Origin: Amyelois transitella
Lineage: Eukaryota; Arthropoda; Insecta; Lepidoptera; Pyralidae
DNA length: 64,000 nucleotides
Direction of reading: 5' to 3'
Assembly (NCBI RefSeq): GCF_032362555.1
Contig: NC_083516.1
Span: 6,659,001 to 6,723,000, forward strand
Shown here: positions 1-64,000 of the stretch, piece after piece
Layout of the letters: each line of letters opens with the position of its first letter
Position numbering within the stretch: the first letter of the stretch is position 1
Notes under the pieces: model-generated
Database searches by the model: none
The model's input: the letters and a program-made list of their open reading frames with translations, nothing else
Told to the model about the DNA's origin: nothing
Translations under genes and position numbers: made by a program

Positions 1-84
1 GAGATACAAAATAGTGACAGGTTGCTAACCCATCGCCTGAAAAAAGAATCCCAAATTTGTAAGCCTATTCCTTAGTCATATTAT
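1..84 (-). repeat. Dispersed repeat family A, partial copy
   Basis: Reverse-orientation piece of the repeat seen complete at 43471-43727, carrying the shared gacaggttgctaac...cgcctgaaaaaagaatccc block. It is cut by the window edge. Confidence 0.7.
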
Positions 85-149
85 TCTTAGTTATCTTATG
101 TCACTGACGTATGATTAAAAAAGAAAAACATTATCACGTTTACTTTACG

Positions 150-348
150 TCACGTCAGTGTCAGTCAGTGTTAATAATAAGTCTTTAGAACGAGTTCGTA
201 TTGTTTTCAGACATAAATTTAATAACAGGTTTTCGTTTTCCGACGGTTTACTTAATAAACTTGGATTTTCTCATACATTTTAAATAAATCAAGGCTTTTT
301 CAAGACTACATATTAATATTTATTTTAACGGATTTATTTGAGTACAAC
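150..348 (+). promoter_or_regulatory. Probable GTF2H2 core promoter and 5'UTR
   Basis: Two overlapping arthropod initiator-like TCAGT motifs lie at 161-169, about 180 bp before the GTF2H2 ATG. No TATA box sits at the right distance, as expected for a housekeeping gene. The start site is inferred from motif only. Confidence 0.35.
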
Positions 349-3300
349 ATGGCAGACGATGAGCAAGATCCAAAAGAATACCGGTGGGAAACAGGTTACG
401 AAAAGACATGGTGAGTGCAGACAGCATTTATTTTTATTAGTACTTAAAAATAATACAGTTTTCTAGCTAATTGTGTTTTAATTTAAGAACTTTGGATTCT
501 TGTAGGCCATGGGCTGGCAACCTGTCACTATTTATTTGAATCTCCATTCCATCAATAACCCATACGGCTGAACATTTCCTTCCAGTCTTTTCAAGACTCT
601 GTCAACCCTCCAATGGATATAGACGGTGACTATGTGTATGTTTGCATTTCAATATTGTTTATTTATTAAATTGTTTATTCAATATTCTCAGGGAAGCCAT
701 AAAAGAAGACGAGGATGGCTTGGTGGAAGGATTAGTGGCCGAGTTTGCCCAGAAAGCGGCGCGCAAAGCTGCCGCTCCTCGGCGCGGTCCAGTCAGACTA
801 GGCATGATGCGGCATCTCCTTGTGGCCGTCGATTGCTCTGATGCCATGAACTGCCAGGATTTGAAGCCATCACGATTCCTGTGCACTTTAAAGGTACTAT
901 TAATAAAAACTAAATTAAAAAAAAAGTGATTTCTATACAATTTTTTTTAAATTCTTGTTGCAAATGTATATTTTTATTTCATTAGTTATTGGAAAAGTTC
1001 GTAGAGGAGTTCTTCGATCAAAATCCATTGAGTCAGCTTGGCATTGTGGCAATGAAGAACAAGAGAGCAGAGAGAATCACTGACTTGTCTGGAAATGTTA
1101 GGAAACATATTAAAGCTGTTCAAGGGTATGGTATTTTACTGTTATTCCTTAGATTTTTTTTCTACACAAAAATATGTGAAGAATAAAGAAAAAAAAAACC
1201 AGACCAACTCTCAGCTAACTGCATCATATCTTTTTATCTATGCAGATTGACAAACATCCCCCTGACAGGAGAGCCGTCATTGCAGAACACACTGGAGTTT
1301 GCTGGACGTGTGCTCCGACCTTTGCCAGGGCATGCATCTAGGGAACTACTTGTATTGTTTGCTTCACTCACCACATGTGACCCCTCGGATATAACTGCTA
1401 CGATCCAGGTACAGTCTCTTAAAGACTTAGATAGATGAAAAAGTTCACCTATCTATGTGAAAACCAACCATGAACAGTCTTAAGTGACAAGTGTATGTAC
1501 ATGTCTTTATTGCTTGCAAGTGTAGAGCCAACAGTCTTGAAAAGAAAAGTCATATTCAGCTGTATGGCTTAATGATGAAATTGATATTCAAATAGTGGCA
1601 AGTTGCTAGCCATAACACCACCAAGAATAATCCCTAGTTAATTTACCTTTCCCTTAGTCGCCTTTTTAACTGTTAAGTAATAAAATGCATCAATTTCCAC
1701 TAGATTATGAGGGATCACCATTTCGAACGGGATTATAAATATATAAAAAATATTTTTTATTTTCAGGGTTTGAAGACAGACGGAATAAGATGTTCGGTCA
1801 TTGGTTTAGCAGCTGAAGTAAGAATATGTAAAAAGTTATGTCAAGATACTGGCGGAGATTATGGGGTGAGCAGAGTTTAAAATAACACACATTTTCACAT
1901 CTTTGTCCTTTATATGGAAGACAGAACAAATTATCACAACACACAAAGACCACACAGAATGCGGGGTAGGCAGAGCCAGAAGACTGATAGACCACATTCA
2001 GCTATTTGGCTTAAAGAACAAATTGAGATTCAAATAGTGAGGTTATTCAGGTTGCTAGCCCATCGCCTAAAAGAAGAATCCCAAGTTTATAAGCCTTTCC
2101 CTTAGTCGCCTTATACGACATCCATGGGAAAAAGATGGAATGGTCCTATTGTTCTATTGGTGCCGGGAAGTCACAAAAATAAAATTAAGGTTCAGGTTAA
2201 GATCGTGCGCCTTAAGAAGAATCCCAAGTTAATATGCCAGAAGGATAATGTTGTTTGTGTATTTTTTCCCGATATGGCCACGAGAGAGAAGCAGTTAGTG
2301 ACTTATACATTTTGTAAAAATTTCTGTAGGTAGTATTGGACGACGTCCACTATCGCTCCTTGCTCCTGGACTACACGAATCCCCCGCCGCGGGCGCGCGC
2401 TCTGGACGCGGGGCTCGTCAAGATGGGGTTCCCCCACTGCGCCCCCCCGACCACCGAGACAGACCCCTCCAACAGCGCAGATCCGCCAATCACAGTTTGC
2501 ATGTGGTCGGTATTTTTTTTTATATTTAGTGGCTTTAAAATACTCTTCACGATTTCTCTTATGCATAATTAATTTAACCTTTCATATCTAGTTATACAGG
2601 GAAATCCAAAATATCATAACCTCAACCTGGGCTAGTTCTCGAAGCAATTGATCATGAAATATTTGTGAGAAGAGAATACAAGTATTTAACTGCATTGGGA
2701 ATCAAACCCAAATTGCCTTGGCAGAGAATGCCTTGTGGCATTAAGTCCACCTGCTGTACATTTTACGTGCATAAAGTTTAAAAAAAAACAAAGGTAACAA
2801 AGCGGTCCGACGTGTTTACCTCTACGCTAGGGAAGTCGTCGTATATGTTCGTCTTTATTTAATTAAAACTTTATTGCACAAAATGAACAAAAGGCGGATT
2901 GAATACAATTCTGGCATTCTTTACCAGTCTAACAGCTGAACAAATATAGACCAATATAAAATATGATATGATATAAGGTGGTATGATAAAGTGCACGTTC
3001 ACATTTAAGTTTGAAATTACATATTTACATATCGACACAGCATAAACCACTGGGTCTAGAGGATTCATACCTTACGTTGTTTTTCAACAAACAGATTTTG
3101 TAGGTATTAACTCTATACCTGTAGGTCTAATGGTGCACTAAAAGATTTCCCAAAATTTGCGCGGAATCGGAAATTAAAGGGGCGTAGGTATTCTAGCATA
3201 ATAAAAATACTTTTTTCACTTAAAATTCCCCAGATGCAATTAATGTTAAATAATAATTATTGTAACAGCCATTTGGAAGAGGGCGAAGGCGTCGGTGGGG

Positions 3301-5073
3301 AGGGCCACCTGTGTCCGCAGTGCCGCAGCAAGTACTGCTCGCTGCCGGCGCAGTGTCGCACGTGCGGGCTCACGCTCGCCTCCGCGCCTCATCTCGCCAG
3401 GTATACCCTCATCATCATATCCGCCGTAGGACGTCCACTGCTAAACATAAGCCTCCCCCAATGATTTTCACCTGGTCGTCGGTCTATTCCGCGGGTGGCC
3501 GTCCTATGCGACGCTTTCCGGTACGTGGTCTCCACTCGAGAGCTTTTTGGCCTCATTGGCCATCAGCTCTACGAGAAATGTGGCCTGCCTATTGCCATAT
3601 CAGTTTGCTGAGCCGAAGTGCTATGTCGGTAACTTTCTTTCGGTTCGACTACGGATCTCCTTATTCCTGATTAGATCTCATGGAGAAACAGAGCATAGCT
3701 CTACTACATACTCCACTACTCGCTGAGTGACCCCGAGCTATAGCTTGACCAGAAATATAGCACTCCTCGTCATGAATTCACATTTATATGTCTGACTGAA
3801 TGAGGTTTCCTCACGATGTTTCCCTCACCGTAAGAGTATAAGTTAGTACTCAACAAATTTATGACCGCGAGATAGGATTTGAACATATGCCTCTGTACGC
3901 ATCATGCATTTTAATAGGAAACCTTATTGATTTGACCACCGACGCGATAGGTAGTGTTGCCTATCAATAGTGTCGATAGCTCAGTTGGAAACGGCAACAC
4001 TAATGCTAGGTAACGTCCACAGATTATATTAATAAAAATCATTCTCTTGTATTTTATGGTAGTTACTTTCACCTTGTGGAGCCTATGTAATGTGGTACTA
4101 GGTTGTTGTGCGTCTCGTGAGATCGATCTATTCTCACCTATCCGTCTAAACAGGCAGTTATTATTCATCTTCAAGTTTTTACATTTAACATGTGAAATTA
4201 CAGTAAAAAAAATTTATATTTCAGATCGTATCACCACTTGTTCCCTGTAGAACCTTATGAAGAGGTACCCAATGAAGGACAAGCTCAATACTGTTTTGGC
4301 TGCCTTAGGCCTTTCACAGATGTCGACAAGCAGGTAAGAGAAATTGCTTTAGCTAGATATTATCAGTTTTATAATTTACTACCGTATGATGCATATGTTG
4401 TTTGTTGCGCTGCTTTTACTTTTGTATAATAGTGATAAAAATTTCGTTCTAAGAGTGAAAAATATGTCAAAAATCAATTGACTAAAAGTAATCCTCACAA
4501 ATTGTGGAGCGATTTTAAAATTAATTATTTTTCATTGTGCAAAGCGTTCTTGTTAGATAACGCGCGCTATAGCTCACTGAGGTAACGGATAGCGTTTTTT
4601 AAAAATGGGTAAAAATTTTGTTTATCTTGCTTTTCTAGTCAACATACATAGGTACATATGGTCACGTCTGTACCTCTTGCCCAGGAGGCAGAGCCAACGG
4701 TCTTGAAAAATCTAAAAGGTTTTATTCAGCTGTACGGCCTCATGATAAAATGAGATTCAAATAATGACAGGATGTTAGCCTACAAGAAGAATACCAAGTT
4801 TATTACCCTTTTCCTTAGTCACCTTTTACGACATCCATAGGTAAGACGTGGTCCTATCCTAAAGTGACGGGGACCTCACGTCAATCAATTTTTAGTCAAT
4901 CACAGTCAATTCATAGTAGGTATCTCACGTTTATTCAGATCTTCCGCTGCCCGCGTTGCCTGGAGTACTACTGCTGGGAGTGCGAGGCGGTGGTGGGCGG
5001 CTCGCTGCACGTGTGCCCGGCCTGCGCCGCGCGGCCCGCGCTCTACCAGCGGCTGCCGGACACGTCGAAATAG
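349..5073 (+). CDS. GTF2H2: TFIIH subunit p44 (Ssl1), nine coding exons
   Basis: Core TFIIH subunit acting in the nucleus in RNA polymerase II initiation and nucleotide excision repair, where p44 stimulates the XPD helicase. Exons by GT/AG and phase: 349-410, 692-893, 986-1125, 1246-1408, 1767-1865, 2330-2505, 3269-3400, 4225-4333, 4939-5073. The sum is 1218 nt, or 405 aa plus TAG; the human protein is 395 aa. A von Willebrand A-like domain starts near residue 60 ([15 protein letters not shown]) and includes SREL and [10 protein letters not shown] zinc-binding CPQCRSKYC...[16 protein letters not shown] segment follows near residue 296. The C-terminal RING-like C4 part is CFGC...CPRC...CWEC...CPAC. 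Start: first ATG ([14 protein letters not shown]), the family-typical N-terminus. The exon 6 donor is GTCGGT, weak but demanded by phase and by the MCHLEE junction. Introns carry several dispersed repeats. Confidence 0.95.
503..636 (+). repeat. Dispersed repeat family A, partial copy in GTF2H2 intron 1
   Basis: It shares the gatgggctagcaacctgtcactatttgaatctc and cttttcaagactgttggctctg segments of the family in diverged form, and ends near the gacgtgattatgtatg tail. Confidence 0.65.
1524..1685 (-). repeat. Dispersed repeat family A, diverged copy in GTF2H2 intron 4
   Basis: Antisense copy with the agagccaacagtcttgaaaag and cccttagtcgcctttt blocks. It is truncated before the family's 5' end. 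Confidence 0.65.
1966..2172 (-). repeat. Dispersed repeat family A, copy in GTF2H2 intron 5
   Basis: Antisense copy running from ggggtaggcagagcc to ggtgccgggaa. The gacatccatgggaaaaagatgga block is well preserved. Confidence 0.75.
3409..3720 (+). repeat. Lepidopteran dispersed repeat (accgccgtaggacgtccactgc type)
   Basis: In GTF2H2 intron 7, directly after the donor. It contains the abundant lepidopteran segments gtaggacgtccactgct and aagcctcccccaatgattt, which I recognise as repetitive but cannot assign to a class. It is not coding in any consistent frame. Confidence 0.55.
3735..3925 (-). repeat. tRNA-derived SINE-like fragment, antisense
   Basis: The tgaggtttcctcacgatgtttccctcaccgtaag block followed by ggatttgaacatatgcctctg looks like an antisense tRNA-derived SINE: body first, then a decayed B-box (antisense of GGTTCAAATCC). 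The same body block, in sense, follows the tRNA-like head at 14889. Confidence 0.6.
4655..4868 (-). repeat. Dispersed repeat family A, copy in GTF2H2 intron 8
   Basis: Antisense copy from ggtcacgtctgtacctcttgcc through ttagtcaccttttacgacatccat. Moderately diverged. Confidence 0.7.
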
Positions 5074-5398
5074 ATCTCTCGTCTATCGTTGTAATGCTAT
5101 TGCTAGAGGTGCAAGCCGTTAATGGGGAATCGTCTGCATCTGCGGCTGCCAGTATCTCCAAGTAGAGTGTCATCAACAGTACTGCTTGTGCATTTTACTG
5201 GCGAAAATCGAGGTTACGTCGGCGATACCATTTGAACGTCATTTAATTTTTATGTCAATAAACCTGGGGGAGGTTTGGGTTTAATGGCTGAGAATGCAAT
5301 TGGGATGGAACACTACGATGAGAAAGATTGTGTAATTTATTAATTTTATATGTACATAATGTATATAGGTACTTATTTTTAAAATTATTTTATATAAA

Positions 5399-5404
5399 TA
5401 ATAA
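5399..5404 (+). terminator. GTF2H2 polyadenylation signal
   Basis: AATAAA lies 326 nt after the GTF2H2 stop, followed by an A-rich tract. An earlier AATAAA at 5257-5262 is an alternative. The opposite-strand signal (TTTATT on plus) at 5421-5426 or 5497-5502 could serve the convergent transporter gene. Confidence 0.5.
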
Positions 5405-5409
5405 AGTAA

Positions 5410-6551
5410 AAAAAATGAATTTTATTTTCAACTTTCCACCTCAAACATCCGCTTCATTTGCTTAAAAAAATAAAACATATGGAAATATGTTCAAATTTTA
5501 TTTTTATATCACATTTGTAAATTTCTACTACAGTGAATAGAAAAATAACATCTTACATTAAGTACATTGTCGAAGCACCTTATTTGTTAAATGTACGTAT
5601 ACAGTTACTACACAGATCACAGATAAAATCTCGTTTTATACGTTCGTAAAGGCCCATCACCTGATTGTTATTGGTAACAGAACTTTGGATTAATTAATTA
5701 CTACGGGCTAGAAAACCGGCATATTTACAGCCCATGTTAACGTTTTTGGCTGAATTAAAATGAAAGTGTAACGAAATATTGACGTTTATGCAAACATAAG
5801 TAATAAAATATAATCTCGTGTTTCAGTTCAGTTATGTTTTCGCTTGGAAATACAATATTACTCATATGGTCATAAAATCTCAAAACAGCGACACCTAAAT
5901 TAACGAAAATGTGAATGTGAAAATGATTTATAAGGTTTGAAATATTTTGTCTTACATTTCGTGCAGTAATTTTTATTAACTGCTTCCTTACATATTTTAT
6001 TCTTACATATAATACATATACATTAGGTTACAAACTTTATAAGTTCTTTTTTGGTAGGTATATCTTCCAAAAAAAGTATATTTTTTACAAATAGTAAAAT
6101 CACAGCAATATGTGTTTATATATTTATGTCATTTATACAACTGTAATGCTTAAATCAAATTACCTACTTTATTTGTCTCTGATAACGACCTATCTTATAT
6201 CACCATTAGCTGTATAGATATAATGCATATGTATGACATTTCACCATAGCTGGTTAAGTAGACTTAATTATATTTATATAGAATTAGAAATGCATTTGTA
6301 ATGGATAAAGAGCTTTGTACGTTTTTCTATTTTCAACAAGTGTTTTAGTACAAATTATTATTAACGTGGTATGTCAAAAAGGATTTCAATTGAATGTAAC
6401 GTTATTATTCACAAAATTAAATAATGGTCAATCAAACAAAAGAAAACTTAAGAAATAAGTACTTACTATATTTTTATACAAAAAGGTGCCGGCTAATGCC
6501 TTGTCTTGTGCTCACACAATGATTATTACCATCTAGTTACCTGGAATCATC
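5410..6551. other. Intergenic and 3'UTR interval between convergent genes
   Basis: AT-rich sequence without a coding signal. It holds the 3' flanks of GTF2H2 (plus) and the sugar transporter (minus). Several TTTATT motifs on plus could be minus-strand polyadenylation signals (5421, 5497, ~5996). I cannot tell which is used. Confidence 0.5.
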
Positions 6552-9500
6552 TCACACTTGATTCCCAGCGGATGACTTTTTGCGGGTTAGCCACAGCACA
6601 TTGGGCTTCTCGTAATACTGTTCTATTTGAATTAGCGATTTTCCTTTAGTTTCTGGCAGCATTAAAAATAAGATGATCGTGGCTAAAGTTGACGAAGCAC
6701 CGAAAAGTCCGAAGACACCGTCCATCCCGATAGCATTTTTCATAATGGGATAAAGTTTTGTGAACCCAAAGAGGACGGCGTTGAAAAGACAGAAGATGTA
6801 ACCTCCGCAGAGGCCGCGAACTTTTGTGGGAAGGAGTTCTCCAATCATAAGTCCTGGCAATAGAAAAAATCCAAGAGTGTTAAAAGCAACATATCCAAGA
6901 ATGAGTGTGGGTGGGAGGATGCCGTATCCGGGGCCTTGGGATAATATAATGGCGAGGGAGAGGGTGCATATGGCTCCTCCGATTCCTGATAACATGACAA
7001 GTGCTCTCCGTGTTATCTTTAGAAGCAGTATACACGCAATCACGGTGACACACAGCCGGACTAAGGCGCTGGCGTTGGCTGCCATCTGTAAGCAGAAATA
7101 GATGCTAGGTATTAAAAAATGTATTAGATACAATCAATATGGTACTGATGATAACAATAATAGAAGTCCAGTGGAGCGTACAACTTATTGTTTGCTATGA
7201 ATGCCTTGCCGGCAATGAAATCTTGGTACTAACATGAGGTTTTAGGGCTCCACCCGAATCCTTGACGATGTCCACGGCGTAGAATATGACGACGTAGCTG
7301 CCAGACAGAATCTGCAGCATGTTGAAAGCGTTGATGAGCAGCAGTGGTTTGAGTACGTTTGGCTTGAGGACGGTCGCGAAGAATCGAAGACCCTCTTCTC
7401 CCCTCGCTTTCTCTTTCTCCCGCGCTGATATAAGTTCGTGGAGTTCACGTTGAGCCTGAAATGTATGAAAAGGTTAAGTCTATAAGCATCTTCAAGTTAA
7501 TACGAGATTAAGACACTTTCCCTTCATGCTTATTTTCATGAGAACAAAAATATCTTAAGGGATTTTTTATTGAAGCTTTCTGAATTTGTCTGAAAAAACA
7601 CTACCTGTGGAAATAAATGTAAATTGGACAAAAAATTGCTTAATAATATGAAGAAATTGCATGGCATTTCTTTCCCCACACGATCCTGTTATTTCTTTTA
7701 TTTCTACTTTATAAACCTTTATTAAGTTGAAATACAAGGAGTGTGGGTTTGTTCTTCCCCGCGTTATTTTAGAATATTTTTACATATAAAAACAGTATAT
7801 CGGTAAAATGTGATTTTAACCACAACGCCATCCAGTGCAAATCGGTAAAACTACAACGGGGTCAATTCATACCACGTTGCATGTCCACTCATAAGTTCAG
7901 AGAAAAATTAATTAGATGGCGTTGTCTATAGACAAAATAATTTTTGTATGGGAGCCCCCTTAAATAATTACTTTATTGTTATTAAATTATTTATTTTGAA
8001 ATATAATATACTAGAGGCCGCCCGCGACTTCGTCCGCATGGAAACCCTATCAATCCCGCGGGAACTCTGGGATAAAAAGTAGCCTATGTGTTATTCTGGG
8101 TCTTCAGCTACCTACATACCAAATTTCATGGTAATCGGTTCAGTAGTTTTTGCGTGAAAGAGTAACAAACATCCATACATCCATACAAACTTTCGCCTTT
8201 ATAATAGTAGTAGGATGTACAAGTCTGTGAAAATTGTTGAAAGGTGTCCTCCCCCCCCCTAATTTTTTAATTTTTAGTATTTGTTGTCATTATAGCGGCG
8301 GAAAAACATAATTAAAATAATCAGCTTTCTAGCTATCACAATTTATGAAATACATCCTGGTGACAGACAGACGGACAGACAGACAGCGGAGGCTTAGTAA
8401 TAGGGTCCCGTTTTTACCTTATAGGTAGGTACGGAACTCTAAAAATAATGTGTTATATTTGACATTTGATGCATTTGGTATGATATTCTGGAGAATATAA
8501 CAAGCGTAAAATTGCGAACGCGGGTACCATGTTATGTTAATTGGCTTACACGCATAGGTACGTTGTACAAGTAAATACGTAAATAGATCTCGTAAATTTA
8601 TTGTGATAATATATCACACTACACGTGTAGCGGACACGATATAACATTAGATGTAAGTAGCATTCAAATGAATTGATCCACCAGATGATCACTAACGACC
8701 TTTACATTGTAAATGTTAACCAATCATTTTGTGTGAGCACGCGTTCGCAAAATGTATGTGACGTAATAATGTAGTAGCAACAATCATACAAACGCTATAC
8801 AATGGCACATTTTGTTTATCGCGCTGTTCATTCGAGAAGCCCCTCATCAATGGCAAGTGGTCGCTTGTTGAGCTCATTAAGAGCTCGTTTAAGAGATTGC
8901 CGGAATCATGGACGAAGTTTCAGGTTCCCGGACTAATACAAATAACACTTCGTCGACTGTCAATGGGTCTTTCTGGAAACTTGCGTTCTCAGTGTCATTA
9001 TTAAAATGGTTTCAAATGTATACCTACTGCAGCTAAGGAAAATATATATACATACTTTAGGATATTTCGAAGTAGGGCGCTTTTGATCCAATTTAAATTC
9101 GATAGAGATATGATGAATGTGGATGAAGCGAAAGAAGTTTGCAGGGATCGTGGCAAGTGACTTTATACTTTGACGATGTATCTTGTCTCTGCCTATCTCT
9201 CTGGGAAAGAGACATGATTTTATGTATGTAGGTATATGTTATATCTCTCAGCAGTGTATACGGTACTTACTGTGTCAGAATTACCCCTCAAGCATGACAT
9301 GGCAGCCATAGCTTCATGGAACCGACCCCGGCGCGCCAGCCACGTGGGGCTCTCTGGCGAGAAGCACAGAGCCACGAACGCCAGGATCGGCAGAACTATG
9401 CAGAGGAAGGCTACCGATCTCCACGGCAGTGCCCCGCCCAGGGCGTACACGTAAAGTACCCCTAAGGAATACGCCACGAATGGAGTCCCTATGAGCAGAC

Positions 9501-12500
9501 CTCGGAGCCTTGGCTCGGAGATTTCTCCTAAATACACCTGTTGACAAAGATTGAATTGGTAAGTGTCGTTGGAGTGTAAAAAATAGTACAAATTCTTTGT
9601 GCTTTATCTCTACTTAGAAAAATTACACTTTGCTATTACTGCAATGCATCTTTAAGGTACGTATTTAGGTATTTGCAAACTGTTGGCTCTCATATTAGCC
9701 TTTTTGCTTCGGGGCTCAATTAACGCTTTTCGCAGGGTTTTGTTATTTAACTATCTACTTTTTAGAACATGAAAAATGTACATTAGGTATATAAAAACTT
9801 AGTAGGTACCTACCTACCTGTGTGCAGTTATGCAAAATTTTGGTAACATTTATATTTTATCTCAAATATCGTTTTTCAGTTATAGGTCTGTTTATACGTA
9901 GATACATAACGTTTCCTGTCTGATTCACTGTTCCCGATAACTTTAATTTCATGACTTTTGTAAATGCGTACCTACGTACGAGTATCAGCTTATCAGCAGT
10001 AACATAACACAGATTGGCGTGTAGGGAGTTTTCGTTTGGTAATCCATATTTTATAATCTACCCAAGCATTCGTATTATGTCATTGGATGAATAAAGATAA
10101 ATGTATTCGATAATACTGAATCAATCGATCATTAATTAAATCTGAATTTTTTTATTCTTATGATTATGTGTTTTATCATGGTGAGAGTTGCTCCAATCAT
10201 CATTGTCTCCCTGACTTGTCCTCATTGGGTACAGGAAAAGAGCATCTGTCTGCTTACGTCCGTAACCTAAGTCTTAGTCGCCGCTTACAACATACACGGG
10301 AAAGACATTTAGTGCTACTTAAATTTTACATACTTATTTATTCTAATAATGTTATCGTGGCAGAATGAAGTAGTTAAGGTACGAAACAGATTGCTTTGAA
10401 AATAAACTCAATTAAGTAGTTACGAGTATTTATTGTGTCTACCCTTTTTTTTTTTACTTATTTGGTATCTTAGTAATTCACTAAGCAAACTCCTTCCACG
10501 TGAATATTTTGCGTGCTTTTTATCAAGTTTAATACTCTACAAAAAAGTTATTGAACTATGACCGCAAAGACACAGTAAGTAGGTAGGTAGTAAATCGATA
10601 TCTTGAAGTGACTATTTTTAAGATCACGACACGAGAACCATTAAACTTAGATAAAATGCTTTAGATACTGTTTATGGACGTCATTCGGCTAACAAGAAAA
10701 AAACCCTGTTCAATAAACGAATTCCCATATGGCGGTGTTCCACACAAACTTAGAGATTTTACATTCTGTCTCGCAAGCGTTAAGAAGAGGCAGACATGTT
10801 TGCCCTTGCTCGAAAGAGTAGGTATTAAAAATAAGAAAACCCAAGTATTTATCACAAAAATAATTTCTTTGTAATGTGCACAGTCATCGATTTGATGTAC
10901 CTATATTCGTGATAGCGGTCATTTTCCGTGACAGTGCGTGATCATAACATGTAGCTGTCTTTTCCATATCATCTTAGTAAGGGGTCATTTGACAATATCG
11001 GTCACGGAACTATGGAAGATATAGTTCACCTACATGGTAATTGTATAACTTAAGAGAAAATTTATATAGGGGAAGTACGTCCAAAATGACATATACGGAC
11101 AAAACGACACATTAGTGATATTTGAAAACCTGCACGGTATAAACTGTCAAAAGTTAGCCAATTAAGAAGCACCTACACCGGAAATATACCATTCGAGTTT
11201 TGAGAGCTGTTTAAAATACAGAACGGACACCATGTTGACATTTGTTTTTTGAGGTTGGAAAAAAATTTGATAGTGGTCATTTGTTTTTTGTTTTTTGATA
11301 AGTTTTCTTTTGTTATTGTACTGTCCGTTAATTTTATATTTCGAAGCAATTTGTGTTTGAGGTGATCGCGTTGAATTTAAAACATTATTGTCACTGCAAC
11401 AGGATTATTTTTCGAATCGTAATATTTTTTGAGACTATGTACAAAATGACATACAACCACTATGGACAAAACGACATAATGTGTCATTTTGTCCGTAGAG
11501 ACGGTGGTAAGAGAGTTAATGTCATTTCTCCAGTGCCCAGTGGTAAATTTGTAAGTGGACAGGGTAAAAGAAAGCCAAAGAAACGAACGACGACATTCCT
11601 ACTTACGTCATCACCAAATATGGCAGAATTAAAATACAAACGAGAGAATGCATCTGAAAAACCAACTCGTAAAAGGAAACAAGCAGTTACTAAGTCTCTT
11701 TACATAGATGATGACTCAAATGAAGAGCGCTCTGATCAAGAAGACGAAGAAGATGATTGTGCCTGTATTTACTGCAACGATCTCTACTCACGTTCAAAGC
11801 CTGGTGAGGGGTGGTTGAGGTGCAGGCGGTGCAGTCGTTGGGTTCACGCAGCCTGTGCTGATTTGCCAAAGCGTACTAAAAATTTTGTTTGCGAATTGTG
11901 CAATTAATTTTTACTGTTGTCTCTTATTTTATCATTTTTTTTATGTTGATGGCTGTGTATGTCATTTAGTCCATACGACTTGTGTCGTTTTGTCCATACG
12001 GTATGGACAAAACGGATTTTTCTTGATCTTCATTTAATACTAAATATTTTTGTAAGTGTTGATTTTTCTGACAAAATCTATATGATTCCTGTTAACCAAT
12101 TAATATAAGCAAAGTTGTAAGTAAAAAATATGTTCCTATTATGAATAATATTAAAGTTATTGATGATTGATAAAACGATATGTCATTTTGGACGTACTTC
12201 CCCTATTATTTATTTATGTTTGTAATACTTACTTAGTACTGTTTTCAATTTAAACCAGCCTTTCTGTTTCAATATTGCATAGAAATTCATATATCTGAAC
12301 AATATGTGAAGCAGTTAATTTACCTTTGGTTTTAAAGAGGGTTTGTTTAACGCTAACATTGATGAAGTGAAAACTTTTTTTAATCTAATTTAAACATACA
12401 ATGGGAATGCTATAATCATCGGGAATAGCAAGTATTAGATATGATATCCTTTGGTTTATATAAATAGTTATTTAGCAGGGTAGGACATTGGAATATCTAG

Positions 12501-15500
12501 ATAATATTTTAAGTCAATAAAACAGTCAAAGTTATCTTATTCAACCCACACTTGAACAAAGGTCAGCCAAACATTTCCCACAATCACATTACATATTTCG
12601 TCATCATAGTCAGGTGAGTTATTTCGCTGTCAAACTGTGGACTTGGACTTTGAATTCGCATTTGAATTGCAAATAAAGTAAGTATTCCGATTTTTGCGTC
12701 GTGACCGCTGTAGAAAAAGTTACCATACATCATACATATGTATTGATCTAGAACTTCATTATGCTTAAGTACCTAGACCAGATTATATAAATATCTTAAC
12801 ATTTTTAAACACATATTAAGTTAAAAAAACTTTTAGAACCCAAATATTAAATATTTACTACTACGTATAGTAGGTACTTATTTTCTTACGCAGAAATAAT
12901 TGTTTATTTTTAAAATATGTAATTACTTATCTATGGTTCTTGTAAAATAATAAAAGTCAGTCTGTGGCTATCTACTGTTATATTATTAGAATTTCTCTGA
13001 ATTAGGTATTTCTTGTTCGTACTTTAGAATAACCTGTCGAATAAAAATTCTGTATGACACTGATTACAATAAATTTTATTTTTGTTTGTAGTACATACCT
13101 ACATATCAAAAATTTGTGAATAATTTTTCGAGTTATTCCTGTCACACACCATTCTTCATTATTATTATTAATTGTGTCCGGATATCAGAATAGTATAAAA
13201 AATAATTAAAATAAAACGCATCCACTAGGGTACCTATATCAGTATGAGATTTTGGGTACAATGTGTTGTCTAAACCTAATAATTAATTGAGTCTTACCTG
13301 CGAGGGAGCCGCCATAATGCCGACCGCGAAGCCACAGAAGATCCTGCCCAACAGAAGCAGGGCATGATGCGAGGCGGTACCGATGATGATCCAGCCCACG
13401 ATCAGCGGCAGTATGCACACCTGAAGCGTGCGCCGCCGACCGATCGCTTCCATGATCGGTCCCGACAGCATGGAGCCTAGTGGAGTTGCCGCTGAGTGGA
13501 TACTGGCTGAGGGTAAAGTGTTGCATTAGTATAGGAGACGGGATAGTGAAGTCAATAAAGCAGTCACTAAAGAATCTTATTCAGGAACAAAACGTCGGGT
13601 GAGGGAAGGTCTGAATAAGTTTCCGCAGTATTTTAGGTGTAGGTACTTCCTTTTTAGAAAATCCCTGACTGGACTTTTTTCCAACTATTTAATATTCGGT
13701 GTAATATTTCAAGTTTTATTCGTCTGTCTGCATAAACTGCCTAGGCTCGTTAAGTAGGTAGTTTAAAATTATAAATAAATGAGCCTTCTGCGTCTGGTTT
13801 CTGCAGTTGATAACCGTGCTCTTTTTTTAATTATTGTATTGCTAAAATTAAGGTAGTTTCTCAATTATGATACTCGGTTGCGTCTTTCCTGACAAACTTG
13901 GTGTCTTGGAAGGAGTCTTGGAGAAACTTGTTATTTCCCTGACCGTCTTTTTAAATTTTTGGAAATACCCTCCTTTGCCTTTTCCAATAGTTTTTATCCA
14001 GACGCGATTTGAACTAACTACATCGCGACGCGACTGCCGGTTAATTTTTTGACCCTCTTAGTGGATTGACCTTGACCTAACTTGCTCATGTGTTGATTGC
14101 GTGTATCTATTATCACTTATTGTTACTTTCCTCCATCGGGGCGTTACTTCTCTGAGTAGAACTAATTGATAGCCGCTCCTTCTTTTGTGTATGAATGACA
14201 CATAATGTTTACACAATAATGAAGAAAGGTATCTACATGTATATAATACTTATAAACTAATGAATTGACTACTAAATTTAAAATTTTTCGTTTTTTAGGT
14301 CGTTGAATTTTAATCACACATAAAATTTTATATTATTTATTATTGAAAGCTGACCTATGATTTTTTCGAAATACTATAAATTTGGTAAATATTATATTAT
14401 GTACTGTACACACTGTACAGTATGAACTACTTTTATTTTATCAAAAGATAGCCACGTTCAAAATTTGAAGTAGGTAAGCCTTGGCAATGACCATATGCAA
14501 ATACAATTACATGATTATCATTTAGTCGAGGTCTTTTAAAATAAATTTACAAAAACCGTATAATAGGATGTTTGGAATCCTGAAGGTGACATGAACAGAG
14601 CAATGGTGGTCGTCTTTTTTTTTCTAAAAAGACCGTGTCACGATGAAACAGATATCGTAGGGGATTTCCTCTTATCTCGAACCAACCCTACAATGGGAAA
14701 AGTACTGAGATTATTACACCTATAGAAACAGTTCGGAGAAATAATAAAGGAAGAGGAAACGTTAGGCGGAAGTCCTTACAGCACAGTTTATTATTTACTT
14801 GTATGTCTGCGCTTGAGACTGTGAATAATTTGCTTTGCCTTGTAGGTATAGTTTTAATTAGTTATAAATGAAGTTGAATTTCTGTGAGAGCGTCAGTGGT
14901 CGAATCGGTAAGGTGCCCGGTTAAAATACGTGATGCGCAGAAAGACACAGGTTCAAATCCCACGTCAGCCATGTACCAATGACTATTTCAAAGTTATGTA
15001 CATTAGTTTACCGATGATCTTACGGTAAGGGATCGTGAGGAAACCTGCACATTCAGGCAACTGGATGTGTAACCATATGTGATGTGTAACCATAGATCCA
15101 ATACGGGTTAGGTTTACCTGCAAAGGTTGCGTAGGTCAGATGGGAGTCGCTTCGTGTAAAAACTTTACTCATCCAATCTAGGATACGGAGTTAGTCCTAT
15201 GATACGGACCTTTGACCACGGGGTCAAAGGTCCGTATCATCATAGGACTAACTATAGAGGTGTTTGACACTTACTATCAACTTCGCTTCGATGATCAACA
15301 ATAACTACCATAAATAAAAAATAAACATGAACTTCCCTTTGTTCTATTACATACATACATACATACATATAATCACGTCTATATCCCTTGCGGGGTAGAC
15401 AGAGCCAACAGTCCTGAGCGGACTGATAGGCCACGTTCAGCTATTTGGCTTTAAGATAGAATTGAGATTCGAATAGTGACAAGTTGCTAGCCTATCGCCT

Positions 15501-18500
15501 AAAAAAAGAATCTCAAGTTTGTAAGCCTATCCCTTAGTCGCCTTTTACGACATCCATGGGAAAGAGATGGAGTGGTCCTATTCTTTTTTGTATTGGTGCC
15601 GGGAACCACACGGCACTATTTTTTTTTTTATTTGTTCTATTCTTATTAAAAATTCAAATATTTATTCTATTCTAGTTGGTGTAACGAAACGAACGTGATG
15701 ATAAATCAAAGCAACAAAGCTACATGCGGAAGGAATAATAATTTTTGTTAGGTCTGATACTTAAACAATTGAAGTACTTACTCATGTAATAAAACTAAAA
15801 AAGTCTGAGGATATTTTAACCGTCGCGATATTTCTTTTTCTTACCGATCCCGGAAATGCATTCAGGAAGAACGAGTGCAGTGGGCAAAACGATCTTGAAT
15901 TTTTTGAGAAACTCTGCCACAAACAATGACGTAACTTCAATAAAAAATTAAATGAAATCTTCATGGAAAGATTATATTAAGATCAACTGTTTTTCAGCTA
16001 ATTAGGTATAATGATTTACATCAGGTCAAACCGTCAAAGTACCTAAAACCGACGAGATTGCATAAAGAGAGTGATGCATGTGGATGAAGTGAAAAGGTAT
16101 GTAAGGATTCTTGCAAATGGAAAGACGTAGTATCTGCCTACCTCTCCGGAAAAAGGCTTCATTTTATGTATATGTTATGACTTAGAACTTACCGATCCAT
16201 GAGCCCATCTCATCATCTATCTGCATACTGGTGTTTTCTACCCGCAGCTGTGGCAGAGCTACGGCTGAGAAGCCGATGGGGTGGCCAGCCCCCGCCGCCA
16301 GGATCAGAACCGTGCATGTTATTAGTGCCTGGAACAATGGAAATCAAGTTTTAAATAAAATCGCGGAAATCCTTGTAGGTCAAAAGTACCATAAAGACTA
16401 GTTTGCATGAGGAAGTGATGATGCGAAAGTGAAGAAGTGATAAGATGTGACTTCGAAAAAGAGGCGTGGATTTATGATAGTGAAACTTAAATATAAAACT
16501 GCAGAAAAATATGTATGTACGAGTACTTATGCAATCGAAGAGTTGTTATGTTACTAGCAAACAATGAACGCAGTGTGAGAGTTTTTTTGATTTAACTGCA
16601 CGATGAAATCATTGAATGTATATGTATATCTATTAAGCATTCAAATTGCAAAGGAAGAGTTTTTAGAAATTTCCAAGGTCCAAATTTTGAGAAAAGTTGA
16701 TGGACTTTTTCAAACGCAGCGATTGATTAAATGAAAAGAATCCAAAAAATATATATTTAATCATCATCTTCTAAGCCGAAGACTATAATATATAATCCAC
16801 CTTAACAAAATCACCTAGTAGGTATATTATCGAAATGAAAAATTTGTGAAATAGAAAAGTCATTATACACTACACTTGTTTTGGACACATTCAACATATG
16901 ATCTCGTGGGCAAAACACGTGTCTTTTCTCGTTTTGTTGTGGCGTAGACATAGCTACATATCATATCACAAGCGAACTTGTTCTTGATTGGGATCAAGTG
17001 TTCTTTATATCCGGCATTTTCCACAATGTCTCCATGATTTATGACCGTTTTAATATTGCCAATTAGCACCGGAGTCCAAAGTTAGCATTTGTAATGGTCG
17101 GACAAAGCCACATGTTCATTGTTGATACATTTTTTGTTATTTATTCTATAGAAATAAAACTGTCAGTATGTATCACTTCTTTTCTTTTTAGTAATTTAAA
17201 AAAGAAAGATAATATTTCGGTGGAAGTTATTTTTTTCGATTAGGCCCTAAAGTTAGATACAACTTATGTAAATGATTTTATTAAGTAGTGTTAACTAACT
17301 ACTAACTAACTATTAATCTGATAGATAGTATCGGCCATTGGTCCAATGAAATAGTGTCAATCGCACTTGAATCAACTAAAGATGGTTTCTGTTAAACGGA
17401 TCTAAATATAGCACGAAAATATAACGCAGACAAAAACTACTTATACGTTTTTAAATAAGTGTTGATCACGAAAACTTCTCAGGCTAGTGTAATTTTTTCA
17501 AAATTGTTGGATGGAGTCGGCAGGCAGGCGACTGTAAATGCTTTTTTACGACTGTCAGAACAGTGAAGGTGAGATTGATAGAGTATGCATAAACAAATTA
17601 TTTAGCTTTTTAGCATAAAATTATTCAATGGTAAAAGAATACAAACAACACAACTATTTATGTTACTTGAATTGTATAATAATTTCGAGATTGTTAAACT
17701 ATTTGATGATTTTTCCACGAGTTCATTCTTGTGGAACTTGCAATCTGAAGTATACAAATACATATAAACAATAGGTACATATCGACATGACGGAGCGCAT
17801 GAGCCCACCATATCCGAAAAAATTATAATAAAATGTTTGTAAACATTCAGCCAGCGAGTCAATCAATAAAGATCATATGATCAGCACGAGACCACTAAAA
17901 ATAAATCATGTTATTCATGATGGAAACGTTTGAGATCGGCTAGACGAAATGCGGCTGTGGCGAAACTGGTTTTTAAAATCGCAAACGTGTGCGGCTGACG
18001 TTTAAAAGAGACCTTGGAGATGAAATGTTATGGACAGAGTATAAAACGGTTAATTTTAGAATATTGTACCTAATTCCATCTAACTTGTAGGTGTTTTATT
18101 CATTGAAATTACGTTCAAGTACCCGATTAGCTAGCAAATTTGAAAGTATGAAGCACAAATACTTTTTCAATTATGTTCTAGGTACATACAAATTTTGCTA
18201 ATTACAATGATGTGCGAGTATACAATTAACTACGTAAGCTATTTAGCATAAAATAATTTAATAATAAAATTAAAAAAAATAATTTAATAATAATTTAATA
18301 ATAATAAAAGAATACTTACGTGTACAGCTATGTATGTTAGTTTCATAAATAATTAAAAAATATCACACAAAGTTTCTCTGCTTAACCCAATGGTAGACTA
18401 TTAGCATTAAATCCGCCTATTGTACCTAGTTTACATTGTGATTGTTACAATAAAGAATGCATAAATAAATATTTTTATTAGTTTTTAACGAAACAGTAAT

Positions 18501-21500
18501 GTTTCATTAAACCTCAAATTCACAGTCACATTTATTACTTGATCGAATGTTAAATTAAAAGTTATTCTACTTATTGAAAGATGTTTGCTCAACAGTGCGA
18601 TAACCAAAAGTTAATTTATTATATGTAGTTGTAACATTCGAATCGTATAGATTTTTGACTGGTTACTAAAGGTGACATTACAATAAAAAATATGCCCTCG
18701 TAAAGTCTTTGGTCCCGCGGCACTTACTCCATTGTGCTAATATTGCAAAAATATCCAAATATATAATTATTATAAATACCATCCTATCAAGTTGAAGCGG
18801 GATGACAATGAAAAATATTAAATCCAACAAAAAACGGCGATCAAAGATGTCGCGGATGGCATCATACGTAGCCTTGTGCAAATAAATAGCTATAACACGG
18901 ACTAAATACAAAGTTCATTTTTTGTCATGGTTTTTCAAGTAGTTTTTGCCTTGGTTGATAGGCAGAGTAACTTATAGGTATATTTTTAGGAGCGACTTAG
19001 TATGGGTTGGTTGGTAGCGTTAGCTTTTTGTACAAAGAAAAACTTTGAGATGATTCTTCTGTGAGGTTATCTAACTATTAATATTATAATTTCAGTTTAA
19101 CGCAAAATTCAGTGGAGTAAATAAAATATTTAATTTTAGGTAGTTGATTATTTAGTAAACATGATTTAGGTAATTTTTGTATGTTGATTTAAACGTAAAT
19201 AGCGTTTCAAATTCGTGACTTTTGAAGGATAATTATGGGTCTCTACTAGTCTAGAAGTTCCCTTCTTTTGTCTGCGCTGCGTAGCGTAACTTATTGGTCA
19301 ACTTCGGAAGATCCCCTTTTAGAATGTTCTGTACGTATTTACTTTCTTGATTCTTGTTTATACACGTGAGTACACTGAATAATTGGATCGAATGGTTCGT
19401 GTACTCACTATCATACCTAGCAATTACTTTGCAAGACTAGCATCATGTATTCTCGATTATTGCCATGGAGCAATAGCATGTCATGAGATATTTATAGTTA
19501 CTCACTGACATAAAACATTTTACCATTGTGTGGAAACTATAGCTACAGTTAATGATCGTTTAAATGATGTCGCTTTATATTTTTGTTTTTATTATAAAAC
19601 TTAACGAAGGGATACAGTAAGAGCTTTCAATTTAAGTTGTAAAATCCACTGTTTTTTAAAATTCTTTTAAAAGGAAATATACCTTTGAACCTACTAACAA
19701 ATTTGCATTTTCAGAGCATTAATATATAGTCAAATAATTATGAAAATTGATTATTTCTGTTATTTATATTATTGAAAGAATATTACCGAAAATTATTCTT
19801 TATAAAAGCCGATGAAAAGTGAATATATTTTTTCGAATTCCTGCTTTGGTATTTATAATGAAACCTTATTGAAATTGATATAAATTTATACTTAACTATT
19901 CCATTATTTAAGAAGTAAGATAAATATGTAGATATATAGAAATAATATTTTGTGTTTTTCTACTTTAATAGACTTTTTATCACAAAATAAACAAATATTA
20001 TATTGAAATAAAAAATTATGTTTAGGGCACATTTTTACAAAGTTTTTATTTAAATATGTCCCCTTTTTTTCTTTATTTCTTTTCTATATTATGGCTTCCA
20101 CCGGACTTTCGGTGATTCTGCCAATGTCATGGTTTGAAGAGAAAATATGTCCCCTAGAAACACATATATTTTTTTAAAGGAATCAATGCGGTGATCCATT
20201 TAACCTATGCAGATACTATTTTAATTTGAATCTCTAAAATCTTCGTTTAAATGGTACCTAATGACGTAAACTGCGTACAATATACTTACAAAATGTGGTT
20301 CGAGGTAAACAGCCGAAAAGTAATTTAAATATATAGGTTAAGGCCAATCAAATACACGCAAAGTCTAACAAGACGTGTTGTTGGTAGGTATTTAAAAGAT
20401 TAATTAATAATTCATTGAATGATAGGGCCTTAGAAAAGACAAAGGAAACGCAACTTATGCAACTGAAGCATCTGTGAAGCATACGTATGTATGTGATATA
20501 AAATAGCAAAAAGAGATTGACACCGGAGGGAGGTCCGAGTTGAATGTCCGGACAGGTTAAATTAAATAATATGAGTAAGATATGAGTGCAATCTGAATGA
20601 GATTTCAGTTCGGATATAAATTTTATAAAGTTAAATTTTATAAACGTCGAGTCATTGTCGCTTGTAGATCTGTGTGATGTCCCTACAATATTAATTATAC
20701 AAGTTTGATATACTTTCAGTCGTAATGCGAAATGTTTTTGTAAACAAGGTGAATGCATTATAGAGTAGAGGACATCTGAAGTGCTTAGGTACGTGTATCT
20801 AATAAAATAAATTTTATTAACCAAGAATAACGACTTGGTAAATTCATGCATTTACTGTTGCCAATGAAAACACACTTCATGGCCATATATACCTCATTAG
20901 ATATGTAAATAAAATCCCACCAAAACATTCTGTAAAAAAATAGTCAAGTCTCGATGAAGCTGCTTGTTTATCTCGCAATAGTAATGCAATCTAGACAAAA
21001 TCGTACCAAGTGTAAGGTTCCTTACTGCGATTTCTTTATTGTTATACTTTGTTAATATTTATGACAGGCCGTTGAACATTCTTTATACGGTAGTGGGTAC
21101 AAGTCAACGGACAAGTCTTACAACTTTCCAACCTCCAGGTATTCGTCTGGGAATGATCCCAGATGAACACATTACGTGTGATATAAATTAGAATGATATA
21201 ATAATAACATAATGAGGAAAGATTTGTTTTCAGTATGTAACAAAGAAGCTTTAAAATAACTGAATTGATTTTTATGAAATTAAGCGCAGAGATGAATTGA
21301 ACTTCCAGGAGTAATATAGATTACTTTTTTTCCTCTATTTCCTACTGGAGCGATACTCCAAGCAAAGCAATTAATTATCTGGGTTCAAAATGTCGTGTTG
21401 TTACCGGATAAGAATTGGACCACTCCATCTCTTTGCCATGCATGTGGTAAAATCCGACTACTATGCACTTTATTGCACCACCCACAAGTTTTCTGCTTGA

Positions 21501-21820
21501 TGAGATTATAGTCGGAAAGGGAATACATCAAGTCCGCCTTTGGTAACCTAAGGACCTTGGTCAAAAGGCGCACCCCGGGGCGCTCTCCAGAGAGGTTAGT
21601 ATGAAACCGAGAAAGAACATACCTGGTTCAAAACTCCTCGCACTGACGAGTATGTTTCTCCTTTGACATAAGGTGGGAGGGTGGCTGTCGAGCTAATGCT
21701 GCGGAGGAAGCTCTGCAGGGCTTCGTACTCGTCCTCCTTGGCCGTAAGCTTGCTGCTTCTAATCTCCGGCTTCTGACCATCGCCGAGCATCGCCTCGTGA
21801 GCGCCATCGCTGCGGAACAT
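6552..21820 (-). CDS. MFS sugar transporter, facilitated trehalose transporter Tret1-like, six coding exons
   Basis: Predicted plasma-membrane SLC2-type carrier; trehalose or a hexose is the likely substrate by family only. Exons in order of translation: 21820-21623, 16328-16193, 13506-13298, 9537-9271, 7455-7234, 7085-6552. These total 1566 nt, or 521 aa plus TGA, with all junctions in phase. A 66-aa hydrophilic N-terminus (MFRSDGAHEAMLG) precedes twelve hydrophobic segments. Family marks are EAIGRRR after TM2, GEISEPRLRG after TM4, PESPTWL after TM6, QILSG...IFYAVDIV in TM7 (usual QQLSG altered), LLPTKVRG after TM10 and LPETKG after TM12. Upstream of the ATG is a splice acceptor (ttaattag|gat), so the 5'UTR is split and the start could lie further upstream. 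Introns of 0.15-5.3 kb hold a pogo-like element and SINE fragments. Many such paralogues exist per insect genome, so no symbol is given. Confidence 0.9.
8010..8218 (+). repeat. RTE-type retroelement tail or SINE, in transporter intron
   Basis: It starts actagaggccgcccgcgacttcgtcc and contains aaatttcatggtaatcggttcagtag and taacaaacatccatac. This is the common lepidopteran non-LTR (RTE-like) derived tail as I know it. Decayed relatives are seen near 23480, 45345, 47935, 53750 and 62020. Confidence 0.65.
8360..8445 (+). repeat. gacagacagacggacagac-type dispersed repeat end
   Basis: A GACAGACAGACGG tract runs into gcggaggcttagtaatagggtcccgttttt...ggtacggaactctaaaaa, a very common insect repeat end. 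A reverse fragment lies at 30055-30110. Confidence 0.55.
9107..9240 (-). repeat. Dispersed repeat family B copy
   Basis: Shares gatgaatgtggatgaagcgaaagaa...gcagggatcgtggcaagtg and ctgcctatctctctgggaaagag with copies at 16068-16178 (same direction) and 30656-30802 (opposite). Strand set by taking the 30656 copy as plus. Confidence 0.6.
11353..11907 (+). pseudogene. Transposase C-terminal fragment with PHD-like zinc finger
   Basis: An open frame of up to 184 aa inside the 11069-12203 element; the true start is unknown. It has a basic stretch (GKRKPKKRTTT), the segment LLTSSPNMAELKYKRENA followed by KPTRKRKQ, an acidic run (DDDSNEERSDQEDEEDD), and a C4HC3-type finger (CIYC...CRRC...HAAC...CELC) ending two residues before the stop. 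This order (linker after the lost DDE domain, basic and acidic parts, terminal PHD-like finger) matches the tails of insect pogo/Tigger-type DDE_1 transposases. The HTH/CENP-B and DDE catalytic regions are missing, so it has no catalytic capacity. The frame is still intact, which suggests recent loss or low divergence. Confidence 0.75.
11986..12014. repeat. 29-bp near-perfect palindrome inside the transposon
   Basis: The arms cgttttgtccatac and gtatggacaaaacg flank a single central base. Each arm is one copy of the element's internal repeated motif, so this is a head-to-head motif pair. Confidence 0.85.
14886..15180 (+). repeat. tRNA-derived SINE
   Basis: Pol III-type head: A-box-like gtggtcgaatcggtaaggtg and B-box ggttcaaatcc (14950-14960). 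The body has cggtaagggatcgtgaggaaacctgcac, shared in antisense with 3735-3925 and related sequences. It cannot fold as a real tRNA with a full acceptor stem, so it is called a SINE. Followed at once by the hairpin at 15189-15253. Confidence 0.7.
15189..15253. repeat. Long perfect-type hairpin after SINE
   Basis: The arms 15189-15217 and 15222-15253 are complementary over 29 bp apart from one extra 3-nt unit (cat/atg) in the right arm. The loop is four nt. Confidence 0.85.
15346..15614 (-). repeat. Dispersed repeat family A, near full-length copy
   Basis: Antisense. It runs from a (CATA)n microsatellite tail through tcttgcggggtagacagagcc, agctatttggctttaagat, cttagtcgccttttacgac and catgggaaagagatgga to the end tgccgggaaccacacggc. 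It is the mirror image of 43471-43727. The (TATG)n end is typical of retroposon 3' tails. Confidence 0.8.
16068..16178 (-). repeat. Dispersed repeat family B copy
   Basis: Diverged copy with gatgcatgtggatgaagtgaaaagg and ctgcctacctctccggaaaaagg, lying 15 bp from a transporter exon. Confidence 0.5.
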
Positions 21821-22450
21821 ATCCTAATTAATATTCTTCTTCATCTAATAAAGCTACTGTCGCCGAATCAACTTCATCGTAATTAAAGTCTACATAATAT
21901 CTACAATCATCATCACGTTCAGCCAAGTTCATCCTCGGAAAAATAGGTCTCTTCCATATGATTATATTGGTATATTGGATATTTGTCATTATTTTTGACT
22001 TAGCATATTATTTATGAGATAGATAGTTAGGCAATATGACCTTGAAGATGGTATTATTATTGGTATGGAATCGTAACATTTATGAATAGTACTGTGGTAG
22101 ACGTGACGACATTTTTGAGAGTTTTATTAGTTTGTACTAACCGTACAATAAATTTTGTTTTTTTTTCCCCAATCTATTGCACAATAGTTTAACAAAAATC
22201 TTGTGATTGCACAAGAAATATTTTTAGCGACGTTAAGTATGATAGAACTGACCGTGAAATACGAGAGCAATGTACGCAGAACTTTTAAAAATAAAATGCT
22301 TTCGCGCTCTCTACCGTCAATATTGTAGCAAGCCAAAATTTCACTATTGCAATGTTTAATGCCTTTATGACAAAAGGAAAAAAGGTATTTTTATTCATTA
22401 AATTAAAAGTTTGTACTATACTATACAGTGGTATAGTACAAAATTTAAAG

Positions 22451-23238
22451 TACTACGACGACGTAGAAGATAGTGAGTAAATTGGAAAGTCAATCAAGGC
22501 CTGTAACTTTTTTTCTTAAATTCCGAAGTTTAACACCTGTCGATATAATATGTGCTTAACATCTTGTCTCATGCATAAATCATTGAGCAAAAGATTAATG
22601 TTTTTTGCTGCACCTTTTTCAACTTCTTCTGTCGAATAATTTATTTATACGGATGGTAATTTTCAGATCTTTCTTTATGTTAATCAGATAATTTAGTTCA
22701 GTAATCTAACTAAACCCACCGTTAAAAGTCGTATCATTTTTTGCTGCACCTTTTTCAACTTCTTCTGTCGAATATTTGATTTATACCTACGGATGGTAAT
22801 TTTCAGACCTTGTTGTTCTCATATTATGCTGTTATCATCTCTAGATTAAACAGTATTTAAATAAAAGTGCTCACATTACACTTTTGTCATTTTTAATGTA
22901 GTGTTTTACCGAAAAAACAAATGTTGATTTTAATTTACCAATGTATCTTCGAAAATGATACGACTTTTAACGGTGGGTTTAGTTAGATTACTGAACTAAA
23001 TTATCTGATTAACATAAAGAAAGATCTGAAAATTACCATCCGTATAAATAAATTATTCGACAGAAGAAGTTGAAAAAGGTGCAGCAAAAAACATTAATCT
23101 TTTGTTCAATGATTTATGCATGAGACAAGATGTTAAGCACATATTATATCGACAGGTGTTAAACTTCGGAATTTAAGAAAAAAAATTACAGCCCTTGATT
23201 GACTTTCCAATTTACTCACTATCTTCAACGTCGTAGTA
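22451..23238. mobile_element. Foldback element with ~290-bp inverted arms
   Basis: The left arm 22451-22740 and right arm 22952-23238 are almost perfect inverse complements, with only a few substitutions and small gaps. The 211-bp spacer starts with a third, diverged copy (about 22737-22808) of an arm-internal segment (tgctgcacctttttcaacttcttctgtcgaat). Outer ends begin tactacgacg. No clear target duplication and no ORF. It lies upstream of the transporter's first coding exon. Confidence 0.75.
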
Positions 23239-26200
23239 GATTGTCAATGTGCTACAAATTACCCTAATAATGGCGTAGTATATCGCGGCGTAGGAGGTAA
23301 AGCTAACGACTACGACAATAATTTCGTAGACCATTCGTAGTCGTGGCGCTCGTAGCCAATGTTTTGTTTACAAGGGCAGAATCGTTCGTCCTTTGATCAG
23401 TTACTATTTTTAAAGACTTCTTCTAAGTAGATGACACAATTTGTATTTTCAGAATTTTGTTTGCGAATCGTGTTTTGCGAAGCCGCGGGCAAAAGCTAGT
23501 TTATTATAAATTGATTTATCTCTTTGCATCTATTTGTTTATTTGCACTTCTAGCACTTAAAATTTACAATAGATGAACTTAATGCCATATGAATTTTTTT
23601 GCGAGTATGTACAAGTGGTGCGATAATAGTAAAATAATACTCTGATCTCCGAATTCGGAGAGTGAACTACAGCCTCCGAATTGGGAAAGCAATCTCGACT
23701 CTTGTCCAAAATAATAAAAAACTCAAATATTAATAAAATACTTTATTTGAAATAGACCAGTCGTTCGTTGCGAACTTGGACCTCGCAAATCCGCGGGCAA
23801 ATACTATTAAGTGCAATAAATAATTAATTCAGATAAGAAGACTCAGAAGTAAAACCAATCTGTTGTTAAGGCATCTATATTGCTTGTAACTAAAACAATC
23901 AATTTGATGTACGATAGATCCGATAACATTTATCAAGGGATATAATGCTAATGATTCATATATTGGGGCTATAGCCGATCAACTTATACGTTGTATGTCA
24001 ATTAATTATTGCAGTATAACTGATGACTTAGATTGGCGATGGCTATCATGATATATTGCTTGTTCTCTCAAAGATTTTGCTCGAAGCTTCATCAATATGC
24101 TTACGAGGTTGCAGTGTATGCATCAGGATGTAAAGCAATGACGTTGAGCATTTTTTGAACTTATTATGTGTGAAACATGTGATGTCCGACTCCTAAACAT
24201 ATAGTCGCAGTCAAAAGGAAGTGAATAGGTAGTATACACAAATTTTGGCAATTAATTATTAATTTCTATCTCAATTATTTCGGCCTAGGAACCCGCGTAT
24301 ATTAACTACTGAAGTGTAAATAAAAAGTTATTAACAAAACAAATACAGTATAGCCTTTCCTATCAGTCACTAGTATGCATTTGCTCCAAGACGACTTACC
24401 AGGTTATCACTTATGACTTTATTTGCATTCATTTACATCGGTAATAGTACTTTTGAATGTGACATGTGAATGTATTAATCAAATGACAGTAGAAAGTTAA
24501 ATTGAAATAATTCAAAACGTTACACCCACCTTTGCACTTTTCTAATACGTATTCGACGTGAAAAATATAGAGCGTATCCAAATAATATGAGCACCATCAT
24601 AAAAAACTAAAGAAAAATAAAATAATAACTCTCAATCTCAATTTTAAAATCAATTAAACGTCGCTTCCCGATACTCTTCCCTTACAACTGCGTCTCGGTG
24701 TTTGATTGTAGTTATCAGAGTAACCCTTAACCCTTCGTATTGTCAACGTGTGAAGTGCATAGATATGATAATTAGGTTCATACCTTCGTATTTAATTTGT
24801 TACCTACCACCTAATACCTTAATTAGTATGAGCACTATACGTATTTACTTTAGATAAAGTGATAAAAATTACACTTAAATTAAAAACACAATATTTCTCT
24901 AAAACATCCCTTGCGTATTAACATTAAAGTACACACGTAATGTACTTAAATGTTAAAAATAATTATTAAAGCTCAATTTTTTTTAAAGAGTGAGTATTAA
25001 GAAATTATTTGTTCTGTTTGTATAATACGCTAATATGAATGAAATGAAACCTGACTACATTTTATGTAAAAAATTGCACTTAATTATTTCTCACACAGCA
25101 GCATAAAATTGTATTCTAATTATATTTATTTAGCCTTAACAGAACTAAATTTTTTTAGTCGTCACAAAGTTTTAACGGTCGGCAACTGGCCTGAAACTAG
25201 CCCGCCTTGAAAATCCTCTCTAGCACCGTTTAACATACTAACTGTTTAACAAAGGCCATATAACAGTATTATCGCACGTTCCTATGGCATAGGTTGATGG
25301 ACTTGATATTTATTTATTCAGCAAGACTGTATAGCAACAAACGTACATTTATCTTAATATCTAAAAGAGGATACTAACTGACTGATTGATTGGCATATCC
25401 ACGCATAGTTCAAACAGGTGGGTCTAGAAATTTGCATTTTTGCGTGCGGGTCTTTTATGCGGTATGGGTGCACTAAAAAAGGAATTCCCGAAATTCTCTC
25501 GGGAAAGGAAAGTTTAAAGACTTGAAAGTCACGTTTAGTTGATGTTAATGAGATTGTTAGTTCATTTTCAAAAAAGAAGAATCCCAGATAATATGATTTT
25601 TCAATCTGCGTGGAAGATAAGTGGTTGGCATTGGCACTGGCACTCACAAATGAATAATATTGATCTAAAATTAACATTAGGCAAAACCCACACGGATTGA
25701 GTTAATTTCGCACACAATACTTGCTAGCTTTTCTCTGCGTTTGCGTGGGTCTCTATTGTATATTTACATCGGAATTTAAGTAAAGGAGAAATCGATAAAG
25801 CGTGGTTATCGGTACCAAATTATTTTTAGAGTATGGATTGAAGTTCAAGTACGTTAAGTAGTTTTACGCATTTGTGGTTTATATTATAAAATTCGTAGCG
25901 TTGGTAATCTCTTTATGTCTGTTCTGGATTGGGTAATTCAAGTTTTAACAATTAGCGTCTTCCATGTTACTTCTTGCATTGGGCAGAATTTTTTGCAGCA
26001 GATCAACTTTTGCAAAGTTGATCCCCTCCGATCGAGATTTTTTTGTATGACGTCATGCCTTTGCTCTTTCGACTGTCCTATATGCATGCGGCTTACAGGG
26101 TCCATTAGGTACATTAATACTTACTTGAATACAATAAATCAAAAATACGCACAATACATATCACGTTTTGATCCCTTACGGGGTAGTCAGAAGCGACAGT

Positions 26201-27332
26201 GGCTAGACTCAAGGCTACATTAAGCTGGATGCCTTTTAATTATTGCATGGCAATAAATCAAACGTTCGATAAACATTCGGTAGTAATCTAGTTCCAACCA
26301 GTTGTAAATTTGTAGTGTTGCCAACTCCAATACTATACATTGAGGGTAGGTATAAAACTGTAGATAATCTTTCAAAAAACTCTAAAAGTCTCCTCTGAAA
26401 AAAACCTGAAACTTACCTACAGGTACCTTTTTTTGAGACGTTGGTTTGGAACCCCGAAGGAATGAACTTTAGGTCCATAAAATTCTTTTTTAGAATTTTA
26501 GTATAGAAAAATGGCAAAATTGAAAACTGTGAACACATCGAAATAACTGTAGATCTACATTTAAAGCTAAGCTGGGTTGGCTACACTGCGAATACGAACG
26601 TTTTGTGCTTGCCAGCTGATAAAACCGGATTGGATTTATAGCAAACTCATTGCGATTGTGGCACTGTAACCTTGTGAATCGGTCACTTGAAATCACATCT
26701 TCACAAATCATTTCAAATACTTAGATAAGCAATCATAATCTATCCCTAGTTATTTCATGACTGCGAGATGTGTTTGTTAAACTTAATTCTTCTTCTAGAA
26801 TACTTTCCTTGAATAAAACTACTGAATTCAAAGTGAACCTGTATTTTTTAAAACAGTAGATAAAATATAAATAAAATAACCTAATAGTTTGCCCATGCAA
26901 AGCCTTCCGTTTTTCATAAAAAACTAGGTACTCCTAAAGGTTTTTATGACTCCGTGTTATTTTTTACAAAGAAAAGATCTTTTATTTTCCATCATATAAT
27001 TATTATAATTATCATGAATAAGAAATGGAGTATGAATTAGGTAGGTACATAGCTAGTAACTCGTATTTTTGATTAATTTTGTTTTAATTTTTTTTATGAT
27101 ATACATATAGTTAAGTAGTTAAATATTAATTATTGATATTGATATTTTATATGTAAACGTTTTTTTTTCCACAGTTGCTTTGTTTCAGAACAGAGTCCGG
27201 GACACAAAGGTAGGTATAAAGGTATTCTGTATGGGGCTTAATCAAAACGTGTTTGACGACCCGAAATTGTTAGGGAAATTACGAGATTGTAAGGTTATTG
27301 TGTGATTAAGGTGTAAAATGTACTTATATAAC

Positions 27333-27500
27333 GTACATACATACATATAATCAGTTCTTTATCCCTTACGAGGTAGACAGTGCCAACCGCCTAGAAATGG
27401 CATGGCGCATGGCATGAAATTAGGATTCAAATAGAAAAAAGTTGCTAGCGCCTTAAAGAAGAATTCCAAGTTTATAATACTTGACAATCTTCACGGGAAG
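27333..27500 (-). repeat. Dispersed repeat family A, decayed copy
   Basis: Keeps ttatcccttacgaggtagacagtgccaac and aagttgctagcgccttaaagaagaattccaag, with the middle lost. Confidence 0.55.
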
Positions 27501-29379
27501 AGAAGTAGCTGACAAACACTATGTTTTTTTCTTCGTTACCAATTCAGCATGGCAGGTATGTAAATAGACACTTGGAAAATGCAGTCGATAAATTAATAGA
27601 TGCAATACAAGTGACCAGGAAAATTTAAAAATGGGTTCTCATCCCTATTATATCTAATATACCTATCCCAACTATATTCATATTGATTGTTTATCAAACT
27701 TTCCTTCTAATTTACACGCAAACGAGCAAAATAGGAATTTTAGTTAGGTAAACTCGGGAGGAGCTGGGGGCGAAAGCTTACATAGAACCAAAACAAACAA
27801 ATTTGAGAGAATTGAGATTTCGTAACTATACCAACAGGGTAGCATTAAACTCAAATTATTAATCCATTCAGTAGTGTTTGAGTGTAAGATTAACAAATAC
27901 ACACACATAGGTAGAATGATAGGATAATATTAGTAGGATAAGGAGGATTTACTAAAAAAATCTACGAGTCGTTAGGAACCATTGATAAAATAAAATGATG
28001 ACAGTCTCCTTGTATCTATAAAATTTTGCAAATTTAAAGTAGGTAGGTAATTTTAAATTTGCCACATCTGGCGCGCAGAAAAATTACGCCATATTATGAA
28101 ATTTGTATTAACATTTAAATTAAAATAACATATTAAACCTACACCGTATTTTAGGATACTTTATGGATTGAAATATTTACTTAAGTAATATTAATCGTAA
28201 TGATTTTTCTGGCTAAAGTTCTGGAGTAGGTACAATGGTGGAGCTTGCATTAAAAGACTTATGTACCTATGGATAAAGCGAAAGAACACAAAATATGAAA
28301 AGAATCTACAAAACAAAGTTTTGACTTAGTACCTACTTAATTAATAGAGAGGGTTATATACGCACAGATTCTAATTTCTACAACATAAACTTAAGTAACT
28401 AAATCTACCTAACAAGAAAGACATGAGTACATGAATAAGAATGACGATAAAGTACGTGGTGGTCTAAAAGAGAAAAGAAATTTAAAAAAAAACAGATCTT
28501 GCTATCCCTATATTAGGTTAACGTCGGGCGCCGTCAATAAAAGTAAAAACTCTGTTCCTTATTTTAACACTAAGTTGGAAAATAAATGAGTACCTATGAA
28601 TACGGTTCCAGACCGCACAAAGTTTTGTAAATTTTTATGGAAGTTGTCGAATTTGCTCTTTTTTATCATTTGCACAGGTGGCCCTGATACATTATTTGTT
28701 TGATTTTATTGTATTACTGTATGTGAGTGTTATGTATTACTTTAATATGTTAGATACAATTTACAGGTACATTAAAGGTGAACCTTCCAGGTAGGAAGGT
28801 TCACTTTTAGTGATAAGGTTGCCTTTTGAAAAACATGATTGTGAATCTGCTGTAATTTACTGTGGCGAAATTAAGAGTTATTGTATCGTATTGTATGTGT
28901 GTGAATTCATGCAATAGTTTTATATTATAACTGAATTTTCTTCCGCAAAACACATGTATGGCTGCTTTTCAAGCATAACATAACCTAAATTGCCTGCAAA
29001 TGTGTCTTTATGTTAATGTACATTAACATAAATAAACACTTGCAGAACTAACATATTAGAGCCATGGTATAACATATGTATGTGTCTGTTTATTATAACT
29101 TTTTGGTTTAGTTAAAGTCTAAATAAATTTAATGATAATGTCTTACCTTGCCATTTTGTCTTTCATTATAACTAAACTTATAAATAAAAATAAAACAAGT
29201 TCTATAACAACAAATGTTCAAAACTTTCACTCATACAATTGCGAAACTTAAAAACTAGAAACTGTGACTGTTTCAGTGTTTGTTTACGGACTTTCTCAAT
29301 GGGCCCGGTTTATTTCACGTGTCGGCAAAACATTGTGAATGAGGTTTAGCAGGCGATCGATATGGAGTAGCTATAGGAA

Positions 29380-29500
29380 CTCTATCGCGGCGACTGATTG
29401 CCTACGGAGCTGTGAGCGACTGCGGCTTCGGTCCGCCGGTTTGGCTTGCCGCTTAGGAGCGCTAGGGCTGCTCATGACGTCACACAGACGAGCAATCAAT
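29380..29500 (-). promoter_or_regulatory. Promoter-like GC-rich island, possibly for the transporter
   Basis: A GC- and CpG-richer block (about 29360-29590) stands out from AT-rich surroundings. On minus it has a TCAGTC initiator match (29397-29392), and a palindromic CRE, TGACGTCA (29475-29482), sits about 80 bp upstream of it. A strong donor, AAG|GTAAGA, lies at 29147/29146, about 250 bp downstream. Splicing to the acceptor at 21824 would make this the transporter's 5'UTR exon. However, that exon would carry upstream ATGs out of frame with the main ORF. The link to the gene is inference. Confidence 0.35.
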
Positions 29501-30655
29501 GGACATGGCAGACCTTGAACTGCCACTCCGACGTGCGGATAAGCCTGAATATTTCATGCAACGTGACGCCGAATGTGAGGGAGTCACATATCGCCAGTTT
29601 AGACTTAACTATAAATTGATAAGCGTTACATCAGTAGTGCACTTAATAAGTAACTGAAATAGGCACTGTTTAGCAATTATGCCCTAAAGTTTAGCTAAGT
29701 TGACTATATAACTTTTTGCAGCCGCCATATGGACGGCAACTGTAAGCTGGCCTAAATGAAATGCGATTTGATTTAGCTTACAGTGGTTTTGTCACAAAAC
29801 TTTTAAGTAGATAGATGTCTATTTTGGGTCTAGATATAGATAGGTATGTCTTATGTGTTTCACAATATATCCTTCTTTATACGTTCTCTCAGTTTTGGTA
29901 ATAATTTAGTTGATTGCGAAAATTTCACTAAATTAGTATGAAAAGTTTTAGTGGTGGAACACAAATTTTCACCGCATAATAAATATGTAGAGTGTGCTGG
30001 CATATACGAGGCTATTAATTACTTGGCTCGTTTTAGCAGTTCCTTATTCAAAAAGTTAAACGGGACCCTTGAATGAATGACTATGTCCGTCTGTCTGTCA
30101 TAGGGCTGTAGGTAACTTTATTTCAGGAATCGTATCTAATAGCTAGACGGTAAAAAAACTCACAGAAGGTTATTTCTGTTGCAGCTAACACAACAAATAC
30201 GAAAAACAGAATAAAATAATACTTAAAGTCGAACAACAAACGTGATTTTCTTCTTTATATTAATATTAGGAACCTTTGTTTGGCTTCGATCATATATTTC
30301 AAAAATATTTGATCGAAGCCATGTATATGCATGCATACATGAAAATGCATGAAATTAGGTAATAAGTACCTAGTTATTTACTAAATGTTTACTTTCATAT
30401 CAAAAATAAATAATTAATAAAATAAAATCGATGTATGAAGGGCTGCCATACAACAAACGAGATTTTATGTTTGCCTGCGATTTGTTACGATGCGGACTGA
30501 CTGTATACGGAACCCTGCGCACGAGATTGACTCGCACTTGACATACATATATAATTAAAAATGACTTGACCGATACAGGTGCGGGTTTCACTTACATATT
30601 TAGAATTTGACTTATTTCATTCCGTAGAAATATAGGTAATAGATGATAACTTCAC

Positions 30656-30802
30656 ACTACATACATACATACATAAAATCACGCCTCTTTCCCGGAGGGG
30701 TAGGCAGAGACTACCTCTTTCCACTTGCCACGATCTCTGCATATTTCCTTCGTTTCATCCACATTCATAATTCTCTTCATGCAAGCTCGGCGGTTTCGGG
30801 TA
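30656..30802 (+). repeat. Dispersed repeat family B copy
   Basis: A (CATA)n start followed by aaatcacgcctctttcccgg, cacttgccacgatctctgc, catccacattcataattctc and gcaagctcggcggtttcggg. This is the best-preserved of the three copies in the window. Confidence 0.65.
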
Positions 30803-31649
30803 ATTTTAACTAATCTAACATAACACATGACATGATAACTTCACACTCTTGGAACTAAAAATAGTGGTTCCTATATTTGGCTAACTAAAAGTTATTTTGT
30901 TAGCTAAGATCTGCTTATATTTGGAAAAGATTATTATGAAATCAAATATTATCGAAAATCAATGAAATTACGATTAGCTTACAACTTACAACACTAGATT
31001 GTAAAGTACACAAAGTACTATTGTATACTACTGTTGTTCATGTTCTATAAACAACCAATGGAAGCAGATTTTCCTGGAAGCGTTATTTAGGTACTGTCAA
31101 GTTTTATACCTTCATTTTATATTTATTAGTCATCTTTATGTTTCTTGACAATGGCAGGCATGTGTGGGCCAAATGTGCTCAAAGCTATAGTCAGGTCCAG
31201 TCTATGTCAATTGTCGTTGTGTATACATTTAACTATCAACAATGGTTGATATGAAGGGTGTTCCAGATTTTCATAATGCTTGGATAGAAAATGTATGATA
31301 ACGCTTATCTCCGTAAGTACTGAACCGATTTATAAAAACTTTCACCAATTGCTTTGTTTTTACTCAGAAGAACATTTTAAGTTTGTTTCATCAAAATCGG
31401 TTCACTAAAAAAAAGTTATCGTCATTTGAATGAACCCAAGGCATGAGTTTGCCTGTGAATAAGTTACGAAATTTAATATTTAGGTCATTTATCACTTACG
31501 TACTGTACGACAGCATTATACCTATAACATATAAATATATGTGAAAATCAGTTAAATAATATCCTGGTTTTGCCGCACATAACATGCGTAATTCTCACGT
31601 AAAAAGAATTTTGGTTTGTTATTCTACTTTAATTTCGACACCACCGTAA

Positions 31650-31985
31650 CGGCTTCGATGGTCCAGTGGTTGGCGCGTGAGACTGAAGTTGGCGGTCCAA
31701 GTTCGAGCCCCAACAAAAACAAAATATTATTTTTAATTATTAAATATTTTTTTTTGAATCAACTCTAAATTTACAAACAGGCAACAGCTAGTAATATAAT
31801 AATCCTCCTGGCGTTAGTCACGCTATTTTGCTCACCTCTTTGGACGTTCAGTTTCTTCACTATGTTTGTCCCTCACTGTAAGAGAATTAGCACTCAAACT
31901 TACAAAAGAGTCATTGGTACGTGGCCGCGGTAAGATTTGAACCAGTGCAATCCTGTGCTGGTTAGGCTAATCACCTTGAAATTAT
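31650..31985. repeat. tRNA-like SINE head and an antisense SINE tail
   Basis: At 31650-31712 a tRNA-like block has an A-box-like tggtccagtggttggcg and a B-box-like gttcgagcccc, then an A/T-rich run. At 31850-31985 lies the antisense body (tccctcactgtaagag...ggtaagatttgaaccagtgcaatcc) of a SINE like that at 14886. Confidence 0.55.
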
Positions 31986-32367
31986 TTTAGGCAATAAACA
32001 AGCAACCTGTCAATATTTTAATCAAAATCAAAATTTGTCATCGTTGGGTCATTACAGTTATTTCGTGATTTCTCTATCTAACCCTTGAGGGACAAAAATG
32101 TGATTAGGTATAGTATGATGTAGGTATTTATTGATCACGCACCTTACGTTAGACTAGCGACGTTCTTTTGTTGAGTCAATAAAAATATTACCTTCTAATT
32201 ATGCCCTAGTTAACATTGAAGAAGTAGAACTCGCTCGACCAGGCTATGAATATGAGCGGTGGAGTGATAATTGGATCCGACCGTATGTATGACCCGTTAC
32301 AATTCCTAAAACACCACCGTTCGGTAAACAAATGCACCCAATGTGTGTCACCAGGCGATACCACCTC

Positions 32368-32374
32368 TATAAAA
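32368..32374 (+). promoter_or_regulatory. TATA box of the secreted-protein locus
   Basis: TATAAAA lies 75 bp before the first ATG at 32449. A start site would be expected near 32398-32410, where ggatcagcc contains a weak TCAG initiator. This fits a short 5'UTR of about 40-50 nt. Confidence 0.65.
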
Positions 32375-32448
32375 CAACCATTTCGCACGACTGGAGATTA
32401 TACCAGGATCAGCCATTGAAGGAATCGGTGCAATAGAATCTTTCGAAA

Positions 32449-32787
32449 ATGGAGATCTTGTTGAATTTACCTCCATTATTTATTCTCCTTTTATTCGCGG
32501 TCCATATTCAATCAAAGCCCGTTTCAGATAGTAGTAATACTAATTCCTTAATATCGCATGGTACAGAGGGAGAGGTTGAAATGATGGAAATAGCAGAAGC
32601 GCAAAATCCGTTTCTACCAAGGTTCGCTATGAAAAAGCTGAAAGAACGACGGGAGCAAGCGCGAGCGCAAAGGAGGAACAACCAAGCGCAAAAGTTGAGC
32701 AACCCGATACAGGCGCACGCGCACCCAAATGTTTGGTGCCTGCACAATCCATACAGACGATATTATGTAAGTAGTTGTAAGCTTTAA
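32449..32787 (+). CDS. Small secreted protein of unknown function (first of tandem pair)
   Basis: Not recognised. The open frame is 112 aa. A clear signal peptide is followed by a short acidic part (EGEVEMMEIAEA), a strongly basic stretch (KKLKERREQARAQRRNNQ) and a tail with aromatic residues (CLHNPYRRYY). Start: first ATG after a well-placed TATA box. The frame ends VSSCKL, but the codons for VSS are GTAAGTAGT, a consensus splice donor at 32767. If it is used, the coding part stops after RRYY (residue 106), and the acceptor at 33268 supplies TAA at once. No AATAAA or ATTAAA exists between here and the next ORF, which favours that splice. Function is unknown; secretion is the only supported inference. 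Confidence 0.6.
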   Translation: MEILLNLPPLFILLLFAVHIQSKPVSDSSNTNSLISHGTEGEVEMMEIAEAQNPFLPRFAMKKLKERREQARAQRRNNQAQKLSNPIQAHAHPNVWCLHNPYRRYYVSSCKL

Positions 32788-33280
32788 TGTGGGAATATAA
32801 AATAAGCAGATGTTTACGGTTTTGTCTGTCACAAATATTTAAGAAAAACTGTTTTTTTGTGACACTCAGTATTTACAACTGTGTTAAGTTCACGTTATAC
32901 AGTTTACATATGAATAAGCAGTGAGAAATACAGGTATATCTCGGGATGCTCTCCACAAAGATGAGGATGAAACCGAGACTCACGCCAGAAGGATTTAGAA
33001 TTGAGATAACTACCTATTCCTTAAGTCTGTTTGTTATTTTATTTTGTTTGATGTACACATTGAAGACTCAATTTTATCAGTTTGGGAATTTCATTTAGTA
33101 TGTGAACAATGATGTTCGTGTACATGTATCAATATTTACTTAACTGATTCCCGTATTCGTAACGGCCACCTTTCTTTGACCCAGATCTTGAAAATATAAG
33201 AATTCGGAATGAGATGTAATCGACAGATTCATTTCTGCTGTGGCATTAATAAGTACCTTGACTTTCAGTAAACATCAAAC

Positions 33281-33868
33281 ATGAACAAACGGGTGATTTG
33301 GCTGATGACGTTAGTGCTCGCGAGTGTGCTTGCTGATCCTACTTCAAAACAAAAAGTTTCGAGTGATAACAACCAGCCTTTGTCACAAAGTACCAGCGAG
33401 GAAGCAAAACATGACGACAAACCATTGTTAAACAAAACCGATTCAGAACAAAAGAACCAAATTACAAATACCAACGTTAAAACAAGGGAAGATGCAGCAA
33501 ATATAGAAGATTCTAATGTGGAGTTAATAATTAATGTCGAAGAAACTATTGATCCTGTCGAAGAACAATTTCCACAAATACAAGATGTGCTAAATATTGA
33601 CGATGGAGATTTCAAAATATTGGATCGTGAAGATTTTAACCGGGACGAGGCAATGGAAAGTAATCCTGACGAAATAATGCAAACTGCCGCTGGATTCGTG
33701 CCTGTGCCTATCATAAGGAAATTCAGACAAAAACAGAAGGCGAGACGCCGCGTCGCCACTCGCCGGCAGTTCAAACGTCACCCACGCCCGTACACGCCAT
33801 GGCGGTATTTGTATCCATACTCTTATTACTCGTTTTATCGGCCGAGCTCTCTAAGATACTTTTATTAG
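33281..33868 (+). CDS. Secreted acidic/basic protein of unknown function (second of tandem pair)
   Basis: Not recognised. 195 aa in one exon, ending TAG. The signal peptide (MNKRVIWLMTLVLASVLA, likely cut before DPTS) precedes a Ser/Asn/Gln/Glu-rich low-complexity region. Next come an acidic middle (NVEETIDPVEEQFPQ, DVLNIDDGDFKILDREDF), a basic stretch (RKFRQKQKARRRVATRRQFKRH) and a Tyr-rich end (YLYPYSYYSFY...SLRYFY). The order signal-acidic-basic-aromatic mirrors the 32449 product, with FVPVPIIRKFRQKQKARRR against FLPRFAMKKLKERREQAR. The ATG lies 13 nt after a splice acceptor (ctttcag|t), and no TATA box is placed for its own promoter. Polyadenylation signals are at 33874-33879 and 34014-34019. 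Confidence 0.7.
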   Translation: MNKRVIWLMTLVLASVLADPTSKQKVSSDNNQPLSQSTSEEAKHDDKPLLNKTDSEQKNQITNTNVKTREDAANIEDSNVELIINVEETIDPVEEQFPQIQDVLNIDDGDFKILDREDFNRDEAMESNPDEIMQTAAGFVPVPIIRKFRQKQKARRRVATRRQFKRHPRPYTPWRYLYPYSYYSFYRPSSLRYFY

Positions 33869-33873
33869 TAAGA

Positions 33874-33879
33874 AATAAA
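33874..33879 (+). terminator. Polyadenylation signal of the secreted-protein locus
   Basis: AATAAA begins 6 nt after the TAG stop of the 33281 ORF. A second AATAAA at 34014-34019 is an alternative that would make the transcript reach the 3' end of MED1. Confidence 0.55.
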
Positions 33880-34043
33880 GCGAGCCACAGAAAAGTATAC
33901 CACCTAAGTATAGATATATTGTAGCTGATTTACTTTTCTCTGAGACCCATTGTACAAAGCCTTATTGTAATTTATTACTCTGTATGGGTAGGTACCCAAT
34001 TTTTTTGTTTGTAAATAAAAATATTATGAATATTTTCAACACA

Positions 34044-34049
34044 TTTATT
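34044..34049 (-). terminator. Probable MED1 polyadenylation signal
   Basis: AATAAA on minus (TTTATT on plus), 674 nt after the MED1 stop. The interval 34050-34722 holds no ORF and is read as MED1 3'UTR. Other AATAAA-like sites between cannot be ruled out. Confidence 0.45.
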
Positions 34050-34722
34050 TCCAAAAAAAAATCTTTGCAATCATAAGCATAAATTCCTTACCAATTAATT
34101 TATAATTACATATATTATCATTTCATTATATTTACAGTGATTGAAAAATTATTTTGTTCACTATCCCTACTCTTCTTAAATATAGGACTACATACACAAA
34201 GTTGTACACGAATTTTATGCTTTACACACACATGGCAGTTGAGTGATTATAATCCCATTGTATGATATTTTATCCGTGCCTCCTTACATCTTGAATGAAA
34301 AAGGTTTGATGACACATTATTATTAAATACGATTGCAGAGTGTACACAAATAGATCACAAATTGTCAGATCATGTGGTCATCAAAACATTATACACGATC
34401 AAATAACATCTAATGACAAACAAGATGACTAATTAACGTTTTGCGTAATACATAAATATTTTAGTATTTTATAAATAATTGGAATTATCGTATTACTAAA
34501 GGTAAACTGTACGCTTCGTATTTATCCCAAATTCGATTAGAGGGTATTTTAATGAAAAATAAATTTTACAGTTCATACTGTATAAATTGTCATTTTTAAG
34601 AAATGAGTAACTAAAATAATATTATGTTCCCTAATTGACGATATTAATTAAAAGTTTCTCTTAAGATAGTTACATCTTAAGTCAGTCAGGAGATATTTTG
34701 CGCGTGTATTTAGCATTTTCAC

Positions 34723-37700
34723 TCATTTCCCGGGGCCTACGAGGGCTTCATCCATCAGTTCATCGTCTGTGATCCCCGGGGAGTTGGAGTGCGGGGAGGG
34801 GGCCACCACCAGCGGCGAGGGGGCGGGGCTCTTCGTCAGCTGCAGCCCCAGCGCCGGCGACGGCGGGTACATGGACCGCACCGCCACCATCCCCGACACT
34901 TTGCTGCCAGATGACGATGAGAAATCCAACAACATTTCGGCAGCCTCCTGCGGAGTGGTAGCCCCGCTCCGGGCCACCGACCCACTCGCCGGAGGTTTCA
35001 TACACGCATCTGCCCCCTTCCTATCTTCCGAACTGCCTTTAGGCGCTGGAAACCCCTTTATCAAATCAGTTTTAAAATCTAGAGGCATCAGAGGGTATGA
35101 ACCGGAGTATTCTTTCGCGTCATCTTTACCGCGTTGTGGGCTTTCACTTTTCAAACTCTCTGCCATGGCTTTTGTAAATTCTAAAGGCCTATCGGTTTGG
35201 TCCCCTTTGTTAGGTGGAACGGTTTTCGGGCTTATGCCGCCCATGTTTAGCAATGGCTTTGGCACGTTCAAAGGATAGGATGACTTTTGCAAGTCAGCAT
35301 TTCTGGCGTTAGAGTTATCGTAATGGGCATACGGGTATTTGTTTTGGTCCATAGTCCTCGAGAAATCATTAACCATAGATCGACTGTCGTATTGCGATAC
35401 TGGATTGTTTTTGTCAGTCGTACTCTGGTTCTTTAGTTTAGGAATTTGAAATTTGCTCGTATCGAGCGGTTTCATCAGACCTTCCATCAGAAAGTTGGCA
35501 TCTTTAGCTGCGGCTTTGAATCTATCAGCGTCCACTTCGTCTCGTGAACTACTGGGACTCGAATGCCTTTCTGATTTTGATGAGAATATATTTGACGATT
35601 TTTCAGTATTGAGTTTGGTTCTAACTTTTTCTCTCTCCCTATCTCTAATTATCTTAGTAAGGTCTGAACTGCTGCTTTTTGGCGAGCCTGAACTGGTCTT
35701 CGAAGCTGATTTTGATAAATTGATCCCGGCGCTGCTGGACGAAGATTTTGAATAAGGCACTTTCGGCAAGTTGCTACTGCCTGATTCTGAAGGGCCCGCG
35801 TTTGTTTTCGGCGGCGTGGACGCAGAACTAACACTACTAGCAGACTTTGAAGACTGCATCGCTTGGGTTTTTTTGGAGGCAGGCCCGCTTATTACACCAG
35901 GTTTCAGACCCGTGTGCGTCTTAGGCGAACCTTGACTCGGTGGGGTGAGCTGAGGTGACGATTGTTTACTCGAACTGGAGCTACTGTAATTCAGTTTGGA
36001 ACTGCTACTGGAGGACTCTTTTGTCCTTGTTTTGTTAATAGTTATCTTCATACCGTCCGAACTAGGTTTTACCATATATTCTTGATTCTTACTATCAACT
36101 TTGACGCTACCGTTTTTTGGATCAGAAAATTTGTTTGAACTACCTGATGAGCTGCTAGACTTGGTTCCGCTCGATTCGGCATCAGCTCCGCAGTGTTGAG
36201 CGGACTTCAGTTTGTCTATCACAGCGCTAAGTGAACCCTTACGATTTCGAGCCTGACTCGGAGCGTTGGATTTGTTCACTTCCACATTTGGTGGCGATAT
36301 CAAAGGCTCGGTGACCGGACTATCACAGGAGACGGGAGTAATCTCTAATTGTTTTAGTTTAACTGGTGTTTTCAGCTTCGGACTACTCCTGCCGGAACTA
36401 GAAAAAGATAAACCGGAATGTTTTTTTTCTTTGTCTCTAGAAGTCGACGAACTGCTGCCGTAACTGTCTTTTGTTAACTTTTTTGTTAGGTCGTAGCCGG
36501 TCGTACCGGATTTTCCCGAAGGGGAGCCGCTGGTCGCCGACTTGAGAGTGGACATGCTGGGCTTTCCTGATCCCGAGGAGCTGTGTTTGGGCGAGGAGAT
36601 GCTGTGGTTTTTAGGGCTCGAGTAGCCGGGCAAGTGCTTCGGGCTGTTCTGCACGGGCGAGTGCCGCGGGCTGCCGTGGAGCGCGCCCGGCTTGCCCTTG
36701 GCGGGGCTGGCCGCGGGCCGCCCGGGCGTGGGGCTCGGGCTGAACTTCCGCAGCAGCGACGTCGGCGAGGCCGGCCGCATGGGCGCCCCGTCCGTCGGCT
36801 TTATGCTGACCGAGACGGGCTTCGTCAACGGGTCTTGCTTGGGAGGCACCTTCTCCGGGGGGCCCATGGAGTCGTCCCTGCGCCTTTTCTTCTTTTTCTC
36901 CTTGCTGCGTTCTTCACCAGACTTGCTGGATTTCTTTTCGGATCTGTTGCGGTCGTCGAGAGATTTGATTTGGGAGGAAGTGATAGGGGTGATGGTTATA
37001 GAGCTTGGCAGGGCTGCCGGCGCCGAGGAAGAGATGGGGATGATCTCGATCCCGGGGCGGCGGTCCAGGCATAACATTGATGATATGTTGGACCCCGAGG
37101 ACGCGCCAGAAGAAGTGTTGGAGCCGATGGGCGTTATGCTGACGGAGGAAGGCATATACGATTTACCTTCGGTTAGATCTAATAGCAATGAGGATGTACT
37201 TCTACTTCGTACTTCTTCTTTGTTTTTAAGCTTTTGCCTTTTGTGCTCAGACTTCTGAAAAGAATTCCTGGAACAAAAGAAAATAATTCTTAATTGCTTT
37301 CTTGTTTTTCAATTTATTCTTCTTTTTAAGAACACAAAATAAACTGAATAAAATAATTGTCTAGGACCAGTCTAGGCGGAAATTTTGTTTAAGGCACAAT
37401 TTCTGCAGTAGAATTTTTGCGGCTAAAATAATGAATCAGCAATGAAATATAAACACAAACCTCATCATATCTTCGACGTCTCCATCGTTAGAGTTGTCCA
37501 TGTCGGAGGAAGCCCGATTGTCTTGCCCTCCGATAGCATCCGTGGCGTCCATCCCAGAAAGTTCCAGATCCGACGCGAATTCGTTCTGCGACACCGACGA
37601 CTCCCTACCTTCCACATCTTCATTTGTGGAGTTGCTATTCATAGTATTATCATCTTCGTTGACATATTCGGAGTTGTCACTCTCGCTCTCTGAATCCGCC

Positions 37701-40700
37701 ATGTCGCTAAGGCCGGGCTTTCCTTTCTTCTGGCCGGGCCAGACGTCGGTGTCGGATTTCCGCTTTTTTGATTTCCGCTCTTCCATTATTTGGGGTTTCA
37801 CGTCGCCAGACGAAGAGTCTTGGCACATCATTGAGAGATGGTGTTGCTGATCAGATAGGTACGAGCCTAAGGAAGGAAACGATTTTGATGTAGTTATTGT
37901 GTTTTTGCTAGACGATACGAAATAAGTAACTTTAAGGCTCAGAAAAGTGCATCGATAATCTTAATTTAGGTTTAATACCTCTCGAGAGGAAACGTTAGAG
38001 CGATAGATACGTAATGGTTCAATATCAAGAAAAAAACCTAGATATGAACTCTCCGGCGTTATGTCACAAGGCAACCTGACCTAGATGGAATGAAAGAAGA
38101 AGACAGTATGAATAGAATATTGTGGAGTGACCTCTGTGGTTGCCGTTGGAGGGGTAGTGGCCGCGGCCGGTCACGTGTCCGGCGGGCTCAGGTTTGAGGT
38201 CCGCGCCGGGCTCCATGCCCCCCAGGCCGCAGCTAAAATTCGACTCTAACGCCGAGTAGCCGCCGTTCATCTGCTTCGTGGCCGCCTCGCGCTCCCATAT
38301 CTTGACCAGCGATCTGACATTTTAAAACATGTTTGTTATCATACGGGAATAAGAATTGGATATTTATAAGTGTGGACTAGGACCAGTCCATCTCTTTCCC
38401 ATAGATGACGACTAAACAATAACATTGAATAATCTAGTGCAGCTTTTTCCATTACTTAATATGGGTTAAGCTATCCTGCAAAGTTTCTTACCATTAAGTA
38501 GATGAGTTTAACAAACACTATCAAACAAAACAATAATAAATATTCACTACAATGTGATCGTTACGGAGTGGCCCTTCTGCAGTACCCTAGTGTTGTGCCT
38601 GTCCACGTGTCATCAGGCCTGACAATTTGTTTGCAGTGCTGACAGATTCAATTCCACACTTGCTTACTATCAGTCAGATTGAGATCAAACCAGCATATAC
38701 AGATACACTTACCCCATACAGAACTAAGAGACACTAAAGAGTTTCAGTGTTAGAGAGCAAACGCGAGAGCAGCGCACTTCTCCTTCGACTCGGCTCGTAT
38801 AACCATAAGGTTGGTAGAACCATTGGGGTGGTGGTGGAACAGAAGATATACTAACCGCAGCGTTATAGGTATAGAGTGACTCTTCTGCAGTACCCTAGTG
38901 ATGTACTCGTCCACATGTTCCCTGGACTGGCAGTTGAGCGTGTGCAGTGCGGCCCGGGGCGCGGCCGGGTCCGACAGGTCCAGTTCCACGGTGGCCATGC
39001 TCTCTTCTAGAGGATGCTCCAGAGAGATGGATATGTGTTGCCAGGAGAGTGCGCTCACTTCGAACATCAGCACACTTTCTAGGTCCACCGCTGTGGGATA
39101 TATCAATTAAAAAAATGTTAAACACTATAACACTTTTATCCAAGATTTAGCTCCATAATTAAATTAAGGTAACCTATGTTACATAATGTCGCCACTGAAA
39201 GTTTATTTCTGAGAGATTAATAATAAGACAGTTTATCAGTAAAATATTTTGATTAGTAATGGATATGTATGAATGGAGCACTGCGTTTGTGACGAGCCGT
39301 GTTCTAAATTCAAATGAAGAAGATTGTGAAGAGCGCCTGCTTAGAAGCGCTACGTATGTGTTAATTCGCTGTCGCACGCAGCTACTAAGCAGGAGCGCCT
39401 GCTGCCCCCCAGACACAGCGCCGGCACGTGCGACGTACATGAACGGAGCACTAAGCTTGTAACTAGCTGTGTTCTAAGTTTGAATGCAGATGTTACATCT
39501 TAGAGCGCGTGCTTAGAAGCATTGCGTCAGGCAATGGCAGGCTGTGTTCGAAATTCAAATAAATAACGCATCTTGTTTGATGTCGCACTCAGCACTTCTC
39601 GCTGGAAGTAACAATCTGGCATGGTATAAACATGTAAATCGAAAACATTTTAAATTTAAATGTGGAACGCACCTTGTTTGTTGTGATGTCGCACGCAGCT
39701 GCTGAGCAAGTCGGTGAAGAGAGCCTGCTGCCGAAGACACGCCAGCAGCGGCGGCACGTGCGACGGGTGCGTGAACGGGATGCTGTGCACCACGCAACCT
39801 TCAAGACCGCGCCGCTCGCAGAAAAAGTAGCACTGGGTCTGGTCTGGCAGGCTCTGTGGTTCCAAATTTAAAAATTCGTTCAAGATCACTTAATATGGTT
39901 TTTTAAAGAACTGTGGTCAGGAAAATATATCATAATAACAATAAGCTAATAAAGTTCTTAGATCATAAAGCTCAGAGATAGAGTTGCTTGGATTGCTCTT
40001 CTGTAATTGTCTGACCTTCCCCCCTGGCATTATATAGTCATAATTTGATTCTGGTTCTTTCTAGAGTTTGGAAGAAGGAAAGTTCTTATATTGTCATGTT
40101 ATTAACATTCTTGTATAGTCTCAGGATGCTAACAATAATCTTACTTTTTAAATTATTTATTAAAGAATTGTATACTCACAACAAATAATCCTTTATTCAA
40201 ATTTAGCTCCACATTTTTCCCAGGAGTAAGCTTGTTATAGGCTTGCTGTGCCACTAAACCCAGCATGGGTTTAGCGTTTGCCCAATCACCAGCGACTTCC
40301 ACCTAAAAGAATGTAAAATTAATTTTAAGGTGTATAAATGAACAAATTAAATTTTCTTTATTGCACATAAGAAAAATATTACAGTGTATCTAAGCTGGTG
40401 GTGGGAAAGCTAGAAAGGTAGGACTATCTGGTTTTAGAAAACATATCAATATTTTAAAATCAATATGGAAAATTATTTTGTTTGTTATCCATCCCACCTT
40501 AGTAAGTGAAGTCTATCCAAGACCCACCCATTCTGCTTTTGAATGTTCGCGGACACTGCTTGTCTATATAATTATTTATATTTCTATTCAAACACAGATG
40601 TTAGAACTTCTTATATCATTAGGTTACATACCGGTTAGTTTATGATGAAATTCAGATTCAGAGATAGAGACCTATTGCCTTATAGAAGAATCCCAAATAT

Positions 40701-43700
40701 ATAAAAGCATGTCCCTTGTTCAATTAACATTTTCAAAAGCTTTTGTTTTGCAAATAAGTACAACAGATGTCCTCACCTCAGTAGTTGCATGTATTAGCTT
40801 GGCGAGTCCGGCGCAAAGCGGCGTCGGCTGAGACAGCTTGAGCGTGAAGCAGGCCGGCAACATCGCGCTGTTCTGCGGCACCAGCAACTGAGCGTATACT
40901 GGGCCGTTCCTATAACCATCATTAAATTTTAATACCTTCAATCAACCATAACCTTGACTAGTTACGCCCTGGGGCTTCGCTCTCGGATGTTTTGGACAAA
41001 AAAACTTATTGTATTATTCCAGGTTATATTCGTGTGACCGATTTTATAATATAAGATGGATTCACAGATGAGAGCTAATCAAAAAATTGTAATTTGTAAC
41101 GGGATTGTAAGTCTGTGATAAGTATAAGTACATAAGTCTGTGATAAGAATAACTAAACTTTTCCATTACAAATTGCAGGAGATTGGTGTGATCACTCTTA
41201 TTTCTTTCTGTACACGTCGTAGGAGGCATGTATAGAACAAAACACACAAATATCACATCTTTATAACTTATAGGCATGAGCCAATAAATAGTATCATGCT
41301 AAAAGTGACAGCCAAATCAAGCTGCATCAAAATTTCAAAAGATCTCCCGCTCTGTACTTATTTCTTTTCTTGTGGATAGCAATTATCATTAAAACTGCAC
41401 TTACCCTTTCCCTGGTCTCTGGCCACCTGATATAATTGGTGACAGTTGCAATTTGTTGGCAGTAGATCCCTCTAAAAGCACTGTTGCTGAGTGGCCAATA
41501 GGGGTGTGAGATGGAGCGACCAGTGAAGCTAGACCACTGGACACTGTTGGTTTGCCAATGGTCAGGAGCTCTGCTGTGAGTGGTTGAAGTCCTTTTTCTT
41601 TATCCAACAGTTCATACGGAGACACAAAGTATGTAAGTCGCATTGCATGACCTAAAATTGTTCAACTGAATTAATGGACTAAATCTAATTTAAAAAAAAA
41701 AGTAATAACTGCACACAATAAAAATGAAAAATAAAATACAATGAATTTAGGAAAATCTTTGTTACACACTGATCTTTTGCCAGTACATTCCGAATTTGAT
41801 AAAGGCCTTCCCCTTTCAACATACCCAACAACAACATTGACACATTGAACACTTTAATATTACAAATTGCAGTCTTATGAATAACATGAATTTATAAAAG
41901 TAATAAAAGTCATACCTCCTCTTCGTTTTTGTAGAAATCCTATTGGACTTTTGTGGACCTGTGCCCATGGGTCTTTGATGAAGGTTTGCAACTGCCGCAT
42001 GGTGCATAAATCTTCTTCTAGGCTCTGCAGAGCACTAAAAGCCTTGCATTTAACCTGAAAGACATATACAAAAATAGTCTAATTGCAGATTCGAGATATC
42101 TTATGAAAGCTTAATCACAGTTATATCTCCAAATAATGCTTCAGGTACATTGAGGAAATCCTTCACAAACTGAAATTGATTAAGAAAAGTTCATTTCTCG
42201 TTTTTCACAGAGTCAAACAACATCAATTGATTTTCAGCTATCTAGATTGCAGGATAAAATTTCCGTTCCAGGTAAAGGTATCTTTACCAAAAATTCATAA
42301 ATCAAAATATCAAAATTCGAAAGGAGATTTACAAAATGATAATCATTTTGTAAATCTCCTTTTGAAGCTCCAGATTTACAAAATAGTCCTTTTGAATTTT
42401 AAACTTTTGATTAGTTATCAGATCAGTGATAGGGATAACCCTGCACCTTTGTATATGACTTTAATGTATGTTGTTCTTTTTCATACAATGTGGTGTTACA
42501 AACAATATACAAATATTATCTTACAAATCTTTTTAACACAAATGTATTAATTATTAATGATTGAATTTTTTTACTTCCACTTACTTTCTTTTCAGCATTC
42601 AGTTGGTAAACAGCAGTAAGGCCTTCCAACTGTGCTGTGAAGTCTGCAAAGTCTCCACGTGATATACAAGATACCAGCTCCTCACAACTTTGTTGTTCAA
42701 TCTGGAATAATTTGTATGGATATTTGTAAATTTAGATATATAACACCAATAATGTATATCATTCACAGACTAAACATGTAACAATTATGAAACAACAATT
42801 ACAATGAAATTTGAAGCATATCATGTAACATAAAACATTTGAATGATTGACAGTCAAACAGAATAGCTTCAAATGTCAGGCTTCACTAAAGATGGGTCAC
42901 TTAGTGCGGGAAACCTCCTGGAGTGCCCTTCTGTTGCTTAATTCAAAATAATTCCAGTAACAACATTGGGTTGACAAGGGATAAGGTAAGGTGCACCCTG
43001 GTGACAGCAAATAACTCCCTGATTGACAGGGTATTATTTGTTTTTAACCAATGCCCCTCTTAAGCAGGTCTCTCCCTCTGCCTTCATGTGTGGGGCGCCG
43101 CTCCCTTCTGTCTGCTTTCAGACAGAAGTGGATGTGGTGCAGCAAAACCATTGGGCTTGTAGAAGGCGAGCGCACTGCTGTGTCTGCCTTCTGCCTCAGT
43201 GGGTATTCAGTAATTTTAATTGTTAATAGCTATGATGTTTTTACAATCAAATGAACTTTCTTTTTTGTAAATGCTACAATTTCAAATTCAATAAAAAATG
43301 TGAAGTAGTCTCACCCTGCCCTCATGATGGATCTTAACATCTTTTACTGATCCTGAAGACTCCACCAGTATTTCCAAATAAAACATATCTGATGATATGA
43401 ACAGATTAACACCAGTTGTGCCCACCACAAACTTGAGTCTGAAATCATCACAAATTATAAATTTTAATTGCCGTGTGGTTCCCGGCACCATTACAAAAAA
43501 GAATAGGACCACTCCATCTCTTTCCCATGGATGTCGTAAAAGGCGACTAAGGGATAGGCTTATAAACTTGGGATTCCTCTTTTAGGCGATGGGCTAGCAA
43601 CCTGTCACTATTTGAATCTCAATTCTATCATTAAGCCAAATAGCTGAACGTGGCCATTCAGTCTTTTCAAGACTGTTGGCTCTGTCTACCCCGCTAGGGA

Positions 43701-44171
43701 TATAAACGTGACCATATGTATGTATAAATTTTAAGTTGATAAGGAGCATGATCCCTTACACTGTATATTTCAGAATTAATTAAAAAACAAACCCCAGCTG
43801 GCGTGCCAAGCATTCAAGCCTCTCTATGAGGCTCTGTAGCGAGCCAACTTTGATGCAGTGCTGTAGGCTGTCCAGGCATTTTTGAAGGGTCATCCTGTCT
43901 GCACTGTCAACTGCCCATCTTTTATCCTAAAAAGTCAGTAATATTAAATAAAACTCTTCTAGATACTCACACAAATTATGTAAAGAAATATTAATGCAAA
44001 TGGGTACATTACCAGTAAAGCCATTCTCACTGCTTTAGAAGTTTCAGTCAAATTTTTAAACTGTGATGTTTTGGACCTCAGCTTCTCCATAAGGATCTCC
44101 TTTTGGAGTTCCTTAGACTTGTCCAGCAAACCGTTTGTAGGCGCCATGACGACAGCTTTATTGTCCGTCAT
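34723..44171 (-). CDS. MED1: Mediator complex subunit 1, thirteen coding exons
   Basis: Middle-module Mediator subunit linking activators to RNA polymerase II in the nucleus. Exons in order: 44171-44013, 43926-43793, 43438-43315, 42701-42585, 42054-41916, 41651-41405, 40909-40777, 40302-40180, 39853-39673, 39090-38856, 38313-38132, 37866-37461, 37267-34723. These total 4725 nt, or 1574 aa; human MED1 is 1581. The conserved Med1 domain fills exons 1-10 ([56 protein letters not shown]). The 848-codon last exon is disordered and Ser/Lys/Pro-rich, with a basic [10 protein letters not shown] run near residue 850, [11 protein letters not shown] (matching human SLTAVIDKLK) and a conserved tail [15 protein letters not shown] saw no LXXLL motif. 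The exon 11 donor (GTCACT) is weak; a GTCAGG 50 nt on is an alternative. Confidence 0.95.
42320..42362. repeat. Perfect 21-bp-arm hairpin in MED1 intron 4
   Basis: The arms 42320-42340 (aaaggagatttacaaaatgat) and 42342-42362 are exact inverse complements around one base. There is no wider terminal repeat or target duplication. Confidence 0.85.
43471..43727 (+). repeat. Dispersed repeat family A, full-length copy in MED1 intron 2
   Basis: The best reference copy in the window: ccgtgtggttcccggcacc, ccatctctttcccatggat, gtaaaaggcgactaaggg, gatgggctagcaacctg, agccaaatagctgaacg, then ccgctagggatataaacgtgac and a TATG-type end. It has no coding potential. Confidence 0.85.
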
Positions 44172-44759
44172 TTTTACAAAATACAAACACCTTTTATAGA
44201 AACACAAATAATGTTATCACTGGCACATCATGAACATCTGATAGGTTTTGTTTTGGGTCGTAATAATAGCGTCCCGCATCTGTTTTACAAGGTTATCTTT
44301 CCCCCACTTCGTTTTTTGGAAACGTTTTCCATTTAATGAAATTATTATGTTTAGCTAAACACATTTAATTTGTCATTAAAATTGCTTTCTTTACGGTTCA
44401 TACACAGAACGACTGTCATTTTCACGCGATGCCATTTGGTATTCATCCGATTATTATGTTCCTATTTTAAAATTGCTTTAAATGAATTGTCAAATTAGTA
44501 CAAAAGAAAGGAAGGAAAGTCCATTCAGTTAACAACGTAATTTGGAAGGATTATTTAAATGCCAAAAACGCCAACAGCGTTCCGCTCAGAATTCAGTAAT
44601 ACATTTACGTTCAGAAATCACAATAGCCTTATGACTTATAATTAACCAACTACGGCGAAGTTAAAAGGAGGTGGAAGAGATTTCTTTTTGGTGTTTTATT
44701 TAGTAATTTAGTATCAGAGCGAAATCATTGGTGAAATAATCGCAATATTAAAAACTTAC

Positions 44760-44850
44760 CTGAGATGTATAACGAAGTACCATATCCTATTATTTGGGCG
44801 AGTCCAAAATGCTTGTAACAAAATGCTATAAAAGCACGACGTCACATATA
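44760..44850 (-). promoter_or_regulatory. Possible MED1 non-coding first exon and promoter
   Basis: On minus, a consensus donor CTCAG|GTAAGT ends at 44760, and an acceptor-like tttctataaaag lies at 44191, 19 nt before the MED1 ATG. This suggests a 5'UTR exon just above 44760. The start site cannot be fixed from sequence. Confidence 0.4.
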
Positions 44851-44859
44851 CCGTATGTT

Positions 44860-47800
44860 TTGTTTGCTATGAACCATGAATTAACCACAGATATGAGAAT
44901 GAATTGAATCTTACAACTTGTACTATTTGGTTGTTTTAGTCCTTATCTTTTTTCTTCATTTTGGCAATCAAACATTTTTTTTACACTTCGTTTTGTAAGT
45001 GTCGAATTTAGACACAATTTTTTTATTCACAGATGGCATGGTATTTTTTTAACTGATTTCAATATTTTTTATTAATTTGATTTATTCTATTAGTTTAATT
45101 AATAAAGTACTTATAAAGAAATTGCAGAAGTACCTTGGTAGTCGTAGAATCTTAGACTATGTTAAGATTTTATTACCTTTTAGACATAAATAAGCAGCTC
45201 CATCGAGACTAAAATAGTTTTTTAACAGAATGTTTTTTAATGGGATTATATCTGTATACGTCATATTTTAAGAAGATTGGTTCACTAGATAGCCCATGAA
45301 GAGGTAACAAATCAATAAACTCATTTCCGCATTTACAGTATCACTAGCTTTTACCCGCAGCTTCGCCTGCGTGAATTTAGCGCCAAATACAAAAAGTGAC
45401 CAATTAAACGCCATCTACAAAAACACGACGAAATTAGCAACAACACCTACAAAAAGCTACGAATTAAAGACCACCCCTAGTAGGTGGCGTTAAGTCGTTA
45501 CATATTGCGGTACGGAAGGTTAATGAAGAAACCAACGTACCCTAAAATGGAGTTAATATTCTTTGGAGAAAAAAATCCAAAAAAAAAAAACAAAAAAAAA
45601 AAAATTGTAAAAACAAGATGCTATTATGCTACAAGTCCCATATCTAGACGTTTTCTTCCTCCTGGCGTTAATCCCACTTAAATCCTCACCTCTTTGGAGA
45701 CGAGTCCGGGTTACGTCTTTTGACCATGATCCTAGATTAAGTAGGTTAGTTTTTTTTTACGTTTCATATCCGCTTTTCCTTAATCTGATCCTTATGAAAC
45801 TTGTGACGTAGCAGACCCAAAGTCAATCATAGGCTACGTTTTTAAGTGGATGAATTTGCGGGGACCTGCCACTTTGGTAACTAATATTTACCTATTAGAA
45901 TAAGGTTATCTATACATACTTTAATTGGCCAAAGACCTGTATTCTGGCGAAAAACAAACTAAAGGACATAGGTAGTTATTTTATTTAACCAGGCAACACA
46001 TTCTTTGCAGGCCTACGTAGCGAACATGACTGTTCAAATTATTCTGGAATCCGACTCACGTTCCCGAAACTAAAAGGATCGCACGTCAGGATAACTGAGT
46101 CGAAACGCTAACGAATCAAATTAAGGCTGCTTTTTACTCTTTGTAAAATACGAACCTCTCCATACGTGCCTACATAAGTACGTTAGAGGCGCATAAAAAA
46201 ACGGCAGATGATTACAGAGGCTCGTCACTCGTTCGCATTCATAAATAAATACCCACAAAATTGACGAATTGCAGAAATGATGGTAATAGGTATAGGGATT
46301 TATTGTTTTGCCTGGAACTCTAGGGTCCCGGGTTCCATGCCCTGTCGTTTTTCTTTAACAGCTCTACATTAAATAAATATAAAATTATAACGGACAAATC
46401 ACACAGACTTAGCTAGCTTCAAAGTAAGTTCTAAGCTTGTTCATATGGAGTGTACCTACATAGTTGTTACAAGTAAAGATTTTTCTTTCTTTTAGTAGTG
46501 ATTTGCTACCCTCCGGCTTATTGGCTCTCAGACACGCACGCTCACTGTACCTTCCATCATGAAGTGCTGTCCAAAATCCATCATGGTGGCATGTGTGTTA
46601 GAGACGACATAATACTTCCTTCTCTTTCACTCTTATACATAGGGTAAGGTTGCTCAAGTCGTGCCACAGCCTAAGTCGTAGTTTACTAAGCAACAATCAA
46701 GAGTCTAGGTAATAAATGAAATAGTTAGTCTTTATAAAAGCTGAACTGTGGGGATATTCTCGAATTTAGATATGGTGTATGCCTTATTAAGGCTCTTTAA
46801 GAACTGAAGAGAGAACAGAAGATATATCAAGGTTAGAAGCCTCAGCCTGTAAGCCCAATTGGTTGCAAGTGCCAACAATGTGGATGAACAATGCATGGAT
46901 GAATGGATGATTTTCCTCTATTGAACTGTGTTAGCTTATGGCTCTTATCATTATTTATTTATTAGTAAACAATAGCCACATACCAATCGACGCTTAGCTT
47001 TATTGAAAGGAATATACAGTGGGCCACATGGTAAAACACAACGAGGGTATTGTGTTTTACTGGGTGCGATGCGTAGCATTGCATTTGTAAAACTACCTAC
47101 ATCTTATGGATGTTCAACGATGAGTGCCAGTGTACGTTCAAACCTACAGATTATGGTTTTTGTTACACTGTAGCAGTTAAATGTATGTAATGTAAAAATA
47201 TCTAAGTTTAATAATAATAAATAAATAAATAATATGGCCCCTGTATTTTATAGTTAAGTAATTCATTCTTGATAATATAATTGTTATACTTAGACAGAAG
47301 AATAGTATTATATTTTTGTTTTTGTACGTACCTACCTATGACATGATAAAGATTTATTCCCAGTCTCACTCATCCCAAATTCCGAACTTATAATCCAAAT
47401 GCGTATGTGTTAATTTATCACAAATAGGTTTATACTACATATGTAGGTATAGTTAGCAGTACTAATAAGAGCTTTCGCTAAGAAAAACTGTCCGCGTGTG
47501 TCGAAATGACTATATGGAAAATCGCGAGCTGGCTTAAACCGGAATAAACATAACTAAGTTAGTATTCAACATAGACATCAAAGTTCTGAAGTCGGGTGTA
47601 TTGTTGATAACTTTGACAAAGTCGATGATATCCGAATGCCGAGGATTTGTTTGGCCCAAATCCAATTTGGACTTGCTATTCATGATTGATAGGCGAGATC
47701 AACCCACCAACAAGTTTACGGGCACGCGATGCATATTAATGAAGGCGTTTTAACGACACTGTTTGGTGGTTATTAAATGCGTCTATGATGATGTAAGCGC

Positions 47801-50800
47801 TTTAGGGATCACGTACGGGAGTTAGGTCTGAAGTATAATGCTGTAAACTCGTACGAGTAGAAGCCCTAAGGCTGCGTTATTGTGAAGAGTTGTACCTTTG
47901 TATGCATTGGCCATGAAATATTTATTTATAGACTAGTTGTTGCCCGTGACTTCATCCGCGTAAATTTCGAGTTGAATCTTAATCATACAGTCAGATACAG
48001 ACAGACACACAAAAATGTAAAAAAAAATTCTCTATCCGTTTCAGTCTAAATATTAAATGTACCTACAGACAAAATATTTTTACCGTTTTATTATACGTAG
48101 TATTTTGAATTTCATTTTTTAAAAATAAAATACTCAAACAACACAAAAAAAAAACATTTGTAATAATAAAAAATATCTTGCTTTTGTACCTACATATAAT
48201 AAATTAGTTCTCCATATTCAACCCACCTACCTAGGGAATTTAAAACATTGACGTACCTAAAGAAACTGAGTTTCTTTTACTAGAGGGTTAAACATATTTT
48301 TCTTCACAATCACAGGTAAACAAAGGCAATATCTAATAATCGCATGTTTGATGCATTCAAGCCAACCTGTCAGCATTCTTTAAAAATATTTTCCTTTGTA
48401 GCATGCAGCATGACATGGAAAGCACGGCGTATGGTATGGAGATTTCTGCCGGTTTTACATTCAATAAAATGCTAATTGCAGAATGAAATGAGGCAAGACG
48501 GTTTAAATAATTTAAATCAAACCAGTTTTATCATGAACTATTTTAATCACTTTTAGTTAAATTTAATTTTTTTTTTTATTTACTGTGACAAATATTTCCT
48601 TTCCAATATCCCTATCAGATGGTCGGCAATTCATTTTTCACCCTCCTGTTGTGCGGGGCTAGATGCTTGCTAGGCTATGGTACCAGTTTTCCTTCTAACG
48701 ACTAGTATCAGTAATGGCAATAGGCTTAATCATATTCATCCTTCGCCTCTCTCTATTTCTACAAGCAAACATACTTATCACGTTTTTATCACTCGACGTG
48801 GTAGACAGAACCGACACGGTCTCTGAGAGACTCGAAGATCTGTATGATAAATAATGGAATTGAGATCTGTCTTAGCTTCTTTTAACGTTACAAATTTTAT
48901 TCCATTATTTTAAAAATGTTTTTCTTTAAGGATTTTATACCTCTACATTCAAATGAGTCTTCAAGGGACACCTTTGTTGTCGATTTGTTATTTGTTTGTA
49001 CGTGTCAGTAGCAATATAGGTATAATACTCCTTTTGACAACATACCTACACCCTTTGTTCTACCTAACCGGATAATCCCTTGCGGCCAGGCAGATATGCG
49101 AAATGTATATGTGTATCTCATAAAGAATATCAACAGTAGGTAGGTAATTTAGTTTATATTTTTATTTCAACCCATGGAGGTTACTTACTATTCCTTACGG
49201 GTTTCAATTTTATTGAAAAGAAATAAGTACGTTTAAGATTTAATATTTTTACGACTTTCTTTTTTAATAAGAAGCTAAACTGAATGTTTAGCTAACAACT
49301 TTCTACCAACACAGGTTAGTCTGTGAAAAAACTTACAATGCTGCCTTCTGGCATTTAAGTGATGCTGTTATCATAGTTTAGCTACTTAATCTAGTAAAAA
49401 GACAAGATCTGCCTCCGAAAGATAAAAAAGTACTTATATAACCTAAGTCTATCTAATGACATATTTTTGCTATTTTATACTGCTACATTAAGTTAACCAG
49501 GTCAAGAAATTAAGGGCAAATGGTAACTAAGCACATGCTGCAATCATTATGCACAATGACTGTCTGTTTTGAACATGTTCCCTATACACCATAATTAATG
49601 ATATACTTACCCCCAGACGAGAGGTACCTTTGGTTTATTCCGGGGGTGATTTGGTGATTTTTAAGATATTGTAATAAGTATCTTACTTCGATTTTGGCGG
49701 CGATTTCGAAGAAATTCCACTCCAAGCGGAATGCCAAATTGCAGTCATTGCATCCATTGATATTTCACATCTATAAACATGAGGGGTATAGACGTGATTA
49801 CCGTTTTTGCCGTGTGGTTCCTGGCACTAATAGAAAAAATAATAGGACCACTCCATCTCTTTCCCATGGATGTCGTATAAGGCGACTAAGGGATATGCTT
49901 ATAAACTTGTTATTCGTCTTTTAAGGCTTTCTCTTAAGGCGTCTTTCGGCTAGCAACCTATGACTGTTTGAGTCTCAATTCTATCTTAAAGCCAAATAGC
50001 TGAACGAGGCTTATCAGTCTTTTCAAGGCTGTTGGCTCTGTCTACCCCGCAAGGGATATAGACGTGATTATATATATGTATGTATGTATGTTTTCCGAAT
50101 TTACGTCTAGAAGGTAATTGATATCCAGAAGCTGCAGTTCTTTAAAAACCTTTTTATCTATCTTGGCCCGTGATTGGATTGATGAGAACGAACGAAGACA
50201 GGACAAGCCTTAGAAAGTATGTCTACTGTCGACGGTTCCGCGGAAAGATCACAATCCGATCTTTTCAGAATCTATTCGGTTATGTATGTACGTTATGTAA
50301 ATCCAACCAAATAAAAAAAACAAAACGTCGCATTTCCCCACATTTAGTCACATCTGAAATTCATTGAAGCCTTCGAATATCAATTCCCGGTGAAATCGAC
50401 GGATTCCGGCGTATAATCTCGGGTCAACGGTATCCACGTTGTTAGGAACGTAATGTTTGCGCGTGAAATGGAAATTCCGCGTATAGCTTAATGTAAATCA
50501 GGCCAATTGGATTATTGAACGCATTATTTATTCAATTCAATTTCTAATTCGTAGTACGTACTGTCTGTACTTTACTCTTGAGCGTTTATATAAGGGGTTA
50601 TGGAATTTAAAAAAATGTGTAAGTAATAGGTTTTTAGAGATTATAGTTTTCAATAAGATTATTATTATTAAGATTTATATTAGATTACAGATTATCAGAC
50701 TAAATAGAAATAAAAAGGACATTGTCCCATTCCCATTGTAAAAAACATTGATTATGACATCATACGTAGGTATCAACAGGTACCCGATATTCAAATATAC

Positions 50801-51980
50801 TTAATCAAATGGAACTTTAAAGCGACCTTGCATTTCCGGCAGTTTGCTGAGAAACTTGTTCATTATCCTAACCCACATGAAAACTTTGCTAACTTTTATC
50901 TTTACTTTGAACTAATTCGTACTTAGAATGTTATAATGACTGCGCAAAGGCAACAACATTAATAGGTTCAATAAGGGAAGACCAAAAAGGCGATGGTCAG
51001 CGTAAAATAAAGTATGAATAGGAAATGCGTGACCAGTGAGATGGCAAGTGGCAGAACAAATTGGAAGAATCTAACATACTCGTATTGTGTCGCCCACTTA
51101 TAGAGTGGGAAATGAAACGACAAAGAAGTTTTCGTTTTCGTTAAGTTTTTAATGTTAAAGGTATTTAAAGTTTATAAAATAGGCAAATGTTCGTAACATT
51201 TTAATGTGATACAAATCAAAACCACTATACCTATGGATTTTATTGAAATTCGACATAAGTAGGTATTTACAGAAAGTTTATAGACATTTTCAGACAAGCG
51301 TTCAGGAGCGAAGTCTCAGACAACAGCTAGAATTTATAAATAGGCAACAATTTTTTTAAAGAGTTGATTTGTTTTTAACTTTTTGGTGGTTACGTACAAT
51401 ACAGCCGGATTTCAATTAGTTGAGTAAAAGGGCTAAAAGCGCCATTGCTCGCCACACCTTCGGTTTATGAAGGGAAAGCGACTGAAACTCATTTGATTAC
51501 AACTTGTCGTAACTTTTCCATGTTGATTTTATGTACCTATGTATATATGTTTATCTATGATTTAAGTTTTTGTTAAATTATTTTGATATTTGTACGGTAA
51601 AGTGTGTGATGTGATGATATGATGCAGTGTTTGACAAAAAAATTTACTCTCAGCTCCCAGAAAAGACTATTTTTAATAATTTATAAAAAACATGAAAGTT
51701 CTCAAATAAACAATTACTTTAGATTGACCTCCAGTACCCAGATAAATATTCAAGGAATTGTGTTTTATATTCGCTGATAGAAACCTATTTACTCTTGAAA
51801 GTGAAAAGAAAAATGTGACTGTTATTTGCCTTGTTAAATTGGCTAGCCTGCCCGAGGCGGCTCGTTAAGGCTCAAGTTTGTGTCTGTCTGTACTTTAGTG
51901 TAGGTATGTTATCCTGAGCATAAGTTTATGCAACCGTAATCACGAAATATTGAAACAAAATGTAAGAACATTTATAGTCT
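44860..51980. other. Gene-poor intergenic interval of repeats
   Basis: No gene recognised. Content: RTE-like tails near 45345 (actagcttttacccgcagcttcgcc) and 47935 (gactagttgttgcccgtgacttcatcc), a family A copy at 49810-50090, a fragment near 48778, and AT-rich unique sequence. The open frames here are short, lack family similarity and have no splice context. Confidence 0.55.
49810..50090 (+). repeat. Dispersed repeat family A, near full-length copy
   Basis: From ccgtgtggttcctggcact to gggatatagacgtgatta and a (TATG)n tail. Slightly longer than the MED1 intron copy because of a small duplication (aaggctttctcttaaggcg) in the middle. Confidence 0.8.
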
Positions 51981-51986
51981 TTTATT
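51981..51986 (-). terminator. Probable orcokinin A transcript polyadenylation signal
   Basis: AATAAA on minus, about 350 nt after the orcokinin A stop codon. The region between has no other coding signal. Confidence 0.45.
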
Positions 51987-52337
51987 CCATATAATAATAA
52001 AAATAATTAAAATAATGCCATGCATTTTATATCACGGAACATCAGATAAATCATTTCACAGGTACATTTTCTTAATTGTTCATTAAGAGTACGACATAAT
52101 AACATTCAGATATAATCTAAATCTCTCCCTCCTTAATTTATTTTTTTAATAACTAATGTAAGAGTATTTAAATGTTTTGGGGTTATAAACATAGAGATCC
52201 TATCGTCAGTCCACTACAAACTTACTAAATATTATACTATAATTACGTAAAACACAAGTGGACGTAAATTTTGATAAGATAAATATGTTAGACGTGTGTA
52301 GTTATAAGGGTAAGTGCAGACTGGAACATGATGTTTC

Positions 52338-55300
52338 TCAGCGCAGAGGAAGAAAATCCTGCGATCGCTTGGAGCCAATAGGGAAATGCGAGAGGTCGAT
52401 CTCATCCATGGGGTAGTCGGATCGCAACCGCTTCTTGTCAAAACTTGAGCTGGAAATTCAAGATTAAATTCAGAAAAATGCCATTTGTAAACGTAGGTAT
52501 TGTAAGATAGTTATATTTATAGTCGTTTTCTAACCTACTTAAATGTAGAGGTATTTTGTAGATTCGTGTATGTAGGTAGGTGTGTATTATTTCACCTATC
52601 AGGTAATAAGTAAAGTAAGCTTCGTGACGTTTTACCTTAATCCCTTATAATACAAAATTAATCGGGGAATACTGTTTGTGTTTGAATGTCACATAAAGCT
52701 TACTTACTATCAGGTTATTTGAAAGTTAAGTAGCTTGAAATCTCTATTATAGTTTGAAGTTTCCTTTTGTTAATTTGTAAAGAATTTATAGGTACTTTTA
52801 ATTTATTTTGCAAATACATAATTACTTAACTAGGTATTAAAATACTTATTTGTTATTTTTTTGCCAGTTGTATTTATCGTTATAACAGGATGTTCGGCGG
52901 TTAAAATAAATAAATATTTGTATTCAACTTGGAATCACTTTTTTTACTAACAATATTAATAGGTATTGACATTAATATGTCGATACCTTTGTTTTGTTTG
53001 TTCATGTTATTTGATGCATATTAATTAGCTTTATCCGAAATAATCCAATTATGTTAGTGGATTGCATGGACAACGGGCAGATTATTAGATATTCGAATTC
53101 TCACAGTAATGAATGAGGACTCTCATTGAATAGTTTCCCGTAGTATTCTGCATTCGTATAAGTTGCATTTTCAGCTCGAATGTGGATGATCAATATTTTA
53201 CGTGTTTTTTATGGTGACCAGTTTTTGATCGACAAACGCTTACATCACACAACATTCTTTGAAACGTTTGAGACTTTTACATGAAACGTCCTCAAATCTT
53301 GCAAGGGAAACTGACTCGTATTGGATCTTGGTTTCCCCACGATGTTTTGTCCTCATCGGTTAGTATTCAGACTAAATTAGATAGTGACTGGGAAATAACA
53401 TTAGTTACCGACGCCTTACAGTGGCGTGTCATTGTCAATGAGGTTAGGTCCGTACAGGTGGTAGAAGCGCTTGCTGGCGTACGGGAATGGCATCGACGTC
53501 TGGTCAATCTCGTCGAAGTTCCTTTTCTTCACGAAATTGTCCAGCCCGGAACTGTTGAGCAAATATATGGATATTTGACTATCTTTTTACAATTTAATTA
53601 TGGAATTAAATTGTAAAAAGATAGTTGGATAAATATTTTTTTGGTTGCTACAAGACACGCTCAAATACAAACAATTTAAAGGATGGAAGGATTTTTAGTT
53701 GCAGTCTTTTTTTAACGAAAATACTCCAAAACAAGATACACACATATCTATACTAATATTACAAAGCTCAAGAGTTTGTTTGAACGCGCTAATCTTAGGA
53801 ACTACTGGTTCTAATTGAAAAATTATTTGTGTTGAATAGACCATTTATCGAGGAAGGCTTTAGGCTATATAACATCACTGTGCAACTATTAGGAGCGAAG
53901 AAATAATGGAAAATGTGAAAAAAAGAACGGGGAAATATATTTATCCTTGAGGGCTCAATGATGCCCAAAATAACTATTCCACGCGGACAAAGTCGCGGGC
54001 ACAGCACACACATAAGTTATACATAAAGATAAGCTATCTAAACCATCAGAAGTGATATAGTAACCTATACCTTCACAATAATTCCCACTGGAGTGAAGCC
54101 CCAGGCAAAGTTTTATTTGCTGTGCTATATTGCTTTGCCTTTAAGTGCTTTTTGATAGTTAATAGAAGTCAAATGAAAATGTATTAGTAAGGTACTTTTA
54201 AACACAAACAAACTAATTTGATAGCAAAAATGGTTCTAAAACTTAGCCAAAATATTGTAAAAAGAAATAAAATACATCCTTAAATTGAGATGTCAATAAG
54301 CATTTACCAGCATAATTAACTATATATGTGGCCAAGAAAAATAAATAAAATATTGTTCTGCCAAATGTCGCCTCGGAAACGTCGGGAATAATTTTATCAT
54401 TGTTATGTAGATTGTGCTAATGGACAAAAACGCGATTTGGTGGAGATCGTATAAAGCCAGCGGTATCTATGACAAGCGACGTCACTAAATATGTTAATAG
54501 TTTTGATCACATCAGACATCTTACTAACTTTCAGGAGTTTAGTTGCGATATTATTATTCGGATCTACAAAAAAATCTGGTGCCATATTCTTTGATTAATT
54601 CTGAAACTTCGTAACAAATTTAAATCAAATTAAATTTACATGTAAAAGATATAGATTTTTTATCAATTATTTATATGTCCAAACATTTTAAACCGCTCTG
54701 TATTACTGCTTGTGTGTGTTGATGGCCAGTTGAAATATCCATGTTTAATTCTTGTAATAAAGGAATGTTAGTAAAAAAAAAATTGAGTTGTTTTTCTCAC
54801 GAGACATAAAAATAAATATTTTAAGAATTATATTGCCTTGTTCATTCTGTCTTACCCAAATATTGTGAAAATCAGTGCACTAATTCAGTTTTTTTCTTCG
54901 TCTCTAGTACCATTTTTAATTTTTCTTCAATGTTTTTAAGTTCCAACCCAAGATCAATATTAAAAATATTGTCCGGATACTGTGTCTGAGTCACAGCAAC
55001 ACTTGGCTGGGTCAGCTTGTAATTCTTTATGAACTAGTATATTATTGAGGTAAAGTCATATCAAATACAAAGACGAATTCCAGAAACTATTAAACGTTTG
55101 AATACTTTATAACTTGAATTATGATTGTTCACTAAAATCGATATAAACATTTTTAAATCTTGAACAATACCTTAACTTTAATAAATGTTACGGGTCCCCA
55201 TAGTCATCTTCAAAAAGATCAAGTTTAGGTACCTACCTAATGAAAGTAAGAGTTGCAAAGAAACACTCGAACAAATTCAATTAAGTCATCGGTGAAGCTT

Positions 55301-58300
55301 GGGTTGGGTTGGGACCATGGGTTTTAACTTCGGCCCACAGACAATTTGGACCGACATATGAGCAATTAAGATTTTTCCTTTCTCCAAAATTATTTCTTGT
55401 GTCAGCCACAACCATAGCTAATGGATTATGTTCATAATGTCTAGACAAAATGGCCTCTAAAAATTAAACACTCTAAAAGAAGATTAAAAAATTTGTCGTT
55501 TTTTTACCACATTCAAAATACCTAAGTTTATACAATTATAATTTTTTGATTTAGCAAATAAAAACGACAAAACAATTCAATATTTTTAATAAGTATCCCC
55601 GAAACACGTGAAATATCAGTAAAATACATATTTTTGTTGTATCCACGTTTTGTTTAGAAACGTGCTTCACTCGCAAATAAACAGCGCCAAAAAGAAACAT
55701 AGGTGCCTGACTAAAACTGACGGCGTCACGTAGTTTGTTACATATTTTATTTCAAAATGATTTTGTTCTTCGAAAAAAAAGTATCAACGAAAGTATATGT
55801 TGAAAAACATATTCTATTATTCCAATCCAATCCAATCTTTTTCACTATAGCTTTATGGTATGAACACGTTTTGTTTCCAAGCAAACAATCCTAAAAGTAA
55901 CAAGTAAGCTAGCGTACCTACTTCATAAAAGTCATCAGTCTCACATGCCTAACGAGCAACAAAGTAGAAATCGTCGTATAAAAGCTTACTTACCGGTCTA
56001 TCTCATCAAAATTGCGCTTGGGTAGGCCGTCTCCGTAATATCCGGAATACTGCGCTGACGCTAGCCACGGCTCCCGTTTGGCTCCTCCACCATATGGGCT
56101 GAAAAGACTTGGAATTAGGGCGTTAGCGGAAATTTTTTATTTTTATCGTACCAGATTGACATGCCCATTACAAAATTAAACGTGTCCCAGTATTAATAAA
56201 ACATTTCATATGTATTGATAGAATTCATAAGATTGATTTAATTTTGGATGTGCACCTGTTCGTTATAGCGACTGAAGAAATGATATCACCATGCCTGTAT
56301 GCTAAGACGAAAACAGAGCAAGCTTTAACTAAATCTCAATTGTTTGCTCAATAATCCTGTGTTTTTGTAAAACTTCAGTTTGGGACACGGAGTTTGCATT
56401 CGCGCCAATCTCTACCAAAAACCGCTGAAACTATATTTGCCTATCACTATCACGCCTTGCAATAACTGTTCTTGACGGCAGGCAGTACTCGGATGTCGAT
56501 ATAGTAGACTTTGAACTAGGAATTTGTTCGTCGTTTATATAAAATTTCTTGTTATTTTTTTATAACCTTTTATTATTTCTTAGAGGAAAGCTTTATTTTA
56601 AAAGATTGGACTGCGAAATTTGTTGGTAAACAACTGTTCCTGTATCGAAATGGCGTGCAACGGTAATGATTTCTTGGAATTCAATAGAATTACTACCCCT
56701 GATATTGGTAACTCAATTTCCTGGTACATTGTTTTCTCGGATTATAAGATGACACCAATACGGTACCTACGTATCAAACGGAAATGGTCGGATGATACAA
56801 TAGCAGCCTTGATTTGTTCTTGTAAATATAAAAGTTTCGTAAGAGACAAATTCCTAAGATGTTAACGCTATAATTTTAAGTAATAATTTTAATAACTTTC
56901 TACAATAAATGCTCACTAAATAGTTACCCGATTTTTAAACCTAGGTAGTAATTATAACTTCTTCTTGATTGAATTCAGAAAGATGCCACGTTAATAATTA
57001 AATTAGAATTTCACAATTATTATGAAGATTTTTTTATATACTGACCTTCCATAATCGTATCGTCTGGACATGAGATAGGGTACAATGCCATGTCGCAACT
57101 CGCGTACTTCCCGCACCAGGTTACCGCCGCCCAGGGGATCCAAATTCCGTGGTTTGTGACCTTCGGTTTCATAGATTATCATAAATACGATTAAACACAA
57201 CCAACAAACAAAAATGTCATAATAAAAATGTACTCATAGGTAACATGATGGTTTTCTTACCCTTGTGCAACTAGGTAAAGGACAATGAGTTGGGGACATA
57301 AAAAGCAAGTTAAATGTTGCTATAATTTATTTTATATAATTGTTAACATCGAGGATAAACAACGACAAAATTCAACTAGTACTCAAAAAGTTAACTGTAG
57401 GTATCACATTTTTTACGTTGTATGTTTTATGGAATTATGATTTATTTTAAAATTGGTGGTAAGGATTCTTATTATAAAATTATATTAAATTAGCGCCGCC
57501 AATGGAATCCAACTCGCGCACTAAGTTGCCACCACCCAAGGAGTCCAGGTTCCGGACCAAATTTCCACCTCCCAATGAATCTAGATTTCTCTTCACTAAA
57601 TTGGGGCCTCCGAGTTGATCTAGGTTTTTCTTCACCATGTTAGCACCTCCGATGGAGTCCAAGTTTCGCACGAGGTTACCACCACCGAGGGAATCGAGAT
57701 TTCTGACTAAATTACCGCCTCCAAGCGAATCTAAATTTCTTACAAGATTTCCTCCACCAAGGGAGTCCAAGTTACGTACAAGATTGCCACCTCCAAGTGA
57801 ATCAAGGAATCTCGAGTATCTATTCCCCTCTATCTCTCTTCCAAGCAAAGAAGAGCCACCTACTCCATTTAAATTTCTGCCTGCTAGGCCTGATCCTCCG
57901 ATACCGTGCAGGTTTCTGCCTTGCCAGAAGCTTGTGCCACTCATTGCTAAATTTCTTCCCACTAATGAGGATCCACCGATTCCAGCAAGGTTTCTACCCA
58001 ACAGTGAACTACCCCCTACGCCATTAAGATTTCTTCCAAGCAAGGTATTTCCACCTATTCCGTTTATATTACGATCAGCTTCATATCGGACTAGAAATCG
58101 TATGAAATCTTCTAGTTCTTCCTTGCGGTAGTCTGTAACAATGCGCACTGTTATAATTTAAAGCAATATTATTTACTTATATGGAAATATACAACTGTAT
58201 TAAATACTAAATAGTACTCACCACTAGTGCTAAAAGACAGTTGCACAGTGCACTGGAAGATTTGGTGTGCGGAGGTTTACTCTGAGGACAGTGCGGAATC

Positions 58301-60584
58301 CATCACCAAACATTAAAGGGTGTTTGTAAGAATTATTTCCAAGTAAGTGCAAATTAAAGTGCAAACAACCATACTGGAAGTGTTAATCCGGAGGAAAGTG
58401 ATACACATAAGGTTTGTGAGTATTGGGTTTGCAATGGGATACCGTTTATATACAAGTCTAGGTTTCTCGGTAGAATAAGGCTTGTTCGTAAAATAAGGTT
58501 CCTGTAGAACAGCAGTGCTAAGGTGCGTTTCTGTTAGACTTCGACTTTAATATCTATTTACCTACAACTAGGTTGAAAACACCATGCTATTTGAATTTCA
58601 GCCTCGTGGTCATTATTCCAATTTAGTTCTAGCTCTCAATAAGTGTCTGCGGTGTTTTTTCTTAGCTGGCAGATCATTAGATGCGAAAGAAGATCCTTAT
58701 TTTACGAATAAGGCTGGAATGTTGATATTGCACCTATTTAAATTGATGCAGAAAGTGTTCCAAATATATTACAAGTTTTATTTCTCACTGAACTAGGTAT
58801 TTCTAAAATTACCCATTCGTTAAAAGGTTAGCTGAAGCTTTAGATAAAGAACTATACATTCTTCTTGACTCATTTAGGAAGTACTTAATTGATTAATTAA
58901 AATTTGACTCTAAAGCAATTGAGAAATAGGCACAATAATCAGACCAAGATATAAAAATGCTAGAAACCATGTTGAGGGTTTTAATATTTATACAGTGCAT
59001 TGTATCTTTTAGTGAGTAGGACACCTTATGGTAGTATATGTACAATGGTGCAATTCGTTATTTAAAGCAATCTTTTAATTGTATTTGTTAGATTTTATTG
59101 AATCGAGATTGTATAAAGTGAATAAAATTAAATGATTGCATAAAATAATGAGGGTCGAGTAAATGTTGAGTATAAACACAAAGTGAAACGATTAGTGAAT
59201 ACATAGAAAATGTTTGTCTTTGTTTTTTCTAGACATACATTTTTATAGGTAATGAGCGCTTACCAGTTCCGTCGTAACGATCGCCCGAATTATGTTCGCT
59301 GTTGCTCACTTCCGATTCCTGAGTGGAAATGTACACATTAACTTATTTCGAAGAAGTGGATACTAATATCTTAAGATAAGTATAAACTGTTCTTATTGTC
59401 GAATAACTATAGTCCTGATAGGCAGACCACAGTGTGCTTCCCAGGGTGGACATAACCAAGTCGGTTGACGAAGCGCTTTTATTAGATGATGTAATGTTGA
59501 AACCTCATAATAGATGTTAATGATATTCAGTATTTATGAAACTTTCGCACTTTGTACAAGTATCTTTGACAATATCTCATGATCAAAACATTTGATTGGG
59601 AGCTTAAGTTATCATCATGTTTTCGCGGCGAGACTCCCTGTACAAAGCTCTTGAGGATGAAATTGTCCGCAAGTTAATTAATATTCTGTTGCCAGTATAA
59701 TTTTCTGCAAAGAAAGGAACAAGTTACACGATGGCTTGTTCATAATAGTTATTAAGCCCTCAAAATTCTAGGAACTTAGCTTCGATTATATATTTTATTA
59801 CAGTTTTCGATATCATGGGATCTTTTGGATATTTGTAATTTATGACTTCGGCTCCAGTATGATTCGAAAGAATAAATGATGTTAAAATTTACACTTTTAA
59901 TAAAGTAGGATATTAGTAGGTTACTACTTACTATTATAATAATAACTATTATCCTGGATAATTTTGGCTTTAAACTGAAGGTGCCGGAAACCGGACAAAT
60001 TGGAGTGAAATTATCTTAAGGTGGACCTTGGGCCCATGAGATATTGCAGTGGAGGGTGCATTTGGGAACGCCAGAATAAGAGAGACACTGGTTCGTTTTG
60101 GCAATTTACAAAAATCTTAAGAAATACTAATTTTAATTCACACAAGTCATAATATGCATTACATATGTAACTGTGCAAGTTATACTTTACTTCCGTATGT
60201 TAAGAACAGTCTTGCAGTACCCGACAATAGGTCTACTCCATCTTATTCCCATGGGTGAAAATTAAAATAAATCATACATACACATCTACATCTACATAAT
60301 CACGTTGTTATCCCTTACGGGATAGATAGAGCCAACAGCACTTAAAATTAGCATTAATAAGGATAAGATACACCAAGGGAACAGAAACCCACTCCTGGAT
60401 CGTAGTTACCTGTGCCAGACCCGTGACTCTTCCCCAGACGTATCCGGAACAAACACCAGGAGCATAACAATTAATGTAAGTAGAATAAAAGGAGATGATG
60501 TCTTGATCATACCTGATGAGGATCAGCACTGCAGCTGACCAGCAATGCGATGGACACCGCTAACACTCCACTGACGCCACGCAT
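52338..60584 (-). CDS. Orcokinin precursor, A-type splice form
   Basis: Secreted neuropeptide precursor. Exons in order: 60584-60513, 59318-59264, 57160-57046, 56098-55994, 53551-53420, 52449-52338. These total 591 nt, 196 aa plus TGA, with all joins in phase. The first exon encodes the signal peptide (MRGVSGVLAVSIALLVSCSA). KR/KKR-bounded products include EPWLASAQYSGYYGDGLP, NFDEIDRSGLDNFV (the classic orcokinin A core NFDEIDRSG), NFDEIDQTSMPFPYAS, and SDYPMDEIDLSHFPIGS, with FYHLYGPNLIDNDTPLSSFD as a spacer peptide. The exon at 57160 also encodes a B-like peptide, NLDPLGGGNLV. Exons 1-2 are shared with the B form; both third exons join at the same phase, so the forms are mutually exclusive. 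The 53551-53420 exon is symmetric and could be skipped. Confidence 0.9.
53420..53551 (-). other. Orcokinin A cassette exon (symmetric, 132 bp)
   Basis: Acceptor ctcaacag|t, donor ct|GTAAGG. It encodes most of NFDEIDRSGLDNFV and all of NFDEIDQTSMPFPYAS. It enters and leaves at the same phase, so skipping keeps the frame and would give NFDEIDRSSFD instead. The donor overlaps an in-frame TAA, so failing to splice ends the protein at ...NDTPL. A strong hairpin stands 27 nt upstream of its acceptor. Confidence 0.8.
53578..53625 (-). repeat. 22-bp-arm hairpin next to orcokinin A cassette exon acceptor
   Basis: The arms 53578-53599 and 53604-53625 are exact inverse complements with a 4-nt loop. In the transcript they lie in the intron 27-74 nt before the acceptor at 53551, where a branch point would be expected. 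Confidence 0.85.
53745..54010 (+). repeat. Decayed RTE-like retroelement tail in orcokinin intron
   Basis: Begins tatctatactaatattacaaagctcaagagtttgtttg and later has attccacgcggacaaagtcgcgggcacagc. Both blocks are typical of the common lepidopteran RTE-derived repeats. Confidence 0.6.
57480..58147 (-). repeat. Tandem peptide-coding repeats of the orcokinin B exon
   Basis: Fifteen units of 11-13 codons, almost all bounded by Arg. Third-position differences between identical peptides (CGA, CGT, CGC, AGA for Arg; varied Gly codons) show that the repeats are old and kept at protein level, not fresh DNA duplications. Confidence 0.85.
57480..60584 (-). CDS. Orcokinin precursor, B-type splice form
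   Basis: Exons 60584-60513, 59318-59264 and a terminal exon 58147-57480: 795 nt, 264 aa plus TAA. After the shared signal peptide and linker, the terminal exon gives a short conserved-looking lead (VTDYRKEELEDFIRFLVRYEADR) and fifteen tandem peptides. Block 1 has six ending in Gly-Arg, such as NLNGVGGSSLLGR (twice) and the divergent NLAMSGTSFWQGR. After a spacer (EIEGNRYSR), block 2 has nine of the LDSLGGGNLVR type, including NLDQLGGPNLVKR. The GG core and hydrophobic end are those of insect orcokinin B peptides. Most sites are monobasic Arg. The exon has its own stop and 3' end, so it works as an alternative last exon upstream of the A-specific exons. Confidence 0.9.
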
Positions 60585-62019
60585 CTTGCCACTTCTGTAC
60601 CTGCCACCAAAATTTAATTCCTACTTCAATTCATTTAATTTTGTTACCGTCTTCAAAAGATTCAACCTGTAGTGTTTTTTATATTTTCTTGATTACTTGT
60701 AGATTTCACTCTTTGGTCCGGCTTTGTAAACCATGATTGCTGTTCTGCGCTGTGCTGAGTGCTTTTACCCGGGGCTGAGCTCTCTAAGAATTTTCGAGAA
60801 AAAAATAGTCTATGCTACTTCTGAAGGTTTTGCCTCTTTCTGGACGTAGTCGAATATTGGGTTCAGTATTAGTATTTGAATTTATATTAGAATGGAAGAA
60901 TGGACAACATCTTATCTCTAATGAAGATACCAAGGAACTCTCCAATAATTATCAAATCAAGGGAAATTCTGTTCTTGTAAAAAAAATAACAAAATACAGT
61001 TTTTACTTGCGAAACAAAAAGGAAAAAAATATTTTTTTTTTTTTGAAAAAAGATAAAGACTTAAACTGTATTTATATAATAACAACTCTAAGTTGTACTT
61101 TTTGATTTGTTGACATACATATACGCTATTAAAAAATTGTTTTGGAATTTTCAGAGTTCAGAAATGGCAGCTACTATTTAAATTCTAGGAAAAATTTAAT
61201 ATACCTAGTGATGCTCCTCAGTGAATGCAATATAACCGGTTATGTGGGACTCGTAAATAACGCAATAATCGCGACATGTCATGACCATGATTCTTCAATA
61301 TTGGTGTATAAAATGGCCTCATGGTTGAAATGTGACATAACTGCGTGAATGTATGTCGCTTATTCAAAATTGAAATTTCCTTCATCGATAGGGAACATAT
61401 TGAATGTGTATTTTAACCTCAAATTTTAACGTTCATAAACAACAACAAAAGAAAACATCAATTTATTGTCATATATTTTATTAACCACAATTTGATTTTG
61501 ATGGAGTTTCTTTATATTAATAATTAATAACCGAAACTTAAATTTTCTTTTAGCTGTGTGGGTTTTAAAAATATTTTTAGGGTAATTAAAGTGACATCTC
61601 TTCTGCAGTGTGTTACCGGAATACTACCTATTAATACATATAATATAGAGACATACTATATTATATATATCATTCGGAAATGATTGATAAAATAAATAAA
61701 CTAAAAGTATATTAACTTTGATATACCACAAACTATACATTAGAAAAATAATGTGAATTCGATAAATAAGTAGTTCATGTCTGGTGTAAGTGGGATAAGG
61801 CTACACGTGCAAGTAATCTTGGCATATGATTGGTCATAATTTGCAAAGGCTATATATAGAATATTATTTTCTTAGGAATCGCATTCTATTAGTTGTACTT
61901 ATAGTTTATGCTATTCTTAATTTGGGACAAACGTCTCGATGTTATTGATGGGAATAAAAATGTTTAAGTAATTTCGCACAAGGTAGAATGATTGTGGTAA
62001 TCCATACTACTATTTAAAA

Positions 62020-62170
62020 TGTGAAAGTGTGTTTTTTTTGTTCATCTTTCACGTCAAAACCATTGAACCGATCTCGATCTCTATGCAATTTTGCATACAT
62101 ACATAGGTACAGTGTGAAGTAAGAAGAAGAATATAGATGCGGGCGGAGCAACGGGTGGAAGCTAGTAATA
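62020..62170 (+). repeat. RTE-like retroelement fragment in orcokinin first intron
   Basis: Contains tgtgttttttttgttcatctttcacgtcaaaaccattgaacc, ending gatgcgggcggagcaacgggtggaagctagt, the antisense-read common tail. Confidence 0.55.
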
Positions 62171-62336
62171 GATAAAATATGGTAAGAACTATGAAAACTG
62201 TAATTACATATCCAATTTACTGAAAATACAAATCAAACTACGAATAAAAGGATGCTTTCCGCAAAAATTTGGCAACAGATAGTTATAATATCGTAAGTAT
62301 TCTGCTATGGAGTATTTGTAGGTAGATAAATATGAT

Positions 62337-62366
62337 TTTTTTCCCGTGCTAATGCACGGGAAAAAA
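62337..62366. repeat. GC-core hairpin (cccgtgc/gcacggg with T/A flanks)
   Basis: The 13-bp arms 62337-62349 and 62354-62366 have a taat loop. On both strands the structure reads GC stem then T run, which resembles an intrinsic terminator, but that has no meaning in an insect nucleus. Confidence 0.8.
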
Positions 62367-63032
62367 GTCTCAGGAAAGTTCTAAGCGATCAAATTACTTT
62401 TTAATAATTAAAACACAATAGTTAGTGTATTTACCATAGATAAAACTATGTTCTGCCTTAGTTCCTACTATTTTATTGCCCTGTATTTATTTATTATTCT
62501 CCAAATGTCTTTAAGTTGATTGAAAAATGAACCTACAAAATTAGCAACAATTTTATTTAAAAGAGACATACTGGTAATGGAGGCTTTTGAATAGGCCGCA
62601 ATGGTTGAGAATATTATGTTTCAAATCCCGTCATGAATAAACAAAGGAATGAGAGCTTGGACGGCGGCAACTTTGGAAGGTAGTATCATGTTTTTAAGGG
62701 GACTACAAATTTTGTTAAATTACAAAAGTATAACTTGTTGTTGATAGCTATTATTTTACTAATCACTTGGTTTTTATTGAAATGAAAAATTAAAAAAATA
62801 ATATGAAGTAAAAAAAGAAGGTAAATACATAGAACATACCAACAAAATACATATATTACATATTAGGGAAATATTTTCGTATTATTATATTTAAAAAAAA
62901 ACATTTTAAAAATGTACTTATTATAGAAAAAATATTAAAGTGTAATACTTTATCAGCTAACAAAAAAGACCAAAAATCAAATATATTTTTCCGAGCAAAA
63001 ATATAAAAAATATATTTTTTTAAAGTACCAAC

Positions 63033-63120
63033 CTGTTGGAGCTGTTGGTGCCGAGGGTAGTGCCGGTTCAATGGCGCTGGTTGTGGTTGTGCCGTGGAGG
63101 CCTCAGAGCGGGCTTTTATA
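63033..63120 (-). promoter_or_regulatory. Orcokinin TATA promoter and non-coding first exon
   Basis: TATAAAA on minus (63120-63114), followed about 30 bp downstream (near 63090) by a GC-rich leader ending at donor CAACAG|GTTGGT (63033). Splicing to the acceptor at 60601 gives a 16-nt remainder before the signal-peptide ATG (60584). TATA plus a short non-coding exon is usual for a neuropeptide gene. Confidence 0.65.
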
Positions 63121-64000
63121 TGCGTGGCTGGGCGGCCGCGGTGGGCGGCGCCCTTGTGTTGTAGGCACCATGCACTGTGCCTGCATACTTCTTGCACTCC
63201 ATTCTGAAATCATTTTGAGGAATTTAATAACTGTTGCATCAATGAGTAAAGTTAGCTATCTAAGGAGCACGTAACAATTTTAAATATATATATATGTATA
63301 TAAATACATTATGCCCTTTTTTTGAGTTTAATTTATAATTTACAGCATTAATTTTTTACACAGCGAGGTTTCTAGATTACCTGTGAAGTTAAGTATGGTC
63401 TTGATTTTTAAGAGACAATATTTTTCCACATTATTCTGTTTCTTTTTTTATTTATATTAATTTTACTTTTTACTACTTATAGACATTTCAGATTAATTAA
63501 ATGGTAATAAAATTACACTTTTAAGAAAATTAATCATAATTTTATATAGGTACTTAAAATATATATTTTATTTCTGTTTCTCTGTGTCCAATTTTAGCGA
63601 TCTTGGTTTGTTGGATTTGAAAATTATACAGTGCTTTGATGTCATTCAACCTTTTCTTTTTACATATAGTTACCATTATAAACTATTATTAATTAAACAT
63701 TGCTATTTTGAATTATGACCAATTTGTATCCTTTCATAAAAGAAAGCTCTTCTATTACAGCTATGAAGATGTAATTAAAACTATTACTCTGTGCTAGGGC
63801 TAGGGCCTCTATTCAAGATCCTCGACGCATTTAGCGGTCTATATCTTGATCTCGCGTGAATAGAGAGCTCACCAGTATATCCCTCATGACCTTCTCTCTA
63901 TTTGATTAAATTTTAAGAATGCAAGTATCCATATAAGTTTTATACAACCTAAAGGTTTTTTCTTTCCCTCGGCAAAATAGTAACAGTCATTTATGTGTAG
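63121..64000. other. Upstream flank of orcokinin
   Basis: GC-rich only close to the promoter (63121-63185), then AT-rich with a TATA dinucleotide run (about 63283-63300). No gene or clear repeat seen. Confidence 0.5.

Follow-up and report, generated by a model that had tools for sequence, protein, structure and literature searches.

This locus raises the question of how a single gene might supply two different sets of peptides, and how far the choice between them can be read from the DNA. We examined the minus strand between positions 52000 and 61500 of the window (the whole 64,000-nucleotide stretch of DNA that was analysed), rebuilt the exons from there, and concluded, with a probability of about 0.93, that the locus is an orcokinin (OK) gene in which two shared exons feed a choice at intron 2 between two endings, B and A. 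The sequence itself shows the exon anatomy, the open frames, the coding selection on B, and homology for both the A tail and one B peptide, and the gene has the following parts.

60513 to 60600, minus strand: exon 1, the first coding exon, with an acceptor-like start at 60600, the ATG at 60584, and coding sequence from 60584 to 60513
59264 to 59318, minus strand: exon 2, the second coding exon, shared; 55 bases, phase 1 out
57480 to 58147, minus strand: B terminal exon; 668 bases, starts with TG, TAA stop
57837 to 58070, minus strand: six 13-residue Gly-Arg units, inside the B exon
57441 to 57446, minus strand: AATAAA after the B stop, a candidate poly(A) signal found by string match; a second starts at 57331
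57046 to 57160, minus strand: A3, the first A-only exon; starts with GT, phase 1 in and 2 out
55994 to 56098, minus strand: A4; 105 bases, phase 2 in and out
53420 to 53551, minus strand: A5; 132 bases, phase 2 in and out
52338 to 52449, minus strand: A6, the terminal A exon; carries LRSDYPMDEIDLSHFPIGS and a TGA stop

Exon 1 opens with a hydrophobic, signal-peptide-like stretch (MRGVSGVLAVSIALLVSCSADPHQ, judged by eye) and ends in phase 0 at the donor CAG/GTATGA; a non-coding exon is implied upstream of it and was not located, donor scores in 60601-62500 reaching 6.1 at most. An earlier note on this DNA had placed the end of exon 2 at 59264 with one leftover base, and the sequence bears this out: the base is a G, followed by GTAAGC. 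The same note held that the TG at 58147 and the GT at 57160 both accept this phase, and we found that each continues the exon 2 frame and yields a complete precursor, of 264 amino acids plus stop for B and 196 amino acids plus stop for A; both tails share one phase and stand behind common 5' exons with the signal-peptide-like start (again judged by eye). The B exon, with its own stop, does precede four A-only exons, at coordinates that all proved correct, and this open anatomy supports the proposal that B is an alternative last exon, used in competition with skipping to the A exons. The AATAAA hexamers after the B stop lie in an AT-rich stretch in which such hexamers are common, 10 being listed across the 6.7 kb scanned.

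What did not hold was the claim that these endings are readable from phase alone. Among the 343 AGs downstream of exon 2, 130 leave at least 20 open codons in the exon 2 phase, 87 leave at least 30, and 42 leave at least 50. The B exon alone is conspicuous by its open length, since all 21 of the AGs with at least 100 open codons fall inside it. Because phase is so permissive, it is peptide homology and strong donors that identify the A exons. Alternative A3 acceptors at 57232 and 57106, both in phase and open, were set aside with scores below zero. A 10-base microexon at 57270-57261, in phase between exon 2 and A4, was likewise rejected as being at chance level: in 200 Markov replicates of the region, pairs up to 60 bases apart arose 0.7 times per replicate with both scores as good and 3.1 times with the sum as good.

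As a reference for homology, we used seven Bombyx mori peptides, six taken from PMC11817372 and one (Orcokinin-5, assigned by mass spectrometry) from PMC3534322. In alignment, all seven scored above every one of 200 shuffles of the precursor that they matched, which confirmed the identification of the locus as an orcokinin gene. Three of the matches cross splice junctions, with OKA_type5 spanning the A3-A4 join (7 of 8 residues identical), OKA_type1 the A4-A5 join (11 of 14), and OKA_type3 the A5-A6 join (14 of 20), and the three joins internal to the A tail are thereby supported. The remaining A-type matches lie within single exons: OKA_type4 in A3 (7/13), OKA_type2 in A5 (13/16), and Orcokinin-5 in A6 (16/19). 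In the B exon, OKB_type1 (NLDSLGGANF) matched at 8 of 10 positions. The two joins that define the choice, 59264-57160 and 59264-58147, are crossed by none of the seven peptides.

Within the A tail, A3 encodes a B-like peptide, NLDPLGGGNLV, together with ELRHGIVPYLMS; YDYGSPYG straddles A3 and A4; A4 ends within NFDEIDR; and A5 holds the end of the first NFDEID orcokinin and the complete second one, besides most of FYHLYGPNLIDNDTPLSSFD. Two NFDEID peptides of the NFDEIDR type are thus present between dibasic KR/KK sites. Reading through the A5 donor would add NDTPL and a stop, a form that we rejected as the main one on the ground that a B. mori peptide crosses from A5 into A6.

The strength of the splice sites was scored with generic matrices and ranked among the 458 GTs and 427 AGs of the gene region. 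The donors of exon 1, exon 2, A3, A4, and A5 ranked 8, 2, 7, 1, and 30, respectively; for random draws, obtaining at least four of five donors from the top 8 of 458 has a probability of ~2e-7, a value that flatters the model because the sites were partly picked for their donor-like look and the matrices are generic. Donors scoring at least 8.65 numbered 8, against 3.5 expected by chance. Acceptors as a class showed no such excess, with 16 scoring at least 6.8 and 15.0 expected. The acceptors of exon 1 and exon 2 ranked 24 and 3, and those that define the choice, 58147 for B (rank 135) and 57160 for A3 (rank 168), are the weakest among those inferred. Weak rival acceptors behind a strong shared donor are the pattern expected of a regulated choice.

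The B exon comprises two families of short units, six of the NLNGVGGSSLLGR type and nine of the LDSLGGGNLV type, the latter providing the many LDSxGGxN-type peptides. Pairwise comparison of the nine LDS-type copies gave 91, 26, and 238 differences at codon positions 1, 2, and 3, and 201 synonymous against 58 nonsynonymous differing codons in 360 codon pairs. The corresponding values for the six-copy first family were 77, 57, and 127 by codon position, with 81 synonymous and 71 nonsynonymous differences in 195 pairs. It is therefore clear that the LDS-type stretch of B is coding and that selection acts on its peptides; for the first family, the signal is less striking.

The two families also differ in how their units end. 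In the first family, every one of the six finishes in Gly-Arg despite a variable interior (one reads NLAMSGTSFWQGR), whereas a terminal Gly occurs in none of the nine LDS-type units. Under standard processing rules, the first family is predicted to be amidated and the LDS-type units to be non-amidated. Single-Arg cleavage sites, described as a feature of most B precursors (PMC6585902), are present here as well: a single Arg ends 6/6 units of the first family and follows six of the eight non-terminal LDS-type units, the other two being followed by KK and KR. We offer tentatively, as a rather doubtful proposal, that one B exon encodes two chemically distinct hormone families, six amidated peptides (e.g., NLNGVGGSSLL-NH2) and nine free-acid peptides of the NLDSLGGGNLV type.

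Where the B exon begins is evenly balanced between two sites. An AG at 58132, 15 bases beyond 58147, is also in phase and open and would shorten the B precursor to 259 amino acids, all else being unchanged. It scores 5.6 (rank 40 of 427), compared with 2.6 (rank 135 of 427) for 58147, but 58147 is the upstream AG and the matrices are generic. The AG reached first in scanning from the branch point is often the one used.

Whether the gene makes only two messages is a separate matter, and we put the existence of more than two somewhat short of even odds. The additional messages could be A forms that drop A4 or A5 without losing the frame, or another B-type message resembling the OKC of bugs. With A3 retained, all three combinations in which A4, A5, or both are left out stay in frame, the lengths of these exons being multiples of 3, and without A3, the frame was broken in all three combinations tried. 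Symmetric exons are common, however, and are often present without being skipped. Among published genes, “more structural subtypes” are attributed to BommoOKA (PMC11817372), OK-likea1 and a2 are given for Tenebrio molitor (PMC9552230), and three variants, two of them with B peptides, are reported for Nezara and Rhodnius (PMC6250713), which makes a strict two-way choice an unsafe assumption. Nor can mutual exclusion be read from the DNA, since phase-1 donors within B could join onward to A3: 20 of the 34 GTs inside B are in phase 1, and the best of them (5.9) scores about as high as the A5 donor (5.75).

It is very improbable that B is instead read from a promoter of its own, without splicing from the shared exons. 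The weak B acceptor would fit such an arrangement, as would a strong acceptor-donor pair at 58501-58222, in intron 2 ahead of B; the B exon frame, however, has no visible signal-peptide-like start, the 58501-58222 stretch is closed in the exon 2 phase, and in B. mori OKB is described as arising by alternative splicing (PMC11817372). Finally, the idea that these are chance open frames and no gene at all can draw on the permissive phase (130 of the 343 AGs), but it is refuted by the 7/7 peptide homology together with the donor ranks and the synonymous bias of the repeats, and its probability is negligible.

The pair in intron 2 is an observation in its own right.

58222 to 58501, minus strand: best acceptor and donor pair of the gene region, with a sum of 19.8

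Pairs with a sum of at least 19.7 arose by chance at a mean of 0.28 per Markov replicate. If used, this stretch would be a non-coding or poison exon.

Returning to the preferred reading, in which two shared exons, one with the signal peptide and the other a spacer, feed alternative B and A endings, both messages would come from one promoter. Use of the B acceptor, whether 58147 or 58132, would end the message at B's own poly(A) site, probably just after the B stop, and the precursor would then hold 15 short peptide units. A splice that passes over B to 57160 would instead give the four-exon A tail with its NFDEID orcokinins, and both precursors would presumably be cleaved into peptides. The choice may well be biased by tissue, with B in midgut endocrine cells and A in nervous tissue.

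By analogy only, the likeliest regulator would be the neuronal ELAV/FNE proteins, which would cause B to be skipped in neurons. In Drosophila, proteins of the ELAV family inhibit the proximal poly(A) site and in this way push neuronal messages to the distal last exon (PMC8055025), although that article does not mention orcokinin. B transcripts may be midgut specific in Rhodnius and Drosophila (PMC4237046), which makes ELAV-driven neuronal skipping of B a natural hypothesis. In a scan for U-rich ELAV sites after the B stop, the T4 count was 11 where the mean is 5.7, a level that 19% of the other intron windows also reach. RNA folds around the two acceptors were no more stable than those of shuffled sequences (z of 0.27 and 1.61). 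One further donor-like site stands out.

57260, minus strand: strong donor-like AGG/GTAAGA, rank 5 of 458, past the poly(A) signals of B and ahead of A3

We found no use for this site, which might bind U1 and hold polyadenylation at B in check or might be there by chance.

The arrangement as such is already on record. The B. mori orcokinin gene has been published with exons numbered 1 to 8 and with A/B alternative splicing (PMC11817372, Figure 4 legend), which corroborates the earlier note's remark that such splicing is known in other insects and limits its claim that the exon map is new: the map is new for the present species, but not for the arrangement. Here, seven coding exons plus the implied non-coding upstream exon would likewise make eight, and the five A peptides listed for B. 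mori match A3-A6 and the one listed B peptide the B exon; the peptide letters differ, and among the six mature peptides listed in PMC11817372 there is neither a Gly-Arg B family nor an NLDPLGGGNLV-like A peptide. The earlier note's interpretation is right in outline, and the present locus, apparently from a lepidopteran to judge by the matches to B. mori, the species aligned, is thus an ordinary further species record. Elsewhere among insects, OKA and OKB are both listed for Chilo suppressalis (PMC4926255), and the exon organization in beetles, where established, is said to resemble that of other insects (PMC6585902).

More distant species supply parallels for the two less usual features. Locusta and Zootermopsis (with Rhodnius and Drosophila cited) likewise have A and B transcripts, with many B peptides in B (PMC4237046), and the Locusta A transcript encodes a B-like/orcomyotropin-like peptide, NLDGLGGGHLLRQT, comparable to the NLDPLGGGNLV of A3 (PMC4237046); these species belong to other insect orders, their peptide letters differ, and the comparison is one of transcripts and peptides. 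For the orcokinin-like b of tenebrionids, an amidated SLDGIGGGNLV-NH2 is predicted, as we would expect for the six Gly-Arg units here (PMC9552230). The tenebrionid precursor is given as containing at least 30 amidated peptides and lacking the typical orcokinin motif (PMC9552230), whereas here six Gly-Arg and nine Gly-less units stand together in B and the NFDEID orcokinins are in A. Both the amidated B peptides and the B-like peptide in A thus have published parallels.

Searches beyond the gene region added little. A 50-residue B query against the species' own 327-Mb genome found one locus, with three matches, all within the B exon; this search scored best candidates only and did not report the B-like peptide of A3, so its reach is limited. 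Neither the A nor the B precursor matched any Pfam family at E values up to 10, and Pfam is not known to contain an orcokinin model. Six exact peptide strings from the gene had no match in the main texts of the literature searched, and for orcokinin with Danaus or Heliconius, there was no occurrence of orcokinin among the matches listed. The window also contains several open reading frames outside the gene.

6552 to 7133, minus strand: open reading frame with a match to Pfam Sugar_tr, in the C-terminal part of that family (E of 1.3e-17)
11332 to 11907, plus strand: open reading frame with a PHD-finger-like end that falls just short of the Pfam threshold (21.8 bits, where 24 are required)
32437 to 32787 and 33272 to 33868, plus strand: two short open reading frames that contain basic stretches and whose starts, by eye, look secreted; no Pfam matches at E 0.001
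34723 to 37308, minus strand: serine-rich open frame of 861 amino acids; no Pfam matches at E 0.001

The locus leaves knowledge of orcokinin splicing unchanged and adds one clean gene model in which every coding exon is placed. Its modest worth is in the details, namely, a B acceptor with two candidate sites, weak rival acceptors behind a strong shared donor, and Gly-Arg peptides in B. If the B exon does encode two chemically distinct families, one splicing decision would set free two ligands, which might act on two receptors, and the A message would additionally make one B-like peptide.
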